Shown here in pieces: positions 1 through 64,000 of a DNA stretch of 64,000 nucleotides. The DNA is from Methylophilus sp. 5 (GTDB lineage: Bacteria > Pseudomonadota > Gammaproteobacteria > Burkholderiales > Methylophilaceae): positions 2,542,001 through 2,606,000 of the forward strand of contig NZ_KI911560.1 in NCBI RefSeq assembly GCF_000515275.1. Direction: 5' to 3'. The notes beneath the pieces were generated by a model. The model did not search any database. It had not been told where the DNA came from and saw nothing but the letters and a program-made list of their open reading frames with translations. The position numbers were made by a program, and so were the translations under genes. Each line of letters starts with the position of its first letter. Position 1 is the first letter of the stretch.

Positions 1-335
1 CGCTTTATTTTGAGGCGTATGCCGCCAATGGGTTGCAGTTTCTCAGTTATCGCACTGGCTTGTTAATGACCGCGTGGACGCTGATGCCTTATCTGATTTT
101 GTTTGCGGGGCGCTACTTTTTTGAAGGCAGTGACATCCAGAAACAATGGCTGCACTTTGGTATTTTTGAGGTGCTGGTGGTTGCCTGGATCTATTGGCAG
201 ACGTTAGTGATGTACCCGGACGCGCAAGGCGGTTTGATTTTTCTGTTTTTGCCATTGCTACAGGCCAGCCTTAACCTGGTTGTTGGCGGCGTGTTGTACT
301 GGGCGCAGCGTCGATTAAAGCATCGTAAGCAGTGA
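1..335 (+). CDS. Hypothetical membrane protein, 5' end outside window
   Basis: The frame is open from the left edge (first full codon at 3) to a TGA at 333-335, so the N-terminus is missing. The visible TTG at 33 is probably an internal codon, because the frame upstream of it reads as protein (LYFEAYAANG). The visible part is hydrophobic, with about three membrane segments and a basic C-terminal tail (RRLKHRKQ). I do not recognise the family. The 93 bp before the next gene show no terminator. Confidence 0.6.
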   Translation, partial: LYFEAYAANGLQFLSYRTGLLMTAWTLMPYLILFAGRYFFEGSDIQKQWLHFGIFEVLVVAWIYWQTLVMYPDAQGGLIFLFLPLLQASLNLVVGGVLYWAQRRLKHRKQ

Positions 336-427
336 ACATCATATCTGCCGCAGCCAAGTTCTCGCATCCACGTTGCGTTGATTAGTCGCATTAACCGTGC
401 GCTCGCCTTTTTATAAAAGGGATTCTT

Positions 428-754
428 TTGCTTAAAACACTTTTTTTATTTGCGCTGACGGCCGTGGCTGAAATTGTTGGCTGTTATCTGCCTTATTTAT
501 GGTTAAAAGCAGGCAAGAGTGCCTGGCTGTTGTTGCCCGCTGCGGCCAGTCTGGCATTGTTCGCCTGGTTGCTAACCTTGCACCCAACCGCCGCTGGCCG
601 CATTTATGCCGCCTATGGTGGCGTGTATATCGGCGTTGCCATTGTTTGGTTATGGTTGGTGGATGGCATTAAGCCCTCAGGCTGGGATTTGTTAGGGGCT
701 GGGGTAGCGATACTCGGCATGGCGATTATTATGTTTGCACCGAGGTCTGCATGA
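428..754 (+). CDS. YnfA/UPF0060 family small membrane protein
   Basis: 108 residues with four predicted membrane helices filling nearly the whole protein, matching the usual length of the YnfA (UPF0060) inner-membrane family. That family is small-multidrug-resistance-like in fold and of unclear function. Family-typical sequence includes [12 protein letters not shown] near the N-terminus and [11 protein letters not shown] in the third helix. The start is a TTG preceded by a purine-rich AAAGGGA. Its TGA overlaps the ATG of the next gene (ATGA at 751-754), so the two are translationally coupled. Confidence 0.85.
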
Positions 755-1065
755 GGTTGGCCATGATGCTTTTTGGCTGTGCTGCTGCGGCGATGGTAAT
801 GGGCTGCGCGACAAAGCCACCGCTGGCAACACCTGATGCGGTAGTGTTTGATTGCCAGAATGGCGAAGTAATGCGTGTGCGTTTTGTGGCGGCGCCTGCC
901 AGTGCGGTACTGATGCGTGGGCAAAACAAAATCAGCTTGCCACAACAGCCTAGCGGCTCAGGGTTTATCTATAGCAACGGGCCGAATACCATCCGTGGCA
1001 AAGGTGATGCGTTAATGGTGGAAATTGGCCGTATGGCTGCAATACAGTGTCAGGCTAGGCCTTAG
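751..1065 (+). CDS. MliC-like lysozyme-inhibitor lipoprotein
   Basis: 104 residues. The N-terminal hydrophobic stretch ends in a lipobox VMGC with Cys19 as the expected lipidation site, so the mature protein is probably membrane-anchored in the periplasm. The rest resembles the MliC/PliC fold: [13 protein letters not shown], a central [10 protein letters not shown] segment, a GKGDAL turn and a late cysteine (IQCQ) that could pair with the one in FDCQ. The family inhibits c-type lysozyme. Assignment is by motif only. It is coupled to the YnfA gene upstream and followed 1 bp later by the next gene. Confidence 0.65.
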
Positions 1066-1066
1066 C

Positions 1067-1483
1067 ATGTTAAAACGATTGCTGTGCTATAGCTGGGCGG
1101 CACCCACCAGTTTGCTGGGACTTTTATTAGCGAGTCTGTTATTGGCAAGTGGTGCGCGTGCGCGCCGGGTCGACGGCGTACTCGAAGTGTCTGGTGGTTG
1201 GTTGGCCAACGCACTGACGCAGTTGAGTGGTTTTGCCGCGTTGACGCTGGGGCATGTGGTGCTTGGTCATTCTGCAGATTGCCTGCACCGTTTGCGCAGC
1301 CATGAACACGTGCATGTTCGTCAGGCTGAACGTTGGGGTATATTCTTTGCCCCGGCTTATTTGCTGGCTGGGCTATGGCAATGGTTACGCGGACGGCATG
1401 CTTATTACGATAATCCATTTGAACTGGAGGCGTTTGCGGTTGAGTCGGGTGATTGTGATCACGCATTCACGTTAAACGGCTAG
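1067..1483 (+). CDS. Putative membrane protein with HExxH-like motif
   Basis: 138 residues from ATG 1067; a longer reading from 1025 would overlap the lipoprotein gene and adds unlikely sequence. It has an N-terminal hydrophobic helix, a second hydrophobic segment, and the string HEHVHVRQAERWG. The HEHVH part fits the HExxH zinc-binding pattern of metallopeptidases, and the distal ELEAFAVE could supply a third ligand. I do not recognise a named family, and activity is a guess from the motif. It is the last gene of the four-gene run and is followed by a terminator. Confidence 0.6.
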   Translation: MLKRLLCYSWAAPTSLLGLLLASLLLASGARARRVDGVLEVSGGWLANALTQLSGFAALTLGHVVLGHSADCLHRLRSHEHVHVRQAERWGIFFAPAYLLAGLWQWLRGRHAYYDNPFELEAFAVESGDCDHAFTLNG

Positions 1484-1493
1484 CGTTCAAATT

Positions 1494-1522
1494 AAAAAAC
1501 GCCAGTATGACTGGCGTTTTTT
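1494..1522. terminator. Bidirectional intrinsic terminator
   Basis: A 12-bp perfect stem (AAAAAACGCCAG / CTGGCGTTTTTT) with a 5-nt loop, A-rich on one side and T-rich on the other. It sits between convergent genes (the HExxH membrane protein and bamD) and can serve both. Confidence 0.9.
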
Positions 1523-1539
1523 GTGTTTAAAGCAACGAG

Positions 1540-2373
1540 TTAGTACAGACTTTCCCAGAATTTCCACCAGATTTTTTCGTCTTCATTAATCTTGCCGCTA
1601 ATCATCGGGTTTTCAGGATAATTCGTTTTTAAGATACGCAGCGTGTCGCCTTTAAGGTCAGCCATGTCCATGGCGTCATAGGCGCTGACCATAGTCACCA
1701 GCGCGTCTTCTACCGAACTCGAGTTTGGGTAGGTTTCAAGCACATATCTGGAACGGTTTAGTGCGGCGACATAGGCTTTACGCTGCATGTAATAACGTGA
1801 GACGTGCATCTCGTGCATGGCCAGTGTATTCACCAGGTAAATCATGCGCTGAGTAGCATCTTTTTTATAACGGCTGGTAGGAAAACGCTCAACCAGCTCT
1901 TTAAAGGCATTAAATGACACGCGCAAGGTTTTCGGGTCGCGGTCATTGATTTCCTGTTTGGTGTATTTCTCCATAATGCCGCGCTCGTTAAACGTGGCCA
2001 GGCCCTTCAGGTAGTAGGCGTAGTCTAGGTTAGGGTGGTTAGGGTGTAGCTTGATAAAACGGTCAACGGCAGATAAGCACAATACTGGTTCAGATTTTTT
2101 ATAGTAGGCATAAGCGACTTCTAGCTGTGCTTGTGTGGCATAGGCACCATGCGGATAACGCGCTTCGAGCTTTTGAAAGTACTCAATCGCCTTATCGTAG
2201 TTTTTGTCGACCATTTTCTCCTGGCCTGCAGCGTAGAGACGTTGTTCTGCCCAGCCTTTGGTTTCATCCGGAGGATTCGGGTTGCCAAAAATGGCACAAG
2301 CACTCAAGGTGAGTGCCGTGATCAAAATAAAAGCACGCGTGAACAGGGTGTTAAGCGGTAAAATGCGAAGCAT
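1540..2373 (-). CDS. bamD: Outer membrane assembly lipoprotein BamD
   Basis: 277 residues. A signal sequence with lipobox LSAC (Cys26) is followed by TPR-like repeats: YDKAIEYFQKLEARYPHG, VAYAYYKKSEPVLCL and LDYAYYLKGLATFNERG. This is the BamD/ComL (YfiO) pattern. BamD is the essential lipoprotein partner of BamA in inserting beta-barrel proteins into the outer membrane. It is divergent from rluD, a conserved pairing in proteobacteria, with only 47 bp between the start codons. Length is slightly above the E. coli protein. Confidence 0.95.
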   Translation of the reverse strand: MLRILPLNTLFTRAFILITALTLSACAIFGNPNPPDETKGWAEQRLYAAGQEKMVDKNYDKAIEYFQKLEARYPHGAYATQAQLEVAYAYYKKSEPVLCLSAVDRFIKLHPNHPNLDYAYYLKGLATFNERGIMEKYTKQEINDRDPKTLRVSFNAFKELVERFPTSRYKKDATQRMIYLVNTLAMHEMHVSRYYMQRKAYVAALNRSRYVLETYPNSSSVEDALVTMVSAYDAMDMADLKGDTLRILKTNYPENPMISGKINEDEKIWWKFWESLY

Positions 2374-2410
2374 GTTGTTTAATGTTGTTTTATCAAAGGA
2401 AACTCAGGGC

Positions 2411-2418
2411 ATTATAAC
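2411..2418. promoter_or_regulatory. Overlapping divergent -10 elements of bamD and rluD
   Basis: ATTATAAC contains TATAAT read on the minus strand (2416 to 2411) and TATAAC read on the plus strand (2413-2418). The minus copy would give bamD a leader of about 30 nt. The plus copy lies only 2 bp before the rluD ATG at 2421, so the plus-strand transcript would start at about that codon or inside the ORF. I cannot see convincing -35 boxes. Confidence 0.4.
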
Positions 2419-2420
2419 TG

Positions 2421-3527
2421 ATGCTGTTTGAAAATATGAAAGAAAGCGCCTCCTTACATCTGGTCGTTCCTGGCAACGTTGGCGGGCAGCGTCTCGATCT
2501 GGCTTTGCAACAAATGCTACCGGATCATTCTCGCAGTCGCTTACAGGCATGGATCAAAGAAGGCTTGGTGTTGCTGGATGGCAAAGCGCCAACCGCTAAA
2601 ACCAAAGTCTGGGGCGGTGAGCAGCTTGCGATCACGCCGCCTAAAAATGCACAGGAAAACGCATTTGAGCCAGAAGATATCCCCCTCGATGTCGTTTACG
2701 AAGACGATGCCCTGATCATTATTAATAAGCCTGCCGGGCTGGTGGTGCATCCAGCCGCCGGTAACTGGAGCGGCACTTTGCTCAATGCCTTGCTGTTTCA
2801 GTGGCCGTTGCTTAAAGACGTGCCACGTGCCGGTATTGTGCACAGGTTGGACAAAGATACCAGCGGCTTGCTGGTGGTGGCCAAAACGCTGGAGGCGCAA
2901 ACCAGCCTGGTGCGTCAGCTACAGGCACGTACAGTCAAGCGTGAATACCGTGCGATTGTGTGGGGGCAGTTATGGCGTAATGGCAAGGTTGATCAACCGG
3001 TTGGCCGGCATCCGCATAACCGAACCAAAATGGCCGTGATTCGACGTGGCCGACAGGCCATTACGCATTATGAAATTCTGGAGCGTTTTGGCACCAATAC
3101 ATATCTACGCTGTAATCTCGAAACCGGCCGCACGCACCAAATTCGCGTGCATTTGCAGCATTTAAAAGCGCCTATGGTGGGTGACCCGGTGTATGGCATC
3201 GGCAATATTATTCCGCACAAAATGATGACGCCAGAGCTGCGTGAGGTGATTGGTAATTTTAAACGCCAGGCGCTGCATGCGGTTAAGCTGGGACTTATTC
3301 ATCCGGTGACTCAGCAGCCGATGGAGTGGCAGATTGAGTTGGCCGACGATATGCGTGAACTGTTGGAAGCCATGCGCATCGTCAAGCCGGTGGAAGAAGT
3401 GCTGCCGCCAGACTTTAATCTGGGTGAAAACGGTTTGTTTATCGGTGATGATGACGATGATTGGGGCGATGACGACCTTGATGATGACGCCGATACAGAA
3501 GATGAAGACTGGGACGGCGAGGATTAA
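2421..3527 (+). CDS. rluD: 23S rRNA pseudouridine synthase RluD
   Basis: 368 residues. An S4 RNA-binding domain (about 20-75) precedes the RluA-type catalytic domain with HRLDKDTSGL; the catalytic Asp is residue 144. RluD makes the pseudouridines of 23S rRNA helix 69 (E. coli 1911/1915/1917). An unusual feature is a very acidic C-terminal tail of about 25 residues dominated by Asp and Glu. ATG 2436 is an alternative start that removes five residues and leaves room for a leader downstream of the -10 at 2413-2418. pgeF follows after 2 bp, as in other proteobacteria. Confidence 0.93.
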   Translation: MLFENMKESASLHLVVPGNVGGQRLDLALQQMLPDHSRSRLQAWIKEGLVLLDGKAPTAKTKVWGGEQLAITPPKNAQENAFEPEDIPLDVVYEDDALIIINKPAGLVVHPAAGNWSGTLLNALLFQWPLLKDVPRAGIVHRLDKDTSGLLVVAKTLEAQTSLVRQLQARTVKREYRAIVWGQLWRNGKVDQPVGRHPHNRTKMAVIRRGRQAITHYEILERFGTNTYLRCNLETGRTHQIRVHLQHLKAPMVGDPVYGIGNIIPHKMMTPELREVIGNFKRQALHAVKLGLIHPVTQQPMEWQIELADDMRELLEAMRIVKPVEEVLPPDFNLGENGLFIGDDDDDWGDDDLDDDADTEDEDWDGED

Positions 3528-3529
3528 TC

Positions 3530-4258
3530 ATGGCTGGCTTGCCATTGATCACGCCTGACTGGCCTGCACCACCCAACGTGAAAGCCTTGCAGACCACGCG
3601 TCACGGTGGCGTGAGCACAGGTGTGTATGCCAGCCTCAATTTAGGCGATCACGTGCGGGATGACTCGCAGCATGTTGCTGCGAATCGACAATTATTGAGC
3701 GCTTACCTGCCCAGTGAGCCGGTATGGCTGAATCAGGTACACGGCGTACGTGTGATAGATGCCGCCTTGTCGGCCTGCCTTGAAAGCGCAGATGCCAGCT
3801 TTAGCACACGCAAGCAAGTGGTGTGCGTGACCATGACTGCAGACTGCTTGCCGGTGTTGTTATGTGATCAGGCGGGTACCGCTGTGGCTGCTATTCACGC
3901 TGGCTGGCGTAGTTTGTGTGATGGCGTGGTTGAAGCAACGGCGGCAGCCATGCCGGTGCCTGCCAGCCAACTCATGGCTTGGCTGGGGCCCGCCATTGGC
4001 CCAGACGCGTTTGAAGTGGGCGCTGAGGTGAGGGCGCAGTTTATGGCACAGGATGCGCAGGCCGAATCTGCGTTTAAAGCCAACGGCGATAAGTGGCTAG
4101 GTGATTTATATAGCATTGCCAGGCAACGCTTACAATCGCTGGGGGTCGCGCAGATTTATGGCGGCGGACGCTGTACATTTAGCGAACCAGAGACCTTTTT
4201 CAGCTATCGGCGCGACGGCGATACCGGCCGCATGGTGTGTTTTATCTGGCTGGAATAA
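3530..4258 (+). CDS. pgeF: YfiH/PgeF family peptidoglycan editing factor / multicopper polyphenol oxidase fold
   Basis: 242 residues with the family motifs in order: LNQVHG, TADCLPVLL, AIHAGWRS, WLGPAIG and GGRCTFSE...FFSYRRDG. The conserved Cys and His residues match the metal/purine site of the YfiH family. Family members have been described as purine nucleoside phosphorylase/laccase-like enzymes, and as an editing factor that removes wrongly incorporated amino acids from peptidoglycan precursors. It lies 2 bp after rluD and is co-transcribed with it. Confidence 0.92.
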   Translation: MAGLPLITPDWPAPPNVKALQTTRHGGVSTGVYASLNLGDHVRDDSQHVAANRQLLSAYLPSEPVWLNQVHGVRVIDAALSACLESADASFSTRKQVVCVTMTADCLPVLLCDQAGTAVAAIHAGWRSLCDGVVEATAAAMPVPASQLMAWLGPAIGPDAFEVGAEVRAQFMAQDAQAESAFKANGDKWLGDLYSIARQRLQSLGVAQIYGGGRCTFSEPETFFSYRRDGDTGRMVCFIWLE

Positions 4259-4266
4259 ATATTTTT

Positions 4267-4350
4267 GCCACAGAGAACACAGAGTTCACAGAGAAAAGCA
4301 TTGTGAATGATGTTTTTTGTTTTCCTCTGTTGCTCTGTGACCTCTGTGGC
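4267..4350. repeat. Palindrome built from CACAGAG repeats
   Basis: Two 31-bp arms (4267-4297 and 4320-4350) are imperfect reverse complements around a 22-bp centre. Each arm contains three copies of a CACAGAG-type unit spaced about 9 bp apart. It fills most of the gap between pgeF and the HAD gene. Transcribed, it would form a strong hairpin. It resembles scattered intergenic repeats of proteobacteria (my recollection) and may act as a terminator or RNA stabiliser. Confidence 0.8.
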
Positions 4351-4392
4351 TAAACAATTAAAAAGTCATTCCAAAGACTCAATCACATTTTT

Positions 4393-5040
4393 ATGAAACA
4401 GCATTTAATTTTTGATTTAGACGGCACCTTAATTGATTCCGCGCCCAGCATTCTGCATTGTTTTGGCCTGGCTTTCAGTTCAACCCAAACGCCATTGGCG
4501 GCACTGCTGACACATGATGTGATTGGCCCGCCGTTGATGGAAGCGCTCAAGCAGCTAGCGGGCAGTGACGATGCAACCTTACTGAATGCCCTGGCCGCTG
4601 CTTTTAAACAGCATTACGACACCACAGGCTATGTACAGTCAGTGGTGTTTGAGGACGTTTCGGCTATGCTGCAGCAGTTGAAAGATCAAGGCTACCAACT
4701 GTATATTGCGACAAACAAACGCTTTTATCCGACAGAAAAAATCATGGCGCATTTAGGATGGAAAGCGTTTTTTAGCGGCGTCTATGCGCTGGATTATTTT
4801 AATCCGCCGCTAAAAACCAAGGCTGAGATGATAGGCCGCGTGGTGGCAGATAACGGTTTGACCGTGCAGGATTGTTTATATATTGGGGACCGTCTCGAAG
4901 ATGGTGTGTCGGCTGATGCTAACCAGATGGCATTTGCGCTGGTGAGCTGGGGTTATGCGGGCGATGTTGCCATGCGAAAGCCGCACTGGCATAGCTGCGC
5001 GCAGGTGCAGGACCTTGCTGGTTTAATCTCAACGTTATAA
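4393..5040 (+). CDS. HAD-superfamily phosphatase (phosphoglycolate phosphatase-like)
   Basis: 215 residues. HAD motif I is FDLDGTLIDS at residues 7-16, motif II is ATNK, and motif IV is YIGDRLEDGVSAD. The cap is small and alpha-helical, as in subfamily IA. The substrate cannot be read from sequence. The nearest named relatives are Gph/PgmB-type enzymes, but a second and better Gph candidate lies at 23070-23714. The membrane protein gene follows after 10 bp and may be co-transcribed. Confidence 0.8.
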   Translation: MKQHLIFDLDGTLIDSAPSILHCFGLAFSSTQTPLAALLTHDVIGPPLMEALKQLAGSDDATLLNALAAAFKQHYDTTGYVQSVVFEDVSAMLQQLKDQGYQLYIATNKRFYPTEKIMAHLGWKAFFSGVYALDYFNPPLKTKAEMIGRVVADNGLTVQDCLYIGDRLEDGVSADANQMAFALVSWGYAGDVAMRKPHWHSCAQVQDLAGLISTL

Positions 5041-5050
5041 ATTTTTAATT

Positions 5051-5476
5051 ATGCTCAAACGATTACGTGTACGACGCCATCCTGCAGACTTTAGTACGGG
5101 TGTCGATCCTTTGTTGAGCGGTAAGCGTGCCTGGCCGAATATATTGCTGGTGGTGGGTTTGACTGCATTAATTGTTGCGGGTGTCTATTTTGATTGGGAC
5201 GCACGCGTGCTGGCCGGGGTCGCTGTGCTAGTTGGGTTGGTGTCTGGTTTATTTGTCTGGTTGGTGGCTTTAATTGGCCTGGTGCCGTTAATCGGCCCCA
5301 TCATCGTCAAAATATTGAGTTTTGGTTTTATCTGGCTACTTAATGCGATGGGTTACTTGGTGTCTTATATCGCGATCCGCCGCGGCTATTCGCGTGATGT
5401 GCTGACTTATCGCGGCCTGACCATGGCCTTACTGATCGGCATCGTGATTGGCTATATTGTGGCGCAGTTTATTTAG
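5051..5476 (+). CDS. Conserved hypothetical integral membrane protein
   Basis: 141 residues. A basic N-terminus (MLKRLRVRRH) is followed by four hydrophobic segments (about 30-47, 54-78, 80-105 and 122-140). No catalytic motif or known family is recognised. It sits 10 bp after the HAD gene, so the pair may form an operon. Confidence 0.65.
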   Translation: MLKRLRVRRHPADFSTGVDPLLSGKRAWPNILLVVGLTALIVAGVYFDWDARVLAGVAVLVGLVSGLFVWLVALIGLVPLIGPIIVKILSFGFIWLLNAMGYLVSYIAIRRGYSRDVLTYRGLTMALLIGIVIGYIVAQFI

Positions 5477-5552
5477 TGCGCTTGTGGGGTTGTAAAAATA
5501 AGGTATTAAAGGATAACTGATTGTTTATGCTTTGTTTTTTTGATAACTCACG

Positions 5553-5558
5553 TATAAT
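5553..5558 (+). promoter_or_regulatory. Probable -10 element (TATAAT) for the ZIP transporter
   Basis: A perfect TATAAT lies 26 bp before the GTG start at 5585. The region upstream is T-rich; no good -35 box is visible, the best being CTTTGT at 5530-5535 with a 17-bp spacer. Confidence 0.5.
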
Positions 5559-5584
5559 GCGCGCCTTTCTGTCATAAACGCGGC

Positions 5585-6502
5585 GTGACTCTTTTGCCCA
5601 CATTTCTATCTAATATTTCACCGTTTACCGGCATGGTGCTGGCCTGTTTGCTGGGCGGTGTCTTAAGTGTCTGCGTGGCTGCGTTATTTGCACTCAACGC
5701 CAAAAAGCATTGGGTGCCTTTGCTGGTCAGCTATGCGATTGGCGCCTTACTGGCTGCCGTGTTTCTTGAAATTTTGCCGCATGCGATTGAAACCAGCCCT
5801 AATATAGAAGCCATGACAGCCACCATGCTGTTTGGTGTGCTGTTATTTTTTACGCTGGAAAAGCTGGTGTTGTGGCGGCATTGTCACGGTGAGCATTGTG
5901 AAATGCATGCCATGCATGATGAGGCGCATTGCCCGGAGCTGCACCCCGAACAACCCACCACTAAAAAGCCGCAAGGGGCGATTAAATTCAAGCTGCCGCA
6001 GGCGGCGCCTGCGCAGGTGGTTGGTCATCATCACGCACATGGCCACGATGGCGGCCGCAGTGGCTTGATGATTATGGTTGGCGATACCTTCCATAATTTT
6101 GTCGATGGCATCCTGATTTGCGCCGCATTTATGGTTGATATGCAGGTGGGCTTGGTCACGGCCTTAGCCATTATTGCGCATGAAATTCCACAAGAAGTAG
6201 GCGATTTTTTGATTCTGCTGCATTCCGGCTACAGCAAGAAAAAAGCATTCTTGTTTAATATTGCGTCCAGCCTAGCCACACTGGCAGGCGGGCTGTTGGC
6301 CTATATGGCGTTAAATCTGGTGCAGCAGTGGGTGCCGTATATCCTGAGTCTGGCTGCTGCCAGCATGCTCTATGTGGCGGTGGCAGACTTGATTCCAGGC
6401 TTGCATAAACGCACGGCGCTGCGGGACACCCTGAGTCAGATATTATTAATTGTGTTGGGTGTGGCTTCTGTCGCCCTGACCAAATGGTTGGTAGAAGGTT
6501 AA
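5585..6502 (+). CDS. ZIP-family divalent metal transporter
   Basis: 305 residues with about eight hydrophobic segments. The ZIP signature residues are present in helices IV and V: GDTFHNFVDGI and HEIPQEVGDF, with the His, Asn, Asp and Glu that coordinate metal. A His-rich loop between helices III and IV (HCHGEHCEMHAMHDEAHCPE, then HHHAHGHD) is typical of zinc or iron ZIP carriers. It imports divalent cations across the inner membrane; which metal is not determined. The start is taken as GTG 5585. rimO follows after 12 bp. Confidence 0.92.
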   Translation: MTLLPTFLSNISPFTGMVLACLLGGVLSVCVAALFALNAKKHWVPLLVSYAIGALLAAVFLEILPHAIETSPNIEAMTATMLFGVLLFFTLEKLVLWRHCHGEHCEMHAMHDEAHCPELHPEQPTTKKPQGAIKFKLPQAAPAQVVGHHHAHGHDGGRSGLMIMVGDTFHNFVDGILICAAFMVDMQVGLVTALAIIAHEIPQEVGDFLILLHSGYSKKKAFLFNIASSLATLAGGLLAYMALNLVQQWVPYILSLAAASMLYVAVADLIPGLHKRTALRDTLSQILLIVLGVASVALTKWLVEG

Positions 6503-6514
6503 GAGAGAATCAAT

Positions 6515-7849
6515 ATGCAAAGTTCGCCTAAAGTCGGGTTTGTTTCCTTGGGCTGCCCAAAAGCCGGGTCTGACTCCGAGCGCATTTTGACCCAGTTGCG
6601 CGCAGAGGGTTATGAAATCAGCAATAGCTACGAGCAATCTGACCTGGTGGTGGTGAATACCTGCGGCTTTATTGACTCAGCCGTGCAGGAATCACTCGAT
6701 GCGATTGGTGAAGCGCTCAATAAAAATGGCAAAGTGATTGTGACGGGCTGCCTCGGCGCTAAAAAAGACGTGGTCACCGGTGCGCACCCAAATGTGCTGG
6801 CGGTGACTGGCCCGCATGCGCTCGAAGAAGTCATGGGCCATGTGCATACGCATTTGCCTAAGCCGCATGATCCATTTGCAGACCTGGTTCCGCCACAAGG
6901 TATACGCCTGACGCCCAAGCATTACGCCTACCTTAAGATTTCAGAAGGCTGTAACCACCGTTGCAGCTTCTGCATTATACCTAGCATGCGAGGTGACTTG
7001 GTCAGCCGCCCGATTGGTGATGTGCTCAACGAGGCAGAAAGCCTGGTTAATGCCGGGGTGTCAGAGATTCTGGTGATTTCGCAGGACACGTCTGCGTATG
7101 GCGTAGACATGAAGTTCCGTAAAGGTTTCTGGAACGGTCGCCCGGTGAGAACGCATATGACGGAACTCAGTAAGTCGCTGGGTGAGTTAGGCGTGTGGGT
7201 GCGTTTGCATTATGTCTATCCTTATCCGCATGTGGATGATGTGATCCCGTTGATGGCAGAAGGCGCGATTTTGCCGTATCTGGATGTGCCATTGCAGCAC
7301 GCCAGCCCGCGCATTCTTAAGGCGATGAAACGCCCCGCCAGTAGCGAAAACAATCTGGCGCGTATCAAGGCCTGGCGCGATATTTGCCCGGATATTGCCA
7401 TCCGCAGTACTTTTATTGTTGGTTTCCCGGGTGAAACCGAAGACGACTTTAAAATGCTGCTCGATTTTATGGAAGAAGCACAACTGGATCGCGTGGGTTG
7501 CTTTGCTTATTCAGCTGTGGACGGCGCTGCTGCCAATGCCTTGCCAGACCAGGTGGCTGAAGAAATCAAGCAAGAGCGTTTAAGCCGCTTTATGGAAGTG
7601 CAGGAACGCATCAGTGCGGCTAAAGTCGCGGCCAAGATTGGCAGCCTGCAAACCGTGCTGGTGGATGAGTTGACCGAAGATGATGACGGCAACGTGATTG
7701 CGATTGCCCGTACGAAGAGCGATGCGCCGGAGATTGATGGCATTGTTTATTTGCAAGATGCCGATGGATTGAGCCCAGGGGATTTTGTCGATGTGCAGAT
7801 CATCGACTCGCAAGGCCATGACTTGATCGGTGCGCCGCCCGAGTTTTAA
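6515..7849 (+). CDS. rimO: Ribosomal protein S12 methylthiotransferase RimO
   Basis: 444 residues, the normal length. N-terminal UPF0004 domain with three cluster-binding cysteines (Cys14, Cys50, Cys79), a radical-SAM core with CNHRCSFC (Cys146/150/153), and a C-terminal TRAM domain of about 65 residues. The N-terminal [15 protein letters not shown] separates it from MiaB. It methylthiolates the conserved Asp of ribosomal protein S12. A strong terminator follows the stop codon. Confidence 0.97.
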
Positions 7850-7871
7850 GCCGACTGGATATCAATTATGT

Positions 7872-7899
7872 AAAAAATGCCGCTATTGCGGCATTTTTT
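7872..7899. terminator. Bidirectional intrinsic terminator after rimO
   Basis: A perfect 12-bp stem AAAAAATGCCGC / GCGGCATTTTTT with a 4-nt loop. It lies between rimO on the plus strand and a converging minus-strand ORF and can serve both. Confidence 0.9.
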
Positions 7900-7913
7900 A
7901 TGACTGTTTTCAT

Positions 7914-8249
7914 TTAGGCGATCACTGCCGGGCGTTCGCAATCGGCGCGCTCGGCAAATACATCCAGCGTGAACGGGCAGCGCTTGAGCTTTTGTTGCGC
8001 AGATTTGCGTTTGCCAGCCTGTTGCAGGTTGACATAAGGCGTTTGGCTTAAGCGCACATAACCGGATTGCAGTAACTTGCTGGCGGTGGTCTCAAACTGG
8101 CTGAGTGGGTTATCCATATTTTGCAAGGTAATGCCTAGCTTGTGCACCGCAACCACATGATAAATCGCGCTGGTTTGGCCAGGTGCGGCAGGTTTACCGT
8201 AAAGCTCGCCGACATGAATATCGCCGCTGGGAGAGATGAGTTGCGTCAT
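7914..8249 (-). CDS. Hypothetical protein, start uncertain
   Basis: 111 residues from the only convenient ATG. The same frame stays open for another 100 bp upstream with protein-like composition (for example WQPHSCLTATSLQ), so the true start may be a non-ATG codon near 8340 or the N-terminus may have been lost. The stop lies 14 bp from the bidirectional terminator at 7872-7899, which supports it as a real gene. No family is recognised. The basic C-terminal third (GKRKSAQQKLKR) is notable. Confidence 0.45.
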   Translation of the reverse strand: MTQLISPSGDIHVGELYGKPAAPGQTSAIYHVVAVHKLGITLQNMDNPLSQFETTASKLLQSGYVRLSQTPYVNLQQAGKRKSAQQKLKRCPFTLDVFAERADCERPAVIA

Positions 8250-8376
8250 GGCGGCATCATAACGTGTTTGTGCGCTGGCTTCAATCTGGCTGCCGCCATT
8301 TTGCAGCGAAGTCGCAGTCAGGCAGGAGTGCGGCTGCCATGTTAAAATAGCCGGCTTGAGCGTTCAGAGATTTATT

Positions 8377-9783
8377 ATGTCACAAGCTGTTAAAACCCGT
8401 TTTGCCCCGAGTCCTACTGGTTATCTTCATATTGGCGGCGCACGTACTGCCTTGTTTTCCTGGGCCTACGCCCAACGCCATGGCGGACAGTTTATTTTGC
8501 GGATTGAAGATACCGATGTTGCCCGTTCGACGCCAGAGGCGGTGCAGGCAATTCTGGATGGCATGGCCTGGTTGCAACTGGACCATGACGAAGGTCCGTT
8601 TTACCAGATGCAGCGCATGGATACCTATAAAAAAATCATCCAGAAAATGCTCGATGACGGTCATGCCTACTATTGCTATTGCAGCAAAGAAGAGCTGGAG
8701 GCTTTGCGTGAAACGCAAATGCAGCAGGGCGTGAAGCCTCGTTATGATGGTCGCTGGCGCCCGGAAGAGGGTAAGGTGCTGCCAGCGCCGCCGCAAGATG
8801 TACCACCTGTGGTCCGTTTTAAAAACCCGACCGATGGTGTGGTGGCTTGGGATGATATGGTCAAAGGCCGCATTGAAATTGCCAATGCCGAGCTGGATGA
8901 TCTGATTATTGCGCGTGCTGACGGTACGCCAACCTACAACTTCTGCGTTGTCGTCGATGACTGGGAGATGGGTGTGACACAGGTGATCCGTGGCGATGAT
9001 CATGTCAACAATACACCGCGCCAGATCAATATGTTGCAAGCTTTAAACGCACAAATACCGCAGTATGCGCATCTATCCATGATTTTGGGTGATGACGGGC
9101 AGAAGTTATCTAAGCGTCATGGTGCCGTGAGTGTGATGCAGTATCACGAAGAGGGGTATTTGCGCGAAGCTGTGCTTAATTACCTGGCGCGCCTGGGCTG
9201 GTCACATGGCGATGATGAAGTCTTTAGCATGGAGCAGTTTTGTGCCTGGTTCGACCTCGACCATATCACGCCCTCTGCGGCACAATTTAATACCGAAAAA
9301 CTCAACTGGCTCAATGCGCATTACATTAAAACATTGCCTTTAGAGCGTATTGCGGATGAAGTGAAGCCGCGCCTGGCCGCGCTGGGAGTGGTAGAAACAC
9401 AATCGCCAGATTTGCTGGCAGTGTTGAACTTATACCGTGAGCGCACCAACAATCTCAATCAGCTGGCCAAAGAGATTGCTTTCTTTTACCAGATGCCTGC
9501 CATCAATGAAGCTGACGCTGCCAAACATATTCAAGAGGAAACCTCAGCTTATATCGAAAGTTTTTTACAGAAGACTCAAGATTCCGACTGGACTGCCGAT
9601 AAATTACACGATGCGCTAAATCAGGTCGTGGCTGAGCAGCAGATTAAATTTCCCAAACTGGCCATGCCATTACGGGTGGCTTTAATTGGCATTGCACAGT
9701 CGCCCAGTATTGATCAGGTGATGTCACTATTGGGTAAAGAGGCCTGTTTGCAGCGTATTCGCGCATTATTTCCAAAAAAATAA
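8377..9783 (+). CDS. gltX: Glutamyl-tRNA synthetase
   Basis: 468 residues from ATG 8377. The class I signature HIGH appears as HIGG at residues 18-21 in PSPTGYLHIGGARTA; the KMSKS loop is KLSKRHG. The remainder matches the GluRS stem-contact and anticodon-binding regions. It charges tRNA-Glu with glutamate. An upstream TTG at 8356 gives a longer reading, but ATG 8377 starts exactly at the family's normal N-terminus. A TAAAAT at 8343-8348 is a possible -10. Confidence 0.97.
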   Translation: MSQAVKTRFAPSPTGYLHIGGARTALFSWAYAQRHGGQFILRIEDTDVARSTPEAVQAILDGMAWLQLDHDEGPFYQMQRMDTYKKIIQKMLDDGHAYYCYCSKEELEALRETQMQQGVKPRYDGRWRPEEGKVLPAPPQDVPPVVRFKNPTDGVVAWDDMVKGRIEIANAELDDLIIARADGTPTYNFCVVVDDWEMGVTQVIRGDDHVNNTPRQINMLQALNAQIPQYAHLSMILGDDGQKLSKRHGAVSVMQYHEEGYLREAVLNYLARLGWSHGDDEVFSMEQFCAWFDLDHITPSAAQFNTEKLNWLNAHYIKTLPLERIADEVKPRLAALGVVETQSPDLLAVLNLYRERTNNLNQLAKEIAFFYQMPAINEADAAKHIQEETSAYIESFLQKTQDSDWTADKLHDALNQVVAEQQIKFPKLAMPLRVALIGIAQSPSIDQVMSLLGKEACLQRIRALFPKK

Positions 9784-9893
9784 AGCGCGGGGATTGAAAT
9801 TGGAACAAATTAGTACAATCATAGTCACTATGAGGGATTGGTGTTCAAGATAATAAAACTCCAATACGATTAAAACAAACAAGGAGCTATTCC

Positions 9894-10136
9894 ATGAATA
9901 ATAAAGGCCAAATGCTACAAGACCCTTTTCTGAACGCCTTAAGAAAAGAACACGTACAAGTGTCTATTTACCTGGTTAACGGGATTAAACTGCAAGGTCA
10001 GGTCGACTCTTTTGACCAGTATGTGATTTTGTTAAAAAATACAGTCACGCAGATGGTGTACAAACACGCTATTTCAACCATCGTTCCAGCGCGTCCTGTC
10101 ACTTTGGCGCCACACGAAACAGCACAAGAATCTTAA
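9894..10136 (+). CDS. hfq: RNA chaperone Hfq
   Basis: 80 residues. The Sm1 motif is [21 protein letters not shown]... and the Sm2 motif is [10 protein letters not shown], as in canonical Hfq. The C-terminal tail is short. It forms hexamers that pair small RNAs with mRNAs. A strong ribosome binding site (AAGGAG) lies 8 bp before the ATG. hflX starts 3 bp after the stop; the order hfq-hflX-hflK-hflC is conserved in proteobacteria. Confidence 0.97.
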
Positions 10137-10139
10137 TGC

Positions 10140-11267
10140 ATGTTTGATAGACCAAGCGGCGGAGATGCCGTCGTTCTGGTCAGTGTCGACTTTGGTGATG
10201 CTGACTACGAAGAAAGTTTGCAAGAACTCCGCCACCTTGCCGGCACTGCCGGACTCAATATCTCTGCGACGCTGGAAGGCAAGCGTCAATCGCCTGATCC
10301 CAAACACTTTATCGGCTCTGGTAAGGCAGATGAGCTCAAGGCGTTAATGGCCGCACACGAGAGTAAAGTGGCGGCTTTTAACCATGACTTAAGCCCCTCA
10401 CAGCAACGCAACCTCGAAAAACTGCTCGATGCGCGCGTCGTAGACCGCACAGGCCTTATTCTGGATATTTTTGCCCAACGTGCACAGTCGCATGAAGGTA
10501 AATTGCAGGTTGAGCTGGCGCAATTAGAGCATTTGTCTACCCGCTTAGTGCGAGGCTGGACCCACCTTGAGCGACAAAAAGGCGGTATTGGTGTGCGAGG
10601 CGGCCCAGGTGAAACGCAGTTGGAGCTGGATAGGCGCATGCTGCGGGTGCGCGTTAAGCAATTACGTGAAAAGCTGGCCAAACTCAAGCAGCAACGTGGC
10701 ATGCAGCGTCGGGCGCGCAAGCGCTCTAACCTGATGACGGTGTCGCTGGTCGGCTATACCAACGCCGGTAAATCGACCTTGTTTAACCTTGTAACGCGCT
10801 CTGGCGTTTATGCGGCTGACCAGTTGTTTGCCACGCTGGACACCACCTCGCGCAAAATGCATCTGCCCGAGGGTTATCCGGTGGTGGTGTCGGACACGGT
10901 TGGTTTTATCAAACATTTGCCCACCACCTTGATTGAGGCGTTTGGTGCAACGCTGGAAGAAGCGGCTCAGGCTGACTTGTTGCTACATATTGTCGATGTC
11001 GCCAGCCCTAATCGCGATGCTCAAATCGAGCAAGTGAATATCGTGCTAAAAGAAATTGGTGCAGCTTCGGTGCCGCAAGTGCTGGTGTTGAATCAGATTG
11101 ACCGCATGGGTATGGCGCCGGGAATCGACCGTGACGAGTATGGTAACATCTGTACTGTTCGCGTCTCGGCCAAAGAGGGTGTGGGCATTGAAGACCTGCG
11201 CCAGGCGCTGTTAGAGCATCAGCAATATTTGAAAAAACTGAGTACGGAAGAGCGTGCTTATGTTTAA
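10140..11267 (+). CDS. hflX: Ribosome-associated GTPase HflX
   Basis: 375 residues. The N-terminal HflX domain contains SPSQQRNLEK and the glycine-rich segment GGIGVRGGPGETQLE (about 148-162). The G domain has a P-loop GYTNAGKS (205-212), G3 DTVGF and G4 NQID. HflX splits stalled 70S ribosomes under stress. It is shorter than the E. coli protein (426), mainly at the C-terminus. Confidence 0.95.
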   Translation: MFDRPSGGDAVVLVSVDFGDADYEESLQELRHLAGTAGLNISATLEGKRQSPDPKHFIGSGKADELKALMAAHESKVAAFNHDLSPSQQRNLEKLLDARVVDRTGLILDIFAQRAQSHEGKLQVELAQLEHLSTRLVRGWTHLERQKGGIGVRGGPGETQLELDRRMLRVRVKQLREKLAKLKQQRGMQRRARKRSNLMTVSLVGYTNAGKSTLFNLVTRSGVYAADQLFATLDTTSRKMHLPEGYPVVVSDTVGFIKHLPTTLIEAFGATLEEAAQADLLLHIVDVASPNRDAQIEQVNIVLKEIGAASVPQVLVLNQIDRMGMAPGIDRDEYGNICTVRVSAKEGVGIEDLRQALLEHQQYLKKLSTEERAYV

Positions 11268-11293
11268 AAAATCAAAAAATACGGAGTACTAGC

Positions 11294-12487
11294 ATGAGAA
11301 AATTCCCCGGCTTTTGGAATAAAAATAACGAAGGCCCCCCTGACCTCGATGAGGTATTCAAGGATTTGAATCAAAAGCTGAATCGTTTGTTTGGCAATAA
11401 AGGTGGGCAGGGCGGCGGCCCTAGAGGCACATCGCCTGCGCCACAACCGTTGCCGGTTGCGCCGATTGTGGGTTTGGTGGCACTGATTTGGCTGGGCTCA
11501 GGCTTTTATATCGTCGACCAGGGCTCACGTGGCGTGGTCTTGCGTTTTGGCCAGCATGTCGAAACCACTATGCCAGGTCCGCGCTGGCATTTACCGTTCC
11601 CGATTGAAACGATCGAAAACGTTAACCTGGAGCAAGTGCGTACCATAGAAATGGGTTATCGCTCGTTTGAGGGGGAGTCTGGCCGTAGCAAAGAGCTGCG
11701 TGAGTCTCTCATGCTCACCGACGATGAAAACATCATCGATTTGCAGGTAGCGGTGCAATACAACCTTAAATCGGTTGAGGATTACCAGTTTAGCAACCGC
11801 TCTACCGAAGAAAGTGTGCGCGGCGTGGCAGAAACCGCTATTCGCGAAATCGTCGGTAAAAGCAAAATGGACTTTGTGCTGTATGAAGGCCGTGATGATG
11901 TGGCTGCCAAAGCTAAGAAGCTGATGCAGGACATGCTGGACAGATATAAATCAGGGGTCAATATTGTTAACGTGACCATGCAAAATGCGCAGCCGCCAGA
12001 GCAGGTGCAAGCGGCGTTTGATGATGCAGTCAAAGCCAAGCAGGATCTGGAGCGTCAGAAAAACGAAGGCCAGGCTTACGCTAATGATGTGATTCCAAAA
12101 GCACGCGGTACGGCCTCACGCTTGACCGAAGAGGCCGCGGGTTACAAATTGCGCGTGGAAAATGAAGCCAAGGGTAATGCTGACCGTTTTGATCAGGTCC
12201 TGTCGCAATACAACAAAGCACCTGAGGTGACACGTCAGCGTTTGTATATTGATGCGCAAGAGCACGTGTTGGCCAACACCAGCAAGGTGCTGGTCGATCA
12301 AAAGGGTGGTAACAGCCTGTTGTATTTGCCGCTGGATAAACTCATGACCATGAGTGGTGCAGGCAGTAATGCGGCATCTGCTCCTGCGACAACGGCCGAC
12401 AAGCCCGCGCAAGAGCCGCAAGTGGATTCAAGCACCTCGGATCGCTCGCGTGATGCGATGCGCAACCGTGATCGCGAATATCGCTAG
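11294..12487 (+). CDS. hflK: FtsH protease regulator HflK
   Basis: 397 residues. A Gly/Pro-rich N-terminus (KGGQGGGPRG) precedes one membrane helix (about 58-75) and a periplasmic SPFH/band-7 domain, then a long coiled coil rich in Ala, Glu and Lys. HflK forms the HflKC cage around FtsH in the inner membrane. hflC follows after 22 bp with its own GAAGGAA ribosome binding site. Confidence 0.95.
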   Translation: MRKFPGFWNKNNEGPPDLDEVFKDLNQKLNRLFGNKGGQGGGPRGTSPAPQPLPVAPIVGLVALIWLGSGFYIVDQGSRGVVLRFGQHVETTMPGPRWHLPFPIETIENVNLEQVRTIEMGYRSFEGESGRSKELRESLMLTDDENIIDLQVAVQYNLKSVEDYQFSNRSTEESVRGVAETAIREIVGKSKMDFVLYEGRDDVAAKAKKLMQDMLDRYKSGVNIVNVTMQNAQPPEQVQAAFDDAVKAKQDLERQKNEGQAYANDVIPKARGTASRLTEEAAGYKLRVENEAKGNADRFDQVLSQYNKAPEVTRQRLYIDAQEHVLANTSKVLVDQKGGNSLLYLPLDKLMTMSGAGSNAASAPATTADKPAQEPQVDSSTSDRSRDAMRNRDREYR

Positions 12488-12509
12488 ATTGCCCTGAAGG
12501 AAAATACAT

Positions 12510-13379
12510 ATGAGAAATATTGGAAGTTTGTTAATCGGGGTATTTGTTCTACTCGTGATCATTACCTCTTCGGCTTATACCGTTGATCAGCGCGAATATG
12601 CATTGGTATTTCGCCTGGGTGAAATCGTGTCGGTCAAGAGCGAGCCTGGCCTCTACTTTAAAATGCCTATGGTTGAGAATATTCGCTATTACGACAAGCG
12701 TATCCTGACTCTTAATTGGGAGGAGCCAGACCGCTTTATCACCAGCGAGAAGAAAAACGTATTGGTGGATTCGTTTGTAAAATGGCGTATTGTCGACCCT
12801 TCAAAATACTACGTTTCCGTGCGTGGTGATGAAGTGCAGGCCGAGCGTCGTTTGTCGCAAATGGTCAATGATGGCTTGCGTGCAGAGTTTGGTAAACGCA
12901 CGATTCATGATGTGGTGTCGGGTGAGCGCTCTGAAATCATGGAGATTCTGCGTCAGCGTGCTGACAAAGAGAGTCGTCAGATGGGCATTCAGATTCTGGA
13001 TGTGCGTTTGCGCCGTGTAGATTTACCCAAAGAAGTCAGTGAGTCTGTGTATCTGCGTATGGAAGCCGAGCGTAAGTCGGTGGCTAACGAGCTGCGCTCA
13101 CAAGGTTCAGCTGCCGCTGAGAAAATCCGCGCCGATGCAGACAGGCAGCGCGAAGTGATTATTGCTGAAGCTTACCGCGATGCGCAAAAAGTAAAGGGTG
13201 AAGGCGATGCCAAGGCCTCTGAGGTCTATGCGCAAGCCTATGGTAAAAATCCTGAGTTTTATGCTTTTTATCGCAGCCAGGAAGCCTATAAAAACAGCTT
13301 TAAAAGTAAGTCTGACGTGATGGTGATAGACCAAAGCTCTGACTTCTTTAAATATATGCGCAGCAGCGGCAAGAAATAA
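12510..13379 (+). CDS. hflC: FtsH protease regulator HflC
   Basis: 289 residues. One N-terminal membrane helix (about 4-22) is followed by an SPFH domain starting at VDQREYALVFRLGEI and a coiled coil (AERKSVANELRSQG...). It partners HflK in modulating FtsH. The length is normal, and the DUF2065 gene follows as in the E. coli hflC-yjeT order. Confidence 0.95.
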   Translation: MRNIGSLLIGVFVLLVIITSSAYTVDQREYALVFRLGEIVSVKSEPGLYFKMPMVENIRYYDKRILTLNWEEPDRFITSEKKNVLVDSFVKWRIVDPSKYYVSVRGDEVQAERRLSQMVNDGLRAEFGKRTIHDVVSGERSEIMEILRQRADKESRQMGIQILDVRLRRVDLPKEVSESVYLRMEAERKSVANELRSQGSAAAEKIRADADRQREVIIAEAYRDAQKVKGEGDAKASEVYAQAYGKNPEFYAFYRSQEAYKNSFKSKSDVMVIDQSSDFFKYMRSSGKK

Positions 13380-13412
13380 TGTGTTGTTTGCGCATAGTGA
13401 GCTGATGTGACC

Positions 13413-13592
13413 ATGAACTGGTGGTGGTTGATTGGCGGCGTGTTGCTGATTGAAGGGCTAATGCCGTTGCTGTTTACCCGTGCATGGCGTCAAACCTTTG
13501 AAAAGCTCTTACAGTTGCGCGATGGTCAGATTCGTTTCGTTGGTTTTATTTCGATGGCGATTGGGCTGCTGATTGTGTGGCTGAATCGCTAA
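13413..13592 (+). CDS. DUF2065 (YjeT-like) small membrane protein
   Basis: 59 residues from ATG 13413 (a GTG at 13407 would add two). Two hydrophobic helices flank a short polar segment, with the family-typical LIEGLMPLLFTRAWRQT. The family is found behind hflC in many proteobacteria. Its molecular role is unknown. A terminator follows. Confidence 0.85.
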   Translation: MNWWWLIGGVLLIEGLMPLLFTRAWRQTFEKLLQLRDGQIRFVGFISMAIGLLIVWLNR

Positions 13593-13607
13593 CGCATTGG
13601 TTTAAGT

Positions 13608-13637
13608 AAAAAGGCACGCATGATTGTGTGCCTTTTT
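13608..13637 (+). terminator. Intrinsic terminator of the hfq-hflX-hflKC operon
   Basis: An A-rich stem beginning AAAAAGGCACGCA pairs with TGTGTGCCTTTTT, with one G-T wobble and a 4-nt loop, followed by more T residues. Confidence 0.85.
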
Positions 13638-13707
13638 TTATGGGTTTTTTAAACATGCTCCGACCATCGCGATTGCTAAAGCCGTGCTTTAAACAGGGGT
13701 TTGCGGG

Positions 13708-13713
13708 TATAAT
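13708..13713 (+). promoter_or_regulatory. -10 element TATAAT giving a leaderless hisZ transcript
   Basis: A perfect TATAAT ends 6 bp before the hisZ ATG at 13720. The transcript should start at or within a base or two of the start codon. There is no ribosome binding site in front of hisZ. The -35 region is poor. Confidence 0.55.
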
Positions 13714-13719
13714 GGCGCC

Positions 13720-14874
13720 ATGCATAATTGGTTACTTCCTGAATATATTGAAGATGTATTGCCTGCCGAAGCGGCACGTCTTGAGTCTTATCGCCGACAA
13801 TTGCTGGACTTGTTTCGTGTCCATGGTTACCAATATGTCATGCCGCCCATGATGGAGTACGTCGAGTCGTTGCTGACCGGCACCGGGCATGATTTGGATA
13901 TTGCTACATTTAAGGTGGTTGACCAGTTAACCGGGCGCTTGATGGGCCTGCGTGCTGACACCACCCCGCAGGCAGCGCGTATTGATGCGCATATGTTAAA
14001 CCATCAGGGCGTTTCGCGTCTGTGCTATGCCGGCACCGTGTTGCGCACTAAACCCGATGGCTTGGCACGCACACGCGAGCCCTTGCAGTTGGGCGCCGAG
14101 TTATACGGCCATGCGGGTATCGAAAGCGATATTGAAGTGCAGCGCCTGATGGTAAAAGCGTTGCAGCTGTTAGGCATGCCCACTTTGTTTGTTGACCTGA
14201 GTCATGCTGCCATTTTTGCCAGCTTGTCGCATATGGCGCAGCTGGGTGTACAACAAGAACAGGCTTTGCAAGCGGCTTTGCAGGCAAAAGACATCACGTT
14301 GGTTGAGCAGTTGGTGTTTAATTTACCTGAAAAATCTCGCCAGGCGTTTATGGCGCTCACACAGTTAAATGGCGGCATCGAGGTGCTGGATCAGGCGCGT
14401 GATATTTTGCCTGACTCTGATGAAACCGAACAAGCCTTGGCAGAGCTTGAGGCAGTGGCTAAAGCACTAAGTACTGACGATGTCACCGTGACCATTGATT
14501 TAAGTGAGTTGCGTGGCTATCACTATCATAGCGGCATGGTGTTTGCCGCTTATGCCAAGGGCTATGCAGGCCCGATTGCGCTGGGCGGGCGCTATGACGA
14601 AGTAGGGGCAGCGTTTGGCCGTGCGCGTCCGGCCACCGGCTTTAGCCTCGACTTACGCGGTGCATTGCAAGCCCTGGGCCCCGCAACGCTCAATAAAGGG
14701 ATTCTGGCGCCAGTCGTTGCCGATGCAGAGCTGTTGTCACTGGTTGACACCTTGCGTGCTCAGGGCCAGGTTGTGGTAGAAGCATTGCCAGGGATGCCTG
14801 TGAATTATTCTGAATTGGCTTGTGACCGTACCTTGCAAAAGGTAGATGGTCACTGGCAAGTGGTGGCTGTGTAA
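13720..14874 (+). CDS. hisZ: ATP phosphoribosyltransferase regulatory subunit HisZ
   Basis: 384 residues, resembling a histidyl-tRNA synthetase catalytic core without the anticodon domain: an RADTTPQAARIDAH motif, LRTKPDGLARTREPLQLGAEL, and GGRYDEVGAAFGRARPATGFS near the end. HisZ is needed by short-form HisG to catalyse the first step of histidine synthesis; hisG is not in the window. purA lies 40 bp downstream, an order common in betaproteobacteria. Confidence 0.93.
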   Translation: MHNWLLPEYIEDVLPAEAARLESYRRQLLDLFRVHGYQYVMPPMMEYVESLLTGTGHDLDIATFKVVDQLTGRLMGLRADTTPQAARIDAHMLNHQGVSRLCYAGTVLRTKPDGLARTREPLQLGAELYGHAGIESDIEVQRLMVKALQLLGMPTLFVDLSHAAIFASLSHMAQLGVQQEQALQAALQAKDITLVEQLVFNLPEKSRQAFMALTQLNGGIEVLDQARDILPDSDETEQALAELEAVAKALSTDDVTVTIDLSELRGYHYHSGMVFAAYAKGYAGPIALGGRYDEVGAAFGRARPATGFSLDLRGALQALGPATLNKGILAPVVADAELLSLVDTLRAQGQVVVEALPGMPVNYSELACDRTLQKVDGHWQVVAV

Positions 14875-14914
14875 CGCAGCACCCTTTTTTGTTTTTACAA
14901 GATATTGATTGAAC

Positions 14915-16249
14915 ATGACACAATTTAAGCAAGCAAAAAACGTCGTTGTGATTGGCACCCAATGGGGCGACGAAGGTAAAGGTAAGATCGTAGACTGGTT
15001 GACGGATCATGCCCAGGGCGTGGTGCGCTTTCAGGGCGGCCATAACGCTGGGCATACGCTGGTTGTCGGTCAGGGCGCTGCACAAAAAGTGTATAAGCTC
15101 AACCTGGTGCCTTCTGGCATTGTGCGCGATGGCGTCAATTGCTATATCGGTAACGGTGTGGTGCTCGATACGACGCATTTGCTGCATGAAATTTCTACGC
15201 TGGAGCAAGGTGGTCTGGATGTTAAAAACCGCTTGAAAGTCAGTCCTGGCTGTCCATTGATTCTGTCACATCACGTGGCGGTTGATTTGGCACGCGAAGC
15301 CAAGCGTAGTGCCGAAAAGAAAATCGGCACTACTGGCAAAGGCATAGGCCCGGCCTATGAAGATAAAGTGGCTCGTCGTGCATTGCGTGTCTACGACCTG
15401 TTTCACCCGGAGCGGTTTGCTGAAAAGTTGCGTGAAGTGATGGACTATCACAACTTTGTGCTGACTAACTATCTGGGCGCAGCTGCGGTAGATTTTCAGC
15501 AGCAATACGATGCCAGCATGCAGCATGCGGTGGCGTTAAAACCAATGGTAGCGGATATTTCGGCTGCTTTATATGATGCAAACGCCCGTGGCGAACACCT
15601 GCTGTTTGAAGGCGCACAAGGCACGTTGCTCGATGTAGATCATGGCACTTATCCGTATGTGACTTCCAGTAACTGTATTGCGGGCCAGGCTTCTGCAGGC
15701 ACTGGTGTTGGCGCCAATATGCTGCATTATGTGTTGGGCATTACCAAAGCTTACACTACGCGTGTGGGTGGCGGTCCGTTCCCAAGTGAGCTGGATATTG
15801 ACACTGAAGGCGCACCTGGTTACCAGATGTCTACCAAAGGCCAGGAAATTGGCACGGTGACACGTCGTAAACGTCGTTGTGGCTGGTTTGATGCCGCTGC
15901 GCTGCGTCGCTCAGCACGTATCAATGGTTTAACCGGTTTGTGCATCACCAAGCTGGATGTGCTGGACGGCATTGAGTCACTGGATATTTGTACCGGTTAC
16001 AAGCTGGATGGCAAGGTTGTAGATATGCTGCCAGTGGGGGCGGATGATGTCGCCCGTTGCGAGCCTATTTACGAAACCGTGCCAGGCTGGACTGAAACGA
16101 CCTTTGGCGCCAAAACCTGGGATGCATTGCCAAAGAATGCACAGCATTACCTGAAACGCCTGGAAGCCGTGTGCGGTGTGCCAATTGCGATCGTGTCTAC
16201 CGGCCCAGAGCGCGACGAGACCATCGTGTTGCAACATCCATTCGCCTGA
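14915..16249 (+). CDS. purA: Adenylosuccinate synthetase
   Basis: 444 residues from ATG 14915; a TTG two codons upstream is less likely. The GTP-binding motif [11 protein letters not shown] is near residue 16. Other conserved segments are [22 protein letters not shown] and [20 protein letters not shown]. It makes adenylosuccinate from IMP and Asp in AMP synthesis. The cofactor-synthesis genes follow after 19 bp in the same direction, so purA probably heads or shares their transcript. Confidence 0.97.
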
Positions 16250-16268
16250 TTATTAAGAGCCGTTTGAC

Positions 16269-16856
16269 ATGCGTACACAACGACTCGCTTGGGCAATTAC
16301 TGGTTCCGGGCACTATTTGCGTGAATCATTGGCGATTCTACAAACCTTGCAGGATGTCGATATTTACCTGAGTCGCGCTGCTGCTGAAATTATCCAGCAA
16401 TATGGCTTTCAATCTGCATTGGAGGCCACCGGGCACAAGGTTTACCAGGACAAAACTGCCAGTAGCGTACCGGTTGAGCGTTTTTATGAAGGTGTGTATC
16501 ACAGCTTGGTGATCTCGCCTGCAACCTCCAATACCATAGCCAAAATGGCTTATGGATTTTCTGATAGCCTGGTGACTAACTTGTTTGCACAAGCGGGTAA
16601 AACCCGTGTGCACAGCATTTTGTTTGCCTGTGATACCGCAGCAGAATTAGAGTCTGAAGCACCTAGAGACAATATGGTCAAAGTGTTTCCACGCCAGATT
16701 GACCTCGACAACGTGGCAAAGTTAAAGCAGTTTGCGGATACCACGGTGGTTGAAGACATGGCCGCTTTGCAAGATGTCATCATGCAGCGGCTGGCTACAT
16801 TGCATGATCTGCATTTGCACGATGGCATACAGGTGCTAGATACACTGACAGAGTAA
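16269..16856 (+). CDS. Archaeal-like flavoprotein of the methanopterin gene block
   Basis: 195 residues with a UbiX/Dfp-type flavoprotein start (RLAWAITGSGHYLRES) and the segment LVISPATSNTIAKMAYGFSDSLVTN, which matches the FMN-binding SPATANT pattern of the flavoprotein family. Relatives in methylotrophs and methanogens are linked to methanopterin reduction (DmrB/AfpA types). Its position directly before the pterin-binding protein supports a role in tetrahydromethanopterin biogenesis. UbiX or a CoaBC half are the alternatives, less likely in this context. Confidence 0.7.
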   Translation: MRTQRLAWAITGSGHYLRESLAILQTLQDVDIYLSRAAAEIIQQYGFQSALEATGHKVYQDKTASSVPVERFYEGVYHSLVISPATSNTIAKMAYGFSDSLVTNLFAQAGKTRVHSILFACDTAAELESEAPRDNMVKVFPRQIDLDNVAKLKQFADTTVVEDMAALQDVIMQRLATLHDLHLHDGIQVLDTLTE

Positions 16857-16860
16857 ATCT

Positions 16861-18318
16861 ATGACACGGCTGCTGTTTCTCACCGGAAAACTGGCAGAAC
16901 ACAGTCTGCGCCAAATATTGCAGTCTATTCAGGCTGACAGTAAACAGTCTCCTTTTGAATACGAAGTCAAACAAATTGGCGTCTCTGTGGCTGCTTTGAT
17001 GACGCCGCCTTTGATTGCGCGGCGTCTGGCAAAAGTGGAAAATATCGATAAGGTAATTTTGCCCGGTTTATGCCAGGGTGATCTGGCGCCACTTGAGGCG
17101 CAATGGGGAGTGCCGGTGGAGCGTGGACCAAAAGACTTGAAAGATTTACCCCAATATTTTGGCCAGCAAGGTAAGGCGCCAGATTTGACGCAGCATAGCG
17201 TCACTATTTTTGCTGAAATTGTTGATGCACCTGATCTGACTATTCCGCAAATCGTTGCCAGGGCCGAGCATTTTCGGCAGCAGGGCGCAGATGTCATTGA
17301 CCTCGGTTGCTTGCCAGGCAAGGCCTTTGCGCACATGACTGATACTGTACGTGCGCTTAAAGCACAAGGCTTTCAGGTCAGTGTTGACTCCATGCGCGAT
17401 GACGACTTGCTGGCCGCAGGCAAAGCTGGCGCCGATTACCTGCTCAGCTTGCACGAGCACAATTTGTGGATCGCAGACGAAGTTGCATCGACGCCGATTT
17501 TGATTCCAGCCAAACCTGGTAGCTTTGCCAGTTTGCAACGTGCGATTGAGCATTGTTTGCAGCGCGGGCGGCGCTTTATTGCAGACCCGATTCTGGATCC
17601 TATCCACTTTGGCTTGACCGACTCGATTGTGCGTTATCACAAGTTGCGCAAAAAATACCCTGAGATCGCCATCATGATGGGCGTTGGCAATTTGACCGAG
17701 CTCACTGACGCAGACACCACGGGGGTCAATGCCTTATTGTTTGGCATGATCAGTGAGTTAAACATTAATGCCGTGCTGGCAACCTCGGTCAGCCCGCATG
17801 CTAGCGAAGCGGTCGCCGAGGCCGATGTTGCGCGTCGAGTCATGTACCGCGCCAGTCAAGATAAACGGTTGCCTCGCGGTTATTCGAATGGATTGCTTGG
17901 GCTGCATGACCGTAAGCCTTTCCCTTATAGTGCCGAAGAAATCATGACGATGGCCAGCCAGATTAAAGACCCAAGTTTTAGGATCATGGTGAGTGAACAA
18001 GGCGTGCATGTTTATAATCGGGATGGCATCCAGCACGACACCGATCCTTACCGTTTTTATCCAACACTCAAGGTGCAAGACGATGCCTCGCATGCGTTTT
18101 ACCTGGGGGTTGAGCTGGCACGCGCGCAAATCGCCTGGCAGTTAAAAAAACGCTACGTGCAAGACGAGTTGCTGGAGTGGGGCGTGGCTTCAGTGCAGCA
18201 AAATAAAAAAGCCAAAGTGGCGCATCGCGAAGCCTCGATTCAAGAGCGTTTAGATAATGCGCGTAACAAACCTAATGACAACGCAACGCCTGATAACACC
18301 GCATCAGGCACGGAATAA
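16861..18318 (+). CDS. Dihydropteroate synthase-like protein of methanopterin synthesis
   Basis: 485 residues. An N-terminal domain (about 1-120, DUF6513 type) is followed by a TIM-barrel pterin-binding domain recognisable from ADVIDLGCLPG, VSVDSMRDDDLLAAGKAGAD and MMGVGNLTELTDADTTGVN. A C-terminal part carries RDGIQHDTDPYRFYPTL, and the end is charged and poorly conserved. This matches the archaeal-like proteins of methylotroph tetrahydromethanopterin gene islands, where they are thought to work in cofactor assembly instead of folate synthesis. It starts 4 bp after the flavoprotein gene; its stop overlaps the next start (TAATG). Confidence 0.85.
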   Translation: MTRLLFLTGKLAEHSLRQILQSIQADSKQSPFEYEVKQIGVSVAALMTPPLIARRLAKVENIDKVILPGLCQGDLAPLEAQWGVPVERGPKDLKDLPQYFGQQGKAPDLTQHSVTIFAEIVDAPDLTIPQIVARAEHFRQQGADVIDLGCLPGKAFAHMTDTVRALKAQGFQVSVDSMRDDDLLAAGKAGADYLLSLHEHNLWIADEVASTPILIPAKPGSFASLQRAIEHCLQRGRRFIADPILDPIHFGLTDSIVRYHKLRKKYPEIAIMMGVGNLTELTDADTTGVNALLFGMISELNINAVLATSVSPHASEAVAEADVARRVMYRASQDKRLPRGYSNGLLGLHDRKPFPYSAEEIMTMASQIKDPSFRIMVSEQGVHVYNRDGIQHDTDPYRFYPTLKVQDDASHAFYLGVELARAQIAWQLKKRYVQDELLEWGVASVQQNKKAKVAHREASIQERLDNARNKPNDNATPDNTASGTE

Positions 18319-18899
18319 TGTTGATGATTTATGAAACGATAGTGACGACCTGTTCGGCTGATGGCGATGTGCATGTCGCGCCATTCGGCATTCAATGGCA
18401 TGAGGGCCGGGTGCTCATCATGCCGTTTAAGCCGTCTACCACCTTGCAGAATATCTTGCAAAGTGGCTTTGCCGTATTGAACTTAACCGACGATGTGCGT
18501 GTGTTTGCGGCGGCGATTGCGAAAAAAACAGCATTTGCCACTGAGTCGGTGGCCAGTGGGTATGGCGTCAGGCTTAAAGACTGTTTGGCGCACCATGTAT
18601 TAAGCTTGCAGCAGATTGAGGAAGATGACGTCCGCCCAAAGTTGTGGATGCAAGTAGTTGAGAGTGCATCGCACGCGCCGTTTATGGGATTTAACCGTGC
18701 ACAGGCGGCAGTGATTGAGTTGGCGGTGCTGGTGAGTCGATTGCATATGTTGCCTGCCGAAAAAATCATCCAGGAAATGCAGTATCTGCAAATAGCCATT
18801 GATAAAACCGCCGGGTCACGCGAGCAAGAGGCCTGGCAATGGCTGGTCGATTGCGTCAATAATCACCTGGCGCAACAAAGTGGCTTACAGCAAGCGTGA
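18318..18899 (+). CDS. DUF447 family protein (methanopterin gene island)
   Basis: 193 residues. The N-terminus YETIVTTCSADGDVHVAPFGIQW, followed by GRVLIMPFKPSTTLQNI, is the flavin-reductase-like split-barrel signature of DUF447. These proteins occur in methanogens and in methylotrophs with tetrahydromethanopterin and are assumed to act in cofactor synthesis or use. It is coupled to its upstream neighbour by TAATG and to mfnB downstream by a GTGA overlap. Confidence 0.85.
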   Translation: MLMIYETIVTTCSADGDVHVAPFGIQWHEGRVLIMPFKPSTTLQNILQSGFAVLNLTDDVRVFAAAIAKKTAFATESVASGYGVRLKDCLAHHVLSLQQIEEDDVRPKLWMQVVESASHAPFMGFNRAQAAVIELAVLVSRLHMLPAEKIIQEMQYLQIAIDKTAGSREQEAWQWLVDCVNNHLAQQSGLQQA

Positions 18900-19621
18900 G
18901 TCAGTCTATGCAAGTACTAGTCAGTGTCAATTCAGTGGCAGAAGCACAATTGGTGTTGTCTGCCGGCGTCTCATTAATTGATTTAAAAGACACTAGCCAT
19001 GGCGCGCTGGCGGCATTGGCGCTGGATATTTCTAAGCCTATTGTGGATGCGGTACATGCGCATCGCCAGCAGCCAACCGCCACCGAGATTGTAATCAGTG
19101 CCACCGTGGGTGACCACTGTGCTTCTGTGGCCGAATTAACCCAGTTGATGCAAAGTCGGCTCAATATTGGGGTTGAGGTGATTAAACTCCCCGAAACGAT
19201 TTGGGATCACCCAGCATACCAGCCGACGATTCAAATGTTTCTTGCACAAGGTGTGAGGCTGATTGCAGTATTTACACCAGCCAGTTTGCTGGTTACGCCA
19301 GAACGCCTGCAAAACCGTTTGCAACAGTTGCAGCAGCAGGGCTATTGGGGCGCAATGGTGGATACCACAGAAAAATCAAGTCACTTACTCGTGTGCGTGC
19401 CTATGCCGGTACTGATTGAGTTTGTACGTTTGGCAAAAGCGATGCGTTTGTTTGTGGGGGTTGCTGGTGGGCTCACACTCGCTCAGGTCGAGCCTTTAAT
19501 TGCGCTGGGTGCTGATTATATGGGGTTCCGTAGTGGCTTGTGCGTCGATGGGCAACGCGCGCAAACATTGTTAACAAATAAGGTGCACACACTGGTTTCC
19601 AGAGTGTCTGAAATTTGTTGA
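18896..19621 (+). CDS. mfnB: (5-formylfuran-3-yl)methyl phosphate synthase MfnB
   Basis: 241 residues from GTG 18896, which overlaps the upstream stop; ATG 18908 is the alternative. The N-terminal VSVNSVAEAQLVLSAGVSLI followed by DLKDTSHGALAA matches DUF556/MfnB, with Lys31 at the position of the catalytic lysine in archaeal MfnB. The enzyme makes the furan precursor of methanofuran/methylofuran from two glyceraldehyde-3-phosphate molecules. With the three genes before it, this supports formaldehyde oxidation through tetrahydromethanopterin and methylofuran. Confidence 0.88.
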   Translation: MSQSMQVLVSVNSVAEAQLVLSAGVSLIDLKDTSHGALAALALDISKPIVDAVHAHRQQPTATEIVISATVGDHCASVAELTQLMQSRLNIGVEVIKLPETIWDHPAYQPTIQMFLAQGVRLIAVFTPASLLVTPERLQNRLQQLQQQGYWGAMVDTTEKSSHLLVCVPMPVLIEFVRLAKAMRLFVGVAGGLTLAQVEPLIALGADYMGFRSGLCVDGQRAQTLLTNKVHTLVSRVSEIC

Positions 19622-19670
19622 ATAATTGGTCTCAACCCTAATAAATACGCGTATGAGATGGCGCTTAGAC

Positions 19671-19699
19671 TTGCGTCAGCAGCCACCTTTGCGTATAGT
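19671..19699 (+). promoter_or_regulatory. Sigma-70 promoter of the OmpA gene
   Basis: TTGCGT (19671-19676) and TATAGT (19694-19699) are separated by exactly 17 bp. This gives a leader of about 54 nt ending in a strong AAGGAG ribosome binding site at 19747-19752. Confidence 0.7.
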
Positions 19700-19759
19700 T
19701 CAATTTGTAAGTATTTTCAAAGATGTGGCAAAAAAGCCCAATAACGAAGGAGTCAACGA

Positions 19760-20866
19760 ATGAAAAAAGGTTTTTTAGGCTTGGCAATTGCTTCTGCATT
19801 TGTGTTTGCATCGCAAGTTGCACAAGCTGAAGACATGTACCGTGGTGCTTGGTATGTTGTTCCAGGTGCAACTTACATGAACACTGACAATGATCTTGAA
19901 GCTGACAATGGCCGTGGTGCATTCTTGGCAATTGGTAAAGAGCTGAGCGAGCATTGGGACATTCAAGGCCGTTTGGGTTACAACCGTGCTGACGAAGACT
20001 TGAACCTGGGCTTGGGCGAAAGCGGTAAATATAAGCAAACAGCTTTAGGTCTTGATGCATTGTATATGTTCAGCCGTGAAAAATTCCGTCCATTCCTGCT
20101 GGCAGGTGTGGGTGCAGCGCGTAACAACGTAGATTACTCTGTGCCAGGTGTTGATATTGATGCCAAAAAAACTTCATGGATGGCAAACGTAGGTTTGGGT
20201 GCGCAATACCTGTTTAACGACAAGTTCGGTATTCAAGCTGATTTGCGTCACCAGTGGAGCCGTGCTAAGTACAATGTTAGCGGTCTTGCTAATGGTTCAG
20301 ACACTGAAACTATCGGCAACACATTGTTCAACATCGGTGGTATTTTCCGCTTCGGTGCGCCAGCACCAGTCGTGGCAGAGGCAACCCCAGAGCCAACACC
20401 GGCGCCATTGGCAGCAGCTGAGCCAGCGCCGGCACCAGCGCCTGCTCCAGCACCAGCGCCTTTGTGCAAACCACAGAACGAAACAGTGACAGTAAGTGCT
20501 GAAAAACTGTTTGGTTTCGACAAAGCTAACCTGCGTGAAGAAGGTCGTAAAGTGCTGGAAGAAACAGCAGCTAAGATCAAATCTAACCCAGAAATTACTG
20601 CTGTTGTAGTGACAGGTCACACAGACCGTATTGGTTCTGATGCTTACAACCAAAAGTTGTCTGAGCGTCGTGCTAAACAAGTGGCTGATTACCTGATCGC
20701 TCAAGGTGTTGATAGCAATATCATCACTTCTGAAGGTAAAGGTAAAACTGAGCCAGTGGTTCAATGCGATGGCAAAAAAGTAAGCAAAAAACTGATTTCT
20801 TGCTTGCAACCTAACCGCCGCGTTGACATCCGCGCTGAAGGTACCAAACAAGTTGGTTGCCAATAA
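19760..20866 (+). CDS. OmpA-family outer membrane protein
   Basis: 368 residues. The signal peptide ends at AQA (about residue 23). An eight-stranded beta-barrel domain (about 25-200) is followed by a Pro/Ala linker of PAPAP repeats. The C-terminal OmpA domain carries TGHTDRIGSDAYNQKLSERR and NRRVDIRAEG, with a cysteine pair (QCDGKK, ISCLQ) and a final GCQ. It should tie the outer membrane to peptidoglycan. Dedicated promoter, strong ribosome binding site and terminator suggest an abundant single-gene transcript. Confidence 0.93.
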   Translation: MKKGFLGLAIASAFVFASQVAQAEDMYRGAWYVVPGATYMNTDNDLEADNGRGAFLAIGKELSEHWDIQGRLGYNRADEDLNLGLGESGKYKQTALGLDALYMFSREKFRPFLLAGVGAARNNVDYSVPGVDIDAKKTSWMANVGLGAQYLFNDKFGIQADLRHQWSRAKYNVSGLANGSDTETIGNTLFNIGGIFRFGAPAPVVAEATPEPTPAPLAAAEPAPAPAPAPAPAPLCKPQNETVTVSAEKLFGFDKANLREEGRKVLEETAAKIKSNPEITAVVVTGHTDRIGSDAYNQKLSERRAKQVADYLIAQGVDSNIITSEGKGKTEPVVQCDGKKVSKKLISCLQPNRRVDIRAEGTKQVGCQ

Positions 20867-20884
20867 TCAGATTTAAATCTGAAT

Positions 20885-20914
20885 AAAAAGCCACGCGTAA
20901 GCGTGGCTTTTTTT
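20885..20914 (+). terminator. Intrinsic terminator of the OmpA gene
   Basis: The stem AAAAAGCCACGC / GCGTGGCTTTTT has loop GTAA and a T tract. A separate small palindrome (CAGATTTAAATCTG) lies just before it, directly after the stop codon. Confidence 0.92.
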
Positions 20915-20957
20915 ATGCCTGTTGTTTTGAGTCAGCATTTTGCATGGCAGGCTCAGT

Positions 20958-20963
20958 TATAAT
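20958..20963 (+). promoter_or_regulatory. -10 element TATAAT giving a leaderless mtaD transcript
   Basis: TATAAT ends 6 bp before the ATG at 20970, the same spacing as at hisZ and mutL. No ribosome binding site precedes the ATG. Confidence 0.5.
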
Positions 20964-20969
20964 CCAGCT

Positions 20970-22307
20970 ATGGTTGATACACAATTCATTATTAAAGCGC
21001 GCTGGGTCATTGCCATAGACGCGAACCATACAATTCTGGAGCAGCACGCTGTGCTGGTCGATGCCGGACAAATTAAAGCCATTGTGCCCAAAGCAGAGAT
21101 TCCTGCATGGGCAGCAGATTGGCCGGTGGTTGATTGCGCCCAGCATGCCTTGATTCCCGGGCTGATTAATCTGCATGCGCATAGCAGCATGAACCTGCTC
21201 AAAGGCTATGCGGACGATTATGCCTTGATGCCCTGGCTCAATGACCATATCTGGCCCGCAGAAAAGCGCTGGGTGTCTAAGTCGTTTGTGCATGATGGCA
21301 GCTTGCTTGCCTGTGCCGAAATGCTGAGCGGCGGTGTGACCACCTTCAATGATATGTATTTTTTCCCGCAGGCGACGATAGAGGCGGTCAAGCGCGCGGG
21401 CATGCGCGCACATATTGGCTTGACGGTGATGGAGTTTCCAACCAATTACGCGACTACCGCCAATGATTACATCAGGCTGGGTACTGAAGTGCGTGATCAG
21501 TATAAGTCTGACCCGCATCTTAGTTTTTCGTTTGCGCCGCATGCGCCTTATACCGTGAGCGACCACACCTTTGAGCAAATTTCAACACTGTCTGAGCAGC
21601 TAAATCTGGGTATTCATACCCATTTGCACGAAACGCAGGCCGAGATACAGCAAAGTCTGGAGCAGTTCGGTGTGCGTCCATTACAGCGTTTGCTGGCATT
21701 GGGCGTGATTGGCCCTAGCACTGTATTAGCGCACGGCGTGCATCTCGAAGCACAGGAGCTGGAGACGCTCTCAACCCAGGGCGCGCACCTCGCCCATTGC
21801 CCATCTTCAAACTTAAAACTGGCTAGCGGTATTGCGCCGGTCGCTGCCGCCTTACGGTCAGGTATTAATGTTGGTTTAGGCACTGACGGTGCTGCCAGCA
21901 ATAACCGGGTTGACCTATGGCAAGAGATGCGCACGGCGGCATTATTGGCCAAAGTCGCTGATCAGAATGCCGAAGCATTGCCTGCTTATCAGGCATTAGA
22001 AATGGCAACTCTGCATGGCGCGCATGCCTTGGGCTTGCAAGACAAGATAGGTAGTATTGAAGTTGGCAAACAAGCGGATTTGGTGGCGGTAAAGCTGGAT
22101 GATTTGAATAGCCTACCTTGTTTTGACCCCATCTCGCATCTGGTTTACGTGGCCGGGCGTGAGCAGGTCACACATACGTGGGTAGATGGTCAATTACGCT
22201 ATCAACGGGCCGCTGACGGTCAAAGCCAGTTTGCTGGCATGGACCTGGAAGAATTACGTTCTATTGCATTGCAGTGGCAACTCAAACTGCAATCGGCTAA
22301 TCCCTAA
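20970..22307 (+). CDS. mtaD: 5-methylthioadenosine/S-adenosylhomocysteine deaminase-like amidohydrolase
   Basis: 445 residues from ATG 20970. It is an amidohydrolase barrel with metal ligands in [15 protein letters not shown], a His in THLHETQAE, an HGVHL His and [11 protein letters not shown]sp. It belongs to the TRZ/ATZ/MtaD group, which deaminates methylthioadenosine, S-adenosylhomocysteine or related purines. ubiG and gph follow on the same strand, an order seen in many proteobacteria. Exact substrate choice is inferred from family. Confidence 0.88.
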
Positions 22308-22359
22308 TATAAAGCCCAAGCGCCGGTACAGTAAAACGGCACAGTCAAAAGGAATGATC

Positions 22360-23058
22360 ATGGCGAATGTAGAAATCGCAGAAGTGAACAAGTTTGCCGA
22401 GTTGGCACATCAGTGGTGGGATACGCAGGGCGTGTTTAAACCATTGCATCAATTGAACCCCTTGCGTTTGGATTATATTGACAGTCGCGCGGTGCTTGCA
22501 GGTAAACAGGTGCTGGATGTTGGTTGTGGCGGGGGCATTTTGAGCGAATCCATGGCGCAGCGTGGGGCACAGGTGACAGGTATAGACCTGGCAGAAAAAT
22601 CTTTGCAAGTGGCGCAATTGCATGCGTTGGAAGCCAATGTGCAACTGGATTACCGTTGCGTGGCCGTGGAAGCGTTAGCACAGGAAAAGCCGCAAGCATT
22701 TGATGTGGTGACCTGTATGGAAATGCTAGAGCATGTGCCTGACCCGGCCAGTGTAGTGCGTGCTTGTGCGGCACTGGTTAAGCCTGGCGGTCATGTGTTT
22801 TTTTCAACCTTAAACCGTAATGCCAAGGCTTATTTGATGGCGGTTGTTGGCGCGGAGTATGTGCTTAACCTGCTGCCTAAGGGCACACATGACTACAGCA
22901 AATTTATCAAGCCTTCGGAGCTGGCCGCGTGGATGCGCCAATCAGGGCTAGAGTTACAACATCAAGTCGGCGTGACTTATCATCCATTGAGCAAACAATA
23001 TGCGCTGACGGCTGACACCAGTGTGAATTACATGCTGCATGCCATCAAAGAAGTCTGA
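22360..23058 (+). CDS. ubiG: Ubiquinone biosynthesis O-methyltransferase UbiG
   Basis: 232 residues from ATG 22360; AAAGGA lies 7 bp upstream. Longer readings extend into mtaD. The SAM-binding motif I is [16 protein letters not shown], followed by the post-motif [12 protein letters not shown]. The N-terminal [20 protein letters not shown] is diagnostic of UbiG. It catalyses both O-methylation steps of ubiquinone synthesis. gph follows after 11 bp. Confidence 0.96.
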
Positions 23059-23069
23059 CAGGAATTGAA

Positions 23070-23714
23070 ATGCAAGCAGTTTTGTTTGATTTGGACGGCA
23101 CCTTAGTCGATACTGCACCCGATTTAGGTTATGCCCTGAATTTGCAGCGTGAGCGTCATGGTTTAGACTTTTTGCCCGAGGCGGTGATACGTCCTTATGC
23201 CTCGCACGGCTCACGTGGCTTGCTCGAGATCGGCTTTGGTTTACTGCCGACCGATGCTAATTTTGAAACCATGCGCACCGAATATCTGGACTTATACACG
23301 CAGGTGATGACAAGGCAGCCAGTATTGTTTGACGGCATGGCCGACACATTACAGGCGATTGAGCAACGCGGTTTGCGCTGGGGTATCGTCACTAATAAGC
23401 CGCGCCGCTTTACCTTGCCCATGGTAGAACACATGGGACTGGATCTGCGAGCCGGTGCTGTGATCAGTGGTGATGATGCGCCACAGCCTAAGCCTTCACC
23501 GCAAACCCTGCTGCTCGCTTGCGAGCAAATGGGCATAGACCCGCAAACCGTGTTGTATATTGGCGACGCTGAGCGTGATATACAAGCGGGTAATGCTGCC
23601 GGCATGAAAACACTGGCCGCCTTGTTTGGCTATGTGTCCGCCACAGACAAACCCCAGGAGTGGGGGGCTGATGGCTGCATTCAGCAGCCTCAGGATTTGC
23701 TTGCGTATTTATAA
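23070..23714 (+). CDS. gph: Phosphoglycolate phosphatase-type HAD hydrolase
   Basis: 214 residues. Motif I is FDLDGTLVDTAPD (residues 6-18), motif II VTNKP and motif IV IGDAERDIQAGNAAG, which is the Gph subfamily pattern. Gene order ubiG-gph is common in beta- and gammaproteobacteria and supports Gph or the closely related MupP. The stop lies 14 bp from the convergent EAL-GGDEF gene. Confidence 0.88.
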   Translation: MQAVLFDLDGTLVDTAPDLGYALNLQRERHGLDFLPEAVIRPYASHGSRGLLEIGFGLLPTDANFETMRTEYLDLYTQVMTRQPVLFDGMADTLQAIEQRGLRWGIVTNKPRRFTLPMVEHMGLDLRAGAVISGDDAPQPKPSPQTLLLACEQMGIDPQTVLYIGDAERDIQAGNAAGMKTLAALFGYVSATDKPQEWGADGCIQQPQDLLAYL

Positions 23715-23728
23715 TACTGATCAGCACA

Positions 23729-26110
23729 TTACTTGCGTGTGCTGCTGAGTACGGCCATGGCCGCAATATTAATGTCTGCGACCAGAATACTTTGCAGATG
23801 CCCCTGTTCATTGAGAATTGGTAACGAGACCGTGAGGCAGAAATCCTCGGTGGCGGTTGAGAGATAAATGGTGGAAATATAAGGGGCATGCGATTCTGCC
23901 ACCCGTTGGTAGTACGCTTGCTGACTGCGGTCTATGCCAGCACCACCTGCCTTGATTTTTCCATACATGTTCGGATTAATCCAGTTGGCATAACGCTGAA
24001 CGCCATTTGGTTCAAGTTCGAAGATTACCTCAAAATAGGGAAACTCGGCAAAGCAGCTATCTAAATCATGCGACCCCGTTGAGCGCTGAATTTTCAATAA
24101 CGATTGCAGGGCAGATAACGCCCTTTGTTGCCAATCAGAATAAAACTCTTTTTTAGGTAAGATGGTTTGTGGCGGGGTATCTTCCACCACCACGATACTG
24201 CCGATATTGGCTTTGCCAATCTTTTTAAGCATGGCTGCCCGTTCTGCTGCCACCACACTATTTTCCAGTAATCCTTGTTTACCATTCACCACCGCGATAG
24301 AAACGCTGGCCACAGGATGGTCTTTTCCATCTTCGGTCGTGAAGAATCCACGCTCAAGGTCAGACGCGTCGTACAAGTGAACCGCTAACGCCTGGAACTG
24401 GCTGATAATGTGTAATAGGATATCGGTGAGCGTTGGCGCATTGTGATCGTAAATCAGCACGAAATCATCGCCGCCAATATGGCCGACCATCACGCCGGCT
24501 TTGTCTTGAAACTCCTGACGGATGATTTCAGACAATAATCTGATCATCGCATCGCCGCGAATAAAGCCATAGCGATCGTTGTAAGCCTTAAAGTGATCCA
24601 GATCGATATAGACTAATTGCGTATTGGGGTTATTACGCAAGCTGTTGTCCAGGGTTTGTCTTAAGGTCGGCCCGGTGGTGAGATGGCTCAGCGGATGTAG
24701 GTTGCCTGTAGAGGCTTTGCGGCTAATCAGCTGGGCCATGATTTCCATCGGTTGCAGAATGCCTACATACGCACCTTCCTCATTCACGGTAATCCATATA
24801 TCAGTATTGGCGCGGTCCAGATAAAACAGTCGTGCCAGCACGGAGGAGGGGATGAGGTGATTAATCACCTTAGGCAGAGGGTCGCAGCATGCGCCTAGCC
24901 CGGTCACTTTTTTTGAAAATGCCTTACCACGTCGCAATACGCCAAGTGGCGTTTTTCCATCGAGAACGACAGCGATGGCAACATCAATATGTATATTAAA
25001 TAAACTCCTGGCTTCAGCAATTGAGCTGCTGACATCAATAGTCAGGCCATGGCTGATAAACTCGCCGATATGAAAGTCATCCGGCACGTGTGAACGATGA
25101 GATTCATCGCGTGCAGGCAGTTCGGTCACCTGGTCGCTCGGAACGCTTTGTGGATGGGCAAAGTAATGACCTTGTGCGTAATTCAGTCCTAAATCCTGAC
25201 AATAGGTAATATCTTCGACCCGCTCCAACCCTTCAGCGATGATGGTGCAGCCTAAGCGCTGTGCCATCGAGATGATGGCCTCCAGCAACACGGTTCTGAC
25301 GCGGCTACCTTGTGCTTCATGCACGATTGCGCGGTCAATTTTAATGAAATCTGCGCGCACCTCGGCCAATATACGCAGACCATTAAACCCAGATCCCATA
25401 TCATCCAGCGCAATGCGTAACCCATGCATGCGAATTTCATCGCAGTAGCGCGCCAGTATTTCGGGGTTGGTTTTCTCACTTTCGACAATTTCTATCACGA
25501 CATCACGTTTATCAATCTCCTGCTGCTGCAGGATTTGCAAAATAAAGTCGAGCCAGCCAGGGCTCATGATGGTCTGTGGCAGCACATTAATAAAAATAGG
25601 TTTGTCGGCAGAAATAGACTGTGACTTGCCGATTAAGGCCAGATGTTGGCAAGCAAGGTCGAGTTCATGGGTGCGCTTGACTTCGGCGGCCAGTTCAAAG
25701 GCCTCCATGCCGTTGAGCCACTTTCCTTCCGGCGTTTTGAGCCTGCACAAGGCCTCAAACCCAAACACTTTGCCGCCTTGGCCAAAATCGACAATCGGCT
25801 GGTAATGCATTTGAACGTGCGGCTCAAGCTCAGACAGCAGCCAAGGATATTTGTGACGCGCATAAAACGTATTAAAGGGCATGGTTGCCTGGAGCGCCAC
25901 CATCGGGTCGATAGCGCGGTTGTCTTCAGAAACCAGTACCCAGGTGTCCTTGAGCGTATGCGCTGATTCACGGGCAATGACCTGATCCAATACCTGCAAT
26001 AGTTCAGTTTCAGTGTGATAGCTTAATGATGTTTTATTGGTCCCTGAAAACCGCGGACTGTCCATATTGGCATGACTGTTGGCATCAAAGATATGCAGAA
26101 ATAGTTCCAT
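23729..26110 (-). CDS. EAL-CBS-GGDEF protein with C-terminal sensor domain
   Basis: 793 residues with an unusual order. An EAL domain (about 100-330) carries EALCRL, INVLPQ, EIVES, LDDMGSG, IKIDRAIV and AEGLE, all expected catalytic residues. Two CBS-like repeats follow (about 350-470). A GGDEF domain (about 480-640) carries GGDDF, a variant of GGD/EEF. A C-terminal PDC/Cache-like segment (about 675-785) includes WINPNMYGKIKAGGAG and LPILNEQGHLQSILVADI. No signal peptide or membrane helix is seen, so it should be cytoplasmic. It may both make and degrade cyclic di-GMP. Confidence 0.9.
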   Translation of the reverse strand: MELFLHIFDANSHANMDSPRFSGTNKTSLSYHTETELLQVLDQVIARESAHTLKDTWVLVSEDNRAIDPMVALQATMPFNTFYARHKYPWLLSELEPHVQMHYQPIVDFGQGGKVFGFEALCRLKTPEGKWLNGMEAFELAAEVKRTHELDLACQHLALIGKSQSISADKPIFINVLPQTIMSPGWLDFILQILQQQEIDKRDVVIEIVESEKTNPEILARYCDEIRMHGLRIALDDMGSGFNGLRILAEVRADFIKIDRAIVHEAQGSRVRTVLLEAIISMAQRLGCTIIAEGLERVEDITYCQDLGLNYAQGHYFAHPQSVPSDQVTELPARDESHRSHVPDDFHIGEFISHGLTIDVSSSIAEARSLFNIHIDVAIAVVLDGKTPLGVLRRGKAFSKKVTGLGACCDPLPKVINHLIPSSVLARLFYLDRANTDIWITVNEEGAYVGILQPMEIMAQLISRKASTGNLHPLSHLTTGPTLRQTLDNSLRNNPNTQLVYIDLDHFKAYNDRYGFIRGDAMIRLLSEIIRQEFQDKAGVMVGHIGGDDFVLIYDHNAPTLTDILLHIISQFQALAVHLYDASDLERGFFTTEDGKDHPVASVSIAVVNGKQGLLENSVVAAERAAMLKKIGKANIGSIVVVEDTPPQTILPKKEFYSDWQQRALSALQSLLKIQRSTGSHDLDSCFAEFPYFEVIFELEPNGVQRYANWINPNMYGKIKAGGAGIDRSQQAYYQRVAESHAPYISTIYLSTATEDFCLTVSLPILNEQGHLQSILVADINIAAMAVLSSTRK

Positions 26111-26369
26111 GTGAAATCACTTTGCTTTGGTGAGATTAAGTGCAGGCTGGCTTGTGGCTTAGCCTCTAATTAGAGCCAGGCGAATATTGCGCTGGTTCTG
26201 TGACAGATCGCATGACTACTATAACGACGGACGATGGGATTTATTTACGTGAAGAGCGGGCATAAAAGCCGTGAAACAATCTAATTGTTCGCATCAATTT
26301 GGTGCGGCAACCGCGGATTTGTCAGATGCTACGCTGGCTCAGCGCATACAAGAGCCGCTTGCTGGTGGG

Positions 26370-26969
26370 CTAAGTGACGGCTTTACGCTCTAGTAGTGCC
26401 GTCGACAGGGTGCCACTATCAACATATTCAATTTCGCCGCCCATCGGCAAGCCACGAGCGATGCGGCTCACGCGGATGCCACGCGATTTGAGCATTTGGC
26501 CGATGTAGTGGGCGGTGGCTTCCCCTTCGGAGGTGAAGTTGGTCGCCACAATCACTTCGTGAATAGCGCTATCTTGCGCGCGTTTGAGCAGGATATCGAG
26601 ATGGATGTCTTTCGGGCCTATGCCATCCATCGGTGATAATTTTCCCATTAATACAAAGTACTGGCCCTGATAGCTGCGTGTGTTTTCCAGCATCATCAGG
26701 TCGGTGGGCATTTCTACCACGCATAAAATAGACTTGTCGCGACTACTGTCCTGGCACAGGCTGCACACACTGTGTTCGCTAAAATTGTTGCAGTAATCGC
26801 AATGGGCCAGTTTGTCTAATGCTTGCTGTAAGCTGGCGGCCAGCTTTTGCGCGCCTGCGCGGTCTCGCTGTAACAGATGATAGGCCATGCGCGTAGATGA
26901 CTTCGGGCCTACGCCCGGCAAGCAGCGCAGGGCGCTAATCAGCTGTTCGAGTACTGCAGGATTATTCAA
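26370..26969 (-). CDS. recR: Recombination mediator protein RecR
   Basis: 199 residues. A helix-hairpin-helix ([19 protein letters not shown]), a four-Cys zinc motif ([16 protein letters not shown]) and a Toprim domain ([13 protein letters not shown]...) are in the usual order. RecR works with RecFO in loading RecA on gapped DNA. The gene order dnaX-ybaB-recR is universal in proteobacteria. The 259 bp between recR and the EAL gene carry no feature I can support. Confidence 0.97.
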
Positions 26970-26984
26970 GCCTGGCTTTCGTAC

Positions 26985-27293
26985 TTAGAACGGTAATTTA
27001 AAGCCAGCGGGCATCATGTTGCCCATTTTTGCGGAGCTGGTTGCTTCGGCCTTGGCTCTGGCATCTTTCAATGCAATTAAAAGCAGGTCTTCCAGTGTTT
27101 CTTTGTCGTCCATCGCGGCATCATCAATGTGCACGCGTTTGACATCGTTGCTACAGGTCATGGTGATTTTGACCATGCCATTGCTGGCGATGCCCTCGAC
27201 TTCTGTGGTTGCGAGTTCGGCTTGTGCTTTCTGCATATTGGCCTGCATCATCTGGGCCTGCTTCATCATGTTGCCCATGCCACCTTTCATCAT
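26985..27293 (-). CDS. ybaB: YbaB/EbfC nucleoid-associated protein
   Basis: 102 residues. The Met- and Gln-rich start MMKGGMGNMMKQAQMMQANM and the central VEGIASNGMVKITMTCSNDVKRV are diagnostic of YbaB/EbfC, a dimeric DNA-binding protein. It lies between dnaX and recR. Confidence 0.95.
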   Translation of the reverse strand: MMKGGMGNMMKQAQMMQANMQKAQAELATTEVEGIASNGMVKITMTCSNDVKRVHIDDAAMDDKETLEDLLLIALKDARAKAEATSSAKMGNMMPAGFKLPF

Positions 27294-27317
27294 AATTTGC
27301 TCCTAAAAGTGATGTGG

Positions 27318-29102
27318 TTAATGTAACGGTTTAATTGAGTTGGGGACGATGGTTGCGCCCATTTCCTGCATCAGGCCTTGCACAAAGCGGTCAGCCATAA
27401 TGGCATCTGTGGCCTGGTCTTGTAACTCTGCTTTTTCAACGGCTAATTGCCTGGCTGGTGTGTTTGCTTCCTGGCCAATGACGATCTCTAACTTGAGGCG
27501 GCGGCCAAAATGGCTGCTCAACGCACTATTGAGTTTTTCAAGATAATTGGCACTGGCAAGATGTTTGTGCGCTTCACCAATACGCAAAGTCATGGCGTCT
27601 GCGTCAAAGCTCACCAGTTCGCAGTTTTGTGCCAGCGCGCGCACCAGCCCCAGCTTGCTTAAATGGTTTTCTACCAGCGCACGCCAGTTACCGTCCCAGG
27701 CCTGCGATGTCGCTGCATTGGCTACCACCGGTTGCGAAAATGCTTGTTGCGGAATCTGCTCGATATCAGGCATAGCTGTGTTAACCGTCACAGGTGGCAA
27801 CTCGGCGGCAGGTGCTGGTGTTGCCAAGGTTGCCGTCGTCAACGGCTCAGTCGCAGCCAATGCTGGTTTCGCTGTGATGGTTGGCGCAGGCTCACTGGCT
27901 ACAGCAGCCTGGCGGCTTTGTGCCAGCGCCGCACGGGCACCGCCGCCAGCATTGCCGCGCGGAGCCCCTTCTGATGTGTTGCCACCGCCAGTCGCAGGCG
28001 CCGCAGAGGGCGTCATGGCGTCGGCTTTAAATGCCAGCAAGCGTAACAAGGTCATGGTGAACCCGGCATAAGCATCCGGCGCCAGGCCAATATCACGGTG
28101 GCCAAGAATACAAATCTGGTAGTACAGTTGCAGCATTTCTGCGCTGAGCTGTGAGGCTAAGTTTAGCAGTGTCTGGCGTTCCGGGTGGTCGTCGGCAATG
28201 GCTTGCGGGCTGTATTGCGCCACAGCCAATAAATGCAGCAAGGCGGCCAGATCATTGAGGGCGCTCTCAAAGCCTATGCTGCGAGACTCCATTTGCTGGG
28301 CAATATTGAGCAAGCTTGCGGCATCATTGGCAATCAGTGCGCGCAATAGCTCATACAAATAACTCTGGTCAATTGCGCCTAGCATGCTGCGGACGTCACT
28401 TTCGCGCACCGACTGGTTGCCATAGGCAATCGCCTGATCGGTCAATGACAGTGCATCACGCATACTGCCGCTGGCGGCACGCGCAATCAATTGCAATGCA
28501 GGCGGCTCAAAAGGCAGTTGTTCCTGGCCTAAAATATCCTGTAAATGGGCGGTGATCGTGCTGCTGGCCATTTGACGCAAGTTAAACTGCAAGCAGCGCG
28601 AGAGGATGGTGACCGGTACTTTTTGCGGATCAGTGGTCGCCAGAATAAATTTGACGTGGGCAGGCGGCTCTTCCAGCGTTTTTAGCATGGCATTAAACGC
28701 TTCTTTGGTCAGCATGTGCACTTCATCAATCATGTAGACTTTGAAGCGGCCGGAAGAGGGCGCGTAAATCGCCTGTTCCAGCAGACTGACCATGTCGGCA
28801 ATGCCGCGGTTAGAGGCGGCATCCATTTCCACGTAGTCCACATAGCGGCCAATATCAATCGCGCGGCAGGCTTCGCACTCACCACACGGGGTGGCGGTAA
28901 TGCCAGTGGCACAGTTGAGGGATTTGGCCAGGATGCGTGACAGCGTGGTTTTACCGACGCCACGGGTGCCGGTAAATAAATAGGCATGGTGCAGACGTTG
29001 CTGGCTCAGGGCATTGGTCAAGGCCTGAACCACATGGTCTTGTCCGACCAGACTGCCAAATGATTTTGGGCGCCATTTACGCGCCAATACTTGGTAAGAC
29101 AT
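27318..29102 (-). CDS. dnaX: DNA polymerase III tau/gamma subunit
   Basis: 594 residues. The AAA+ core has P-loop GTRGVGKTT (about 45-53), zinc cysteines around CATGITATPCGECEAC, Walker B VYMIDEVHML and sensor LATTDPQKVP. An Ala/Pro-rich linker (about 370-470) leads to a tau C-terminal domain. It is the clamp-loader ATPase and links the polymerases. I see no E. coli-style frameshift stimulator, so a shorter gamma form is not indicated. Confidence 0.96.
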   Translation of the reverse strand: MSYQVLARKWRPKSFGSLVGQDHVVQALTNALSQQRLHHAYLFTGTRGVGKTTLSRILAKSLNCATGITATPCGECEACRAIDIGRYVDYVEMDAASNRGIADMVSLLEQAIYAPSSGRFKVYMIDEVHMLTKEAFNAMLKTLEEPPAHVKFILATTDPQKVPVTILSRCLQFNLRQMASSTITAHLQDILGQEQLPFEPPALQLIARAASGSMRDALSLTDQAIAYGNQSVRESDVRSMLGAIDQSYLYELLRALIANDAASLLNIAQQMESRSIGFESALNDLAALLHLLAVAQYSPQAIADDHPERQTLLNLASQLSAEMLQLYYQICILGHRDIGLAPDAYAGFTMTLLRLLAFKADAMTPSAAPATGGGNTSEGAPRGNAGGGARAALAQSRQAAVASEPAPTITAKPALAATEPLTTATLATPAPAAELPPVTVNTAMPDIEQIPQQAFSQPVVANAATSQAWDGNWRALVENHLSKLGLVRALAQNCELVSFDADAMTLRIGEAHKHLASANYLEKLNSALSSHFGRRLKLEIVIGQEANTPARQLAVEKAELQDQATDAIMADRFVQGLMQEMGATIVPNSIKPLH

Positions 29103-29235
29103 CGCGCACTCTACTGATTAAAGGCTATTAGGCAAACCCGTACTTTAGCTTAAATTGCCAGCTCATGCTTGCTCAGTGCCAACTAAAATTGATGCGTGTG
29201 TGGGCAGGATGTCAAATCAGAGGGCAATATGGAAA

Positions 29236-29330
29236 GGGGCGAGCCCAACCCCCGGCACTTGCTTGATAGTTGTGGCTGCTTGCTTCCGCACCTGACCAGA
29301 TTGGCTACCTTACAATGCGGGGAGGCCCGC
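29236..29330 (-). ncRNA. ffs: 4.5S signal recognition particle RNA
   Basis: Read on the minus strand, the apex contains GGTCAGGTGCGGAAGCAAGC, the conserved SRP domain IV asymmetric loop and tetraloop region. The ends pair (GCGGGCC at the 5' end with GGCTCGC at the 3' end, one G-U), as do the inner arms. Length is about 95 nt. It lies directly upstream of dnaX, as in many proteobacteria. Ends are estimated from the pairing to within a few bases. The rest of the gene-free stretch 29103-29526 holds the ffs promoter and nothing else I recognise. Confidence 0.9.
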
Positions 29331-29337
29331 GGTAGCT

Positions 29338-29343
29338 ATTGTA
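29338..29343 (-). promoter_or_regulatory. -10 element of ffs
   Basis: On the minus strand TACAAT lies 7 bp before the inferred 5' end of the SRP RNA at 29330, correct for a -10 box. No good -35 is visible. Confidence 0.55.
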
Positions 29344-29526
29344 ACGCAAAAACTATTTTGCATGCCCTTCTTTTTCAAACAGCCTTTGTCATCGCCTTGT
29401 TTTCAAGCGTTGGAAATGACCAATAATCTACCTTCTTATAGTGGCATAACGGCCCGATTTTTCACTGCATAATGGGCTATGTTTTTCATTTATTGATAAT
29501 AAGATTTAAGGATGTAACTTAAGACT

Positions 29527-31338
29527 ATGGCAGCGAACGGATCCTCCATGACAGCGTCGGAAATTGCCCGCGAAACCATTAAGCAGATGGCTGTTCGCCG
29601 CGTAGAACCAACGCCGGAAAATTACACTCAAATTTACTTTGAGGTCGCTGGTAAGCCGGTGAAAGAGGATGCTGTGGGCGCGTTACGTAAAGCGCTTAAG
29701 CAATTGCCGCACGACTCAATGGAGCAAACCAACTGGATCAACCGCTGGGAGAAGTTGCTCAAGCAAGATAACTGGCAAGGGTTGGGTGAGTTGCTCACCG
29801 AGTCTATGCAACAACAACTGAGCCACTCTACCAAATGGCCAAAAGCCATTCGCACCTTGCTGCTGGCCTGGGATGACAAGCGCAGTGGCGTTGATGTTGC
29901 CAGAAAGCGCGAAACATTAGAGCGTGTGCTAATCAATTTTGGTAGCGATGAATCGTTGTCCGACAAGCTGATCGGCATGGCAAATCACTGGTTGCCGTCT
30001 GATGCCGGTGGCGACGGTATTCCTTTAACGGATAACACAGAGGCGCCTGCACCGGTTACCGCGCTGGTTGAAGCCGTAGGTGCAGAGGGTTTACCGAGTG
30101 ATGTGCAGCAATTTCATGGCGCTTTTACCATTTTACAAACTTTGCTCAAACAAACGCTGCAGTTAGGATTGATTCCGCGTTTAGAGGGATACCCTGACTT
30201 GCAAACAGAAGCTGTCGCCTTGCAGGAGAGTACTGAGCGCGCTAAAAAGGTTAAAGAGTGGGAGGCACTGGCCAAGTCACTCAAGGCTTTGTTGATGCGC
30301 GTGGAAGTGATTGGTGCCAAAGAAGACGATGTGCGGGGTGACATTATTGATTTGCTGCATTTGCTGCTATCGAATATTGGTGAACTGGTGGCTGAGGATA
30401 GCTGGCTGAGTGGCCAGGTCTATGCTGTGCAATCAATCATCAGCGGCCCACTTGATCGCGCCAAACTCAAGCAAGCAGAAAAAAGCCTGAAAGAGGTGGT
30501 TTACAAGCAAGGCTTGGTTAAGCATAGCCTGGTAGAAGCCAGAAACTCTTTTAAAGCCATGATCAGTACGTTTATCGACAAGCTGAAGTATATGGGCGAG
30601 GCGAGTGAGCTCTACAGCGGCAAGATTGAAAATTATGCCCAAGAGTTATCGCAGACCGATGATCTTATTAAAATCAATGAATTAGTGAACCATTTGATGC
30701 GCGACACCTCTGTCATGCAGACCGATATTTTGCGTTCGCGTGATGATTTGCTGAGTCAGCAACGGCTGGCGACCGACACCCAGCAACGGATGGAAAAACT
30801 GCAAGAAGAGTTGCAGCAATTGAGTGAGGTGGTCCGCATAGACCAATTGACCGGTGTGCTTAATCGCCGCGGCATGGATGAGGCCTTTAGTACTGAAATC
30901 GCGCGCTATCGCCGTAATGGCGAGTTGCTCAGTGTGGCATTGCTGGATATTGATAACTTTAAAATGTTAAATGACCAGCATGGGCATGCGGCAGGGGATT
31001 CTGCGTTGAAGCATCTGGCAGGCGTCGTCAAACGCGCCGTCAGGCCGACTGATATTGTGACCAGAATGGGCGGGGAAGAGTTTGTGGTGATCTTGCCGAA
31101 TACCAATCTGGAAGAAGCGGTGGTGACCATGAGCCGTTTGCAACGCGCGCTCACTAAAGAATACTTTCTTGGTAACAACCAGAAGTTGCTGATTACATTT
31201 AGCGCGGGTGTGGCCTTGTTTAAGACCGAAGACGACGTCAACTCGATTTTGGCACGGGCCGATCAGGCCATGTACTTGGCCAAGAAAAGCGGTAAAAACC
31301 GCGTCATGACTGAAGTAGACCTGCAAGCGAGCGCCTAA
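29527..31338 (+). CDS. Diguanylate cyclase (GGDEF) with helical N-terminal region
   Basis: 603 residues. About 430 N-terminal residues are helical without membrane segments, including a coiled coil before the catalytic domain (LLSQQRLATDTQQRMEKLQE). The GGDEF domain (about 440-595) has RMGGEEF and an I-site RPTD five residues upstream, so it should make cyclic di-GMP and be product-inhibited. It starts MAANGSSMTASEIARETIKQ, a form often seen in betaproteobacterial cyclases. The ATG at 29527 fits; the ribosome binding site is weak. Confidence 0.9.
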   Translation: MAANGSSMTASEIARETIKQMAVRRVEPTPENYTQIYFEVAGKPVKEDAVGALRKALKQLPHDSMEQTNWINRWEKLLKQDNWQGLGELLTESMQQQLSHSTKWPKAIRTLLLAWDDKRSGVDVARKRETLERVLINFGSDESLSDKLIGMANHWLPSDAGGDGIPLTDNTEAPAPVTALVEAVGAEGLPSDVQQFHGAFTILQTLLKQTLQLGLIPRLEGYPDLQTEAVALQESTERAKKVKEWEALAKSLKALLMRVEVIGAKEDDVRGDIIDLLHLLLSNIGELVAEDSWLSGQVYAVQSIISGPLDRAKLKQAEKSLKEVVYKQGLVKHSLVEARNSFKAMISTFIDKLKYMGEASELYSGKIENYAQELSQTDDLIKINELVNHLMRDTSVMQTDILRSRDDLLSQQRLATDTQQRMEKLQEELQQLSEVVRIDQLTGVLNRRGMDEAFSTEIARYRRNGELLSVALLDIDNFKMLNDQHGHAAGDSALKHLAGVVKRAVRPTDIVTRMGGEEFVVILPNTNLEEAVVTMSRLQRALTKEYFLGNNQKLLITFSAGVALFKTEDDVNSILARADQAMYLAKKSGKNRVMTEVDLQASA

Positions 31339-31419
31339 CAGGCGGTAAGAGCCCCGCGTGAGCATACCCAGCCTGGCGCGGGCATGATATGCTGATCGGC
31401 ATCTTTAGCGAGGTGCCAA

Positions 31420-32562
31420 GTGTCCACTCCTGCCATCCATTCTGCTGCCAGCCTTGCTGGCGCCAATTCCCCTGTTGATAGCGTCAAAGATGCCTTGCAT
31501 GAAAGCGAGCGCCGGTTTTCCGCGATTGTGTCGAGTATTCCCGGGCTGGTGTTTCAAATGCATATGACGGCAGATGCACAGGTGGTGTTTACTTACCTGA
31601 GTGAAGGCTGTGAGGCGCTGCTGGGTATTCCGGCCGCAGCCTTACTCAAAGACGCACAAACGCTGTTTAATGCGATGGAAGAGCACTCTGCCAGCCAGTT
31701 TAAGCACAACCTGCAAAAGTCGGCCCGTCAGCACAAACGGCTAGATTGGGAAGGTAAAATCTGGATCGCCGACTGGCAGGATATGAAGTGGGTCAATATC
31801 CGCGCAACGGTACAAGACCTGGGCCAGGGTGCCGTGCAGTGGGATGGCATCATGCTTAACATCAGCCAGAGCAAACATGAAAAACAGGAGATTGAGCAGG
31901 CCAGGCGCGATTTGCAGGCGCTAACTGCCCATTTAAATCAAGTGAAAGAGCAAGAGCGGGTGAGTATCGCGCGCGAGATTCATGATGACCTGGGCGGCAA
32001 CCTGACGGCGATGAAGCTGGGGTTATCGACCATTATTCAGCAAATCGAGGGTGATTTGCCGGTGAACTTGGAGCAAGCCACCATGTTGCAGGCCATTATC
32101 AACCAAACATTTGATGCCGTGCACAGAATCTCGGGCAATCTGCGTCCGAATATTCTGGATTTAGGCCTGGTCGATGCATTGGAATGGCAAGTGAGCCAGT
32201 TTAAAAAGCAACTGGGCGTGACGGCCAAGTTTGTCACCAATTGCCATGACCTTGAATGTGATGCGGATCAGTCGATGGCGCTGTTCCGCATCTGTCAGGA
32301 GGCGCTGTCGAATATTGCTAAATATGCGCGGGCTGACCTGGTGTCGGTGGAGTTATCGTTAGTCGATCAAGCCTTGGTGATGCGTATTTCTGATAACGGC
32401 ATTGGCATTGCCCCAGCCGATAAAATAAAACCCAATTCGTTTGGCCTGCGCGGAATGCAAGAGCGGGCCGCTGCATTGGGCGGCGAATGTCATATTGAAG
32501 CTTCAGCCAATGGTCCGGGCACCTGTATCCATGTGCACGCGCCATTGATGGCTGCCTCGTGA
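31420..32562 (+). CDS. PAS-containing sensor histidine kinase (NarX/HisKA_3 type)
   Basis: 380 residues from GTG 31420. A PAS domain (about 30-150, FSAIVSSIPGLVFQMH...) precedes a HisKA_3 dimerisation segment with REIHDDLGGNLTAMKLG; the His is the phosphorylation site. An HATPase domain has FRICQEALSNIAKYA, ISDNGIGI and GLRGMQERAA. No membrane helix is visible, so it senses a cytoplasmic signal. The partner regulator follows after 83 bp. Confidence 0.9.
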   Translation: MSTPAIHSAASLAGANSPVDSVKDALHESERRFSAIVSSIPGLVFQMHMTADAQVVFTYLSEGCEALLGIPAAALLKDAQTLFNAMEEHSASQFKHNLQKSARQHKRLDWEGKIWIADWQDMKWVNIRATVQDLGQGAVQWDGIMLNISQSKHEKQEIEQARRDLQALTAHLNQVKEQERVSIAREIHDDLGGNLTAMKLGLSTIIQQIEGDLPVNLEQATMLQAIINQTFDAVHRISGNLRPNILDLGLVDALEWQVSQFKKQLGVTAKFVTNCHDLECDADQSMALFRICQEALSNIAKYARADLVSVELSLVDQALVMRISDNGIGIAPADKIKPNSFGLRGMQERAAALGGECHIEASANGPGTCIHVHAPLMAAS

Positions 32563-32645
32563 CAGAATGGCGTATCCGATTTACAATCGAACGTAGACCA
32601 TGCATGACATGGCAAATACCGCGCTAGCGAGTTAGAGGGATCTGG

Positions 32646-33287
32646 GTGGATATACAAAAAATTAAAGTCATTATCGTCGATGACCATGCTATTTTACGTT
32701 CGGGCATCAAGCAGATATTGATCGCCAGTGGCGATATTGAAGTGGTCGGTGAGGCCGAAAATGTGGCACAGGCGATTAAATGTGTCCGTGAATGTGCGGC
32801 CGATGTTATGTTGCTGGATATTTCATTGCCTGATAAAACCGGTATTGAGGCGCTGAAGCTGATTAAACGTGAAAACGCCGCGTTGAATATCCTCATGCTG
32901 TCGATGTATATGGAAGAGCAATATGCAGTGCGGTCGATACGCTCTGGCGCGTCCGGTTATTTATGCAAGCATACGGCTTCTGAAGAGTTATTAACCGCGA
33001 TACACACGCTGGCCAAAGGCAAAAAATACATCACGCCTAATGTGGCAGAAATTTTGGCAGAGCAGGTGGGTAACGACCATGCAATCGCACCGCACGAAGC
33101 CTTGTCTGACCGCGAGTTTCAAGTCATGCGGCTGATTGCTTCTGGCTTATCTGTGAGTGAGATTGCCGATAAACTCGCCTTGTCAGTGAAAACCGTGAGT
33201 ATGTATCGCACGCGCCTGCTGGAAAAAATGCACCTGAAACACAATGCGGATATCACGCATTATGCGATTAAAAACCAGCTGGTTTAA
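32646..33287 (+). CDS. NarL/FixJ-type response regulator
   Basis: 213 residues from GTG 32646. A receiver domain has the acidic pair in VDDHAIL and phospho-acceptor Asp in MLLDISLPD. A LuxR-type helix-turn-helix follows (LSDREFQVMRLIASGLSVSE, then IADKLALSVKTVSMYRTRL). It is the output partner of the kinase upstream; targets are not visible from this window. A bidirectional terminator separates it from pgi. Confidence 0.93.
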   Translation: MDIQKIKVIIVDDHAILRSGIKQILIASGDIEVVGEAENVAQAIKCVRECAADVMLLDISLPDKTGIEALKLIKRENAALNILMLSMYMEEQYAVRSIRSGASGYLCKHTASEELLTAIHTLAKGKKYITPNVAEILAEQVGNDHAIAPHEALSDREFQVMRLIASGLSVSEIADKLALSVKTVSMYRTRLLEKMHLKHNADITHYAIKNQLV

Positions 33288-33326
33288 TCAGCATTTTTTT
33301 ATTTAAGTCAGGCTGAATTTTGCTAT

Positions 33327-33355
33327 AAAAAAAGACCTCATTCGAGGTCTTTTTT
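33327..33355. terminator. Bidirectional intrinsic terminator
   Basis: A perfect stem with AAAAGACCTC on the left and GAGGTCTTTT on the right, extended by A and T tracts, with a 4-nt loop. It lies between the response regulator and the convergent pgi gene. Confidence 0.92.
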
Positions 33356-33372
33356 ATTTACTAATCAATTAA

Positions 33373-35025
33373 CTAAGATATTTTCTTCGCGTAATTAATT
33401 AAGCCATTGGTTGAGCTATCAAAGCTGGTAATCTCATCCGGCGTATTGAGTTGCGGCAGAATCTGGCTGGCAATTTGTTTGCCGTATTCTACGCCCCATT
33501 GGTCATAGCTGTTAATGTCCCAGATAATGCCTTGCACGAATATTTTGTGCTCATACAGCGCAATCAGTTTACCCAGGGTATAAGGCGTTAACTGCTTGAA
33601 TACGATAGAGGTGGTTGGGCGGTTACCTTCAAACACTTTGTGGGGTAACAGGTCTTCCAGTGCTTCACCGCTCAGGCCTTGTTTTTCCAACTCGGCACGG
33701 GCTTCTTCGCGCGTTTTACCCAGCATTAATGCCTGGGTTTGCGCCAAGAAGTTGGCCAGCAAGATTTTGTGGTGCTGGTCATCCGGGCTGCCAATTTTGT
33801 AGTGGCTGTTGGCTGGCATTAAAAAGTCAGCCGGCACGATTTGTGTGCCTTGGTGAATCAGCTGGTAAAACGCGTGTTGACCGTTGGTGCCAGCCTCACC
33901 CCAGATGACCGGGCCGGTTTTGTAGCTGACACGGCTACCATCACGGCAAATAAACTTGCCGTTACTTTCCATGTCTGCCTGTTGCAAATAAGCAGCAAAG
34001 CGCGACATGCCTTGGTCATAAGGCAGGATAGCGTGCGTATCGACATGAAAGAAGTTGTTATACCACACGCCCAGCAAGGCCATGATCACTGGCATGTTTT
34101 GCTCGAGTGGTGCGCTCTGAAAGTGCTGGTCCATGGCATGGCCACCAGCCAGCAACTGTTCAAAATTGTCCATACCGACATACAAGGCAATTGACAAACC
34201 AATCGCAGACCACAAAGAGTAGCGACCGCCTACCCAGTCCCAGAAGGCGAACATATTATTGGTATCAATACCAAACGCTTGCACGGCAGTAGCATTGGTA
34301 GACAAGGCAACAAAATGCTTGGCGACGTGCTGGTCTTGTTTGGCGGCAGTGAGGAACCAGCGACGCGCAGAGTGTGCGTTAGTCATGGTTTCTTGCGTAG
34401 TGAATGTTTTAGAGGCAACAATAAACAAGGTTGTCTCTGGGTTGCAGTTCTCCAACACACGCATCAGGTGCGCGCCATCAATATTGGAGACGAAATGTGC
34501 TTTCAGGTCTGGGCTAGCGTAAGGCTTTAATGCATCGCAGGCCATGACTGGGCCCAGGTCTGAGCCGCCAATACCAATATTCACCACGTCGGTGATGCGT
34601 TTGCCGGTAAAGCCAGTCCACTGGCCGCTGCGCACTTGCTCGGTAAAGCTGCGCATTTGTACCAGCACGGCGTTTACTTCAGGCATTACATCTTTGCCGT
34701 CGACCAACACTGGCGTGTTGCTACGGTTGCGCAGGGCGGTGTGCAATACGGCACGATTTTCAGTGATATTGATTTTTTCACCGCTAAACATGCGGCTGCG
34801 CCATTGTTCAATATTGGAGTCACGCGCCAGCTGAAACAGTTGGGCCAGGGTTTCTTTGGTAATGCGGTGCTTGGAGTAGTCGAGCAGGATGTCTTCTACT
34901 GTTAAGCTGAACTCTTCAAAGCGTTTTGGATTTTGTTTGAACAGGTCGCGCATCTGAACATCGCGCATTTCAATTTGATGCTGGTTCAGCGTGTGCCAGC
35001 TCGGGTGTGTGGTTAGTTTTGCCAT
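33373..35025 (-). CDS. pgi: Glucose-6-phosphate isomerase
   Basis: 550 residues, full length. Signature segments [34 protein letters not shown] and [13 protein letters not shown] are all present. It interconverts glucose-6-phosphate and fructose-6-phosphate, connecting the glycogen genes here with hexose-phosphate metabolism, which in a ribulose-monophosphate methylotroph is the assimilation route. It lies 125 bp downstream of glgB on the same strand. Confidence 0.97.
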
Positions 35026-35150
35026 GTTATGTTGTTGCTATCGTTTTCAAGTCAATTAATTTTATAGGGCGCACAATCACACGTATTGTATGTGTTTTGT
35101 GCTGCCAAAATCCTTACTGCAAGGTTACATTCTGCAACCAGTTTAACCAG

Positions 35151-37382
35151 CTATTGTAACTGAAGTATGACACCAGCCAGTGGTGGCAAGTTGAGGCTGA
35201 TGGAGGCTGGATGCTCCATCCAAGGCACTGGGTCGCTTTGACAGCCGTGACCATTCCCAACATTGCTGCCACCATAACAGGCGGCATCACTGTTTAACAC
35301 TTCCTGATAGTAACCCGATTGCGGTACGCCCAAACGATATTGATGGCGTGTTACTGGTGTAAAATTTAACACTATTATAACAAAACTATGGTCATTGCCG
35401 CGTCTGATGTAGCTCAATATTGATTGGCCTGCGTCCTCACAATCTATCCATTGAAAACCTTGTACGTCAAAGTCGTGTGCATGCAGCGCCGGGTGTTGGC
35501 GATACAGGGTGTTCAGGTCTCGGCTCAGTGACTGTATGCCTCTGTGCAGGGCATGGTCAGGCGTCGATTGTTCCAGCAGGTGCCAGTCCAGGCTTTGGTT
35601 GATGCTCCACTCGCGGCTTTGGCCAAACTCGTTACCCATAAAGTTGAGTTTTTTGCCCGGCATGGTCATTTGCATGGTTTGTAGCAGACGCAAATTAGAG
35701 AACTTTTGCCAGGTATCGCCAGGCATTTTTTCCAGCAATGATTTTTTGCCGTGCACCACTTCATCGTGCGAGAACGGCAGCACAAAATTCTCAGAGTAAG
35801 CGTACATTTGCCCGAATGTCAGGCGGTTGTGATGATATTGACGATACACCGGGTCCAGTTGCATGTAAGTCAAGATATCGTTCATCCAGCCCATGTTCCA
35901 TTTCATGCTAAAGCCAAGGCCGCCAGCATAAACCGGGCGTGACACTGCGGGCCACGCGGTAGACTCTTCGGCGATGGTGAGTACGCCCGGAAACCGCTCG
36001 CCGACCATCACGTTGAGTTGCTTCAAAAACTCGATCACATCGAGGTTCTCGCGGCCACCGTAAGCGTTTGGCAGCCACTCACCGTCTTTGCGTGAGTAGT
36101 CCAGATAAAGCATGGAGGCTACCGCGTCGACACGGAAGCCATCAATATGAAACTCTTGTAGCCAGTAATAGGCGTTGCTTAACAAAAAGCAGCGCACTTC
36201 ATTACGGCCATAATTGAAAATATAGGTGCCCCAGTCCATATGCTCGCCCAGCCTGGGGTCGGCATGCTCATACAGGGCGGTGCCGTCAAACCGTGCCAGC
36301 GCCCAGTCGTCCTTGGGAAAATGCCCTGGTACCCAATCAAGAATCACGCCAATATTGGCGGCATGGCAACGGTCAATCAGGTACTTTAAATCATCCGGGC
36401 TGCCGTAGCGTTGCGTGGGTGCAAAATAGCCCGTGACCTGGTAACCCCATGATTCATTGAGTGGGTGTTCGGCAATGGGTAGTAATTCAATGTGGGTATA
36501 ACCCATGTCAACCACATGCGGAATCAGCGCATCTGCCATGGCGCGATAACTCAGAAAGTGGCCGTTTTGGTCGCGCTGCCAGCTGCCTAAATGCACTTCG
36601 TAGCAGTTAAAGGGCGCATGCAGCCAATCTTTTTGCTGGCGGGCTTGCTGCCATGTTTCATCTTGCCAGGTGTAATGGCTCTGGCAAATGCGGTTAGCGG
36701 TGCCTGGCCTCGCTTCAAAGGCTTTGCCATAAGGGTCGGCCTTGATCATCACATGGCCATGTTCGCGATTGCGCAGCTCAAACTTGTATAAGTCGTGCTC
36801 GGTCAGTTGCGGGATAAACAGTTCCCACACGCCGCTACTACCCAGCGCCCGCATGGCGTGTACACGGCCATCCCACTGGTTAAAGCTGCCGACGACACTG
36901 ACGCGTCCGGCATTAGGCGCCCATACCGCAAACCTGACACCATCGACCCCATTGACGCGCATGGGGATAGCGCCCAGCGTGTTATATGCCTCAAATAGCC
37001 TGCCTTCTGCAAACAGGTGCAAGTCTTGTGCTGATACTGTGCTGTCGAGGCTGTAAGTGTCTATGGTTTCGTAGCTGTTTTTCGCGCCATGTAATTGTAT
37101 TTTTAGCTCAAGCGGGCTGTTGATAGTTGTGGTTGACTTGTAAAGAAAAAGGCCTTGCTGATGGCTGCGTGTCATGGCTTGCCAGGCCTCATTCACCTTG
37201 AGCCACACCTGGTCGGCATTGGGCAGGAAAACCCGTGCATGCCACGGACCCTGGGCGCCATCTGCATGCACACCCAAGTATTCAAAAGGGTTGTGGTGCG
37301 TCGCGTCCAAAATACGTTGCAGGTGCAAAGTGTCGGGATGGTGGGTGACTGAAGGTTTGACTGTCATGCTAGCAATGTCCAT
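35151..37382 (-). CDS. glgB: 1,4-alpha-glucan branching enzyme
   Basis: 743 residues, the GH13 long form. An N-terminal extension and CBM48 domain (about 25-225, with [20 protein letters not shown]) precede the catalytic barrel with [17 protein letters not shown] (nucleophile Asp), [10 protein letters not shown] (acid/base Glu) and [10 protein letters not shown]. It introduces alpha-1,6 branches in glycogen. It is divergent from glgC across 201 bp that should hold both promoters. Confidence 0.97.
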
Positions 37383-37583
37383 TTGACTAGCCTCAATCCT
37401 ATCAAAAAAAGTTAAGATTTACCGCATTTATCGCTGAAAATATCGTTGTCTTTACCCGAATTATCATGCAGACTGTGGGTGTCGGACCTGCGGTTACCAA
37501 GCGTTGTGTCGTCTCTACCGAAACTCACATCGCTGCGCATGACTTCGGGCTGATTTTCAGGATCAGAAAACAGGAACAGCATC

Positions 37584-38906
37584 ATGTCTCAAGCAGCAGA
37601 GTTTATCGAACGTCGTAAAAGTAGCCGGCGGCAAGAACGTCCTTCTGACCGCTTTATCAGTAACCTGACCAAAAATACCGTTGCGATTATCCTGGCTGGT
37701 GGCCGCGGTAGTCGATTGAAAAATCTGACTGACTGGCGAGCGAAACCGGCCGTGCAGTTTGGCGGCAAGTTTCGAATTATCGATTTTCCGCTCTCTAATT
37801 GTATTAACTCCGGCATTCGCCGCATCAACGTTGCTACCCAATACAAGGCGCAGAGCCTGATTCAACACGTGCAGCGTGGCTGGGGTTTTTTGCGCGGCGA
37901 ATTTAACGAGTACGTCAATATTATTCCGGCCCAGCAGCGCTTGGGTGAAGAGTGGTACAAAGGTACGGCAGATGCCGTATACCAGAACATAGACTTGTTA
38001 CGCGAGAATGGTGGTGAATACATTTTAGTGCTGGCAGGTGACCATATTTATAAAATGGACTACGGCAAGATGCTGGCGACCCATGTGCGCAGCAATGCAG
38101 ACATGACCATTGCCTGCATTAACGTGCCGCTAGAGGACGCTAAAGGATTTGGTGTGCTGGAGGTAGATGGCACCGACAGAGTGGTGGCCTTTGACGAAAA
38201 GCCGGCGCATCCTAAGCCTACGCCTAACGACCCTGAACTCGCGTTTGCCAGCATGGGCATTTATATTTTTAATGCCAAATTTCTGTATGAACAACTCATC
38301 AGGGATGCTTACGACCGTAAATCCAACCATGATTTCGGCCAGGATATTATCCCTTACATCATCAAGAAATACCGGGTACAGGCGCACCGTTTTACTGACA
38401 GTTGCGTGGGTGCATTGGGCAACAATTATTACTGGCGTGATGTCGGTACGATTGATGCCTATTGGGAAGCAAATATGGAACTGACCAAGGTGATCCCAGA
38501 GCTTAATCTGTATGACAGCGACTGGCCGATCTGGACTTATCAGGAACAATTGCCACCAGCAAAATTTGTGTTTAAAGATGAAGGCCGCACTGGCAAGGCG
38601 ACTGACTCACTGGTGTCTGGCGGTTGCCTGATCAGTGGGTCTTGTGTCTCTAATTCGGTGTTGTTTTCAGGTGTGCATGTTGCCGATTATTCAGACCTGG
38701 ACGGTGCGATTGTGTTGCCAAAAGTCAAAATCAATGAAGGCGTGGTGATGCGCAATGCGGTGATTGACCGTGGTTGCGAGATTCCGGCCGGTATGCACAT
38801 TGGGGTAGATCTGGCGCGTGATAGAAAACGTTTTTATGTCTCTGAAAAGGGCATCGTGCTGGTGACGCCGGATATGCTGGGACAGGATTTATACCGTGTG
38901 AAGTAA
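37584..38906 (+). CDS. glgC: Glucose-1-phosphate adenylyltransferase
   Basis: 440 residues. The nucleotidyltransferase motif AIILAGGRGSRL is at residues 34-45; the substrate loop VQFGGKFRIIDFPLSNC and catalytic GTADAVYQNI follow. A left-handed beta-helix forms the C-terminal domain. It makes ADP-glucose for glycogen synthesis and is usually allosterically controlled. glgA is not in the window. Confidence 0.97.
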   Translation: MSQAAEFIERRKSSRRQERPSDRFISNLTKNTVAIILAGGRGSRLKNLTDWRAKPAVQFGGKFRIIDFPLSNCINSGIRRINVATQYKAQSLIQHVQRGWGFLRGEFNEYVNIIPAQQRLGEEWYKGTADAVYQNIDLLRENGGEYILVLAGDHIYKMDYGKMLATHVRSNADMTIACINVPLEDAKGFGVLEVDGTDRVVAFDEKPAHPKPTPNDPELAFASMGIYIFNAKFLYEQLIRDAYDRKSNHDFGQDIIPYIIKKYRVQAHRFTDSCVGALGNNYYWRDVGTIDAYWEANMELTKVIPELNLYDSDWPIWTYQEQLPPAKFVFKDEGRTGKATDSLVSGGCLISGSCVSNSVLFSGVHVADYSDLDGAIVLPKVKINEGVVMRNAVIDRGCEIPAGMHIGVDLARDRKRFYVSEKGIVLVTPDMLGQDLYRVK

Positions 38907-38947
38907 TGCCAACTTAGATGAGGTAACGATGGAAATGAGGTTGAATA

Positions 38948-40654
38948 ATGTCCGATAAAAAGCTGCTGTTGAATTTGTATTGGCACATGCATCAACCTGA
39001 TTATCGTGACTTGGTCAGCGGTGAGTATGTGTTGCCATGGACCTACCTGCATGCGCTCAAAGATTACAGCGATATGGCCTATCATCTAGAGCAAAATAGA
39101 GCGGCCAGGGTAAGCTTTAATTTCGTCCCAATTTTGGTTGAGCAATTGCAGGATTATGCTGACCAATCACGCACCGGCGAATGGCGCGATCCTTTGCTGC
39201 GCTTGCTGGCCAATCCCGATTTAGACAATATTACCGATGCTGAATGCCAGTTGATTGTAGATAGCTGCTTTAAGGCACACCACGAAAAGATGCTGAGTCC
39301 GTTTCCGCATTATCAGCGCCTGTTAAAGTTGTATGAAGAGGTGGCGCCTATCATGCAAGATGGTCAGTTTCATTACCTGTCGGCACAATATAAAGCAGAT
39401 TTACTGGTCTGGTATCACTTGGCCTGGACTGGTGAAGGGTTGCGCCGCAAGCATAAAACGGTGCAGGCGCTGATGCAAAAAGGCTTGCTGTTTACGCTCA
39501 AAGACCGTCAGGCCTTGCTGGGCGTGATCAGCGAAACCTTGCAGGGCATTTTGCCGCGCTATCAGGCATTGTTGGCAAAAGGCCAGATCGAGATGTCTAC
39601 CACACCTTACTACCACCCGATTTTGCCGCTGCTGATTGACTTGAAAAGCACGCGCGATGCCATGCCGGAGGCACCTTTACCACAATCGGCGAGTTACCCG
39701 GATGGCCATACGCGTGCGATTGCGCATGTGGAGGCCGCCCAGCACTATCATGAAAAAGTATTTGGCCAGAAAGCCGCTGGCATGTGGCCCGCCGAAGGGG
39801 CTGTCTCGCATGCGGCCCTTTCGCTGTTGGCAGAGCAAGGCGTGTCTTGGGCCGCCACCGGCCAGGGCGTGCTCGCTAACAGTTTGCGCAAGCTGGGCCT
39901 GACGCACGAACAGCCGCAAGACTATCTCTACCTGCCTTACAAAATCACCAACGGCCAGCAAGACATTGTCTGCTTTTTTCGGGATGACCACCTGTCTGAC
40001 AAAATAGGCTTTGAATACTCCAAGCAATACGCCAGTGAAGCGGTGCATGATTTTATCCAGTCTCTGGAGCATATTCTTGCGCATAGCGGTGACGATACCC
40101 CGGTTGTGAGTGTGATTCTGGATGGTGAAAATGCCTGGGAATATTACCCTTACAACGGCTATTACTTTTTGCAGGAGTTCTATCAGGCGCTGGCAAACCA
40201 TGCTGATATTAAGATGACCACTTTTAGCGATATTCTGGCCATGCAGCAGTCTAGTCAGTTGCCAGCCCCCAAGTTATTAAATGATATTTGTGCCGGTAGT
40301 TGGGTCTATGGCACGTTTAGTACCTGGATAGGCGAACCGGCAAAAAACCGTGCTTGGGATTTGCTGTGTGAAGCCAAACGGCAATATGACCAGCATGTGC
40401 ATGCACTGTCTGCCACTGCAAAAGAAAAATGCCAACAACAATTGGCACTCTGCGAAGGCTCGGACTGGTTTTGGTGGTTTGGCGACTACAACAATGCGCA
40501 GAGTGTGCAAAGTTTTGATCAGCTATACCGCCGCAACTTGAGCAATCTTTATCAGTTGCTGGGCCTGACGCCACCATCGCACTTGTCTCAGCCCATCAGC
40601 CTGGGTGGCGGTGACGCTGAGAATGCCGGCACGATGCGTCGCGGACAGTCCTGA
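38948..40654 (+). CDS. Glycoside hydrolase family 57 protein
   Basis: 568 residues. The GH57 start LNLYWHMHQPDYRD, the nucleophile region GMWPAEGAVSHAAL and the acid/base region ILDGENAWEYYPYNG are clear. Members are alpha-amylases, 4-alpha-glucanotransferases or branching enzymes; the location between glgC and malQ indicates alpha-glucan processing. The exact reaction is open. Confidence 0.9.
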   Translation: MSDKKLLLNLYWHMHQPDYRDLVSGEYVLPWTYLHALKDYSDMAYHLEQNRAARVSFNFVPILVEQLQDYADQSRTGEWRDPLLRLLANPDLDNITDAECQLIVDSCFKAHHEKMLSPFPHYQRLLKLYEEVAPIMQDGQFHYLSAQYKADLLVWYHLAWTGEGLRRKHKTVQALMQKGLLFTLKDRQALLGVISETLQGILPRYQALLAKGQIEMSTTPYYHPILPLLIDLKSTRDAMPEAPLPQSASYPDGHTRAIAHVEAAQHYHEKVFGQKAAGMWPAEGAVSHAALSLLAEQGVSWAATGQGVLANSLRKLGLTHEQPQDYLYLPYKITNGQQDIVCFFRDDHLSDKIGFEYSKQYASEAVHDFIQSLEHILAHSGDDTPVVSVILDGENAWEYYPYNGYYFLQEFYQALANHADIKMTTFSDILAMQQSSQLPAPKLLNDICAGSWVYGTFSTWIGEPAKNRAWDLLCEAKRQYDQHVHALSATAKEKCQQQLALCEGSDWFWWFGDYNNAQSVQSFDQLYRRNLSNLYQLLGLTPPSHLSQPISLGGGDAENAGTMRRGQS

Positions 40655-40684
40655 CCGATTTTAATTTATCTGAATGCCAATCTC

Positions 40685-42163
40685 ATGACACAAGCTAGAC
40701 AAGCGGGTGTGTTGCTGCACATCACCTCACTGCCAGAAGGTAACCTCGGCCCGGACGCTTACCGTTTCGTTGATAAACTGGTTGAAATGGGCGTTGCCGT
40801 TTGGCAAACATTGCCGGTAAACCAGCCACATGGCGACCAATCTCCTTACCAGAGTGTATCGGCGCATGCCGGGCACGCTGGCATGATTAGCCCTCGGCAA
40901 TTGCTGCAAGAGGGTTGGTGCCTGCCTGATGAGGTTGAGCTGCCATTGCCGTCGTTAATCGCCAAAATCATGTCGCGCGTGCAGTCTGGCAGCAGTTCAA
41001 GCAAAGCCGATGGCCGCGGTTTTACCTGGCCCGGTTTTGCCCGGTTTTGCCAGACACAGCATTACTGGCTAGAAGATTTTGCCTTGTTTTTGAGCTTGCG
41101 TGAGCAACACGAACAGCAAAGCTGGCAGCAATGGCCAGAGGCTTACCGGTTGCACGATGTGCTGGCCTTGCAGGCATTTACCGCCGCGCATCAAGAAAAG
41201 CTCACCCTGATTAAATTCACGCAATATGTGTTTTTTCAGCAATGGGCGCAACTTAAGGCATATGCCAATCAGCGCGGCATCAAGTTGTTTGGCGATATCC
41301 CGATTTTTGTAGCTTACGACAGTGTTGATGTCTGGGCGCACCCGGAGTGGTTCAAACTGGATGCTGAGCTCAACATGATAGTGGTAGCCGGGGTGCCGCC
41401 CGATTACTTTTCTGACACTGGCCAGCGCTGGGGCAATCCGCATTATGACTGGCAGGTCATGCAGGCTGACGGCTTTGCCTGGTGGCTGGGCCGCATCGAT
41501 ACGCAGGCGCAATTGTTTGATGTGCTGCGTATTGATCACTTTCGCGGTTTGCAAGCAGCGTGGGAGATCCCGTCACTTGAACCAACCGCGATGAATGGCA
41601 CTTGGCAAGAAGCCCCCGGTAATGCCTTGTTGCAAGCCATTACTGAGACCTTTCCACACTTGAGTCTGGTGGCTGAAGATCTGGGGATCATCACGCCAGA
41701 GGTAGATGCCTTACGGCACGCGTTTGATTTGCCTGGGATGAAAATTTTGCAATTTGCTTTTGGTGGCGGCGAAGATAATCCTTATTTACCTGACAATATT
41801 GAACAAAATAGCGTTGCTTATACCGGCACGCATGATAACGACACGACCTTAGGCTGGTATCAAGCCGCGCCAGAGCATGTGCGTAATCATCTGCAACATT
41901 ACTTAGCCCAGCATTTAAATCATGAAAGCGAAGCGCCACCTGATATGCCGATGGCATTGATAAAACTCACGTTTAATAGCATAGCGGGCCTGGCAATTGT
42001 GCCTATGCAGGATATTTTGGCCTTAGATAGCCAGGCACGTATGAACACCCCGGGCACCATCGAAGGTAACTGGGCCTGGCGCATGCAATGGGCGCAATTA
42101 ACCGATGATAAACTGCAGTCTTTCAGACAATTAGTAGAAGAAAGTGATCGCGTGCATGCCTGA
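40685..42163 (+). CDS. malQ: 4-alpha-glucanotransferase (GH77)
   Basis: 492 residues, compact bacterial form. GH77 features: VWQTLPVNQPHGDQSPYQ, nucleophile in LRIDHFRGL, acid/base in LVAEDLGIITPEV and YTGTHDNDTTLGW. It transfers maltodextrin segments and releases glucose. Its last codons overlap the start of the glucokinase gene by 8 bp, suggesting coupled synthesis of the two. Confidence 0.95.
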   Translation: MTQARQAGVLLHITSLPEGNLGPDAYRFVDKLVEMGVAVWQTLPVNQPHGDQSPYQSVSAHAGHAGMISPRQLLQEGWCLPDEVELPLPSLIAKIMSRVQSGSSSSKADGRGFTWPGFARFCQTQHYWLEDFALFLSLREQHEQQSWQQWPEAYRLHDVLALQAFTAAHQEKLTLIKFTQYVFFQQWAQLKAYANQRGIKLFGDIPIFVAYDSVDVWAHPEWFKLDAELNMIVVAGVPPDYFSDTGQRWGNPHYDWQVMQADGFAWWLGRIDTQAQLFDVLRIDHFRGLQAAWEIPSLEPTAMNGTWQEAPGNALLQAITETFPHLSLVAEDLGIITPEVDALRHAFDLPGMKILQFAFGGGEDNPYLPDNIEQNSVAYTGTHDNDTTLGWYQAAPEHVRNHLQHYLAQHLNHESEAPPDMPMALIKLTFNSIAGLAIVPMQDILALDSQARMNTPGTIEGNWAWRMQWAQLTDDKLQSFRQLVEESDRVHA

Positions 42164-43085
42164 AGCAAGTGCTGTTTATCGTTTGGGTTTGGATGTTGGT
42201 GGGACAAATCTGCGTTTAGGAGTGTTTGCTGACTTGGCTTTGGTAGAAGAAACCCGCTTTCAGGCGAACTACTCTGCGATTTGCAAGCAATATCCGCCCG
42301 CACAAGCCTGGCAAACCATTTTGCAAGTGACGGCAGAGGCTATTCAGCCATTGCTTAAAAAATATGCAGAAATCACTGCCATCGGCATCGGATTTCCGGG
42401 ATTTATTGATCCGAATACGGGTGTACTGGCACAGTCTCCCAATTTGCCCGGCTTGCGTGAGGTCAATCTTGGTCATGATCTTTCTGGCTTGCTGGGCGTG
42501 CATGTACGCGTTGAAAACGATGCGAACGCCGCCGCTTATGGTGAGTTTTGTCAGTTAGGCCAGCCAGCCGGAGGTTTGCTCTATGTGGGGCTAGGCACCG
42601 GGGTGGGCGCTGGTCTGGTGGTCAACGGCCAGGTGTGGGCCGGGCACCACGGCTACGCGTTAGAGGCAGGCCATATTATTGTGGTGCCAGATGGCCGCTT
42701 ATGTGGCTGTGGCAATGAGGGCTGCGTTGAGCAATATGCATCTGCCACCGGCATCAGTCAGGCCTATGCTGCGCTGACGGGGCAAACACGCACCGCGCGT
42801 GACATTGCCCAGGCTGCGGATGATGGTGATATTGATGCGCAGGCTGTTTATGTCGATGCAGGCAGTAAACTCGCGCAAATGCTGGCCAGTGTGCTTAAAG
42901 TGGTTGATGTGGAAAATGTGCTGATTGGTGGTGGTGTGGCGGCGGCGTGGTCATTGATGTCTGCGGCATTTCATCAGCGGCTGGAGCATGACTTGATTCC
43001 TGTTTTACGCGGAAAAATCAAGCTGCACATTACCGGCTCAGGCGATGTGGCTGGCATGTTGGGTGCCGCCTTGTTAGCGGCTTAA
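42156..43085 (+). CDS. ROK-family glucokinase
   Basis: 309 residues from ATG 42156 (GTG 42144 is an alternative). The ATP-binding start GLDVGGTNLRLGVF, the ROK signature AGHIIVVPDGRLCGCGNEGC and its zinc-binding cysteines are all present. It phosphorylates glucose released by MalQ or GH57, closing the glycogen-degradation path with Pgi. Its TAA shares the palindrome TTAA with the stop of the convergent queG gene. Confidence 0.9.
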   Translation: MPEASAVYRLGLDVGGTNLRLGVFADLALVEETRFQANYSAICKQYPPAQAWQTILQVTAEAIQPLLKKYAEITAIGIGFPGFIDPNTGVLAQSPNLPGLREVNLGHDLSGLLGVHVRVENDANAAAYGEFCQLGQPAGGLLYVGLGTGVGAGLVVNGQVWAGHHGYALEAGHIIVVPDGRLCGCGNEGCVEQYASATGISQAYAALTGQTRTARDIAQAADDGDIDAQAVYVDAGSKLAQMLASVLKVVDVENVLIGGGVAAAWSLMSAAFHQRLEHDLIPVLRGKIKLHITGSGDVAGMLGAALLAA

Positions 43086-44182
43086 GCCGCCTCGTGAGCA
43101 TGTTGTGCCAGTGCCCATGCAACATGCTCGCGTACTAGCTCGCTGCTATCCTGTTGCCGTGCTTTTAGCGCGGCAATGACGGCCGTAGAGCTCGTGGCGT
43201 TGCCTAAGCCCACCGCGACATTGCGCAGCCATTGTGTGTAGCCTATGCGGTAAATAGCACTACCAGCCATACGCTCTTGAAATTCTGTTTCTGTCCAGGC
43301 AAAACAATCCACCAAATCATTGCTATCCAGCCCATTGCGCACGGCGAAGTCACTTTCCTGGCTATTGACTGCAAATTTGTTCCACGGGCAAATCAGCTGA
43401 CAGTCGTCGCAGCCGTACACGCGGTTGCCTATCAGTGGCCGTAACTCCAGTGGAATGCTGCCTTTGTGCTCAATGGTGAGGTATGAAATACAGCGCCTGG
43501 CATCTAACTCATAAGGCGCGACAATGGCGCGGGTAGGGCAGATGTCTATGCAGGCAGAGCAACTGCCGCAGTGTGCTGTGGTGGGTGGATCTATGGGTAA
43601 TGGCAGGTTGGTGTAAATCTCACCCAGAAAAAACCATGAGCCCTGCTGCCGGTTGAGCAATAAGGTGTGCTTACCACGCCAGCCGACGCCCGCTTTGGTG
43701 GCTAAAGCAACCTCAAGCACCGGGGCGCTGTCGGCAAACACCCGATATTCAAAATGACCAAATGTTTCGCTAATGCGCGTGCACAGTTGTTGTAGCTTGT
43801 TGCGCATCACCTTGTGATAATCGCGCCCCATCGCATAGCGGGCCACATATGCTTTGTCAGGGCTTTCCAGTACTTGCCAGCCATCAGCCACTTTTTCAGG
43901 CAAATAATTCAGGTTGACCGAGATCACACGTAGCGTACCGGGCACCAATTCTGCTGGTCGGCTGCGCTTGGTGCCATGTTTTGCCATATAATCCATGTCG
44001 CCATGGTATTGTTTGCTTAGCCAGTTTAAAAACTCAGGTTCGGCAGCAGATAAATCCGTGTCGGTAATGCCTATGCCGCCAAACCCCAATTCTCTCGCCC
44101 ATGTTTTGATGGTTGCTGCCATTTCTGCGGCAGCCGGTTGGTCGGTCAGCGGTGTGGGGCTTGAATGTGATTGATGTGACAT
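43082..44182 (-). CDS. queG: Epoxyqueuosine reductase
   Basis: 366 residues from the ATG at 44182. Two 4Fe-4S motifs, CGSCSACIDICP and CDDCQLICPWN, and the cobalamin-binding N-terminal domain are typical. A HEAT-like C-terminus follows. It converts epoxyqueuosine to queuosine in tRNA. The start codon overlaps the tsaE start on the other strand (CATG at 44180-44183), and its stop overlaps that of the glucokinase gene. A downstream ATG (codon 21) is possible and would break the first overlap. Confidence 0.93.
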   Translation of the reverse strand: MSHQSHSSPTPLTDQPAAAEMAATIKTWARELGFGGIGITDTDLSAAEPEFLNWLSKQYHGDMDYMAKHGTKRSRPAELVPGTLRVISVNLNYLPEKVADGWQVLESPDKAYVARYAMGRDYHKVMRNKLQQLCTRISETFGHFEYRVFADSAPVLEVALATKAGVGWRGKHTLLLNRQQGSWFFLGEIYTNLPLPIDPPTTAHCGSCSACIDICPTRAIVAPYELDARRCISYLTIEHKGSIPLELRPLIGNRVYGCDDCQLICPWNKFAVNSQESDFAVRNGLDSNDLVDCFAWTETEFQERMAGSAIYRIGYTQWLRNVAVGLGNATSSTAVIAALKARQQDSSELVREHVAWALAQHAHEAA

Positions 44183-44639
44183 GACAGAAACGTATTCTAC
44201 ACAGATTTTAAAAGACGAAGCAGCCACCTTGCATGCCGCACAGGTGTTAGCAACACAGCTAAGACCCGGGCAGGTGATCTACCTGCATGGCGATCTCGGT
44301 GCGGGCAAGACCACGCTGGTGCGCGGTATTCTGCATGCGCTTGGGCATGTCGGCAAGGTTAAAAGCCCGACCTATACCATCGTCGAGCCATACAGTTTAC
44401 CCTTGGCCTCGTGTTACCATTTTGATTTATATCGCTTTCAGGACCCGGAAGAGTGGGAAGCCGCCGGGTTTAGAGACTATTTTAATACCAGCAGCATTTG
44501 CCTGGTTGAGTGGCCAGAGTGCGCTGAGCAGGTGTTGCCGCAAGCCGATATAGAGATTAAGTTTGATATTTTGCCGCACGGACGCGTGCTACATATCACC
44601 AGTCAGCACGCGCTGGCGTTGGAAGGACTATGCCAGTAA
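44181..44639 (+). CDS. tsaE: tRNA threonylcarbamoyladenosine synthesis ATPase TsaE
   Basis: 152 residues with the P-loop GDLGAGKT at 37-44, SPTYTIVEPY and an YHFDLYRFQDPEEWEAAGFRDY stretch characteristic of TsaE/YjeE. It works with TsaBCD on the t6A modification. It overlaps the amidase gene by 10 bp and shares start-codon bases with queG on the opposite strand. Confidence 0.95.
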   Translation: MTETYSTQILKDEAATLHAAQVLATQLRPGQVIYLHGDLGAGKTTLVRGILHALGHVGKVKSPTYTIVEPYSLPLASCYHFDLYRFQDPEEWEAAGFRDYFNTSSICLVEWPECAEQVLPQADIEIKFDILPHGRVLHITSQHALALEGLCQ

Positions 44640-45958
44640 CCCGCAAGATTTTAAATGCATGGCTGTTATCAGCCTTGCTCTATATGGTCAGCAGTGTCAG
44701 CCACGCGGCCGAAGTGATTCTGGCCAACCTGCAACAGCACGGCAGCCAGGTGCAACTGGAGTTGCTGTTAGACCAGCAAATCAAATACCGCGTATTTACG
44801 CTGGATAATCCGTTCAGGGTGGTGATCGACATGGACGGGGTCGCCATCAGCCCGACTTTAAAAGCCTTACCACCACAGTTGGATGCGCAACATCCTTATT
44901 TGTCCAAAATCCGTATTGCACCGTTTACCGAGCAAACCACACGCCTGGTGTTTGATATTAAATCTGACATTAAGCCGCTGGTGACTGACATGAATGCAGG
45001 TAACTCGCAACAACGGCTAGCCATCAGCATCGCGCCAGCGACCGGCAGTGTAGAGCCTGCCATTGCAACACCAGTGTTAACGCCATCAAAGCAATTACAA
45101 GAGTTGCCACCAGCCAGTAGCGAAGGTAAACCGGCCGAACCAGCACTACCAACGGCTAAAGAACCCGCTGCCGAACCCGCAGTGGCCAGCACAAGCACTG
45201 ATAAAGTAGCCGATAAGCCAATAGCTATTGATAAGCCTAAGCAAGCCAAGCCAGGCCAAAAGCTGATCACCATTGCCGTCGATGCAGGGCATGGTGGTGA
45301 AGACCCCGGTGCCAGAGGTGCAAGCGGCAGCCATGAAAAAAATATCACTCTGGCTATCGCGCGCAAACTCAAGCAACAGATTGATGCTGAAGACAATATG
45401 CAGGCGATTTTAATTCGTGATGGCGACTATTTTGTGCCACTGGGTGACCGCGTTAAAAAAGCGCGCGCGGCCAAAGCCGATTTGTTTATTTCTATCCATG
45501 CCGATTCGTTTGTGAATAGCACCGCTAAAGGGTCGTCAGTATTTGCGCTATCAGAACGCGGCGCCACCAGTGCTGGCGCACGCTACCTGGCGAAAAAGGA
45601 AAACGCGGTAGACTTGATTGGTGGCGTATCGCTGGATACACGCGATATGGATTTAGCGCGAACATTGCTCGATTTATCGCAAACCGCGACCATTCATGAC
45701 AGTATTCGTATGGGTAAGGCGGTGCTGGGGCGCATTGCTAAAATTAATACTCTGCATTCGAAATATGTAGAACAAGCCGCGTTTGCGGTGTTGAAATCAC
45801 CGGATATCCCGTCGATTTTGGTCGAGACTGCCTTTATTAGCAACCCGGATGAAGAGGCCAGGTTGAATGATGATGGTTATCAGGATAAGTTGGTGAATGC
45901 GATTTTGACGGGGGTGAAGTCTTACGTGGCAACGAATCCTTCGTTTGCTAAGAAATAA
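44630..45958 (+). CDS. N-acetylmuramoyl-L-alanine amidase (AmiB/AmiC type)
   Basis: 442 residues. A signal peptide ends near SHAA (about 26), an AMIN domain spans about 27-130, and a variable linker rich in Pro, Ala and Glu follows. The amidase_3 catalytic domain has VDAGHGGEDPGARG, ISIHADSF and VETAFISNPDEEARL. It cleaves peptidoglycan cross-bridge stems at division. The order tsaE-amidase-mutL is conserved, though here a helicase gene intervenes. Confidence 0.94.
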   Translation: MPVTRKILNAWLLSALLYMVSSVSHAAEVILANLQQHGSQVQLELLLDQQIKYRVFTLDNPFRVVIDMDGVAISPTLKALPPQLDAQHPYLSKIRIAPFTEQTTRLVFDIKSDIKPLVTDMNAGNSQQRLAISIAPATGSVEPAIATPVLTPSKQLQELPPASSEGKPAEPALPTAKEPAAEPAVASTSTDKVADKPIAIDKPKQAKPGQKLITIAVDAGHGGEDPGARGASGSHEKNITLAIARKLKQQIDAEDNMQAILIRDGDYFVPLGDRVKKARAAKADLFISIHADSFVNSTAKGSSVFALSERGATSAGARYLAKKENAVDLIGGVSLDTRDMDLARTLLDLSQTATIHDSIRMGKAVLGRIAKINTLHSKYVEQAAFAVLKSPDIPSILVETAFISNPDEEARLNDDGYQDKLVNAILTGVKSYVATNPSFAKK

Positions 45959-46005
45959 GTTGTAGGGATTGTTTGGAAAGGTAATTTGATTATTGATAGG
46001 GTGTT

Positions 46006-46536
46006 TTTCGCCCTTACGGCGAGTTACTTTTCTTTGCTTGCCGAAAGAACAAGTAACCAAAAGAAATGCACCCCAGCTTCCGCTTGTTCCCTGCGTTGCT
46101 CGTCAAAATAAGCGGTCACGAAACTCATCCTAGCGGCCTGCCTAAAACGCAGGCCACCGCGGGATTCGAACAGTCGCTCCCTTCTTCCTTATTTTGCCTG
46201 CGCTACTCGGCGCGTCAGATGGGGACCCCAAACACCATGCGAATGCCATCATTTATGGTTTTAATTGGAGCTGTCTAACTGCGGTGACACTGTTTAGATG
46301 AGATAAATCCCATCCCATCACGCTGAGTAGCGGAGACGAAGTGGGGGTAGTCGGCCATCGGCTGTTCGAGTTCCGCGGTGGCTTGCGGGGTGTGCAAGCC
46401 GCTAGGGCGAGTTTCGATGGACGCCCACTTTGTTGAGCAACGCAAGGGAGCCGTAAGGCCGTGATGGCTGGGTGTCGTCCTCTTTGGTTACTTTCTGGGG
46501 GACAAGCACCAGAAAGTGACTCGCCTAGAGGCGAAA
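46006..46536. repeat. 531-bp palindromic repeat element
   Basis: The gene-free stretch 45959-46567 is almost filled by two arms (about 46006-46222 and 46303-46536) that are imperfect reverse complements over their whole length, around a centre of about 80 bp. Each arm also has its own hairpin: 46135-46155 (GGCCTGC/GCAGGCC) and 46380-46400 (GGCTTGC/GCAAGCC). The outermost about 55 bp (TTTCGCC...GTAACCAAA) are the best conserved. Short ORFs across it look spurious. It probably is a non-autonomous mobile or recombination-generated repeat; similar sequences are common in proteobacterial intergenic DNA by my recollection. Confidence 0.8.
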
Positions 46537-46567
46537 TAAATGGTTTGAGCTAATAATAAACGCACAT

Positions 46568-48091
46568 TTAGCGATACTGGGCCAATTCCGCCTCCCGCTG
46601 TGTCTTCCCATACCCCGCCTGCACCCTCAACGTTCGGCTAATATAAGCATTCAACTTTTTCCTAGCATCATCAATCAACTCCCTGTCCGGAAAGGTCTGC
46701 GGATACTGATACGACAACCAGCTATATAAACTCAAATGCTGGCAAATCAGCTCCGCCTGCTCCAGGTATTGTGCCTGCTGCCCATTGAGCCAGTCCGGCA
46801 TGCTCGGTAACGTGCGTGGTTGCTGTGTGGCGACGGCTTCTACGCATTGCACAAAATAATCCCGCGCAATTGGCACTTGTATCGCCAGTGGCGCGCACAT
46901 CAGGCGGTATTTGTCGCGCATGCTGAGTTTGGGTGCCATTTCGTCTATCAGTAACGCTTGCTGGTGTTGCAGTGGTGTGACTTGCCATTGCAGGCTGGCC
47001 GAGTCAGATTGCCGTTGATATTGCGCCTGTAAGTATTCCACGCACTCTGCCAGGCGCCAGGTTGGGATTCTGTGGCTCAACGCTTCAATATCGCCACCAC
47101 CAATCGCCATTGGCAATGCGAATAGCGGTGCGGTATCGTCCACTTGCAACATGGCTTGCAAGTGCCACTGTTCATCGTCCTCTAGCACGGTGACATAGCC
47201 GGTGTCATACAAACCATGGCGGCCTGCGCGGCCTGCAATCTGGCGCGTTTCGGTGGCATTGAGCGGGCGCGGGGCGATGCCGTCAAACTTATGAATGTTG
47301 GCAAAAATAACCCGGCGGATCGGCAAGTTTAAACCCATGCCAATGGCGTCTGTCGCCACCAATATCTGCGCCTCACCGCTGGCAAAGCGGGCAGATTCAC
47401 CACGGCGGACTTCTGGCGACAGCGCGCCGTAAATGGTGGCGACACTTAAGCCCCATTGGCGGATGCGCGCGGCCAGCGTCAGCACATCTTTACGACTAAA
47501 GGCGATGATGGCATCGCCGGGTTGCAAGGCTTTGTGTAGTTTGGCGCCATGATAGCGGGCGCCGCAAATACTGTGGTCTTCAATCAGCAGTGGCGTCATG
47601 CGTTGCAAGTGGGTCAGGGTATACGGCTCGCCCAGTGCATCCAGTACGCGCGTGCAGCTTTTTGTGACGCTATTGGCGCCGCAGATAAATACCTGTTTGG
47701 CCGCTACGCCAACCAGCGCTGCCGTCCAGGCGCTGCCACGATCCGGGTCCATCAGCATCTGGATTTCATCAATCACGGCGACATCTACCGCCATGTCTGG
47801 CCGTAACATTTCAATGGTTGAGGCCGTATGTTTTGCGCCTGGTACTATCACGCGCTCTTCGCCAGTGACCAAGTTGCACGCTACGCCCGCTTGCATCAGC
47901 CGGTCACGTACCTCCATCGCCAGTAAGCGTAAGGGCGCCAGATAGACGCCAGATTCAGCCTGGCGCAGGGTTTCGAGTGCCTGATAAGTTTTGCCGGAAT
48001 TGGTGGGGCCAACGTAAAAGTGGTGCTGGCGTTGCATTTGGCGCGCAAGGCTAAAGCGGGATAAATATTGCTGAAATTCGTTGGCGAACAT
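46568..48091 (-). CDS. Suv3-like ATP-dependent RNA helicase
   Basis: 507 residues. Superfamily 2 motifs: P-loop GPTNSGKT (28-35), the DEIQ box in DVAVIDEIQML, LVATDAIGMGLNLP and QIAGRAGRHG. The DEIQ box and the overall pattern match the mitochondrial Suv3 family, and bacterial relatives are RNA helicases of unclear physiological role. The C-terminal 170 residues are helical. It is the only minus-strand gene between tsaE-amidase and mutL and is flanked by palindromic repeats on both sides. Confidence 0.88.
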   Translation of the reverse strand: MFANEFQQYLSRFSLARQMQRQHHFYVGPTNSGKTYQALETLRQAESGVYLAPLRLLAMEVRDRLMQAGVACNLVTGEERVIVPGAKHTASTIEMLRPDMAVDVAVIDEIQMLMDPDRGSAWTAALVGVAAKQVFICGANSVTKSCTRVLDALGEPYTLTHLQRMTPLLIEDHSICGARYHGAKLHKALQPGDAIIAFSRKDVLTLAARIRQWGLSVATIYGALSPEVRRGESARFASGEAQILVATDAIGMGLNLPIRRVIFANIHKFDGIAPRPLNATETRQIAGRAGRHGLYDTGYVTVLEDDEQWHLQAMLQVDDTAPLFALPMAIGGGDIEALSHRIPTWRLAECVEYLQAQYQRQSDSASLQWQVTPLQHQQALLIDEMAPKLSMRDKYRLMCAPLAIQVPIARDYFVQCVEAVATQQPRTLPSMPDWLNGQQAQYLEQAELICQHLSLYSWLSYQYPQTFPDRELIDDARKKLNAYISRTLRVQAGYGKTQREAELAQYR

Positions 48092-48114
48092 GCAGTCATT
48101 CTACCAAACGGTTT

Positions 48115-48259
48115 AGGAAACTCGGAGTAAGTGAGCGAGCGCGCTAAAGTGCAAGGCGCACGGAACGCAGAAACCGAGATAGTATGCTTTATACAGCGAG
48201 GTTGTGAGTACCGCGCAACGAAGTAATTTACGCGCGTAGCCACTTAATGCGAGTTTCCT
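48115..48259. repeat. 145-bp palindromic repeat element before mutL
   Basis: Ends 48115-48133 and 48241-48259 are reverse complements at 17 of 19 positions (AGGAAACTCG...TAAGTG). Partial symmetry continues inward (GCGCGC-type blocks). It fills nearly the whole helicase-mutL interval and ends 2 bp before the mutL -10 box. The structure resembles a MITE or REP-type repeat. Confidence 0.7.
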
Positions 48260-48260
48260 T

Positions 48261-48266
48261 TAAAAT
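48261..48266 (+). promoter_or_regulatory. -10 element TAAAAT giving a leaderless mutL transcript
   Basis: TAAAAT ends 6 bp before the mutL ATG at 48273. GGCGGG fills the gap. No ribosome binding site lies upstream of the predicted transcript start. The region that would carry -35 lies inside the palindromic element. Confidence 0.45.
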
Positions 48267-48272
48267 GGCGGG

Positions 48273-50153
48273 ATGAAAATCCATTTACTACCTGACCAAC
48301 TGATTTCACAAATTGCTGCCGGAGAGGTGGTTGAGCGTCCGGCCTCCGCGCTTAAAGAGTTGCTGGAAAACAGCGTGGATGCAGGCAGTACACAGATTCA
48401 AGTGGCACTGCAACAAGGTGGTATGAAGTTGCTTAAGGTGAGTGATGATGGCCACGGCATTGCCAAAGACGACCTTGAGCTCGCACTGACGCGTCACGCC
48501 ACCAGTAAAATTCAAAGCCTGGAAGACCTGGAACAGGTCGGCAGTTTGGGTTTTAGAGGCGAGGCACTGGCCAGTATCGCCTCTATTTCACGCACAGTAC
48601 TCACCAGTCGCCAACAAGCAGCCAGCCATGCCTGGCAAATTGCTGCCGAAGGCACGCATGGGCAAGCAGTCAGCCCGGCTGCACTAGATGCCGGCACCAT
48701 TGTCGAGGTGCATGATTTGTACTTCAACACCCCGGCACGGCGCAAGTTTCTTAAAACTGAAAACACCGAGTTTGGACATTGTGAGGACGCGTTTACGCGG
48801 GTGGCCTTGTCGCGCCCGAATGTGGGATTTTTATTGCAGCATAATGGTAAAGCCATCTCGCGATTGGCCGCGAATACACCACAACAACGCATCACTGATG
48901 TCCTTGGCAGCGAGTTTGCTGCGCAAAGCGTTTGGCTGGAAGAGGATAGTGGTGGCTTGCGCCTGTGGGGCATGACAGCCTCGCCAACGTATCAACGCCA
49001 TAGTCGCGATAGCCAGTATGTATTTGTGAATGGCCGTTTTGTGCGCGATAAACTCATTGCCCACGCGATTAAACAAGCCTACCAAGATGTGTTGCACGGC
49101 GATAAACACCCGGCGTTTGTGCTGTTTTTAGAGCTTGATCCTTCTTTGGTCGATGTCAATGTTCACCCGGCCAAAACTGAGGTGCGTTTTCGTGAGTCGC
49201 AAGCGGTGCATCGCTTTATTTTCCATAGCCTGCACAAAGCACTAGGTAAAACCTCGGCCGAAATTCAGGCCAGCCAGCCTGTGCAAGCGCCGTTTAACCC
49301 GTTTAGGCCCGGAAATCTGCCTGCTTTCACTATGCCGCGCGAGCAGGTCGAAATGCCACTACAAAGCCGCCCGGCATTGGGTGGCAACTATCCACCTGCT
49401 GTGAGTAATGGCGCAGCGCTAGCGCAGCAATTTTACGGCCAGCTCTATGGTGATTTAAACCCTGCGGTGACGGCTGGGAGTATGGAAGAAGGTCATTCTG
49501 CAGCAAGCATGCTGGAAGTCACGCCTGTGATGGCAAGCGCTACCGCAGCAGAAGCACCGCAGCAATATCCCCTCGGTTTCGCGCTTGGTCAATTGCACGG
49601 TATTTATATCCTCGCTCAAAACACACAGGGCATGGTAGTGGTCGATATGCACGCTGCGCACGAGCGCATTATGTACGAGCGCCTGAAAAATGCCTTGAGC
49701 GACAAAGCCATTGCCACGCAGCCATTGCTGATCCCGATTAGCTTCTACGCCGAAAAAGTAGAGGTAGCTACGCTGCAAAGTTTAAATGGCAGCGATACCT
49801 TGCAACAGCTAGGTTTTGATCTGGCGACGTTGTCACCCACCACCATTGCGATTCGTGCCGTACCGACCATGCTGCAAGACGCCGATGCCGTCGCCTTAGC
49901 GCGCGCTGTGTTGCGTGATTTGCATGAGTATGGTGTGAGCCGTGTATTGCTTGAGCGCCAAAACGAAGTGTTAGGCACCATGGCCTGCCATGCAGCCGTC
50001 CGTGCGAATAGACAACTCACCATCACGGAAATGAATGCGCTGCTGAGGGATATGGAAGCCACCGAGCGCAGCGGGCAGTGTAACCACGGCAGACCGACCT
50101 GGTTTCAGGTGAGTTTGAATGACTTGGATAAGATGTTTATGCGTGGGCAGTAA
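48273..50153 (+). CDS. mutL: DNA mismatch repair protein MutL
   Basis: 626 residues. The GHKL ATPase domain (about 1-330) has LLENSVDAGST, DDGHGIAKDDL, GSLGFRGEALASI and a DVNVHPAKTEVRF segment. A variable linker (about 335-430) leads to the C-terminal dimerisation domain with DMHAAHERIMYE, close to the DQHA(X)2E(X)4E endonuclease motif (Gln replaced by Met). MutL may thus be the nicking type. miaA usually follows mutL in proteobacteria but is not found here. Confidence 0.96.
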   Translation: MKIHLLPDQLISQIAAGEVVERPASALKELLENSVDAGSTQIQVALQQGGMKLLKVSDDGHGIAKDDLELALTRHATSKIQSLEDLEQVGSLGFRGEALASIASISRTVLTSRQQAASHAWQIAAEGTHGQAVSPAALDAGTIVEVHDLYFNTPARRKFLKTENTEFGHCEDAFTRVALSRPNVGFLLQHNGKAISRLAANTPQQRITDVLGSEFAAQSVWLEEDSGGLRLWGMTASPTYQRHSRDSQYVFVNGRFVRDKLIAHAIKQAYQDVLHGDKHPAFVLFLELDPSLVDVNVHPAKTEVRFRESQAVHRFIFHSLHKALGKTSAEIQASQPVQAPFNPFRPGNLPAFTMPREQVEMPLQSRPALGGNYPPAVSNGAALAQQFYGQLYGDLNPAVTAGSMEEGHSAASMLEVTPVMASATAAEAPQQYPLGFALGQLHGIYILAQNTQGMVVVDMHAAHERIMYERLKNALSDKAIATQPLLIPISFYAEKVEVATLQSLNGSDTLQQLGFDLATLSPTTIAIRAVPTMLQDADAVALARAVLRDLHEYGVSRVLLERQNEVLGTMACHAAVRANRQLTITEMNALLRDMEATERSGQCNHGRPTWFQVSLNDLDKMFMRGQ

Positions 50154-50194
50154 AGGGGCCTTGCGTCTTATTTAAATTGCAATCGGATATTTTT

Positions 50195-50302
50195 ATGTTT
50201 AATCTAAAACACACAACAAACAGCCATCAATATATGGTTTGTGATTTAGGTGTGTTTGATGATGCAAAACCTATTTTTATAGGTGTAATATTAGGAAATT
50301 AG
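50195..50302 (+). CDS. Possible 35-residue ORF between mutL and the cassette array
   Basis: ATG 50195 to TAG 50302 encodes 35 residues (starts MFNLKHTTNS, ends IFIGVILGN). The region is clearly AT-richer than mutL. No ribosome binding site is evident. It could be a remnant of a cassette or a chance ORF. The rest of 50154-50417 holds nothing I recognise. Confidence 0.2.
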   Translation: MFNLKHTTNSHQYMVCDLGVFDDAKPIFIGVILGN

Positions 50303-50380
50303 CTGTTGATTTCATTGTGATAAATAAATCCATAAATTTTATAGCCCCCAGACTAAATAAAATATTATTGTCGTTTTCGG

Positions 50381-50399
50381 GGTCTAATTAACGTTAGCC
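50381..50399 (+). other. Degenerate recombination site at left end of cassette array
   Basis: TCTAATTAACGTTAGCC resembles the 3' part of the downstream attC sites (CTTAATTCAAACGTTAG). It sets the left border of cassette 1 at the GTTAGCC core (50393-50399). No matching R'' box and stem is visible upstream, so it is either an eroded attC or a remnant of an attI site. Confidence 0.4.
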
Positions 50400-50417
50400 A
50401 ATTAGAAGAGAGGATAT

Positions 50418-50783
50418 ATGGAAGCAGCGAATCATTATGGAAATATGCGCTTTGCAATGTTTACTGTATTCACCGCAATAGTTGGCGCTTTAATAGCTTT
50501 TCCATTTTCTTCTGAACATCAAACCCTTTTACAAAACTGTGGTAGTCGTTATTTGTATAGTTTGGTTAGCATTATTTTCTCTGTATTGTTCGGGCTGTCA
50601 CAATACAGAATTTCACAACTAGTTATTTTTTATCAGGAAGCTGCATTTGAAAGTGATTCTCTGAAAAAACCTGACGGTCATGGATGCTGGAAAAATATAG
50701 CTAATTTAACAATGCTATCACCATACATATTTTCCGCCCTGTTTTGGTTATTATTCGCGGTTGGTATTGTTAAAAATGGCTAA
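50418..50783 (+). CDS. Cassette 1: small membrane protein of unknown function
   Basis: 121 residues with three predicted membrane helices (about 12-29, 45-63 and 97-117) joined by short polar loops. AGAGGA lies 7 bp before the ATG, giving a good ribosome binding site. The TAA is provided by the R'' box of attC1. I do not recognise the family. Two or three helices with no catalytic motif would fit an effector or immunity-type membrane protein, but this is only a guess. Confidence 0.75.
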   Translation: MEAANHYGNMRFAMFTVFTAIVGALIAFPFSSEHQTLLQNCGSRYLYSLVSIIFSVLFGLSQYRISQLVIFYQEAAFESDSLKKPDGHGCWKNIANLTMLSPYIFSALFWLLFAVGIVKNG

Positions 50784-50838
50784 CCCGTCATTCAACTGGG
50801 ACGCGACTACGTCGCGCCCGTTAATTCGAACGTTGGCC
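50779..50838 (+). other. attC site 1
   Basis: 60 bp. R'' GGCTAAC and R' GTTGGCC bound a stem with GGGACGCGAC / GTCGCGCCC and a short apical loop. The left core is CGTCATTCAACT, a little diverged from the common form. Confidence 0.85.
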
Positions 50839-50844
50839 GTCAGT

Positions 50845-51570
50845 ATGACCACTCTTCGATTCGCCATTTTGGTAATTGCCACTTCCCTCGCTGCAAGTGG
50901 TGTTCGAGCGCAACCTCCCGGGAACGCATCGTCGTTTCAGATTGGTACTGCTGCCATCCTGGTCCCAACACCGCAAGGGTTTGTTGAAACCTCGCGCCGC
51001 TCCAAAGAACTTTGGGATAAAGCTTTGGCGTACAGAGGTGGTGCGGCCCGAATAATCGGTCACTTTGTTACAGAAAAAGACCTGGCTGCATTTGAGAAAG
51101 GTAAGGAAGTTACGTTCAAAGAGTATCTTCTTGTCCAGACACCGCGTAGTGCCGAGTCGCTTATAGCGACTCAAGCTCAGTTCGATAAACTCCGGTCAGG
51201 GACGGTTGCCCTTCAGGCTGACTTAGCTGAAAAGATTGAGCCGCGATTGTCAACTGAGCTTGAAAGGATTTCGAAAAACGTCTCTACTGCCAAGGGCGAG
51301 GATATCAAGTTTCGTCTTGGTGAAATTATTCCCGTTTCTGTCGACCGAAACGACTCGCGAGTGTTAATTCACACCGTACTTGCTCAAGTCAGCACTTCTC
51401 AAGAAAAATCAAAAACCAACCAAAACATGATCTCGACGACCGCATATTGTTTTGTGTCTGGCAAGGTGGTTGTTCTCATTGCATATAGACATTTCTTGAC
51501 CCCACAAGACATTCAATCGTCCCGTACTTTTGTGAACTCATGGGCCAACAGCGTTCTCTCCGCAAACTGA
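50845..51570 (+). CDS. Cassette 2: secreted protein of unknown function
   Basis: 241 residues from ATG 50845. The frame is open further upstream, but that stretch translates attC1. A clear signal peptide (LRFAILVIATSLAASGVRAQ) is followed by a mature domain of about 220 residues without transmembrane segments, with several charged helices (EKGKEVTFKEYLL; ADLAEKIEPRLSTELERI). GC content is higher than in cassettes 1 and 7, indicating a different source. No family is recognised. Confidence 0.75.
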   Translation: MTTLRFAILVIATSLAASGVRAQPPGNASSFQIGTAAILVPTPQGFVETSRRSKELWDKALAYRGGAARIIGHFVTEKDLAAFEKGKEVTFKEYLLVQTPRSAESLIATQAQFDKLRSGTVALQADLAEKIEPRLSTELERISKNVSTAKGEDIKFRLGEIIPVSVDRNDSRVLIHTVLAQVSTSQEKSKTNQNMISTTAYCFVSGKVVVLIAYRHFLTPQDIQSSRTFVNSWANSVLSAN

Positions 51571-51571
51571 C

Positions 51572-51646
51572 GGTCAACCCTTCGGTCAAGCGGGACCGTC
51601 TTCCAGCGTGCCGCCTCCAGACGGCCCCTTACCTCCAACGTTGGGC
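51572..51646 (+). other. attC site 2
   Basis: 75 bp from R'' GGTCAAC to R' GTTGGGC. The stem GGGACCGTC / GACGGCCCC encloses a larger apical loop (about 20 nt) than in the other sites. The core TCAAGCGGGAC is retained. Confidence 0.85.
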
Positions 51647-51649
51647 ATC

Positions 51650-52084
51650 GTGAAACAAATCGAGATATTTCCATTAATTGGCATTGGTGAAATAGAGCTC
51701 GGTTCTGCGCAGGCCGAAGTTCGTCGAATACTCGGGCCATGCAGGAGTTTTAAAAAGACACCTTTAGCTACCCATCCAACAGATTCGTGGTTCGATAATA
51801 AACTTCAGGTTTATTACACTGGTCAGGAGCCTATTGTCGAATACATAGAGTTATCTAATGGCCTAGAGGCAACTCTATTTGGCCATTCTGTGTTCTCAAC
51901 CAAGGCGAGCCAACTAATTTCCTTAATTGAGCAGCATGCCGCATTTGATAATACTGATCCAGAGCTGGGGTACAGTTACATATTTCGCTCACTTCAGTTG
52001 AGTTTTTGGCGTCCAGGGGTTAAGGGTTCAGAGGGAAGTTATTTTTCTACAGTGGGTGTAGGTATTCATGGCTATTTCTCTTAA
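51650..52084 (+). CDS. Cassette 3: hypothetical protein
   Basis: 144 residues from GTG 51650, 9 bp after the cassette edge; an upstream ATG at 51608 would translate attC2. The sequence IGEIELGSAQAEVRRILGPC at the start, YYTGQEPIVEYIELS and VGVGIHGYF at the end look like a compact alpha/beta domain. No signal peptide. It resembles hypothetical immunity-like proteins that I cannot name with confidence. Confidence 0.75.
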   Translation: MKQIEIFPLIGIGEIELGSAQAEVRRILGPCRSFKKTPLATHPTDSWFDNKLQVYYTGQEPIVEYIELSNGLEATLFGHSVFSTKASQLISLIEQHAAFDNTDPELGYSYIFRSLQLSFWRPGVKGSEGSYFSTVGVGIHGYFS

Positions 52085-52096
52085 ACCTGCAGCTAC

Positions 52097-52156
52097 GCCC
52101 AACCCATCATTCAAGCGGGACTGGCTAAAGCCAGCCCCTTAATTCAAACGTTAGAG
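52097..52156 (+). other. attC site 3
   Basis: 60 bp; R'' GCCCAAC fits RYYYAAC exactly, R' is GTTAGAG. The stem GGGACTGGC / GCCAGCCCC has apical TAAA. Nearly identical to sites 4 and 6. Confidence 0.92.
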
Positions 52157-52159
52157 GTA

Positions 52160-52423
52160 TTGTTGCTTTTTCTTATTTTCACCAGATCAGGGTACGATGA
52201 TTTGATAGCTCAAATCAAACCAAACCCAATATCTATTTGGCTAAATTATGGCGTTTTGACTCCGCTGGAAATCAATGAGCTTCGAAAATCCAGCTACAAT
52301 GTTACTGAGTTTTTAAAGCCCATAAACACCAATGACAATGCTGCTTTGGAGGCCGCAATTGAAACAGTGCAAGAGCATCATATCGGGCAAAATGTTTGGG
52401 TTGAGCATATTTCCAACCTCTAA
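52160..52423 (+). CDS. Cassette 4: small hypothetical protein
   Basis: 87 residues from TTG 52160 (or TTG 52163). AGAGG of the R' box (52153-52157) is the only ribosome binding site candidate, too close for 52160 and better for 52163. The TAA lies in the R'' box of attC4. Sequence features: a hydrophobic first strand (LLFLIFTRSGYDDL), ISIWLNYGVLT and ETVQEHHIGQNVWVEHI. It matches small single-domain proteins often found as cassettes (my recollection), with unknown function. Confidence 0.65.
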   Translation: MLLFLIFTRSGYDDLIAQIKPNPISIWLNYGVLTPLEINELRKSSYNVTEFLKPINTNDNAALEAAIETVQEHHIGQNVWVEHISNL

Positions 52424-52477
52424 CCCATCATTCAAGCGGGACTGGCTAAAGCCAGCCCCTTAATTCAAACGTTAGAC
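52418..52477 (+). other. attC site 4
   Basis: 60 bp from CTCTAAC (R'') to GTTAGAC (R'). Core CATCATTCAAGCGGGACTGG identical to site 3; the stem has TAAA loop. Confidence 0.92.
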
Positions 52478-52486
52478 GCTTACGCT

Positions 52487-52825
52487 ATGAAAACTCGCAA
52501 ACTCGTCGAAAGTATTCTTGAAAGTGCGTGCACAGACAATGTCAATTTCTACAGGCAAATGTTCGAAGAGCAAGATATTGACGCCGTGCAAGATGAAACG
52601 TGGCGAAAGTTCATACTGCTTGCCCGCTCGCTATCTAAAGAAGATAGAGAAACGCTACTTACGTTTGCTCGGCAAGTCGCCGTCGATTCAATATCCACCA
52701 TTTGCGGCGGTATCGACGGCGTTACCGAGCTTGGGGGAACGTTTATGTCTTTGTCACTCATAGACATCGAAGGGCAACAGCATGCTGGTTCACTTCAGGA
52801 TGAGTTGCTTTCCATTGCGAGTTAA
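52487..52825 (+). CDS. Cassette 5: hypothetical protein
   Basis: 112 residues from ATG 52487. Mainly helical: LVESILESACTDNVNFYRQM, LARSLSKEDRETLLTFARQV and DSISTICGGIDGVTELGG. No signal peptide or membrane segment. No family confidently recognised. The stop lies 39 bp before attC5. Confidence 0.7.
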   Translation: MKTRKLVESILESACTDNVNFYRQMFEEQDIDAVQDETWRKFILLARSLSKEDRETLLTFARQVAVDSISTICGGIDGVTELGGTFMSLSLIDIEGQQHAGSLQDELLSIAS

Positions 52826-52864
52826 GTCAATTCAAAGTTAAATGCATCATGAGGCCAATAAATC

Positions 52865-52975
52865 GTCTAACCCATCAGTCAAGCGGGACTGGCGAAAAGG
52901 ATCTTTTATGAAATGTTTATTAATAACGAGGGTTGAGCCAACACTTTCGCCAGCCCCTTACTTCAAACGTTAGGC
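52865..52975 (+). other. attC site 5 (long form)
   Basis: 111 bp. R'' GTCTAAC fits the consensus and R' is GTTAGGC. A longer stem, GGGACTGGCGAAA (52885-52897) with TTTCGCCAGCCCC (52945-52957), encloses a 47-nt apical region, so the variable terminal structure is much larger than in its neighbours. Confidence 0.88.
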
Positions 52976-52978
52976 AAT

Positions 52979-53428
52979 ATGTTCGATATTTTTATTGAGA
53001 GCCAGTCAAAGATTGAAGCGCTTACCGAGTTTTATCAGGGAAAGTTAATTTTGCATCAAGAGACTGAGTATTTAGCTTGCTATGCCAAGTACTGGAAATC
53101 AATCGAATATAAGCGGCAATGGTCTAGGGCCGCAAAACATATCCTTCATCGCTCTAATAAAACCGCTGGATTTGTAACTGCTGCAAATATTAAAAGAAAT
53201 CCCAAAAATATTAGTTGGTGGATAGCTTTCAAAAATGGAAATCAAATAACTTTCCGTGAGCAACTGCTATCCTATAACTCTAGAAAGCGTTGGTTAAAAT
53301 GTCCCAATGCAGAGCATGCTCACAAGAGTGTTCCTAAAAGGCTTTTTCTCACCACTAATTACGTTAGTGAATGGAAAGTAAGTGTCGGAGCTATGAGAAA
53401 GTTTTTATCTAGGCGTAATTTTGCCTAA
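52979..53428 (+). CDS. Cassette 6: basic hypothetical protein
   Basis: 149 residues from ATG 52979, 9 bp after the cassette edge; TTAGG from the R' box may serve as ribosome binding site. The stop TAA is in the R'' box of attC6. The protein is rich in Lys, Arg and aromatic residues (YKRQWSRAAKHILHR; SWWIAFKNGN; SRKRWLKCP), consistent with nucleic-acid contact. No family recognised. Confidence 0.7.
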   Translation: MFDIFIESQSKIEALTEFYQGKLILHQETEYLACYAKYWKSIEYKRQWSRAAKHILHRSNKTAGFVTAANIKRNPKNISWWIAFKNGNQITFREQLLSYNSRKRWLKCPNAEHAHKSVPKRLFLTTNYVSEWKVSVGAMRKFLSRRNFA

Positions 53429-53482
53429 CCCGTCATTCAAGCGGGACTGGCTAAAGCCAGCCGCTTAATTCAAACGTTAGAA
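53423..53482 (+). other. attC site 6
   Basis: 60 bp; R'' GCCTAAC fits the consensus exactly and R' is GTTAGAA. Same stem with TAAA loop as sites 3 and 4, with one change in the right arm (GCCGC for GCCCC). Confidence 0.92.
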
Positions 53483-53486
53483 CTAT

Positions 53487-54062
53487 ATGAACGAACTATT
53501 GATAAAGCAAAATAAAGGCACCTTGAAAACATTACCTGTCATGTTTTTTTTGGTTTTTGCTTTTTTCACTATTTCAAGTTATTTAGGTTCTGGATTTTCT
53601 GCTCAAACTCAAACAATGCTAGGGTTTACAATATTTATACAGTTTTTTGCATTATGGTATTTACATATACACTCTAAACGGCAAGTTCTAATCAACAAAT
53701 CAACCGAGAAAATCGAAATTACTGAGTTTTCTATTTTTGGTACTCAAAAATACAAAAACTACCCATTAGGCAACTTCAGCTCAATCCAGTCATACATCAC
53801 GCATGGTAAAGGTGCAAGAAACATCGTTGAGCTTGTTACTTCAGATGGTAATCGAGGTCTGTTTTTATCCAGTTTTTTACCATGTGGTGGTAAAAAATTC
53901 TGGTCACTTGAAATTGAAACTGAAAATCCAGAAGCTGCTCTTTTGGCATCACAAGTGGCAGCATTTCTATCAATAAAAAACATAGGCTTTATTGGGCATA
54001 AGTTTGCTACAAACCAAGTAGGTATTGAAAATAATGCTAAATTTATCAGCAACATGTTCTAA
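53487..54062 (+). CDS. Cassette 7: two-helix membrane protein with PH-like cytoplasmic domain
   Basis: 191 residues from ATG 53487. Two membrane helices (about 16-34 and 43-61) are followed by a beta-rich domain (RQVLINKSTEKIEITEFSIF..., IVELVTSDGNRGLFLSSFLP) that resembles bacterial PH-like (bPH) domains, and a C-terminal helix. Very AT-rich coding. The stop TAA is part of the R'' box of attC7. Function unknown. Confidence 0.7.
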   Translation: MNELLIKQNKGTLKTLPVMFFLVFAFFTISSYLGSGFSAQTQTMLGFTIFIQFFALWYLHIHSKRQVLINKSTEKIEITEFSIFGTQKYKNYPLGNFSSIQSYITHGKGARNIVELVTSDGNRGLFLSSFLPCGGKKFWSLEIETENPEAALLASQVAAFLSIKNIGFIGHKFATNQVGIENNAKFISNMF

Positions 54063-54116
54063 CCCATCCATCAAGCGGGACGCGCTAAAGCGCGCCCCTT
54101 ATGTCAAACGTTAGAG
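54057..54116 (+). other. attC site 7
   Basis: 60 bp; R'' TTCTAAC and R' GTTAGAG. The stem uses GGGACGCGC / GCGCGCCCC with TAAA loop. Left core is CATCCATCAAGCGGGAC, right core CTTATGTCAAACG. This is the last recognisable site of the array. Confidence 0.9.
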
Positions 54117-54121
54117 CGCGC

Positions 54122-54379
54122 ATGACTGAAGAGTTTAGAATTAGAAAATTTGCCAATAAATTTAATGCGCAAATCAAAACTTCAGCACTGGTGAGTGGTG
54201 GGGCTCTAGATGCAGTCGAAAGGTACAGAAAAAAGCACGGCGGCATATGGGTTGGAGGGGTTGTAGAGCTTACTCATAAAGGTGTATTTTTCAGCCAGCT
54301 TAGTAGGGCGGACTCGTTTACAGTCCGCCGTATTTCTTTTGTAAAGCCCAGAGTATTTTTCGTAATATGCTTTGTCTAG
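54122..54379 (+). pseudogene. Truncated eighth cassette gene
   Basis: ATG 54122, 11 bp after attC7, begins an ORF whose first 55-60 residues look like a real cassette protein (TEEFRIRKFANKFNAQIKTS; GGIWVGGVVELTHKGVFF, a PH/GRAM-like start). After about residue 60 the frame runs into a hairpin and a hydrophobic nonsense-like tail (RISFVKPRVFFVICFV). No attC follows. I read it as a cassette cut by deletion, with the array's right end lost. Confidence 0.6.
54307..54329. repeat. Hairpin repeat, left of toxin-antitoxin pair
   Basis: Perfect 8-bp stem GGCGGACT / AGTCCGCC with a 7-nt loop (CGTTTAC), followed by TATTTCTTTT. It shares GACTCGTT...AGTCCGC with the hairpin at 55051-55076 on the other side of the toxin-antitoxin operon. 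Confidence 0.7.
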
Positions 54380-54401
54380 GTTAACTTTCAGCCACTTTAA
54401 C

Positions 54402-54423
54402 CTGTAGCACAATCGTGCTACAG
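54402..54423. promoter_or_regulatory. Palindromic operator of the toxin-antitoxin operon
   Basis: A perfect 9-bp inverted repeat, CTGTAGCAC / GTGCTACAG, separated by 4 bp. It lies 31 bp before the antitoxin ATG. The right half overlaps a possible extended -10 (TGCTACAGT). This arrangement fits autorepression by a ribbon-helix-helix antitoxin. Confidence 0.65.
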
Positions 54424-54454
54424 TTGTCGTTGAGATCCCGACTTTGGTGCCATC

Positions 54455-54739
54455 ATGACTACAACGACTATTCGACTATCCGCTGAGCTCAAGGAGCGCG
54501 TTGCCGAAGCTGCAAAGCGAGCAGGTACGACGCCCCACAGTTTTATTTTGGAGGCTATTGCTGACAAGACCGCGCAAGAAGAGTTACGTGCTGGTTTTGA
54601 GGCGCAAGCTGAGGCACGTTACGCTAACTTGATGGCTTCTGGCGAATCCATTGCCTGGGACGAGATGAAAAGTTATCTCGAATTGAAGCTCTCAAACCCT
54701 GAAGCACCTTTGCCAAAAAGTCGCAAACTCGCGCCTTAA
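54455..54739 (+). CDS. Ribbon-helix-helix antitoxin (CopG/ParD type)
   Basis: 94 residues. The N-terminal TTTIRLSAELKERVAEAAKR plus AGTTPHSFILEAIADK is a ribbon-helix-helix DNA-binding domain; the C-terminal helix should bind and neutralise the toxin. The toxin gene starts 2 bp after the stop. The operator upstream supports autoregulation. Confidence 0.88.
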   Translation: MTTTTIRLSAELKERVAEAAKRAGTTPHSFILEAIADKTAQEELRAGFEAQAEARYANLMASGESIAWDEMKSYLELKLSNPEAPLPKSRKLAP

Positions 54740-54741
54740 TT

Positions 54742-55044
54742 ATGTCAGCGATTGAACTTGCGCCTGAAATTGCAGAGGATTTTCAGCGTATTCTGGAGCA
54801 TCTGATCGCATTTGAAGTGATCAATCCGCAGCAAAGAGTCACTGAGATTATCGAAGCCATAGGCATTCTGGCAAACAATCCGCTGATTGGTCGTCCATCT
54901 ACTTCCGACCTTAGAGAGTTGGTGATTGGTAAAAGGTCTCATGGATATATTGCGCTATACAAATATGCGCCTGCGATTGATACGGTGTTTGTGTTGGCAA
55001 TTAGAAGCCAACGCGAAGCGGGGTATGTGGATAGAGGTTGTTAG
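54742..55044 (+). CDS. RelE/ParE-family toxin
   Basis: 100 residues. LAPEIAEDFQRILEHLI at the start, NNPLIGRPSTSDLRELVIG in the middle and FVLAIRSQREAGY at the end are ParE/RelE superfamily features. ParE-type toxins poison gyrase and RelE-type cut mRNA; which applies here cannot be told. A hairpin follows the stop. Confidence 0.85.
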   Translation: MSAIELAPEIAEDFQRILEHLIAFEVINPQQRVTEIIEAIGILANNPLIGRPSTSDLRELVIGKRSHGYIALYKYAPAIDTVFVLAIRSQREAGYVDRGC

Positions 55045-55050
55045 TTAGAT

Positions 55051-55076
55051 AAAGCAGACTCGTTCAAGTCCGCTTT
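55051..55076. repeat. Hairpin repeat, right of toxin-antitoxin pair
   Basis: The stem AAAGCAGACT / AGTCCGCTTT (one mismatch, 6-nt loop) lies just after the toxin stop codon and can act as terminator in both directions. It resembles the hairpin at 54307-54329. Confidence 0.7.
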
Positions 55077-55085
55077 AGTTTATAA

Positions 55086-55571
55086 CTACTGAATCACACC
55101 TAGCTGTTTAAACAAGCCATACGCATCCAGCACATCCCAGTGCTCGGCCAGCTTTCCGTTCTCTATTCTAAAAATATCCACGGCATAAATACGGTAATGC
55201 TTGCCTGTGGCAGGAATGCCTAACCAGTCACCTTGTTGGGTGCCGGAATACACGCCATAAGCCCAGACTGTGTCACCTTCGGCCACCAGTTTCTCCAGCT
55301 GATATTCCCAGTCAGGCACCGCTTTAAACCATCCAGCAAAAAACTGTTGAAATCCATTTAAACCTTGTGGCACGAGCGGGTTGTGTTGAATATAGCCTGG
55401 CTGCATGTAGTTAGGCAGTTGGCTCAGGTCTTTTTTAACAAAAACGGCTTGGGCAAAATCTGCTAGCAGTTGTTTATTTTGTTGAGTTTGGTCTTGTGCC
55501 ATGGTGAGGTTTCCTTTCGTTATCAGGGTGGTGAATAGCAAAGCGGTAAGCAGGGGTTTAAATAGCTTCAT
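55086..55571 (-). CDS. Secreted SnoaL-like (NTF2-fold) protein
   Basis: 161 residues. A signal peptide (LLTALLFTTLITKGNLTMAQ) precedes a SnoaL-like domain: NYMQPGYIQHNPLVPQGL, WFKAVPDWEYQLEKLVAEGD and the C-terminal VDIFRIENGKLAEHWDVLD. This fold covers polyketide cyclases, ester cyclases and proteins without a known reaction. It is divergent from an HxlR regulator with a shared operator, so it is probably its regulated target. Confidence 0.8.
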   Translation of the reverse strand: MKLFKPLLTALLFTTLITKGNLTMAQDQTQQNKQLLADFAQAVFVKKDLSQLPNYMQPGYIQHNPLVPQGLNGFQQFFAGWFKAVPDWEYQLEKLVAEGDTVWAYGVYSGTQQGDWLGIPATGKHYRIYAVDIFRIENGKLAEHWDVLDAYGLFKQLGVIQ

Positions 55572-55635
55572 TGCGTTTCCTTTTAGTGTTAAAAAATGCT
55601 TGCGTGGTAGATGTGTTGCGCATGATAATTTCTAT

Positions 55636-55670
55636 AGTTACTTTTAGTAAGTAGGCACCTAAAAGTAACT
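55636..55670. promoter_or_regulatory. Palindromic operator between SnoaL gene and HxlR regulator
   Basis: A perfect 12-bp inverted repeat AGTTACTTTTAG / CTAAAAGTAACT with an 11-bp spacer lies between the divergent genes, where an HxlR dimer should bind to control both promoters. Confidence 0.75.
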
Positions 55671-55719
55671 TATGTAATTGATATTCACTGAATTGGCCTT
55701 GAATGCACAGAGAGTGGCT

Positions 55720-56160
55720 ATGCTTGAAGAGATTGAACAACCATTGCAGATTGCACCTAGCTGGAATGCCTATCAGGCAGAGTGCCCGACGCGCTTGATG
55801 TTGAACCGGATTGCGGATAAATGGACGGTGCTGGTGTTGGGCCTGCTTGAGAATGAAACCAAACGCTTTAGTACTTTGCAGCGTGAGATCGGCGGTATTT
55901 CACAAAAAATGCTCACGCAAACATTGCGAGGATTGGAGCGTGACGGCTTGGTAGCTCGTAAAATTTACCCCTCTGTGCCACCAAAAGTGGAGTACACGAT
56001 TACGCCATTGGGTAACACACTGGTAGGTTTGCTGGCTGCATTACGCGTATGGTCAGAGGCGAATATTGAACAGGTACTGCTAGCACAGCGTAATTATGAT
56101 CAGCTTGCGCAAGAGGCGCTGAATCAGGAGATTAGTGGCATCAGAAGAGTTCGATTTTGA
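55720..56160 (+). CDS. HxlR-family transcriptional regulator
   Basis: 146 residues from ATG 55720 (a TTG at 55678 would add 14). The HxlR signature is CPTRLMLNRIADKWTVLVLG, then FSTLQREIGGISQKMLTQTL and LVARKIYPSVPPKVEYTITP. A single cysteine (in AECPT) is in the position used for redox or electrophile sensing in YodB/QorR-type members. It likely controls the divergent SnoaL-like gene. Confidence 0.92.
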   Translation: MLEEIEQPLQIAPSWNAYQAECPTRLMLNRIADKWTVLVLGLLENETKRFSTLQREIGGISQKMLTQTLRGLERDGLVARKIYPSVPPKVEYTITPLGNTLVGLLAALRVWSEANIEQVLLAQRNYDQLAQEALNQEISGIRRVRF

Positions 56161-56204
56161 AAGTGGGACTAAACCGATAGCGCATCGTATAGATGGCCTA
56201 CTCT

Positions 56205-56233
56205 AAAAAGCCTTGTTGATGACAAGGCTTTTT
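56205..56233 (+). terminator. Intrinsic terminator after the HxlR gene
   Basis: Perfect 12-bp stem AAAAAGCCTTGT / ACAAGGCTTTTT with a 5-nt loop, 45 bp after the stop codon. Confidence 0.9.
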
Positions 56234-56348
56234 AGCATTTAAACCACGCTCAAGTCACGTACGCGACTTCTTTCCAATTAACTCATTGCAAATAATGTTA
56301 ATATAAGTTAATAATAGTGGACTTTTATTGTTAATTTGGAGAGTGAAG

Positions 56349-56930
56349 ATGAAATTGTTTAAACATTCGTATAAGCAAGGTGTGGCCGCTGCATTATTGA
56401 GTTTGGCTATGGTGGGCGGTGTTGCGACCAGCGCACAGGCGGCAACTGTGTCAGAAGGTGTCACGGTGATTCCGGGCACGTATCTGTTTGATTTTGATGC
56501 GGGCTCATTATCGGCTGGCCCTGGTGCTGATGTTTGGTGGGAGCAAATTACCGCTACTAGCCGTGTATTGATGCCTTATTCAACGGCGCAACTCGCTTAT
56601 GTTGGTCAAGTAGGGGTTGCTGGTTTGAGCTTTAATGCTTTGACTGTGAGCGACCTTGAGGCACTGACTTACACTTCCACAGGTATTAGCGGTGGTGATG
56701 TGGGCAATTTGTTAACAGCTAACTCGGTATTTGCGGTTAAAACCAATGAAGGAAACTACGGCAAGGTATTAGTGACTTTTCCGTTTTTTCAGGCTTACCA
56801 AAATAACGGTTTGGGCGTTTATTGGGTGACTATGGCACCAACTATCCCTGTGCCAGAAGCAGACACTTACAGCATGTTGCTGGCAGGCTTGGGTTTGATG
56901 GCAACTGTAATTCGCCGTCGTTCAGCCTAA
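56349..56930 (+). CDS. PEP-CTERM exported protein
   Basis: 193 residues from ATG 56349; GGAGAG is about 7 bp upstream. A signal peptide ends at AQA (about 31). The C-terminus has the sorting signal VPEADTYSMLLAGLGLMATV followed by IRRRSA, recognised by exosortase. The VPEADTYSML variant is frequent in Methylophilaceae and related betaproteobacteria (recollection). Exosortase itself is not in the window. The mature region has no recognised domain. Confidence 0.85.
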   Translation: MKLFKHSYKQGVAAALLSLAMVGGVATSAQAATVSEGVTVIPGTYLFDFDAGSLSAGPGADVWWEQITATSRVLMPYSTAQLAYVGQVGVAGLSFNALTVSDLEALTYTSTGISGGDVGNLLTANSVFAVKTNEGNYGKVLVTFPFFQAYQNNGLGVYWVTMAPTIPVPEADTYSMLLAGLGLMATVIRRRSA

Positions 56931-56964
56931 GAGTGTTTAGCCTGATTGGTTGATTGTTGTGAAG

Positions 56965-56990
56965 AGCCCCGCTTGATGCGGGGCTTTTTT
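56965..56990 (+). terminator. Intrinsic terminator after the PEP-CTERM gene
   Basis: Stem AGCCCCGC / GCGGGGCT with a 5-nt loop, followed by a T tract. Confidence 0.92.
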
Positions 56991-56999
56991 ATATGCTGA

Positions 57000-57713
57000 T
57001 TATGCAAGTAGTAAAAACACGGTGGGTTTTTTATGTACATCGGGTAATGCTGCTTTTTTCCACTCGGCCACTGTTTTAGTCACAATCAGTTCATCTGGCG
57101 CTGTCATATTGCATGCCACGCAGAGTCGCGTTTGTGGTTGCAGGTTGGCAACCAGGTCTTCTAGCACGTGCTGGTTGCGGTAGGGCGTTTCAATAAACAG
57201 TTGCGTGGCTTGCTGTTTTCTTGAGTCAAACTCAATGCCTTTGATGGTTTTAACACGTTCTGCTTTTTCGCTGGGCAAATAGCCTAGAAATGTAAAGCGT
57301 TGACCATTGAGCCCGCTGGCCATTAAGCCTAGTAGCAAACTGCTGGGGCCGATTAACGGCACTACACGTATGCCTTTATGATGCGCAACAGCGGCTAATG
57401 CCGCGCCGGGGTCGGCAATGCCCGGGCAACCCGCTTCGCTCATCAAACCAACGTCCACACCTTGCTGTAAGGGCTGCAATAGTTTTGCCAACTCTTTGTT
57501 TGGCGTATCTTTAGTGAGCACCGAGAGATTTAATTCACGGATAGATACTGGATGACCACTGGCGGCGATAATCTGACGCGCGGTTTTTTCGTTTTCGACG
57601 ATGAAGTGGCTCAAACTGTGCAGTCGCTGCACGACTTCTGCCGGGAGCACTTGTTGTGGCGTCGTGCCTTCAGCGAGAGGGGCAGGGATAAAGTATAAGG
57701 TACCAGTAGCCAT
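57000..57713 (-). CDS. RsmI-like SAM-dependent methyltransferase
   Basis: 237 residues from the ATG at 57713. The tetrapyrrole methylase fold is visible: GTLYFIPAPLAEGTTP, GLMSEAGCPGIADPGA, IGPSSLLLGLMASGLNGQRF and LFIETPYRNQHVL. These motifs resemble RsmI (16S rRNA C1402 2'-O-methylase), but the start differs from canonical RsmI (usually GxLYVVxTPIGN), placing it in the shorter paralogous group often seen near maf. The substrate is uncertain. Confidence 0.8.
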   Translation of the reverse strand: MATGTLYFIPAPLAEGTTPQQVLPAEVVQRLHSLSHFIVENEKTARQIIAASGHPVSIRELNLSVLTKDTPNKELAKLLQPLQQGVDVGLMSEAGCPGIADPGAALAAVAHHKGIRVVPLIGPSSLLLGLMASGLNGQRFTFLGYLPSEKAERVKTIKGIEFDSRKQQATQLFIETPYRNQHVLEDLVANLQPQTRLCVACNMTAPDELIVTKTVAEWKKAALPDVHKKPTVFLLLA

Positions 57714-57761
57714 AGTGTTCAATGTATTGTAAAAAGCGGATTATCCCACGCTGGCGGACAA

Positions 57762-57791
57762 AAAAAGCATTCTTTTGCAAGAATGCTTTTT
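57762..57791 (-). terminator. Intrinsic terminator after the DUF4139 gene
   Basis: Perfect 13-bp stem AAAAAGCATTCTT / AAGAATGCTTTTT with a 4-nt loop, between the DUF4139 stop and the RsmI-like start. Confidence 0.9.
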
Positions 57792-57813
57792 GAGGGCTTG
57801 CGATGTTGCTGGC

Positions 57814-59253
57814 TTAATACTTCACTTGTACCCGATATTTGAGTGTTATATCAGTTTCTGCTGGCACGCTCACTTGCCAGGTGGCCTGATGCGCGCTGGT
57901 TTTTTTGTGTGGCTGAGATTCATTCAATATTTTCCAGTCGCCATTGAGTGGTTCTTGCACGGTCACCGTCACGGCTTCTTTTTTGGCGTTATGCAGGGTA
58001 ATGGCATAGGCGCTTTCATAGAGTGGCGCCTGGTTGGGTTTGCTCAGGTTTTTAAAGTCGGTTTGTACGCGATCGGCCGTGACATCAAACGCGTTGCCGA
58101 GTTTGAGGCGTACGCTGTCGTTTTTAGGCGTATGGTCAATCTGATCTTCACCCACAAATTGCGCCGTACCATCGTTATCTTTTTTATAGACGCGCATGGT
58201 GCCTTTAGGCAGTGGAATCCCTAACTTGCTGCTTTCTTTGTTTTCAAACTCTACAAATACCTGCACCTTTTGCTTTTTCTCAAGGTCGCGGTATTGGCCT
58301 TGGTAGTAATAGTCGGCGCCAGTTAAGACCAACTCTTTACGCGCCGGAATATGCTGCGCAGAGAGTAGTGCGACCTGTTTGGTTTGGTTTTCGGCAATGG
58401 TGGTGGTGCGTGGCAGGGTGTATAAGTGATACTCGAGCAGGCCTTGTTCACTTGGCATGGCAGCATCGGCTACCATGGCTTCACTGCGCATCATCATGGT
58501 TTTGGGGCGGATAGTTTCGCGCACGCGGTTGACGTCACCAGCCACCAGTTGCACTTTGGCATTGGGGTAGGCGGTGCCGCTGGTGTTGTTGAGCGTAACC
58601 CAGCCTGAGAGGTCAATGGCATCTTCTTTACTGCTGAGCTCGGCGACGTAGTCGGCTTTCCATTGCAGGCCGCCAGTAAGATAGCTGAGCTCCAAATTGC
58701 TTTGTTCGGCGCCTTTGTATTGCACTTGCGTGGTCAGTGTGGGGCGATCTTTGAGTTGGCCGGGCACATTAGGGTAAACAATGCGGCCGGGGATGCCGGT
58801 CTCAATGCGGTTGCCGATTTTGAGCACCACGCCATCTTGTGCCGAAAGTACGGTGGCGGTTTCTTGCGTCTCGGCACCGGTGCTAGGGTTGGTGCGAATG
58901 ACAATCACTTGCTGGCCCACGTTTTTCTCCAGCAGTTTTTGCGGAGTGAGTAGGTCAAAATCAAAGTTTTGTTCCAGCACCTGCAGGCTGCTATTTGGCT
59001 GCAAGCTGCGCAGTAAAGCGGTTTCTGGTTTGATCTGCGCACTCACGTCGCGAAACGACAGCGTAGATAAACCATTACTGAGGCTTAGTTTGCGGTTGTC
59101 TTTTACCAGTGCCAGGTCTTCGTTGTAGATTGTGACCGCCACACTGGTTTGGTCGGATTGCGGGCTGACGGTGGCGGTTTCTGCTTGCGTGATTGACGTA
59201 CTGCACAGTGAAACACTACCTAAAGAAAACAGCAGCAGGGAGCTGAGTCGCAT
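57814..59253 (-). CDS. DUF4139 family secreted protein
   Basis: 479 residues. A signal peptide (LLLFSLGSVSLCSTSITQA) precedes a beta-rich region with VAVTIYNEDLALVKDNRKL, LSYLTGGLQWKADYVAELS, LNNTSGTAYPNAKVQLVAGD and VFVEFENKESSKLGIPLPKG, the arrangement of DUF4139. The function is unknown; periplasmic location expected. It ends with its own terminator and is separated from maf by 90 bp. Confidence 0.85.
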   Translation of the reverse strand: MRLSSLLLFSLGSVSLCSTSITQAETATVSPQSDQTSVAVTIYNEDLALVKDNRKLSLSNGLSTLSFRDVSAQIKPETALLRSLQPNSSLQVLEQNFDFDLLTPQKLLEKNVGQQVIVIRTNPSTGAETQETATVLSAQDGVVLKIGNRIETGIPGRIVYPNVPGQLKDRPTLTTQVQYKGAEQSNLELSYLTGGLQWKADYVAELSSKEDAIDLSGWVTLNNTSGTAYPNAKVQLVAGDVNRVRETIRPKTMMMRSEAMVADAAMPSEQGLLEYHLYTLPRTTTIAENQTKQVALLSAQHIPARKELVLTGADYYYQGQYRDLEKKQKVQVFVEFENKESSKLGIPLPKGTMRVYKKDNDGTAQFVGEDQIDHTPKNDSVRLKLGNAFDVTADRVQTDFKNLSKPNQAPLYESAYAITLHNAKKEAVTVTVQEPLNGDWKILNESQPHKKTSAHQATWQVSVPAETDITLKYRVQVKY

Positions 59254-59343
59254 GGTGATCCTCTCGTTGTTATTAAGCGCGTAGGCTTGAGACCCACATA
59301 ACGCAACAGCCGTTCAAAAAGTTAACAAGTTGGTAGGTGAGCG

Positions 59344-59940
59344 TTATGGTCGTGGGTGTGATAATACATCGACGCCAGCGTGTTGCAACATGCTCACCAG
59401 CGCGATGAGTGGTAAACCAATCAATGCGTTAGGATCGTCGCCGCGCATATAGTCTAGCAGGGCGATGCCCATGCCTTCAGATTTAGCGCTGCCTGCGCAG
59501 TCGTAGGGTTGCTCCAGCCGCAAATAGGTTTCAATCTGTGTAGCCGTGAGTGTTTTAAACTTAACAAAGTAAGGCGCTATGGTCGATTGCATGTGTTGGC
59601 TGCTGCTGTCGTACAAACACAGTGCGCTGTGAAAAACGACTTCTTTGCCGCTGAGCATGGTCAGCTGTTTAACGGCGTTTTCGTGGTTGCCGGGTTTGCC
59701 TATCTGCAAGCCATCCACTGTGGCAACCTGGTCGCAGCCGATAATTAGCGCATGGGGCTGGCGCTCAGCTACTTTTCGCGCCTTGCCTTTAGCCAGCCGC
59801 AATGAGGTCTGCTCTGGGGGCTCGTTGGGCAAGGGGGTTTCATCAATCTCTGGTGAAATACACTCAAAAGGCACATGCAGTTTTTGCAGCACTTCGCGCC
59901 GATAACGGGAGGAGGAGGCAAGGATAAGTGGTTTGTTCAT
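59344..59940 (-). CDS. Maf-family nucleotide pyrophosphatase (YceF type)
   Basis: 198 residues from ATG 59940. The Maf signature LILASSSRYRREVLQKL is at the N-terminus, ISPEIDETPLPNEPP and the catalytic IIGCDQVATVDG follow. The YceF subgroup hydrolyses m7GTP. In many proteobacteria the next genes are yceD and rpmF; here the pyruvate carboxylase genes lie between maf and yceD, and yceD is on the other strand. Confidence 0.92.
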   Translation of the reverse strand: MNKPLILASSSRYRREVLQKLHVPFECISPEIDETPLPNEPPEQTSLRLAKGKARKVAERQPHALIIGCDQVATVDGLQIGKPGNHENAVKQLTMLSGKEVVFHSALCLYDSSSQHMQSTIAPYFVKFKTLTATQIETYLRLEQPYDCAGSAKSEGMGIALLDYMRGDDPNALIGLPLIALVSMLQHAGVDVLSHPRP

Positions 59941-59950
59941 GGCTAAAAGC

Positions 59951-59980
59951 AAAAATCCCTGAAGTCACTCAGGGATTTTT
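59951..59980 (-). terminator. Intrinsic terminator after pycB
   Basis: Stem AAAAATCCCTGA / TCAGGGATTTTT with a 6-nt loop, 12 bp after the pycB stop on the minus strand and before the maf start codon. Confidence 0.9.
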
Positions 59981-59991
59981 GTTGGTTTGGC

Positions 59992-61842
59992 TTATTCCGG
60001 TTGAATTTCAATCAGTGTTTCATCCGGGGTGACGCTGTCACCTTTGGCCACATGAATGGCCACCACGGTGCCAGACTTGCTGGCTTGAATTTCGTTTTCC
60101 ATCTTCATGGCTTCAATGACCAGCACGCCATCGCCTGCATTGACCTTGTCACCCACGTTTACTTTAACAGTGACAATGGTGCCCGGCATTGCTGTGGTGA
60201 CGCAACCCGGATGGTGAGGCCGTGGGCGGCCACTGGCAGCCACGGTGGCTTTTTTCTTGCCGCCCGCAGAGCTGTTGGCACCGCCACTGACTTCCATCTC
60301 GTTGAGGGTTTCTACAAACACTTCTTCTGAGATGCCATCAACCTTTACGTAGTAAGGTTTGCGCTCTTCACCGGCGTGGCCACTACCTGTCAGTTTGATA
60401 TGGTAAGTTTCACCGTGCAGCGTGATATTAAACTCGTTAGGCGCATAGCGTGCAGCGGCCGTTTGTTGGGTCACCGCGTCTTTGCTCAGTAATGGCTCAG
60501 GGTTCAATGAACCAGCATTGCGCTCTTGCAAGAAGGTTTGGCCAATATCCGGGAACATGGCGTAAGTGAGTACGTCTTGTTCGTTATTGGCAAAACGCTC
60601 GGCTTCAGATTGCAATCTGACCATTTCTGGCTGTAACAAATCAGCCGGGCGGCAGGTAATGACTTCCGCATCGCCTACAGCCTGCTTACGCACGTCTGCA
60701 TTGACTGCCGCTGGCGCTTTACCATATTGACCCAACAGGTAGTTTTTCACTTCGTTGGTGATGGACTTGTAACGGCCACCGGTCAATACATTCAATACGG
60801 CCTGGGTGCCAACGATTTGTGAGGTAGGCGTGACCAGCGGAGGATAACCTAAGTCTTGGCGCACGCGCGGAATCTCGGCCAGCACTTCATCCATACGGTT
60901 AAGTGCACCTTGTTCTTTCAACTGGTTAGACAGGTTGGAAATCATGCCGCCTGGTACCTGGTTGATCAATACGCGTGTATCCACACCAGTAAATTCGCTC
61001 TCAAACTGCCAGTATTTTTTACGCACTTCTTTAAAGTAGGCGGTGATTTCTTGCAGCTTGCCTAAATCCAGACCAGTGTCGTACTCAGTGCCTTTTAAGG
61101 CTGCCACCAGGCTTTCTGTCGTTGGGTGGCTCGCACCTTCGGAGAATGAGGAGTTGCAGGTGTCGATAATGTCGACGCCGTTTTCAACGCTTTTGAGCAT
61201 GACCATACTGGCCAAGCCAGAGGTTGCGTGGCTATGCATATGAATTGGCAAGCTCACTGCAGATTTTAATGCCTTGACCAGCTCACCGGCCATGGTTGGC
61301 GTGAGCAGGCCGGCCATATCTTTAACGCCAATGCTATCGCAACCGAGGGCTTCTAGCTCTTTTGCCATGTTGACGAAGTAAGCCACGTCATGCACCGGGC
61401 TGGTGGTGAAAGACAAAGTACCAATGGCATGCTTTTTAACTGACTTTACTGCGTCAATGGCTGTTTTCAGGTTGCGGATATCGTTCATCGCATCAAAAAT
61501 GCGGAACACATCGACGCCAGCGTCTGCAGCTTGCTTAACGAAAGCATGCACTACGTCGTCTGAATAATGACGGTAGCCCAGCAGGTTTTGGCCGCGCAAC
61601 AGCATGTTAATTGGCGTATTAGGCAAGGCCTTGCGCAAGCTGCGCAGACGCTCCCATGGGTCTTCTTTTAAAAAGCGCACGCAGGCGTCAAAGGTGGCAC
61701 CGCCCCAGGCTTCCAGTGACCAGAAACCAATTTCATCCAGTTTGCTGGCAATTGGCAGCATATCTTCGGTACGCATGCGCGTCGCGATCAGGGATTGGTG
61801 ACCATCTCTTAAAACGAGTTCGGTGACATGTATTTTGCTCAT
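59992..61842 (-). CDS. pycB: Pyruvate carboxylase subunit B / oxaloacetate decarboxylase alpha-type
   Basis: 616 residues. The carboxyltransferase barrel starts VTELVLRDGHQSLIATRMR and includes HMHSHATSGLASMVML; a conserved C-terminal helical region (about 300-465) follows. A Gly/Ala/Lys linker leads to a biotinyl domain with EAMKMEN (Lys580 biotinylated). It pairs with the biotin carboxylase upstream as a two-subunit pyruvate carboxylase making oxaloacetate. No sodium-pump subunits are near, which argues against a decarboxylase. Confidence 0.92.
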   Translation of the reverse strand: MSKIHVTELVLRDGHQSLIATRMRTEDMLPIASKLDEIGFWSLEAWGGATFDACVRFLKEDPWERLRSLRKALPNTPINMLLRGQNLLGYRHYSDDVVHAFVKQAADAGVDVFRIFDAMNDIRNLKTAIDAVKSVKKHAIGTLSFTTSPVHDVAYFVNMAKELEALGCDSIGVKDMAGLLTPTMAGELVKALKSAVSLPIHMHSHATSGLASMVMLKSVENGVDIIDTCNSSFSEGASHPTTESLVAALKGTEYDTGLDLGKLQEITAYFKEVRKKYWQFESEFTGVDTRVLINQVPGGMISNLSNQLKEQGALNRMDEVLAEIPRVRQDLGYPPLVTPTSQIVGTQAVLNVLTGGRYKSITNEVKNYLLGQYGKAPAAVNADVRKQAVGDAEVITCRPADLLQPEMVRLQSEAERFANNEQDVLTYAMFPDIGQTFLQERNAGSLNPEPLLSKDAVTQQTAAARYAPNEFNITLHGETYHIKLTGSGHAGEERKPYYVKVDGISEEVFVETLNEMEVSGGANSSAGGKKKATVAASGRPRPHHPGCVTTAMPGTIVTVKVNVGDKVNAGDGVLVIEAMKMENEIQASKSGTVVAIHVAKGDSVTPDETLIEIQPE

Positions 61843-61881
61843 AATCTTGTCGATCTAAATTAATATCTGCAATACGGTTAA

Positions 61882-63300
61882 TCAAATGCCTTCGTGGGCT
61901 GCAATTGCGGCAGCGATCGCTGCGGCCATTAACTCTTTAGGTAGTCCGACATCATATTCTGTCAGCTCCGGGTGTTGCTCTACAAAGCTGGTGTTGAAGT
62001 CAGCGGCCCTAAAATCAGGGTGTAGCATGATTTGCTGGTAGTAAGGAATCGTTGTTTTGACGCCATAAACCACCATATCGTTGAGTGCGCGGCGACCACG
62101 TTCAATCACGCCTTCCCAGTCCAGTGCCCAAACGGTGAGTTTGGCACACATAGAGTCATAGTAGGGCGGAATCACATAGCCACTGTAAATGGCCGCGTCC
62201 ATACGCACGCCAGGGCCACCCGGTGCATAGTAGCGGGTAATTTTACCAAAGCTCGGCAGAAAATCTTTTTGTGGATCTTCAGCGTTAATGCGGTACTCCA
62301 TGGCAAAGCCACGGAAGGCAATTTCGCTTTGCTTGTACTGTAATGGCAAACCAGCTGCAACCCGGATCTGCTGTTGAACAATATCAACGCCGGTAATGGT
62401 TTCGGTCACGGTATGCTCCACCTGTAAGCGGGTGTTCATTTCCATGAAGTAAAAATTGTTGTCAGAATCGAGCAAAAACTCCACAGTGCCGGCGTTTTCA
62501 TAACCAACGGCTTTGGCCGCTTTGACGCCCAGGCTGCCAATATAGTCACGCTGCGCTTGTGACAGTTGTGGCGACGGCGCGATTTCAATCAGCTTCTGGT
62601 TGCGGCGCTGGATAGAACAGTCGCGCTCAAACAGATGGATGACATTGCCGTGTGCGTCAGCCAATATCTGTACTTCGATATGGCGCGGATGTACTACGCA
62701 CTTTTCCAAAAAGACTTCTGGCTTGCCAAATGCTTTGCTGGCTTCTGAAATCACGCGGTCATAGTTGCTTAACAGCTCTTTCTCGCTATCGCAACGGCGA
62801 ATGCCACGGCCACCGCCACCGTTAGTGGCTTTTAGCATGACCGGGTAGCCAATTTTACCAGCCAGTACCACGGCGGCTTCGAGGGATTCCAGGTTGCCAT
62901 CACTGCCAGGCACACAAGGGATACCGGCATTGATCATGGCGTTACGTGCCTGAATCTTGTCCCCCATCTGGCGAATGACGTCGGCTTCAGGGCCAATAAA
63001 TTTAATACCACGACGGGCGCACACTTCGGCCAGTTCAGGATTCTCAGACAGGAAACCATAGCCAGGATGCAGCGCATCGCAGCCCGCAGCCACGGCGATG
63101 TTCACGATATTATGCGCATTCAGGTAGCCTGCTACCGGGTCTGAGCCAATGTTATAGGCTTCGTCAGCCTTTTTGACATGCAAGGCATGACGGTCAGCAT
63201 CCGCGTAAATGGCCACCGATTTGATGCCCATTTCCGAACAGGCGCGCACAATGCGTACCGCAATTTCACCGCGATTCGCGACTAAAATTTTCTTAAACAC
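61882..63300 (-). CDS. pycA: Pyruvate carboxylase subunit A (biotin carboxylase)
   Basis: 472 residues. An N-terminal biotin carboxylase domain starts KKILVANRGEIAVRIVRAC. The ATP-grasp has LKATNGGGGRGIRRC, and MEMNTRLQVEHTVTE carries catalytic residues. It carboxylates biotin on PycB using bicarbonate and ATP. Gene order pycA-pycB with a 39-bp gap. An accC with accB would be the alternative, but the pycB neighbour decides the reading. Confidence 0.92.
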   Translation of the reverse strand: MFKKILVANRGEIAVRIVRACSEMGIKSVAIYADADRHALHVKKADEAYNIGSDPVAGYLNAHNIVNIAVAAGCDALHPGYGFLSENPELAEVCARRGIKFIGPEADVIRQMGDKIQARNAMINAGIPCVPGSDGNLESLEAAVVLAGKIGYPVMLKATNGGGGRGIRRCDSEKELLSNYDRVISEASKAFGKPEVFLEKCVVHPRHIEVQILADAHGNVIHLFERDCSIQRRNQKLIEIAPSPQLSQAQRDYIGSLGVKAAKAVGYENAGTVEFLLDSDNNFYFMEMNTRLQVEHTVTETITGVDIVQQQIRVAAGLPLQYKQSEIAFRGFAMEYRINAEDPQKDFLPSFGKITRYYAPGGPGVRMDAAIYSGYVIPPYYDSMCAKLTVWALDWEGVIERGRRALNDMVVYGVKTTIPYYQQIMLHPDFRAADFNTSFVEQHPELTEYDVGLPKELMAAAIAAAIAAHEGI

Positions 63301-63501
63301 ACATTACCCTTAAAGCAAGAAAAAAGGACAGAGTCTTTTAGTAACTCAACCGTTTATTAATTAGCAACTACTTGTATTTAAAACGCTTTGAGTAGAGTTG
63401 GTTGTGGTTTTGCAGTCATGAGGCCGTCTGAACGGATGGCCGATTATGCAAACCGGCACCATGAGCGCGCGCATGAAAAGAGCGCCGCGTGATGCGACAT
63501 C

Positions 63502-63507
63502 ATTATA
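63502..63507 (-). promoter_or_regulatory. Possible -10 element of the pycAB operon
   Basis: TATAAT on the minus strand, about 195 bp before the pycA start. The -35 region is unclear. It lies within the gene-free stretch 63301-63634, which otherwise holds only the yceD promoter on the opposite strand. Confidence 0.35.
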
Positions 63508-63569
63508 ACAACAAACCGTGGTCTTAAAAAGTAGGACGTCATTTAGGCAAGCGCTTCGCGCGCGCCGGG

Positions 63570-63598
63570 TCGTCAAGATTGGCCGAGTTTGCTATAGT
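63570..63598 (+). promoter_or_regulatory. Probable promoter of yceD
   Basis: TCGTCA (63570-63575) and TATAGT (63593-63598) with a 17-bp spacer, about 30 bp before the yceD start codon. Confidence 0.5.
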
Positions 63599-63634
63599 GT
63601 GAGGCTTGTTTATATATTAGAGTTTTAGTTGGTT

Positions 63635-64000
63635 ATGACGCGATTTGATGAGCTGGCCCAGCAGCAAAAAAAGACTGAAGGTGAGTTGACGTTATCGTCG
63701 TTGCCGCGCTTGCAAGAGGCATTGCATGCGCTGGGTGTGACCGATGCTGCGGCGCTGGCTGCATTACGTGTACGTTATCAATTGCAAGGGTTGCCGCCAC
63801 GCTTTTTTAGTGAGACTGCTTTGCCTATGTTGGCGTTAAATGTGCAATCAGCGTTGCCGTTGGTGTGCCAGCGCTGCTTTGCGCCGTTGCCGCAAGCGCT
63901 TGATTTGCAGTTTGAGTTCGCGTTGAGTAATGAGCCGCCCGAGGCGTTGCTAGAGGATGAACATGTCGATTGGCTGGAAGAGGGCAGCGAAACGACGGTT
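63635..64000 (+). CDS. yceD: YceD/DUF177 family protein, 3' end outside window
   Basis: ATG 63635 opens a frame that runs to the window edge (122 codons, no stop). The N-terminal TRFDELAQQQKKTEGELTLS and the signature LVCQRCFAPLP followed by EHVDWLEE match YceD/DUF177, the gene usually in front of rpmF (ribosomal protein L32) and plsX. The protein affects 23S rRNA accumulation. Translated by eye because no stop lies within the window. Confidence 0.85.
   Translation, partial: MTRFDELAQQQKKTEGELTLSSLPRLQEALHALGVTDAAALAALRVRYQLQGLPPRFFSETALPMLALNVQSALPLVCQRCFAPLPQALDLQFEFALSNEPPEALLEDEHVDWLEEGSETTV

Follow-up and report, generated by a model that had tools for sequence, protein, structure and literature searches.

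A cassette array led by its own attI beside mutL in Methylophilus sp. 5, probably a remnant integron platform

How does an array of integron gene cassettes come to stand beside mutL with no integrase gene next to it, and could it still be receiving cassettes? The array lies in a 64,000-nt stretch of DNA (the window), bases 2542001-2606000 of the single-contig 3.03-Mb genome of Methylophilus sp. 5. This genome is G000 in our comparison of the genus, and its relatives carry the other G numbers.

The array and its cassettes

Seven attC sites, all on the + strand, were located between 50778 and 54118 of the window (Table 1), in agreement with a preliminary description of the locus. They separate seven cassettes of 321-808 bp in one orientation, adjoining mutL, and the cassette edges fall at the G|TT crossover points. 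The start proposed earlier for the array, 50394, is the first base past the crossover. The fixed left neighbour outside the array is a 626-aa ORF which we take to be mutL. The G+C content of the cassettes is 35-50%, compared with 50.3% for the window.

Table 1. Features at the mutL locus (positions in the window)
Feature	Position	Strand	Remarks
mutL	48273-50153	+	626-aa ORF, MutL-like by sequence; name presumed
Box 1	50248-50257	+	AGGTG repeat, from the aligned intI-adjacent (cis) and orphan attI regions
Box 2	50281-50290	+	AGGTG again, 33 bp away from box 1; same alignment
Orphan attI	50304-50398	+	R2 78.8 bits, E 1.4e-22; crossover between 50393 and 50394
Cassette 1	50394-50832	+	ORF 50418-50783, 121 aa, hydrophobic; no family
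attC1	50778-50840	+	67.8 bits
Cassette 2	50833-51640	+	ORF 50845-51570, 241 aa; no family
attC2	51572-51648	+	68 bits
Cassette 3	51641-52150	+	ORF ends at 52084, GTG start at 51650 (by eye); no family
attC3	52097-52158	+	84.1 bits
Cassette 4	52151-52471	+	ORF 52160-52423, 87 aa; a copy stands last in the primary array
attC4	52418-52479	+	86.5 bits
Cassette 5	52472-52969	+	ORF 52487-52825, 112 aa; no confident family
attC5	52865-52977	+	long variant, 74.7 bits
Cassette 6	52970-53476	+	ORF 52979-53428, 149 aa; CdiI_N-like immunity protein
attC6	53423-53484	+	81.9 bits
Cassette 7	53477-54110	+	ORF 53487-54062, 191 aa; no family above cut-off
attC7	54057-54118	+	83 bits
Cassette 8 remnant	54111-54294	+	truncated, without its own attC here; longer G006 relative has attC

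The covariance model (R1) has these seven attC sites as its input, so their own R1 scores (67.8-86.5 bits) are circular. On the same genome R1 gave at least 17 matches at E ≤ 1, with 150 of the 317 first-look candidates scored, and 10 of the matches lie outside the window array. Among the matches listed, at least 21 of the 22 genus genomes had R1 matches. Folded as bottom-strand DNA, the seven sites did moderately better than shuffled sequences (1, 3, 5, 6, 13, 15 and 49 of 200 shuffles folded equally well). Rfam at gathering scores matched only the SRP RNA within the window.

None of the products could be named in the preliminary description, which still stands for cassettes 1-5 and 7; for these and for cassette 8 nothing was over the cut-off in Pfam or NCBIfam. 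The product of cassette 6 matched PF18228 (CdiI_N) with 45.9 bits against a cut-off of 25 (E 5.7e-12), so that one of eight products now has a name. Being CdiI_N-like, cassette 6 is likely an orphan immunity gene against a contact-dependent toxin. A PDB sequence search with the cassette 2 and 6 proteins gave no match. The suggestion that the array is a candidate new defence system found no backing, as PADLOC gave no match to the cassette products better than E 0.0059. That match, cassette 5 to PDC-M60A (12.4 bits), was taken as chance.

The left edge and the distant integrase

A model of attI (R2) was built from 12 intI-adjacent attI sites of the genus, with the window copy left out. It matched the 95 bp at the left edge of the array (Table 1), and cassette 1 is joined to this orphan attI exactly at the G|TT core; a 260-kb control from the same genome gave no R2 match at E ≤ 1. 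Cassette insertion into non-classical sites of the genome (attG) has been published (Loot et al. 2024, as cited in PMC12901181), and according to passages of PMC12444791 CALINs, clusters of attC sites without a neighbouring intI, are common at several chromosomal loci, e.g. in Xanthomonas. An ordinary CALIN formed by insertion at an attG site beside mutL is nevertheless extremely improbable here, since attG sites are not attI copies. Such an origin would leave an edge unlike attI or attC; the edge found is an attI copy, and we rejected this origin.

Upstream of the orphan attI core lie two boxes with AGGTG repeats. In the primary integron of this genome (below), the counterpart of box 1 falls within the first intI codons; at the orphan attI the box 1 AGGTG is retained although no intI frame constrains it there. 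Among 14 aligned orphan attI sites, counted by eye, box 1 has AGGTG in 12 and box 2 has GGTG in 11, three of the 17 orphan attI matches standing outside this alignment. In class 1 attI, two upstream direct repeats are described as bound by IntI1 in passages of PMC12901181, and by analogy the AGGTG boxes may bind IntI. A sigma-70 promoter scan gave 4 matches against 3.8 expected, no better than shuffles, and lends a cassette promoter (Pc) in attI no support.

The preliminary description had reported no integrase in the 64 kb, in agreement with our search, and had proposed looking for intI elsewhere in the genome. TIGR02249 gave five matches in the genome, and the only one over the cut-off (471.9 bits) lies outside the window; the other four, of 41-78 bits, look like other tyrosine recombinases. 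This intI starts at 2530669, which is 11.3 kb ahead of the window and 61.7 kb ahead of the crossover of the window array, and encodes a protein of 327 aa with all six catalytic residues (R-K-H-R-H-Y). It has its own primary array of 10 attC sites at 2531164-2536630, the last of which is split by an IS110-like element. Searched with the 327-aa IntI, the 1.5 kb upstream of the window array gave no match, and any intI residue there would be confined to a short stretch at box 1.

The term CALIN, used in the preliminary description, thus fits insofar as no intI stands beside the cluster, the nearest one over the cut-off being ~62 kb off. That description overlooked the truncated cassette 8, the intI outside the window and, above all, the array's own attI. 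With attI at its start and without an adjacent intI, the array is an intI-less, attI-led platform, not a set of stranded attC sites. The IntegronFinder 2.0 survey counted 2961 CALINs, proposed there as degraded integrons, and passages of the same paper state that attI is poorly described and undetected outside class 1 (PMC9024848); the window attI would therefore go unreported by that tool.

The orphan and primary attI are identical at 88 of 92 core-proximal bases. Copying of the primary attI and array to mutL by a recent segmental duplication would agree with this and with cassette 4, which is 99.6% identical over 279 bp to the last cassette of the primary array (G000cis_c10). However, an all-against-all comparison matched just one of the seven window cassettes to the primary array, and the 72 bases upstream have only 37 identical positions, mostly at the two AGGTG boxes, which argues against a simple recent duplication. 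We rejected it on these two grounds as very improbable.

The landmarks of replication, located for G000 only, are dnaA at 1262791, a dif-like site at 2742338 and a skew change near 2.73 Mb. With the window array on the + strand at 2592 kb, both it and the primary array run with replication toward dif. This is the orientation reported as preferred in sedentary chromosomal integrons (in passages of PMC11023631), and in the window array the attC bottom strand is on the leading-strand template. Like such integrons, e.g. that of Vibrio cholerae described in the same passages, the genome also has the cassette structure and both intI and attI. Unlike their single intI-attI platform, it carries more than one attI-led array on the chromosome, the end of the primary array and the orphan attI being 55.7 kb apart. 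The fabI platform of G007 and a fabI relic of G000 are on the strand opposite to the intI-adjacent array.

Cassette sharing and the locus in relatives

Orthologues of mutL were present in all 22 genus genomes. The distance from mutL to the next conserved gene is ~456 bp in G015, ~58 bp in G004 and 4.9 kb in G000, in line with the strain-variable content that the preliminary description had expected. It had also held that ordinary genes would keep the same ORFs in conserved order in all relatives; the cassettes differ, except the truncated last one, which is common to G000 and G006. The four nearest relatives by MutL (G014, G015, G007 and G016) have no platform at mutL, so that several losses or a lateral move would be needed.

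Cassette traffic was followed in the all-against-all comparison, which covered 213 segments, and set against mutL identity. Besides the match of cassette 4, cassette 7 has a counterpart in G015 (mutL 86.4%), namely cassette 5 of the intI-adjacent array there, with 95.1% identity over 614 bp. This match includes the ORF and the left half of attC7, and the G015 copy stands at another locus. Going by these identities, at least cassettes 4 and 7 are late arrivals. The cassette 8 remnant is 81.5% identical over 184 bp to cassette 2 of the G006 mutL array (mutL 79.0%), or 83.5% over 236 bp if attC7 is included. Elsewhere in the genus, cassette 3 of the G005 fabI array matches cassette 2 of the G000 primary array at 94.4% (mutL 79.0%), cassette 1 of G008 array Y matches cassette 1 of the G007 intI-adjacent array at 89.3% (mutL 68.7%; both are first after attI), and cassette 7 of the G003 array at 1173 kb has a 98.7% match in G014 (mutL 79.1%). 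Every shared cassette with a computed mutL figure exceeds that figure, with the smallest margin for cassette 8 of G000 and G006. Cassettes therefore travel between arrays with and without an adjacent intI, whether by IntI or by some other route. The array also shows polarity: the old shared cassette (8) is distal, and G000 and G006 diverge on the attI side.

High-identity cassettes (98.7% and 94.4%) also occur in intI-less arrays of genomes such as G003 and G005, in which the one intI detected is short of catalytic residues, so such sharing can be explained without a functional IntI in the same cell. This is what would be seen if the mutL platform were a fossil, an array and attI left from a lost integron that has stopped gaining, its recent-looking cassettes having come by homologous recombination or lateral transfer of segments. 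The distal decay of the array, seen in truncated cassette 8, points the same way, and the contrast between the core-proximal and upstream parts of attI fits gene conversion. Against this, the core, boxes and crossover of the window attI are intact, and allelic recombination at mutL does not account for cassette 7, whose G015 counterpart sits at a different locus, within an intI-adjacent array. We regard the fossil as unlikely.

The mutL array is, in our reading of the sequences, probably a remnant integron platform whose intI is gone while its attI remains, and the distant IntI probably feeds it in trans. A complete integron beside mutL would have lost intI and kept attI with its two AGGTG repeats. 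Cassettes freed from other arrays would then be inserted at the orphan attI or at the attC sites of the array, by IntI made from the intact gene ~62 kb away and acting in trans. We infer both the descent from a complete integron and the insertion in trans as the most likely course. The attI copy, the exact junction, the intI with its intact sextet, the shared cassettes, the polarity, the boxes, the orientation and, from the genus, the intI fragments and the pattern given below favour this reading. Counted against feeding in trans is that homologous recombination or segment transfer could bring high-identity cassettes too; also counted against are the missing platform at mutL in the nearest relatives, the sharing where intI looks impaired, and the different attI type of G006.

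attI-led arrays in the genus and family

R2 gave 31 matches at E ≤ 0.05 in the 22 genus genomes, 14 beside intI and 17 away from it. Twelve of the 17 head an attC array; the five without an array are the fabI sites of G016 and G009, G001 C25, G020 C32:75741 and one in G018. R2 matched nothing at E ≤ 0.05 in fifteen further arrays that have no intact intI beside them, and in all of these arrays the stretch before the first cassette is common to other arrays or to an intI-adjacent attI of another type. Type B was found in five of these arrays and resembles the attI of G019, G020 and G013; type C, with short and weak similarity, in four; type D in four and type E in two. Four more testable arrays fit as well (L304 type C, L305 type B, L306 type E and L308 type D). 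Of the testable arrays examined that have no intact intI beside them, 31 of 31 begin with an attI-like site, 12 by the model and 19 by similarity; orthologous loci of different species enter this total separately (~21 loci by our count). The count is based on the matches listed and leaves out single attC sites in G004 (1834202 and 568293), G010 (C1:848295) and G016 (724721), and also G012 C110, which begins at a contig end. As a control for similarity, 500 random 1.5-kb segments were compared, and one matched.

The attI of the G006 mutL array gave no R2 match even at E ≤ 1 and is of a different, weakly supported type. It joins type C only by a similarity of 51-60 bp (E ~1e-6 to 1e-7, weakest 4e-5), and the one control match (E 5e-6) also lay on G006 sequence, outside its core. 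G014C26 is without a GTT core.

Like the conserved-position CALINs of Xanthomonas, whose cassettes are said in passages of PMC12444791 to be mobilisable in trans, the window array adjoins a fixed chromosomal neighbour at a distance from intI. An attI-like site apart from intI is also a feature of the delta-attI-type cassettes of mobile integrons; in the passages of PMC12901181 that describe them a partial attI ends a single cassette, whereas in the window a whole attI heads an array. In the open papers searched, we found no description of attI-led CALINs. If CALINs usually keep their own attI, as in this genus, they would be ports into which a distant IntI could still bring cassettes, and the integron of a genome would be a network, not a single locus. 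Somewhat speculatively, such a dispersed integron with several ports may have one intI serving several attI platforms, with selection maintaining the orphan attI (core and two boxes); the protein of the intI locus, which in part of the genus is without its catalytic Lys and His, may there be under purifying selection, possibly for binding DNA at att sites.

At the family level, R2 with stricter filters matched in 41 of 150 genomes, which belong to 8 of 24 genera, and some of these genomes have more than one match. Twelve family genomes, either with multiple matches or selected, were inspected, and six of them had no intI match at 1e-30. Within the genus, a platform following fabI is present in 6 of the 22 genomes. 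Fragments of intI adjoin the orphan attI of G005o1 and G009o1 and the arrays G002C7end, G017C11 and G006C10. Eight of 20 genus integrases are without catalytic Lys and His, although these proteins look to be under selection.

Variant integrases of the genus

The integrase set comprised 20 IntI from the genus intI loci L148-L167, with Methylophilus sp. 5 (G000) outside the set. In 8/20 of them both the catalytic Lys (to Q, N, E or H) and the first His (to N or Q) were replaced, namely those of G002, G003, G004, G005, G010, G015, G016 and G017; the G004 protein additionally had Lys for the first Arg. All eight variant frames were open, with zero stops, and dN/dS was 0.04-0.16 for computable pairs, dS being mostly saturated (0.085 for the G002/G003 pair). 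Seven variants formed one clade in the tree (100/95), and G017 had no settled place. The six catalytic residues RKHRHY were found in 79/79 scorable outside relatives. A Shewanella study gives K171, H277 and R280 as invariant across 182/182 IntI (PMC9229058).

Attachment sites

The intI loci of G004, G010, G016 and G017, all with variant integrases (4/4), had an intact intI frame adjoining an attI core that was degenerate as judged by eye. The attC model gave zero matches within the 16-17 kb fetched at each; these genomes carried attC sites at other places.

In attI type D (L222, L223, L227, L229 and L308) a palindrome lies immediately before the crossover, in L222 around TGCGGACGCGTGCGTCCGCA. 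We know of no earlier description of this layout. Six relatives of G000 have an attI downstream of fabI. Behind fabI in G000 itself only an AGGTG box and AT-rich sequence were seen by eye, without a core; this site is perhaps a dead platform.

Coordinates of the features discussed
Feature	Location
intI locus, G004	L301
intI locus, G010	L300
intI locus, G016	L302
intI locus, G017	L303
fabI site, G000	G000:C1:2661679 (L264)
attC7	window 54057-54118 and L202
Toxin-antitoxin-like pair	window 54455-55044
IS110-like insertion	L006:16946-18530
Transposase gene	L006:17329-18429

Ends of the two G000 arrays

Directly downstream of the window array is a toxin-antitoxin-like pair, an RHH/RelB-like protein and a ParE family toxin (PF05016, E 1.7e-9), after which no attC was found. 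The attC7 site appears to be a hybrid: its left half matches the G015 copy of cassette 7, and its right half is nearer to the G006 attC preceding cassette 8.

The IS1111-attC group is known for insertion inside attC. The last attC of the G000 primary array, outside the window, is interrupted by an IS110-like transposase gene.
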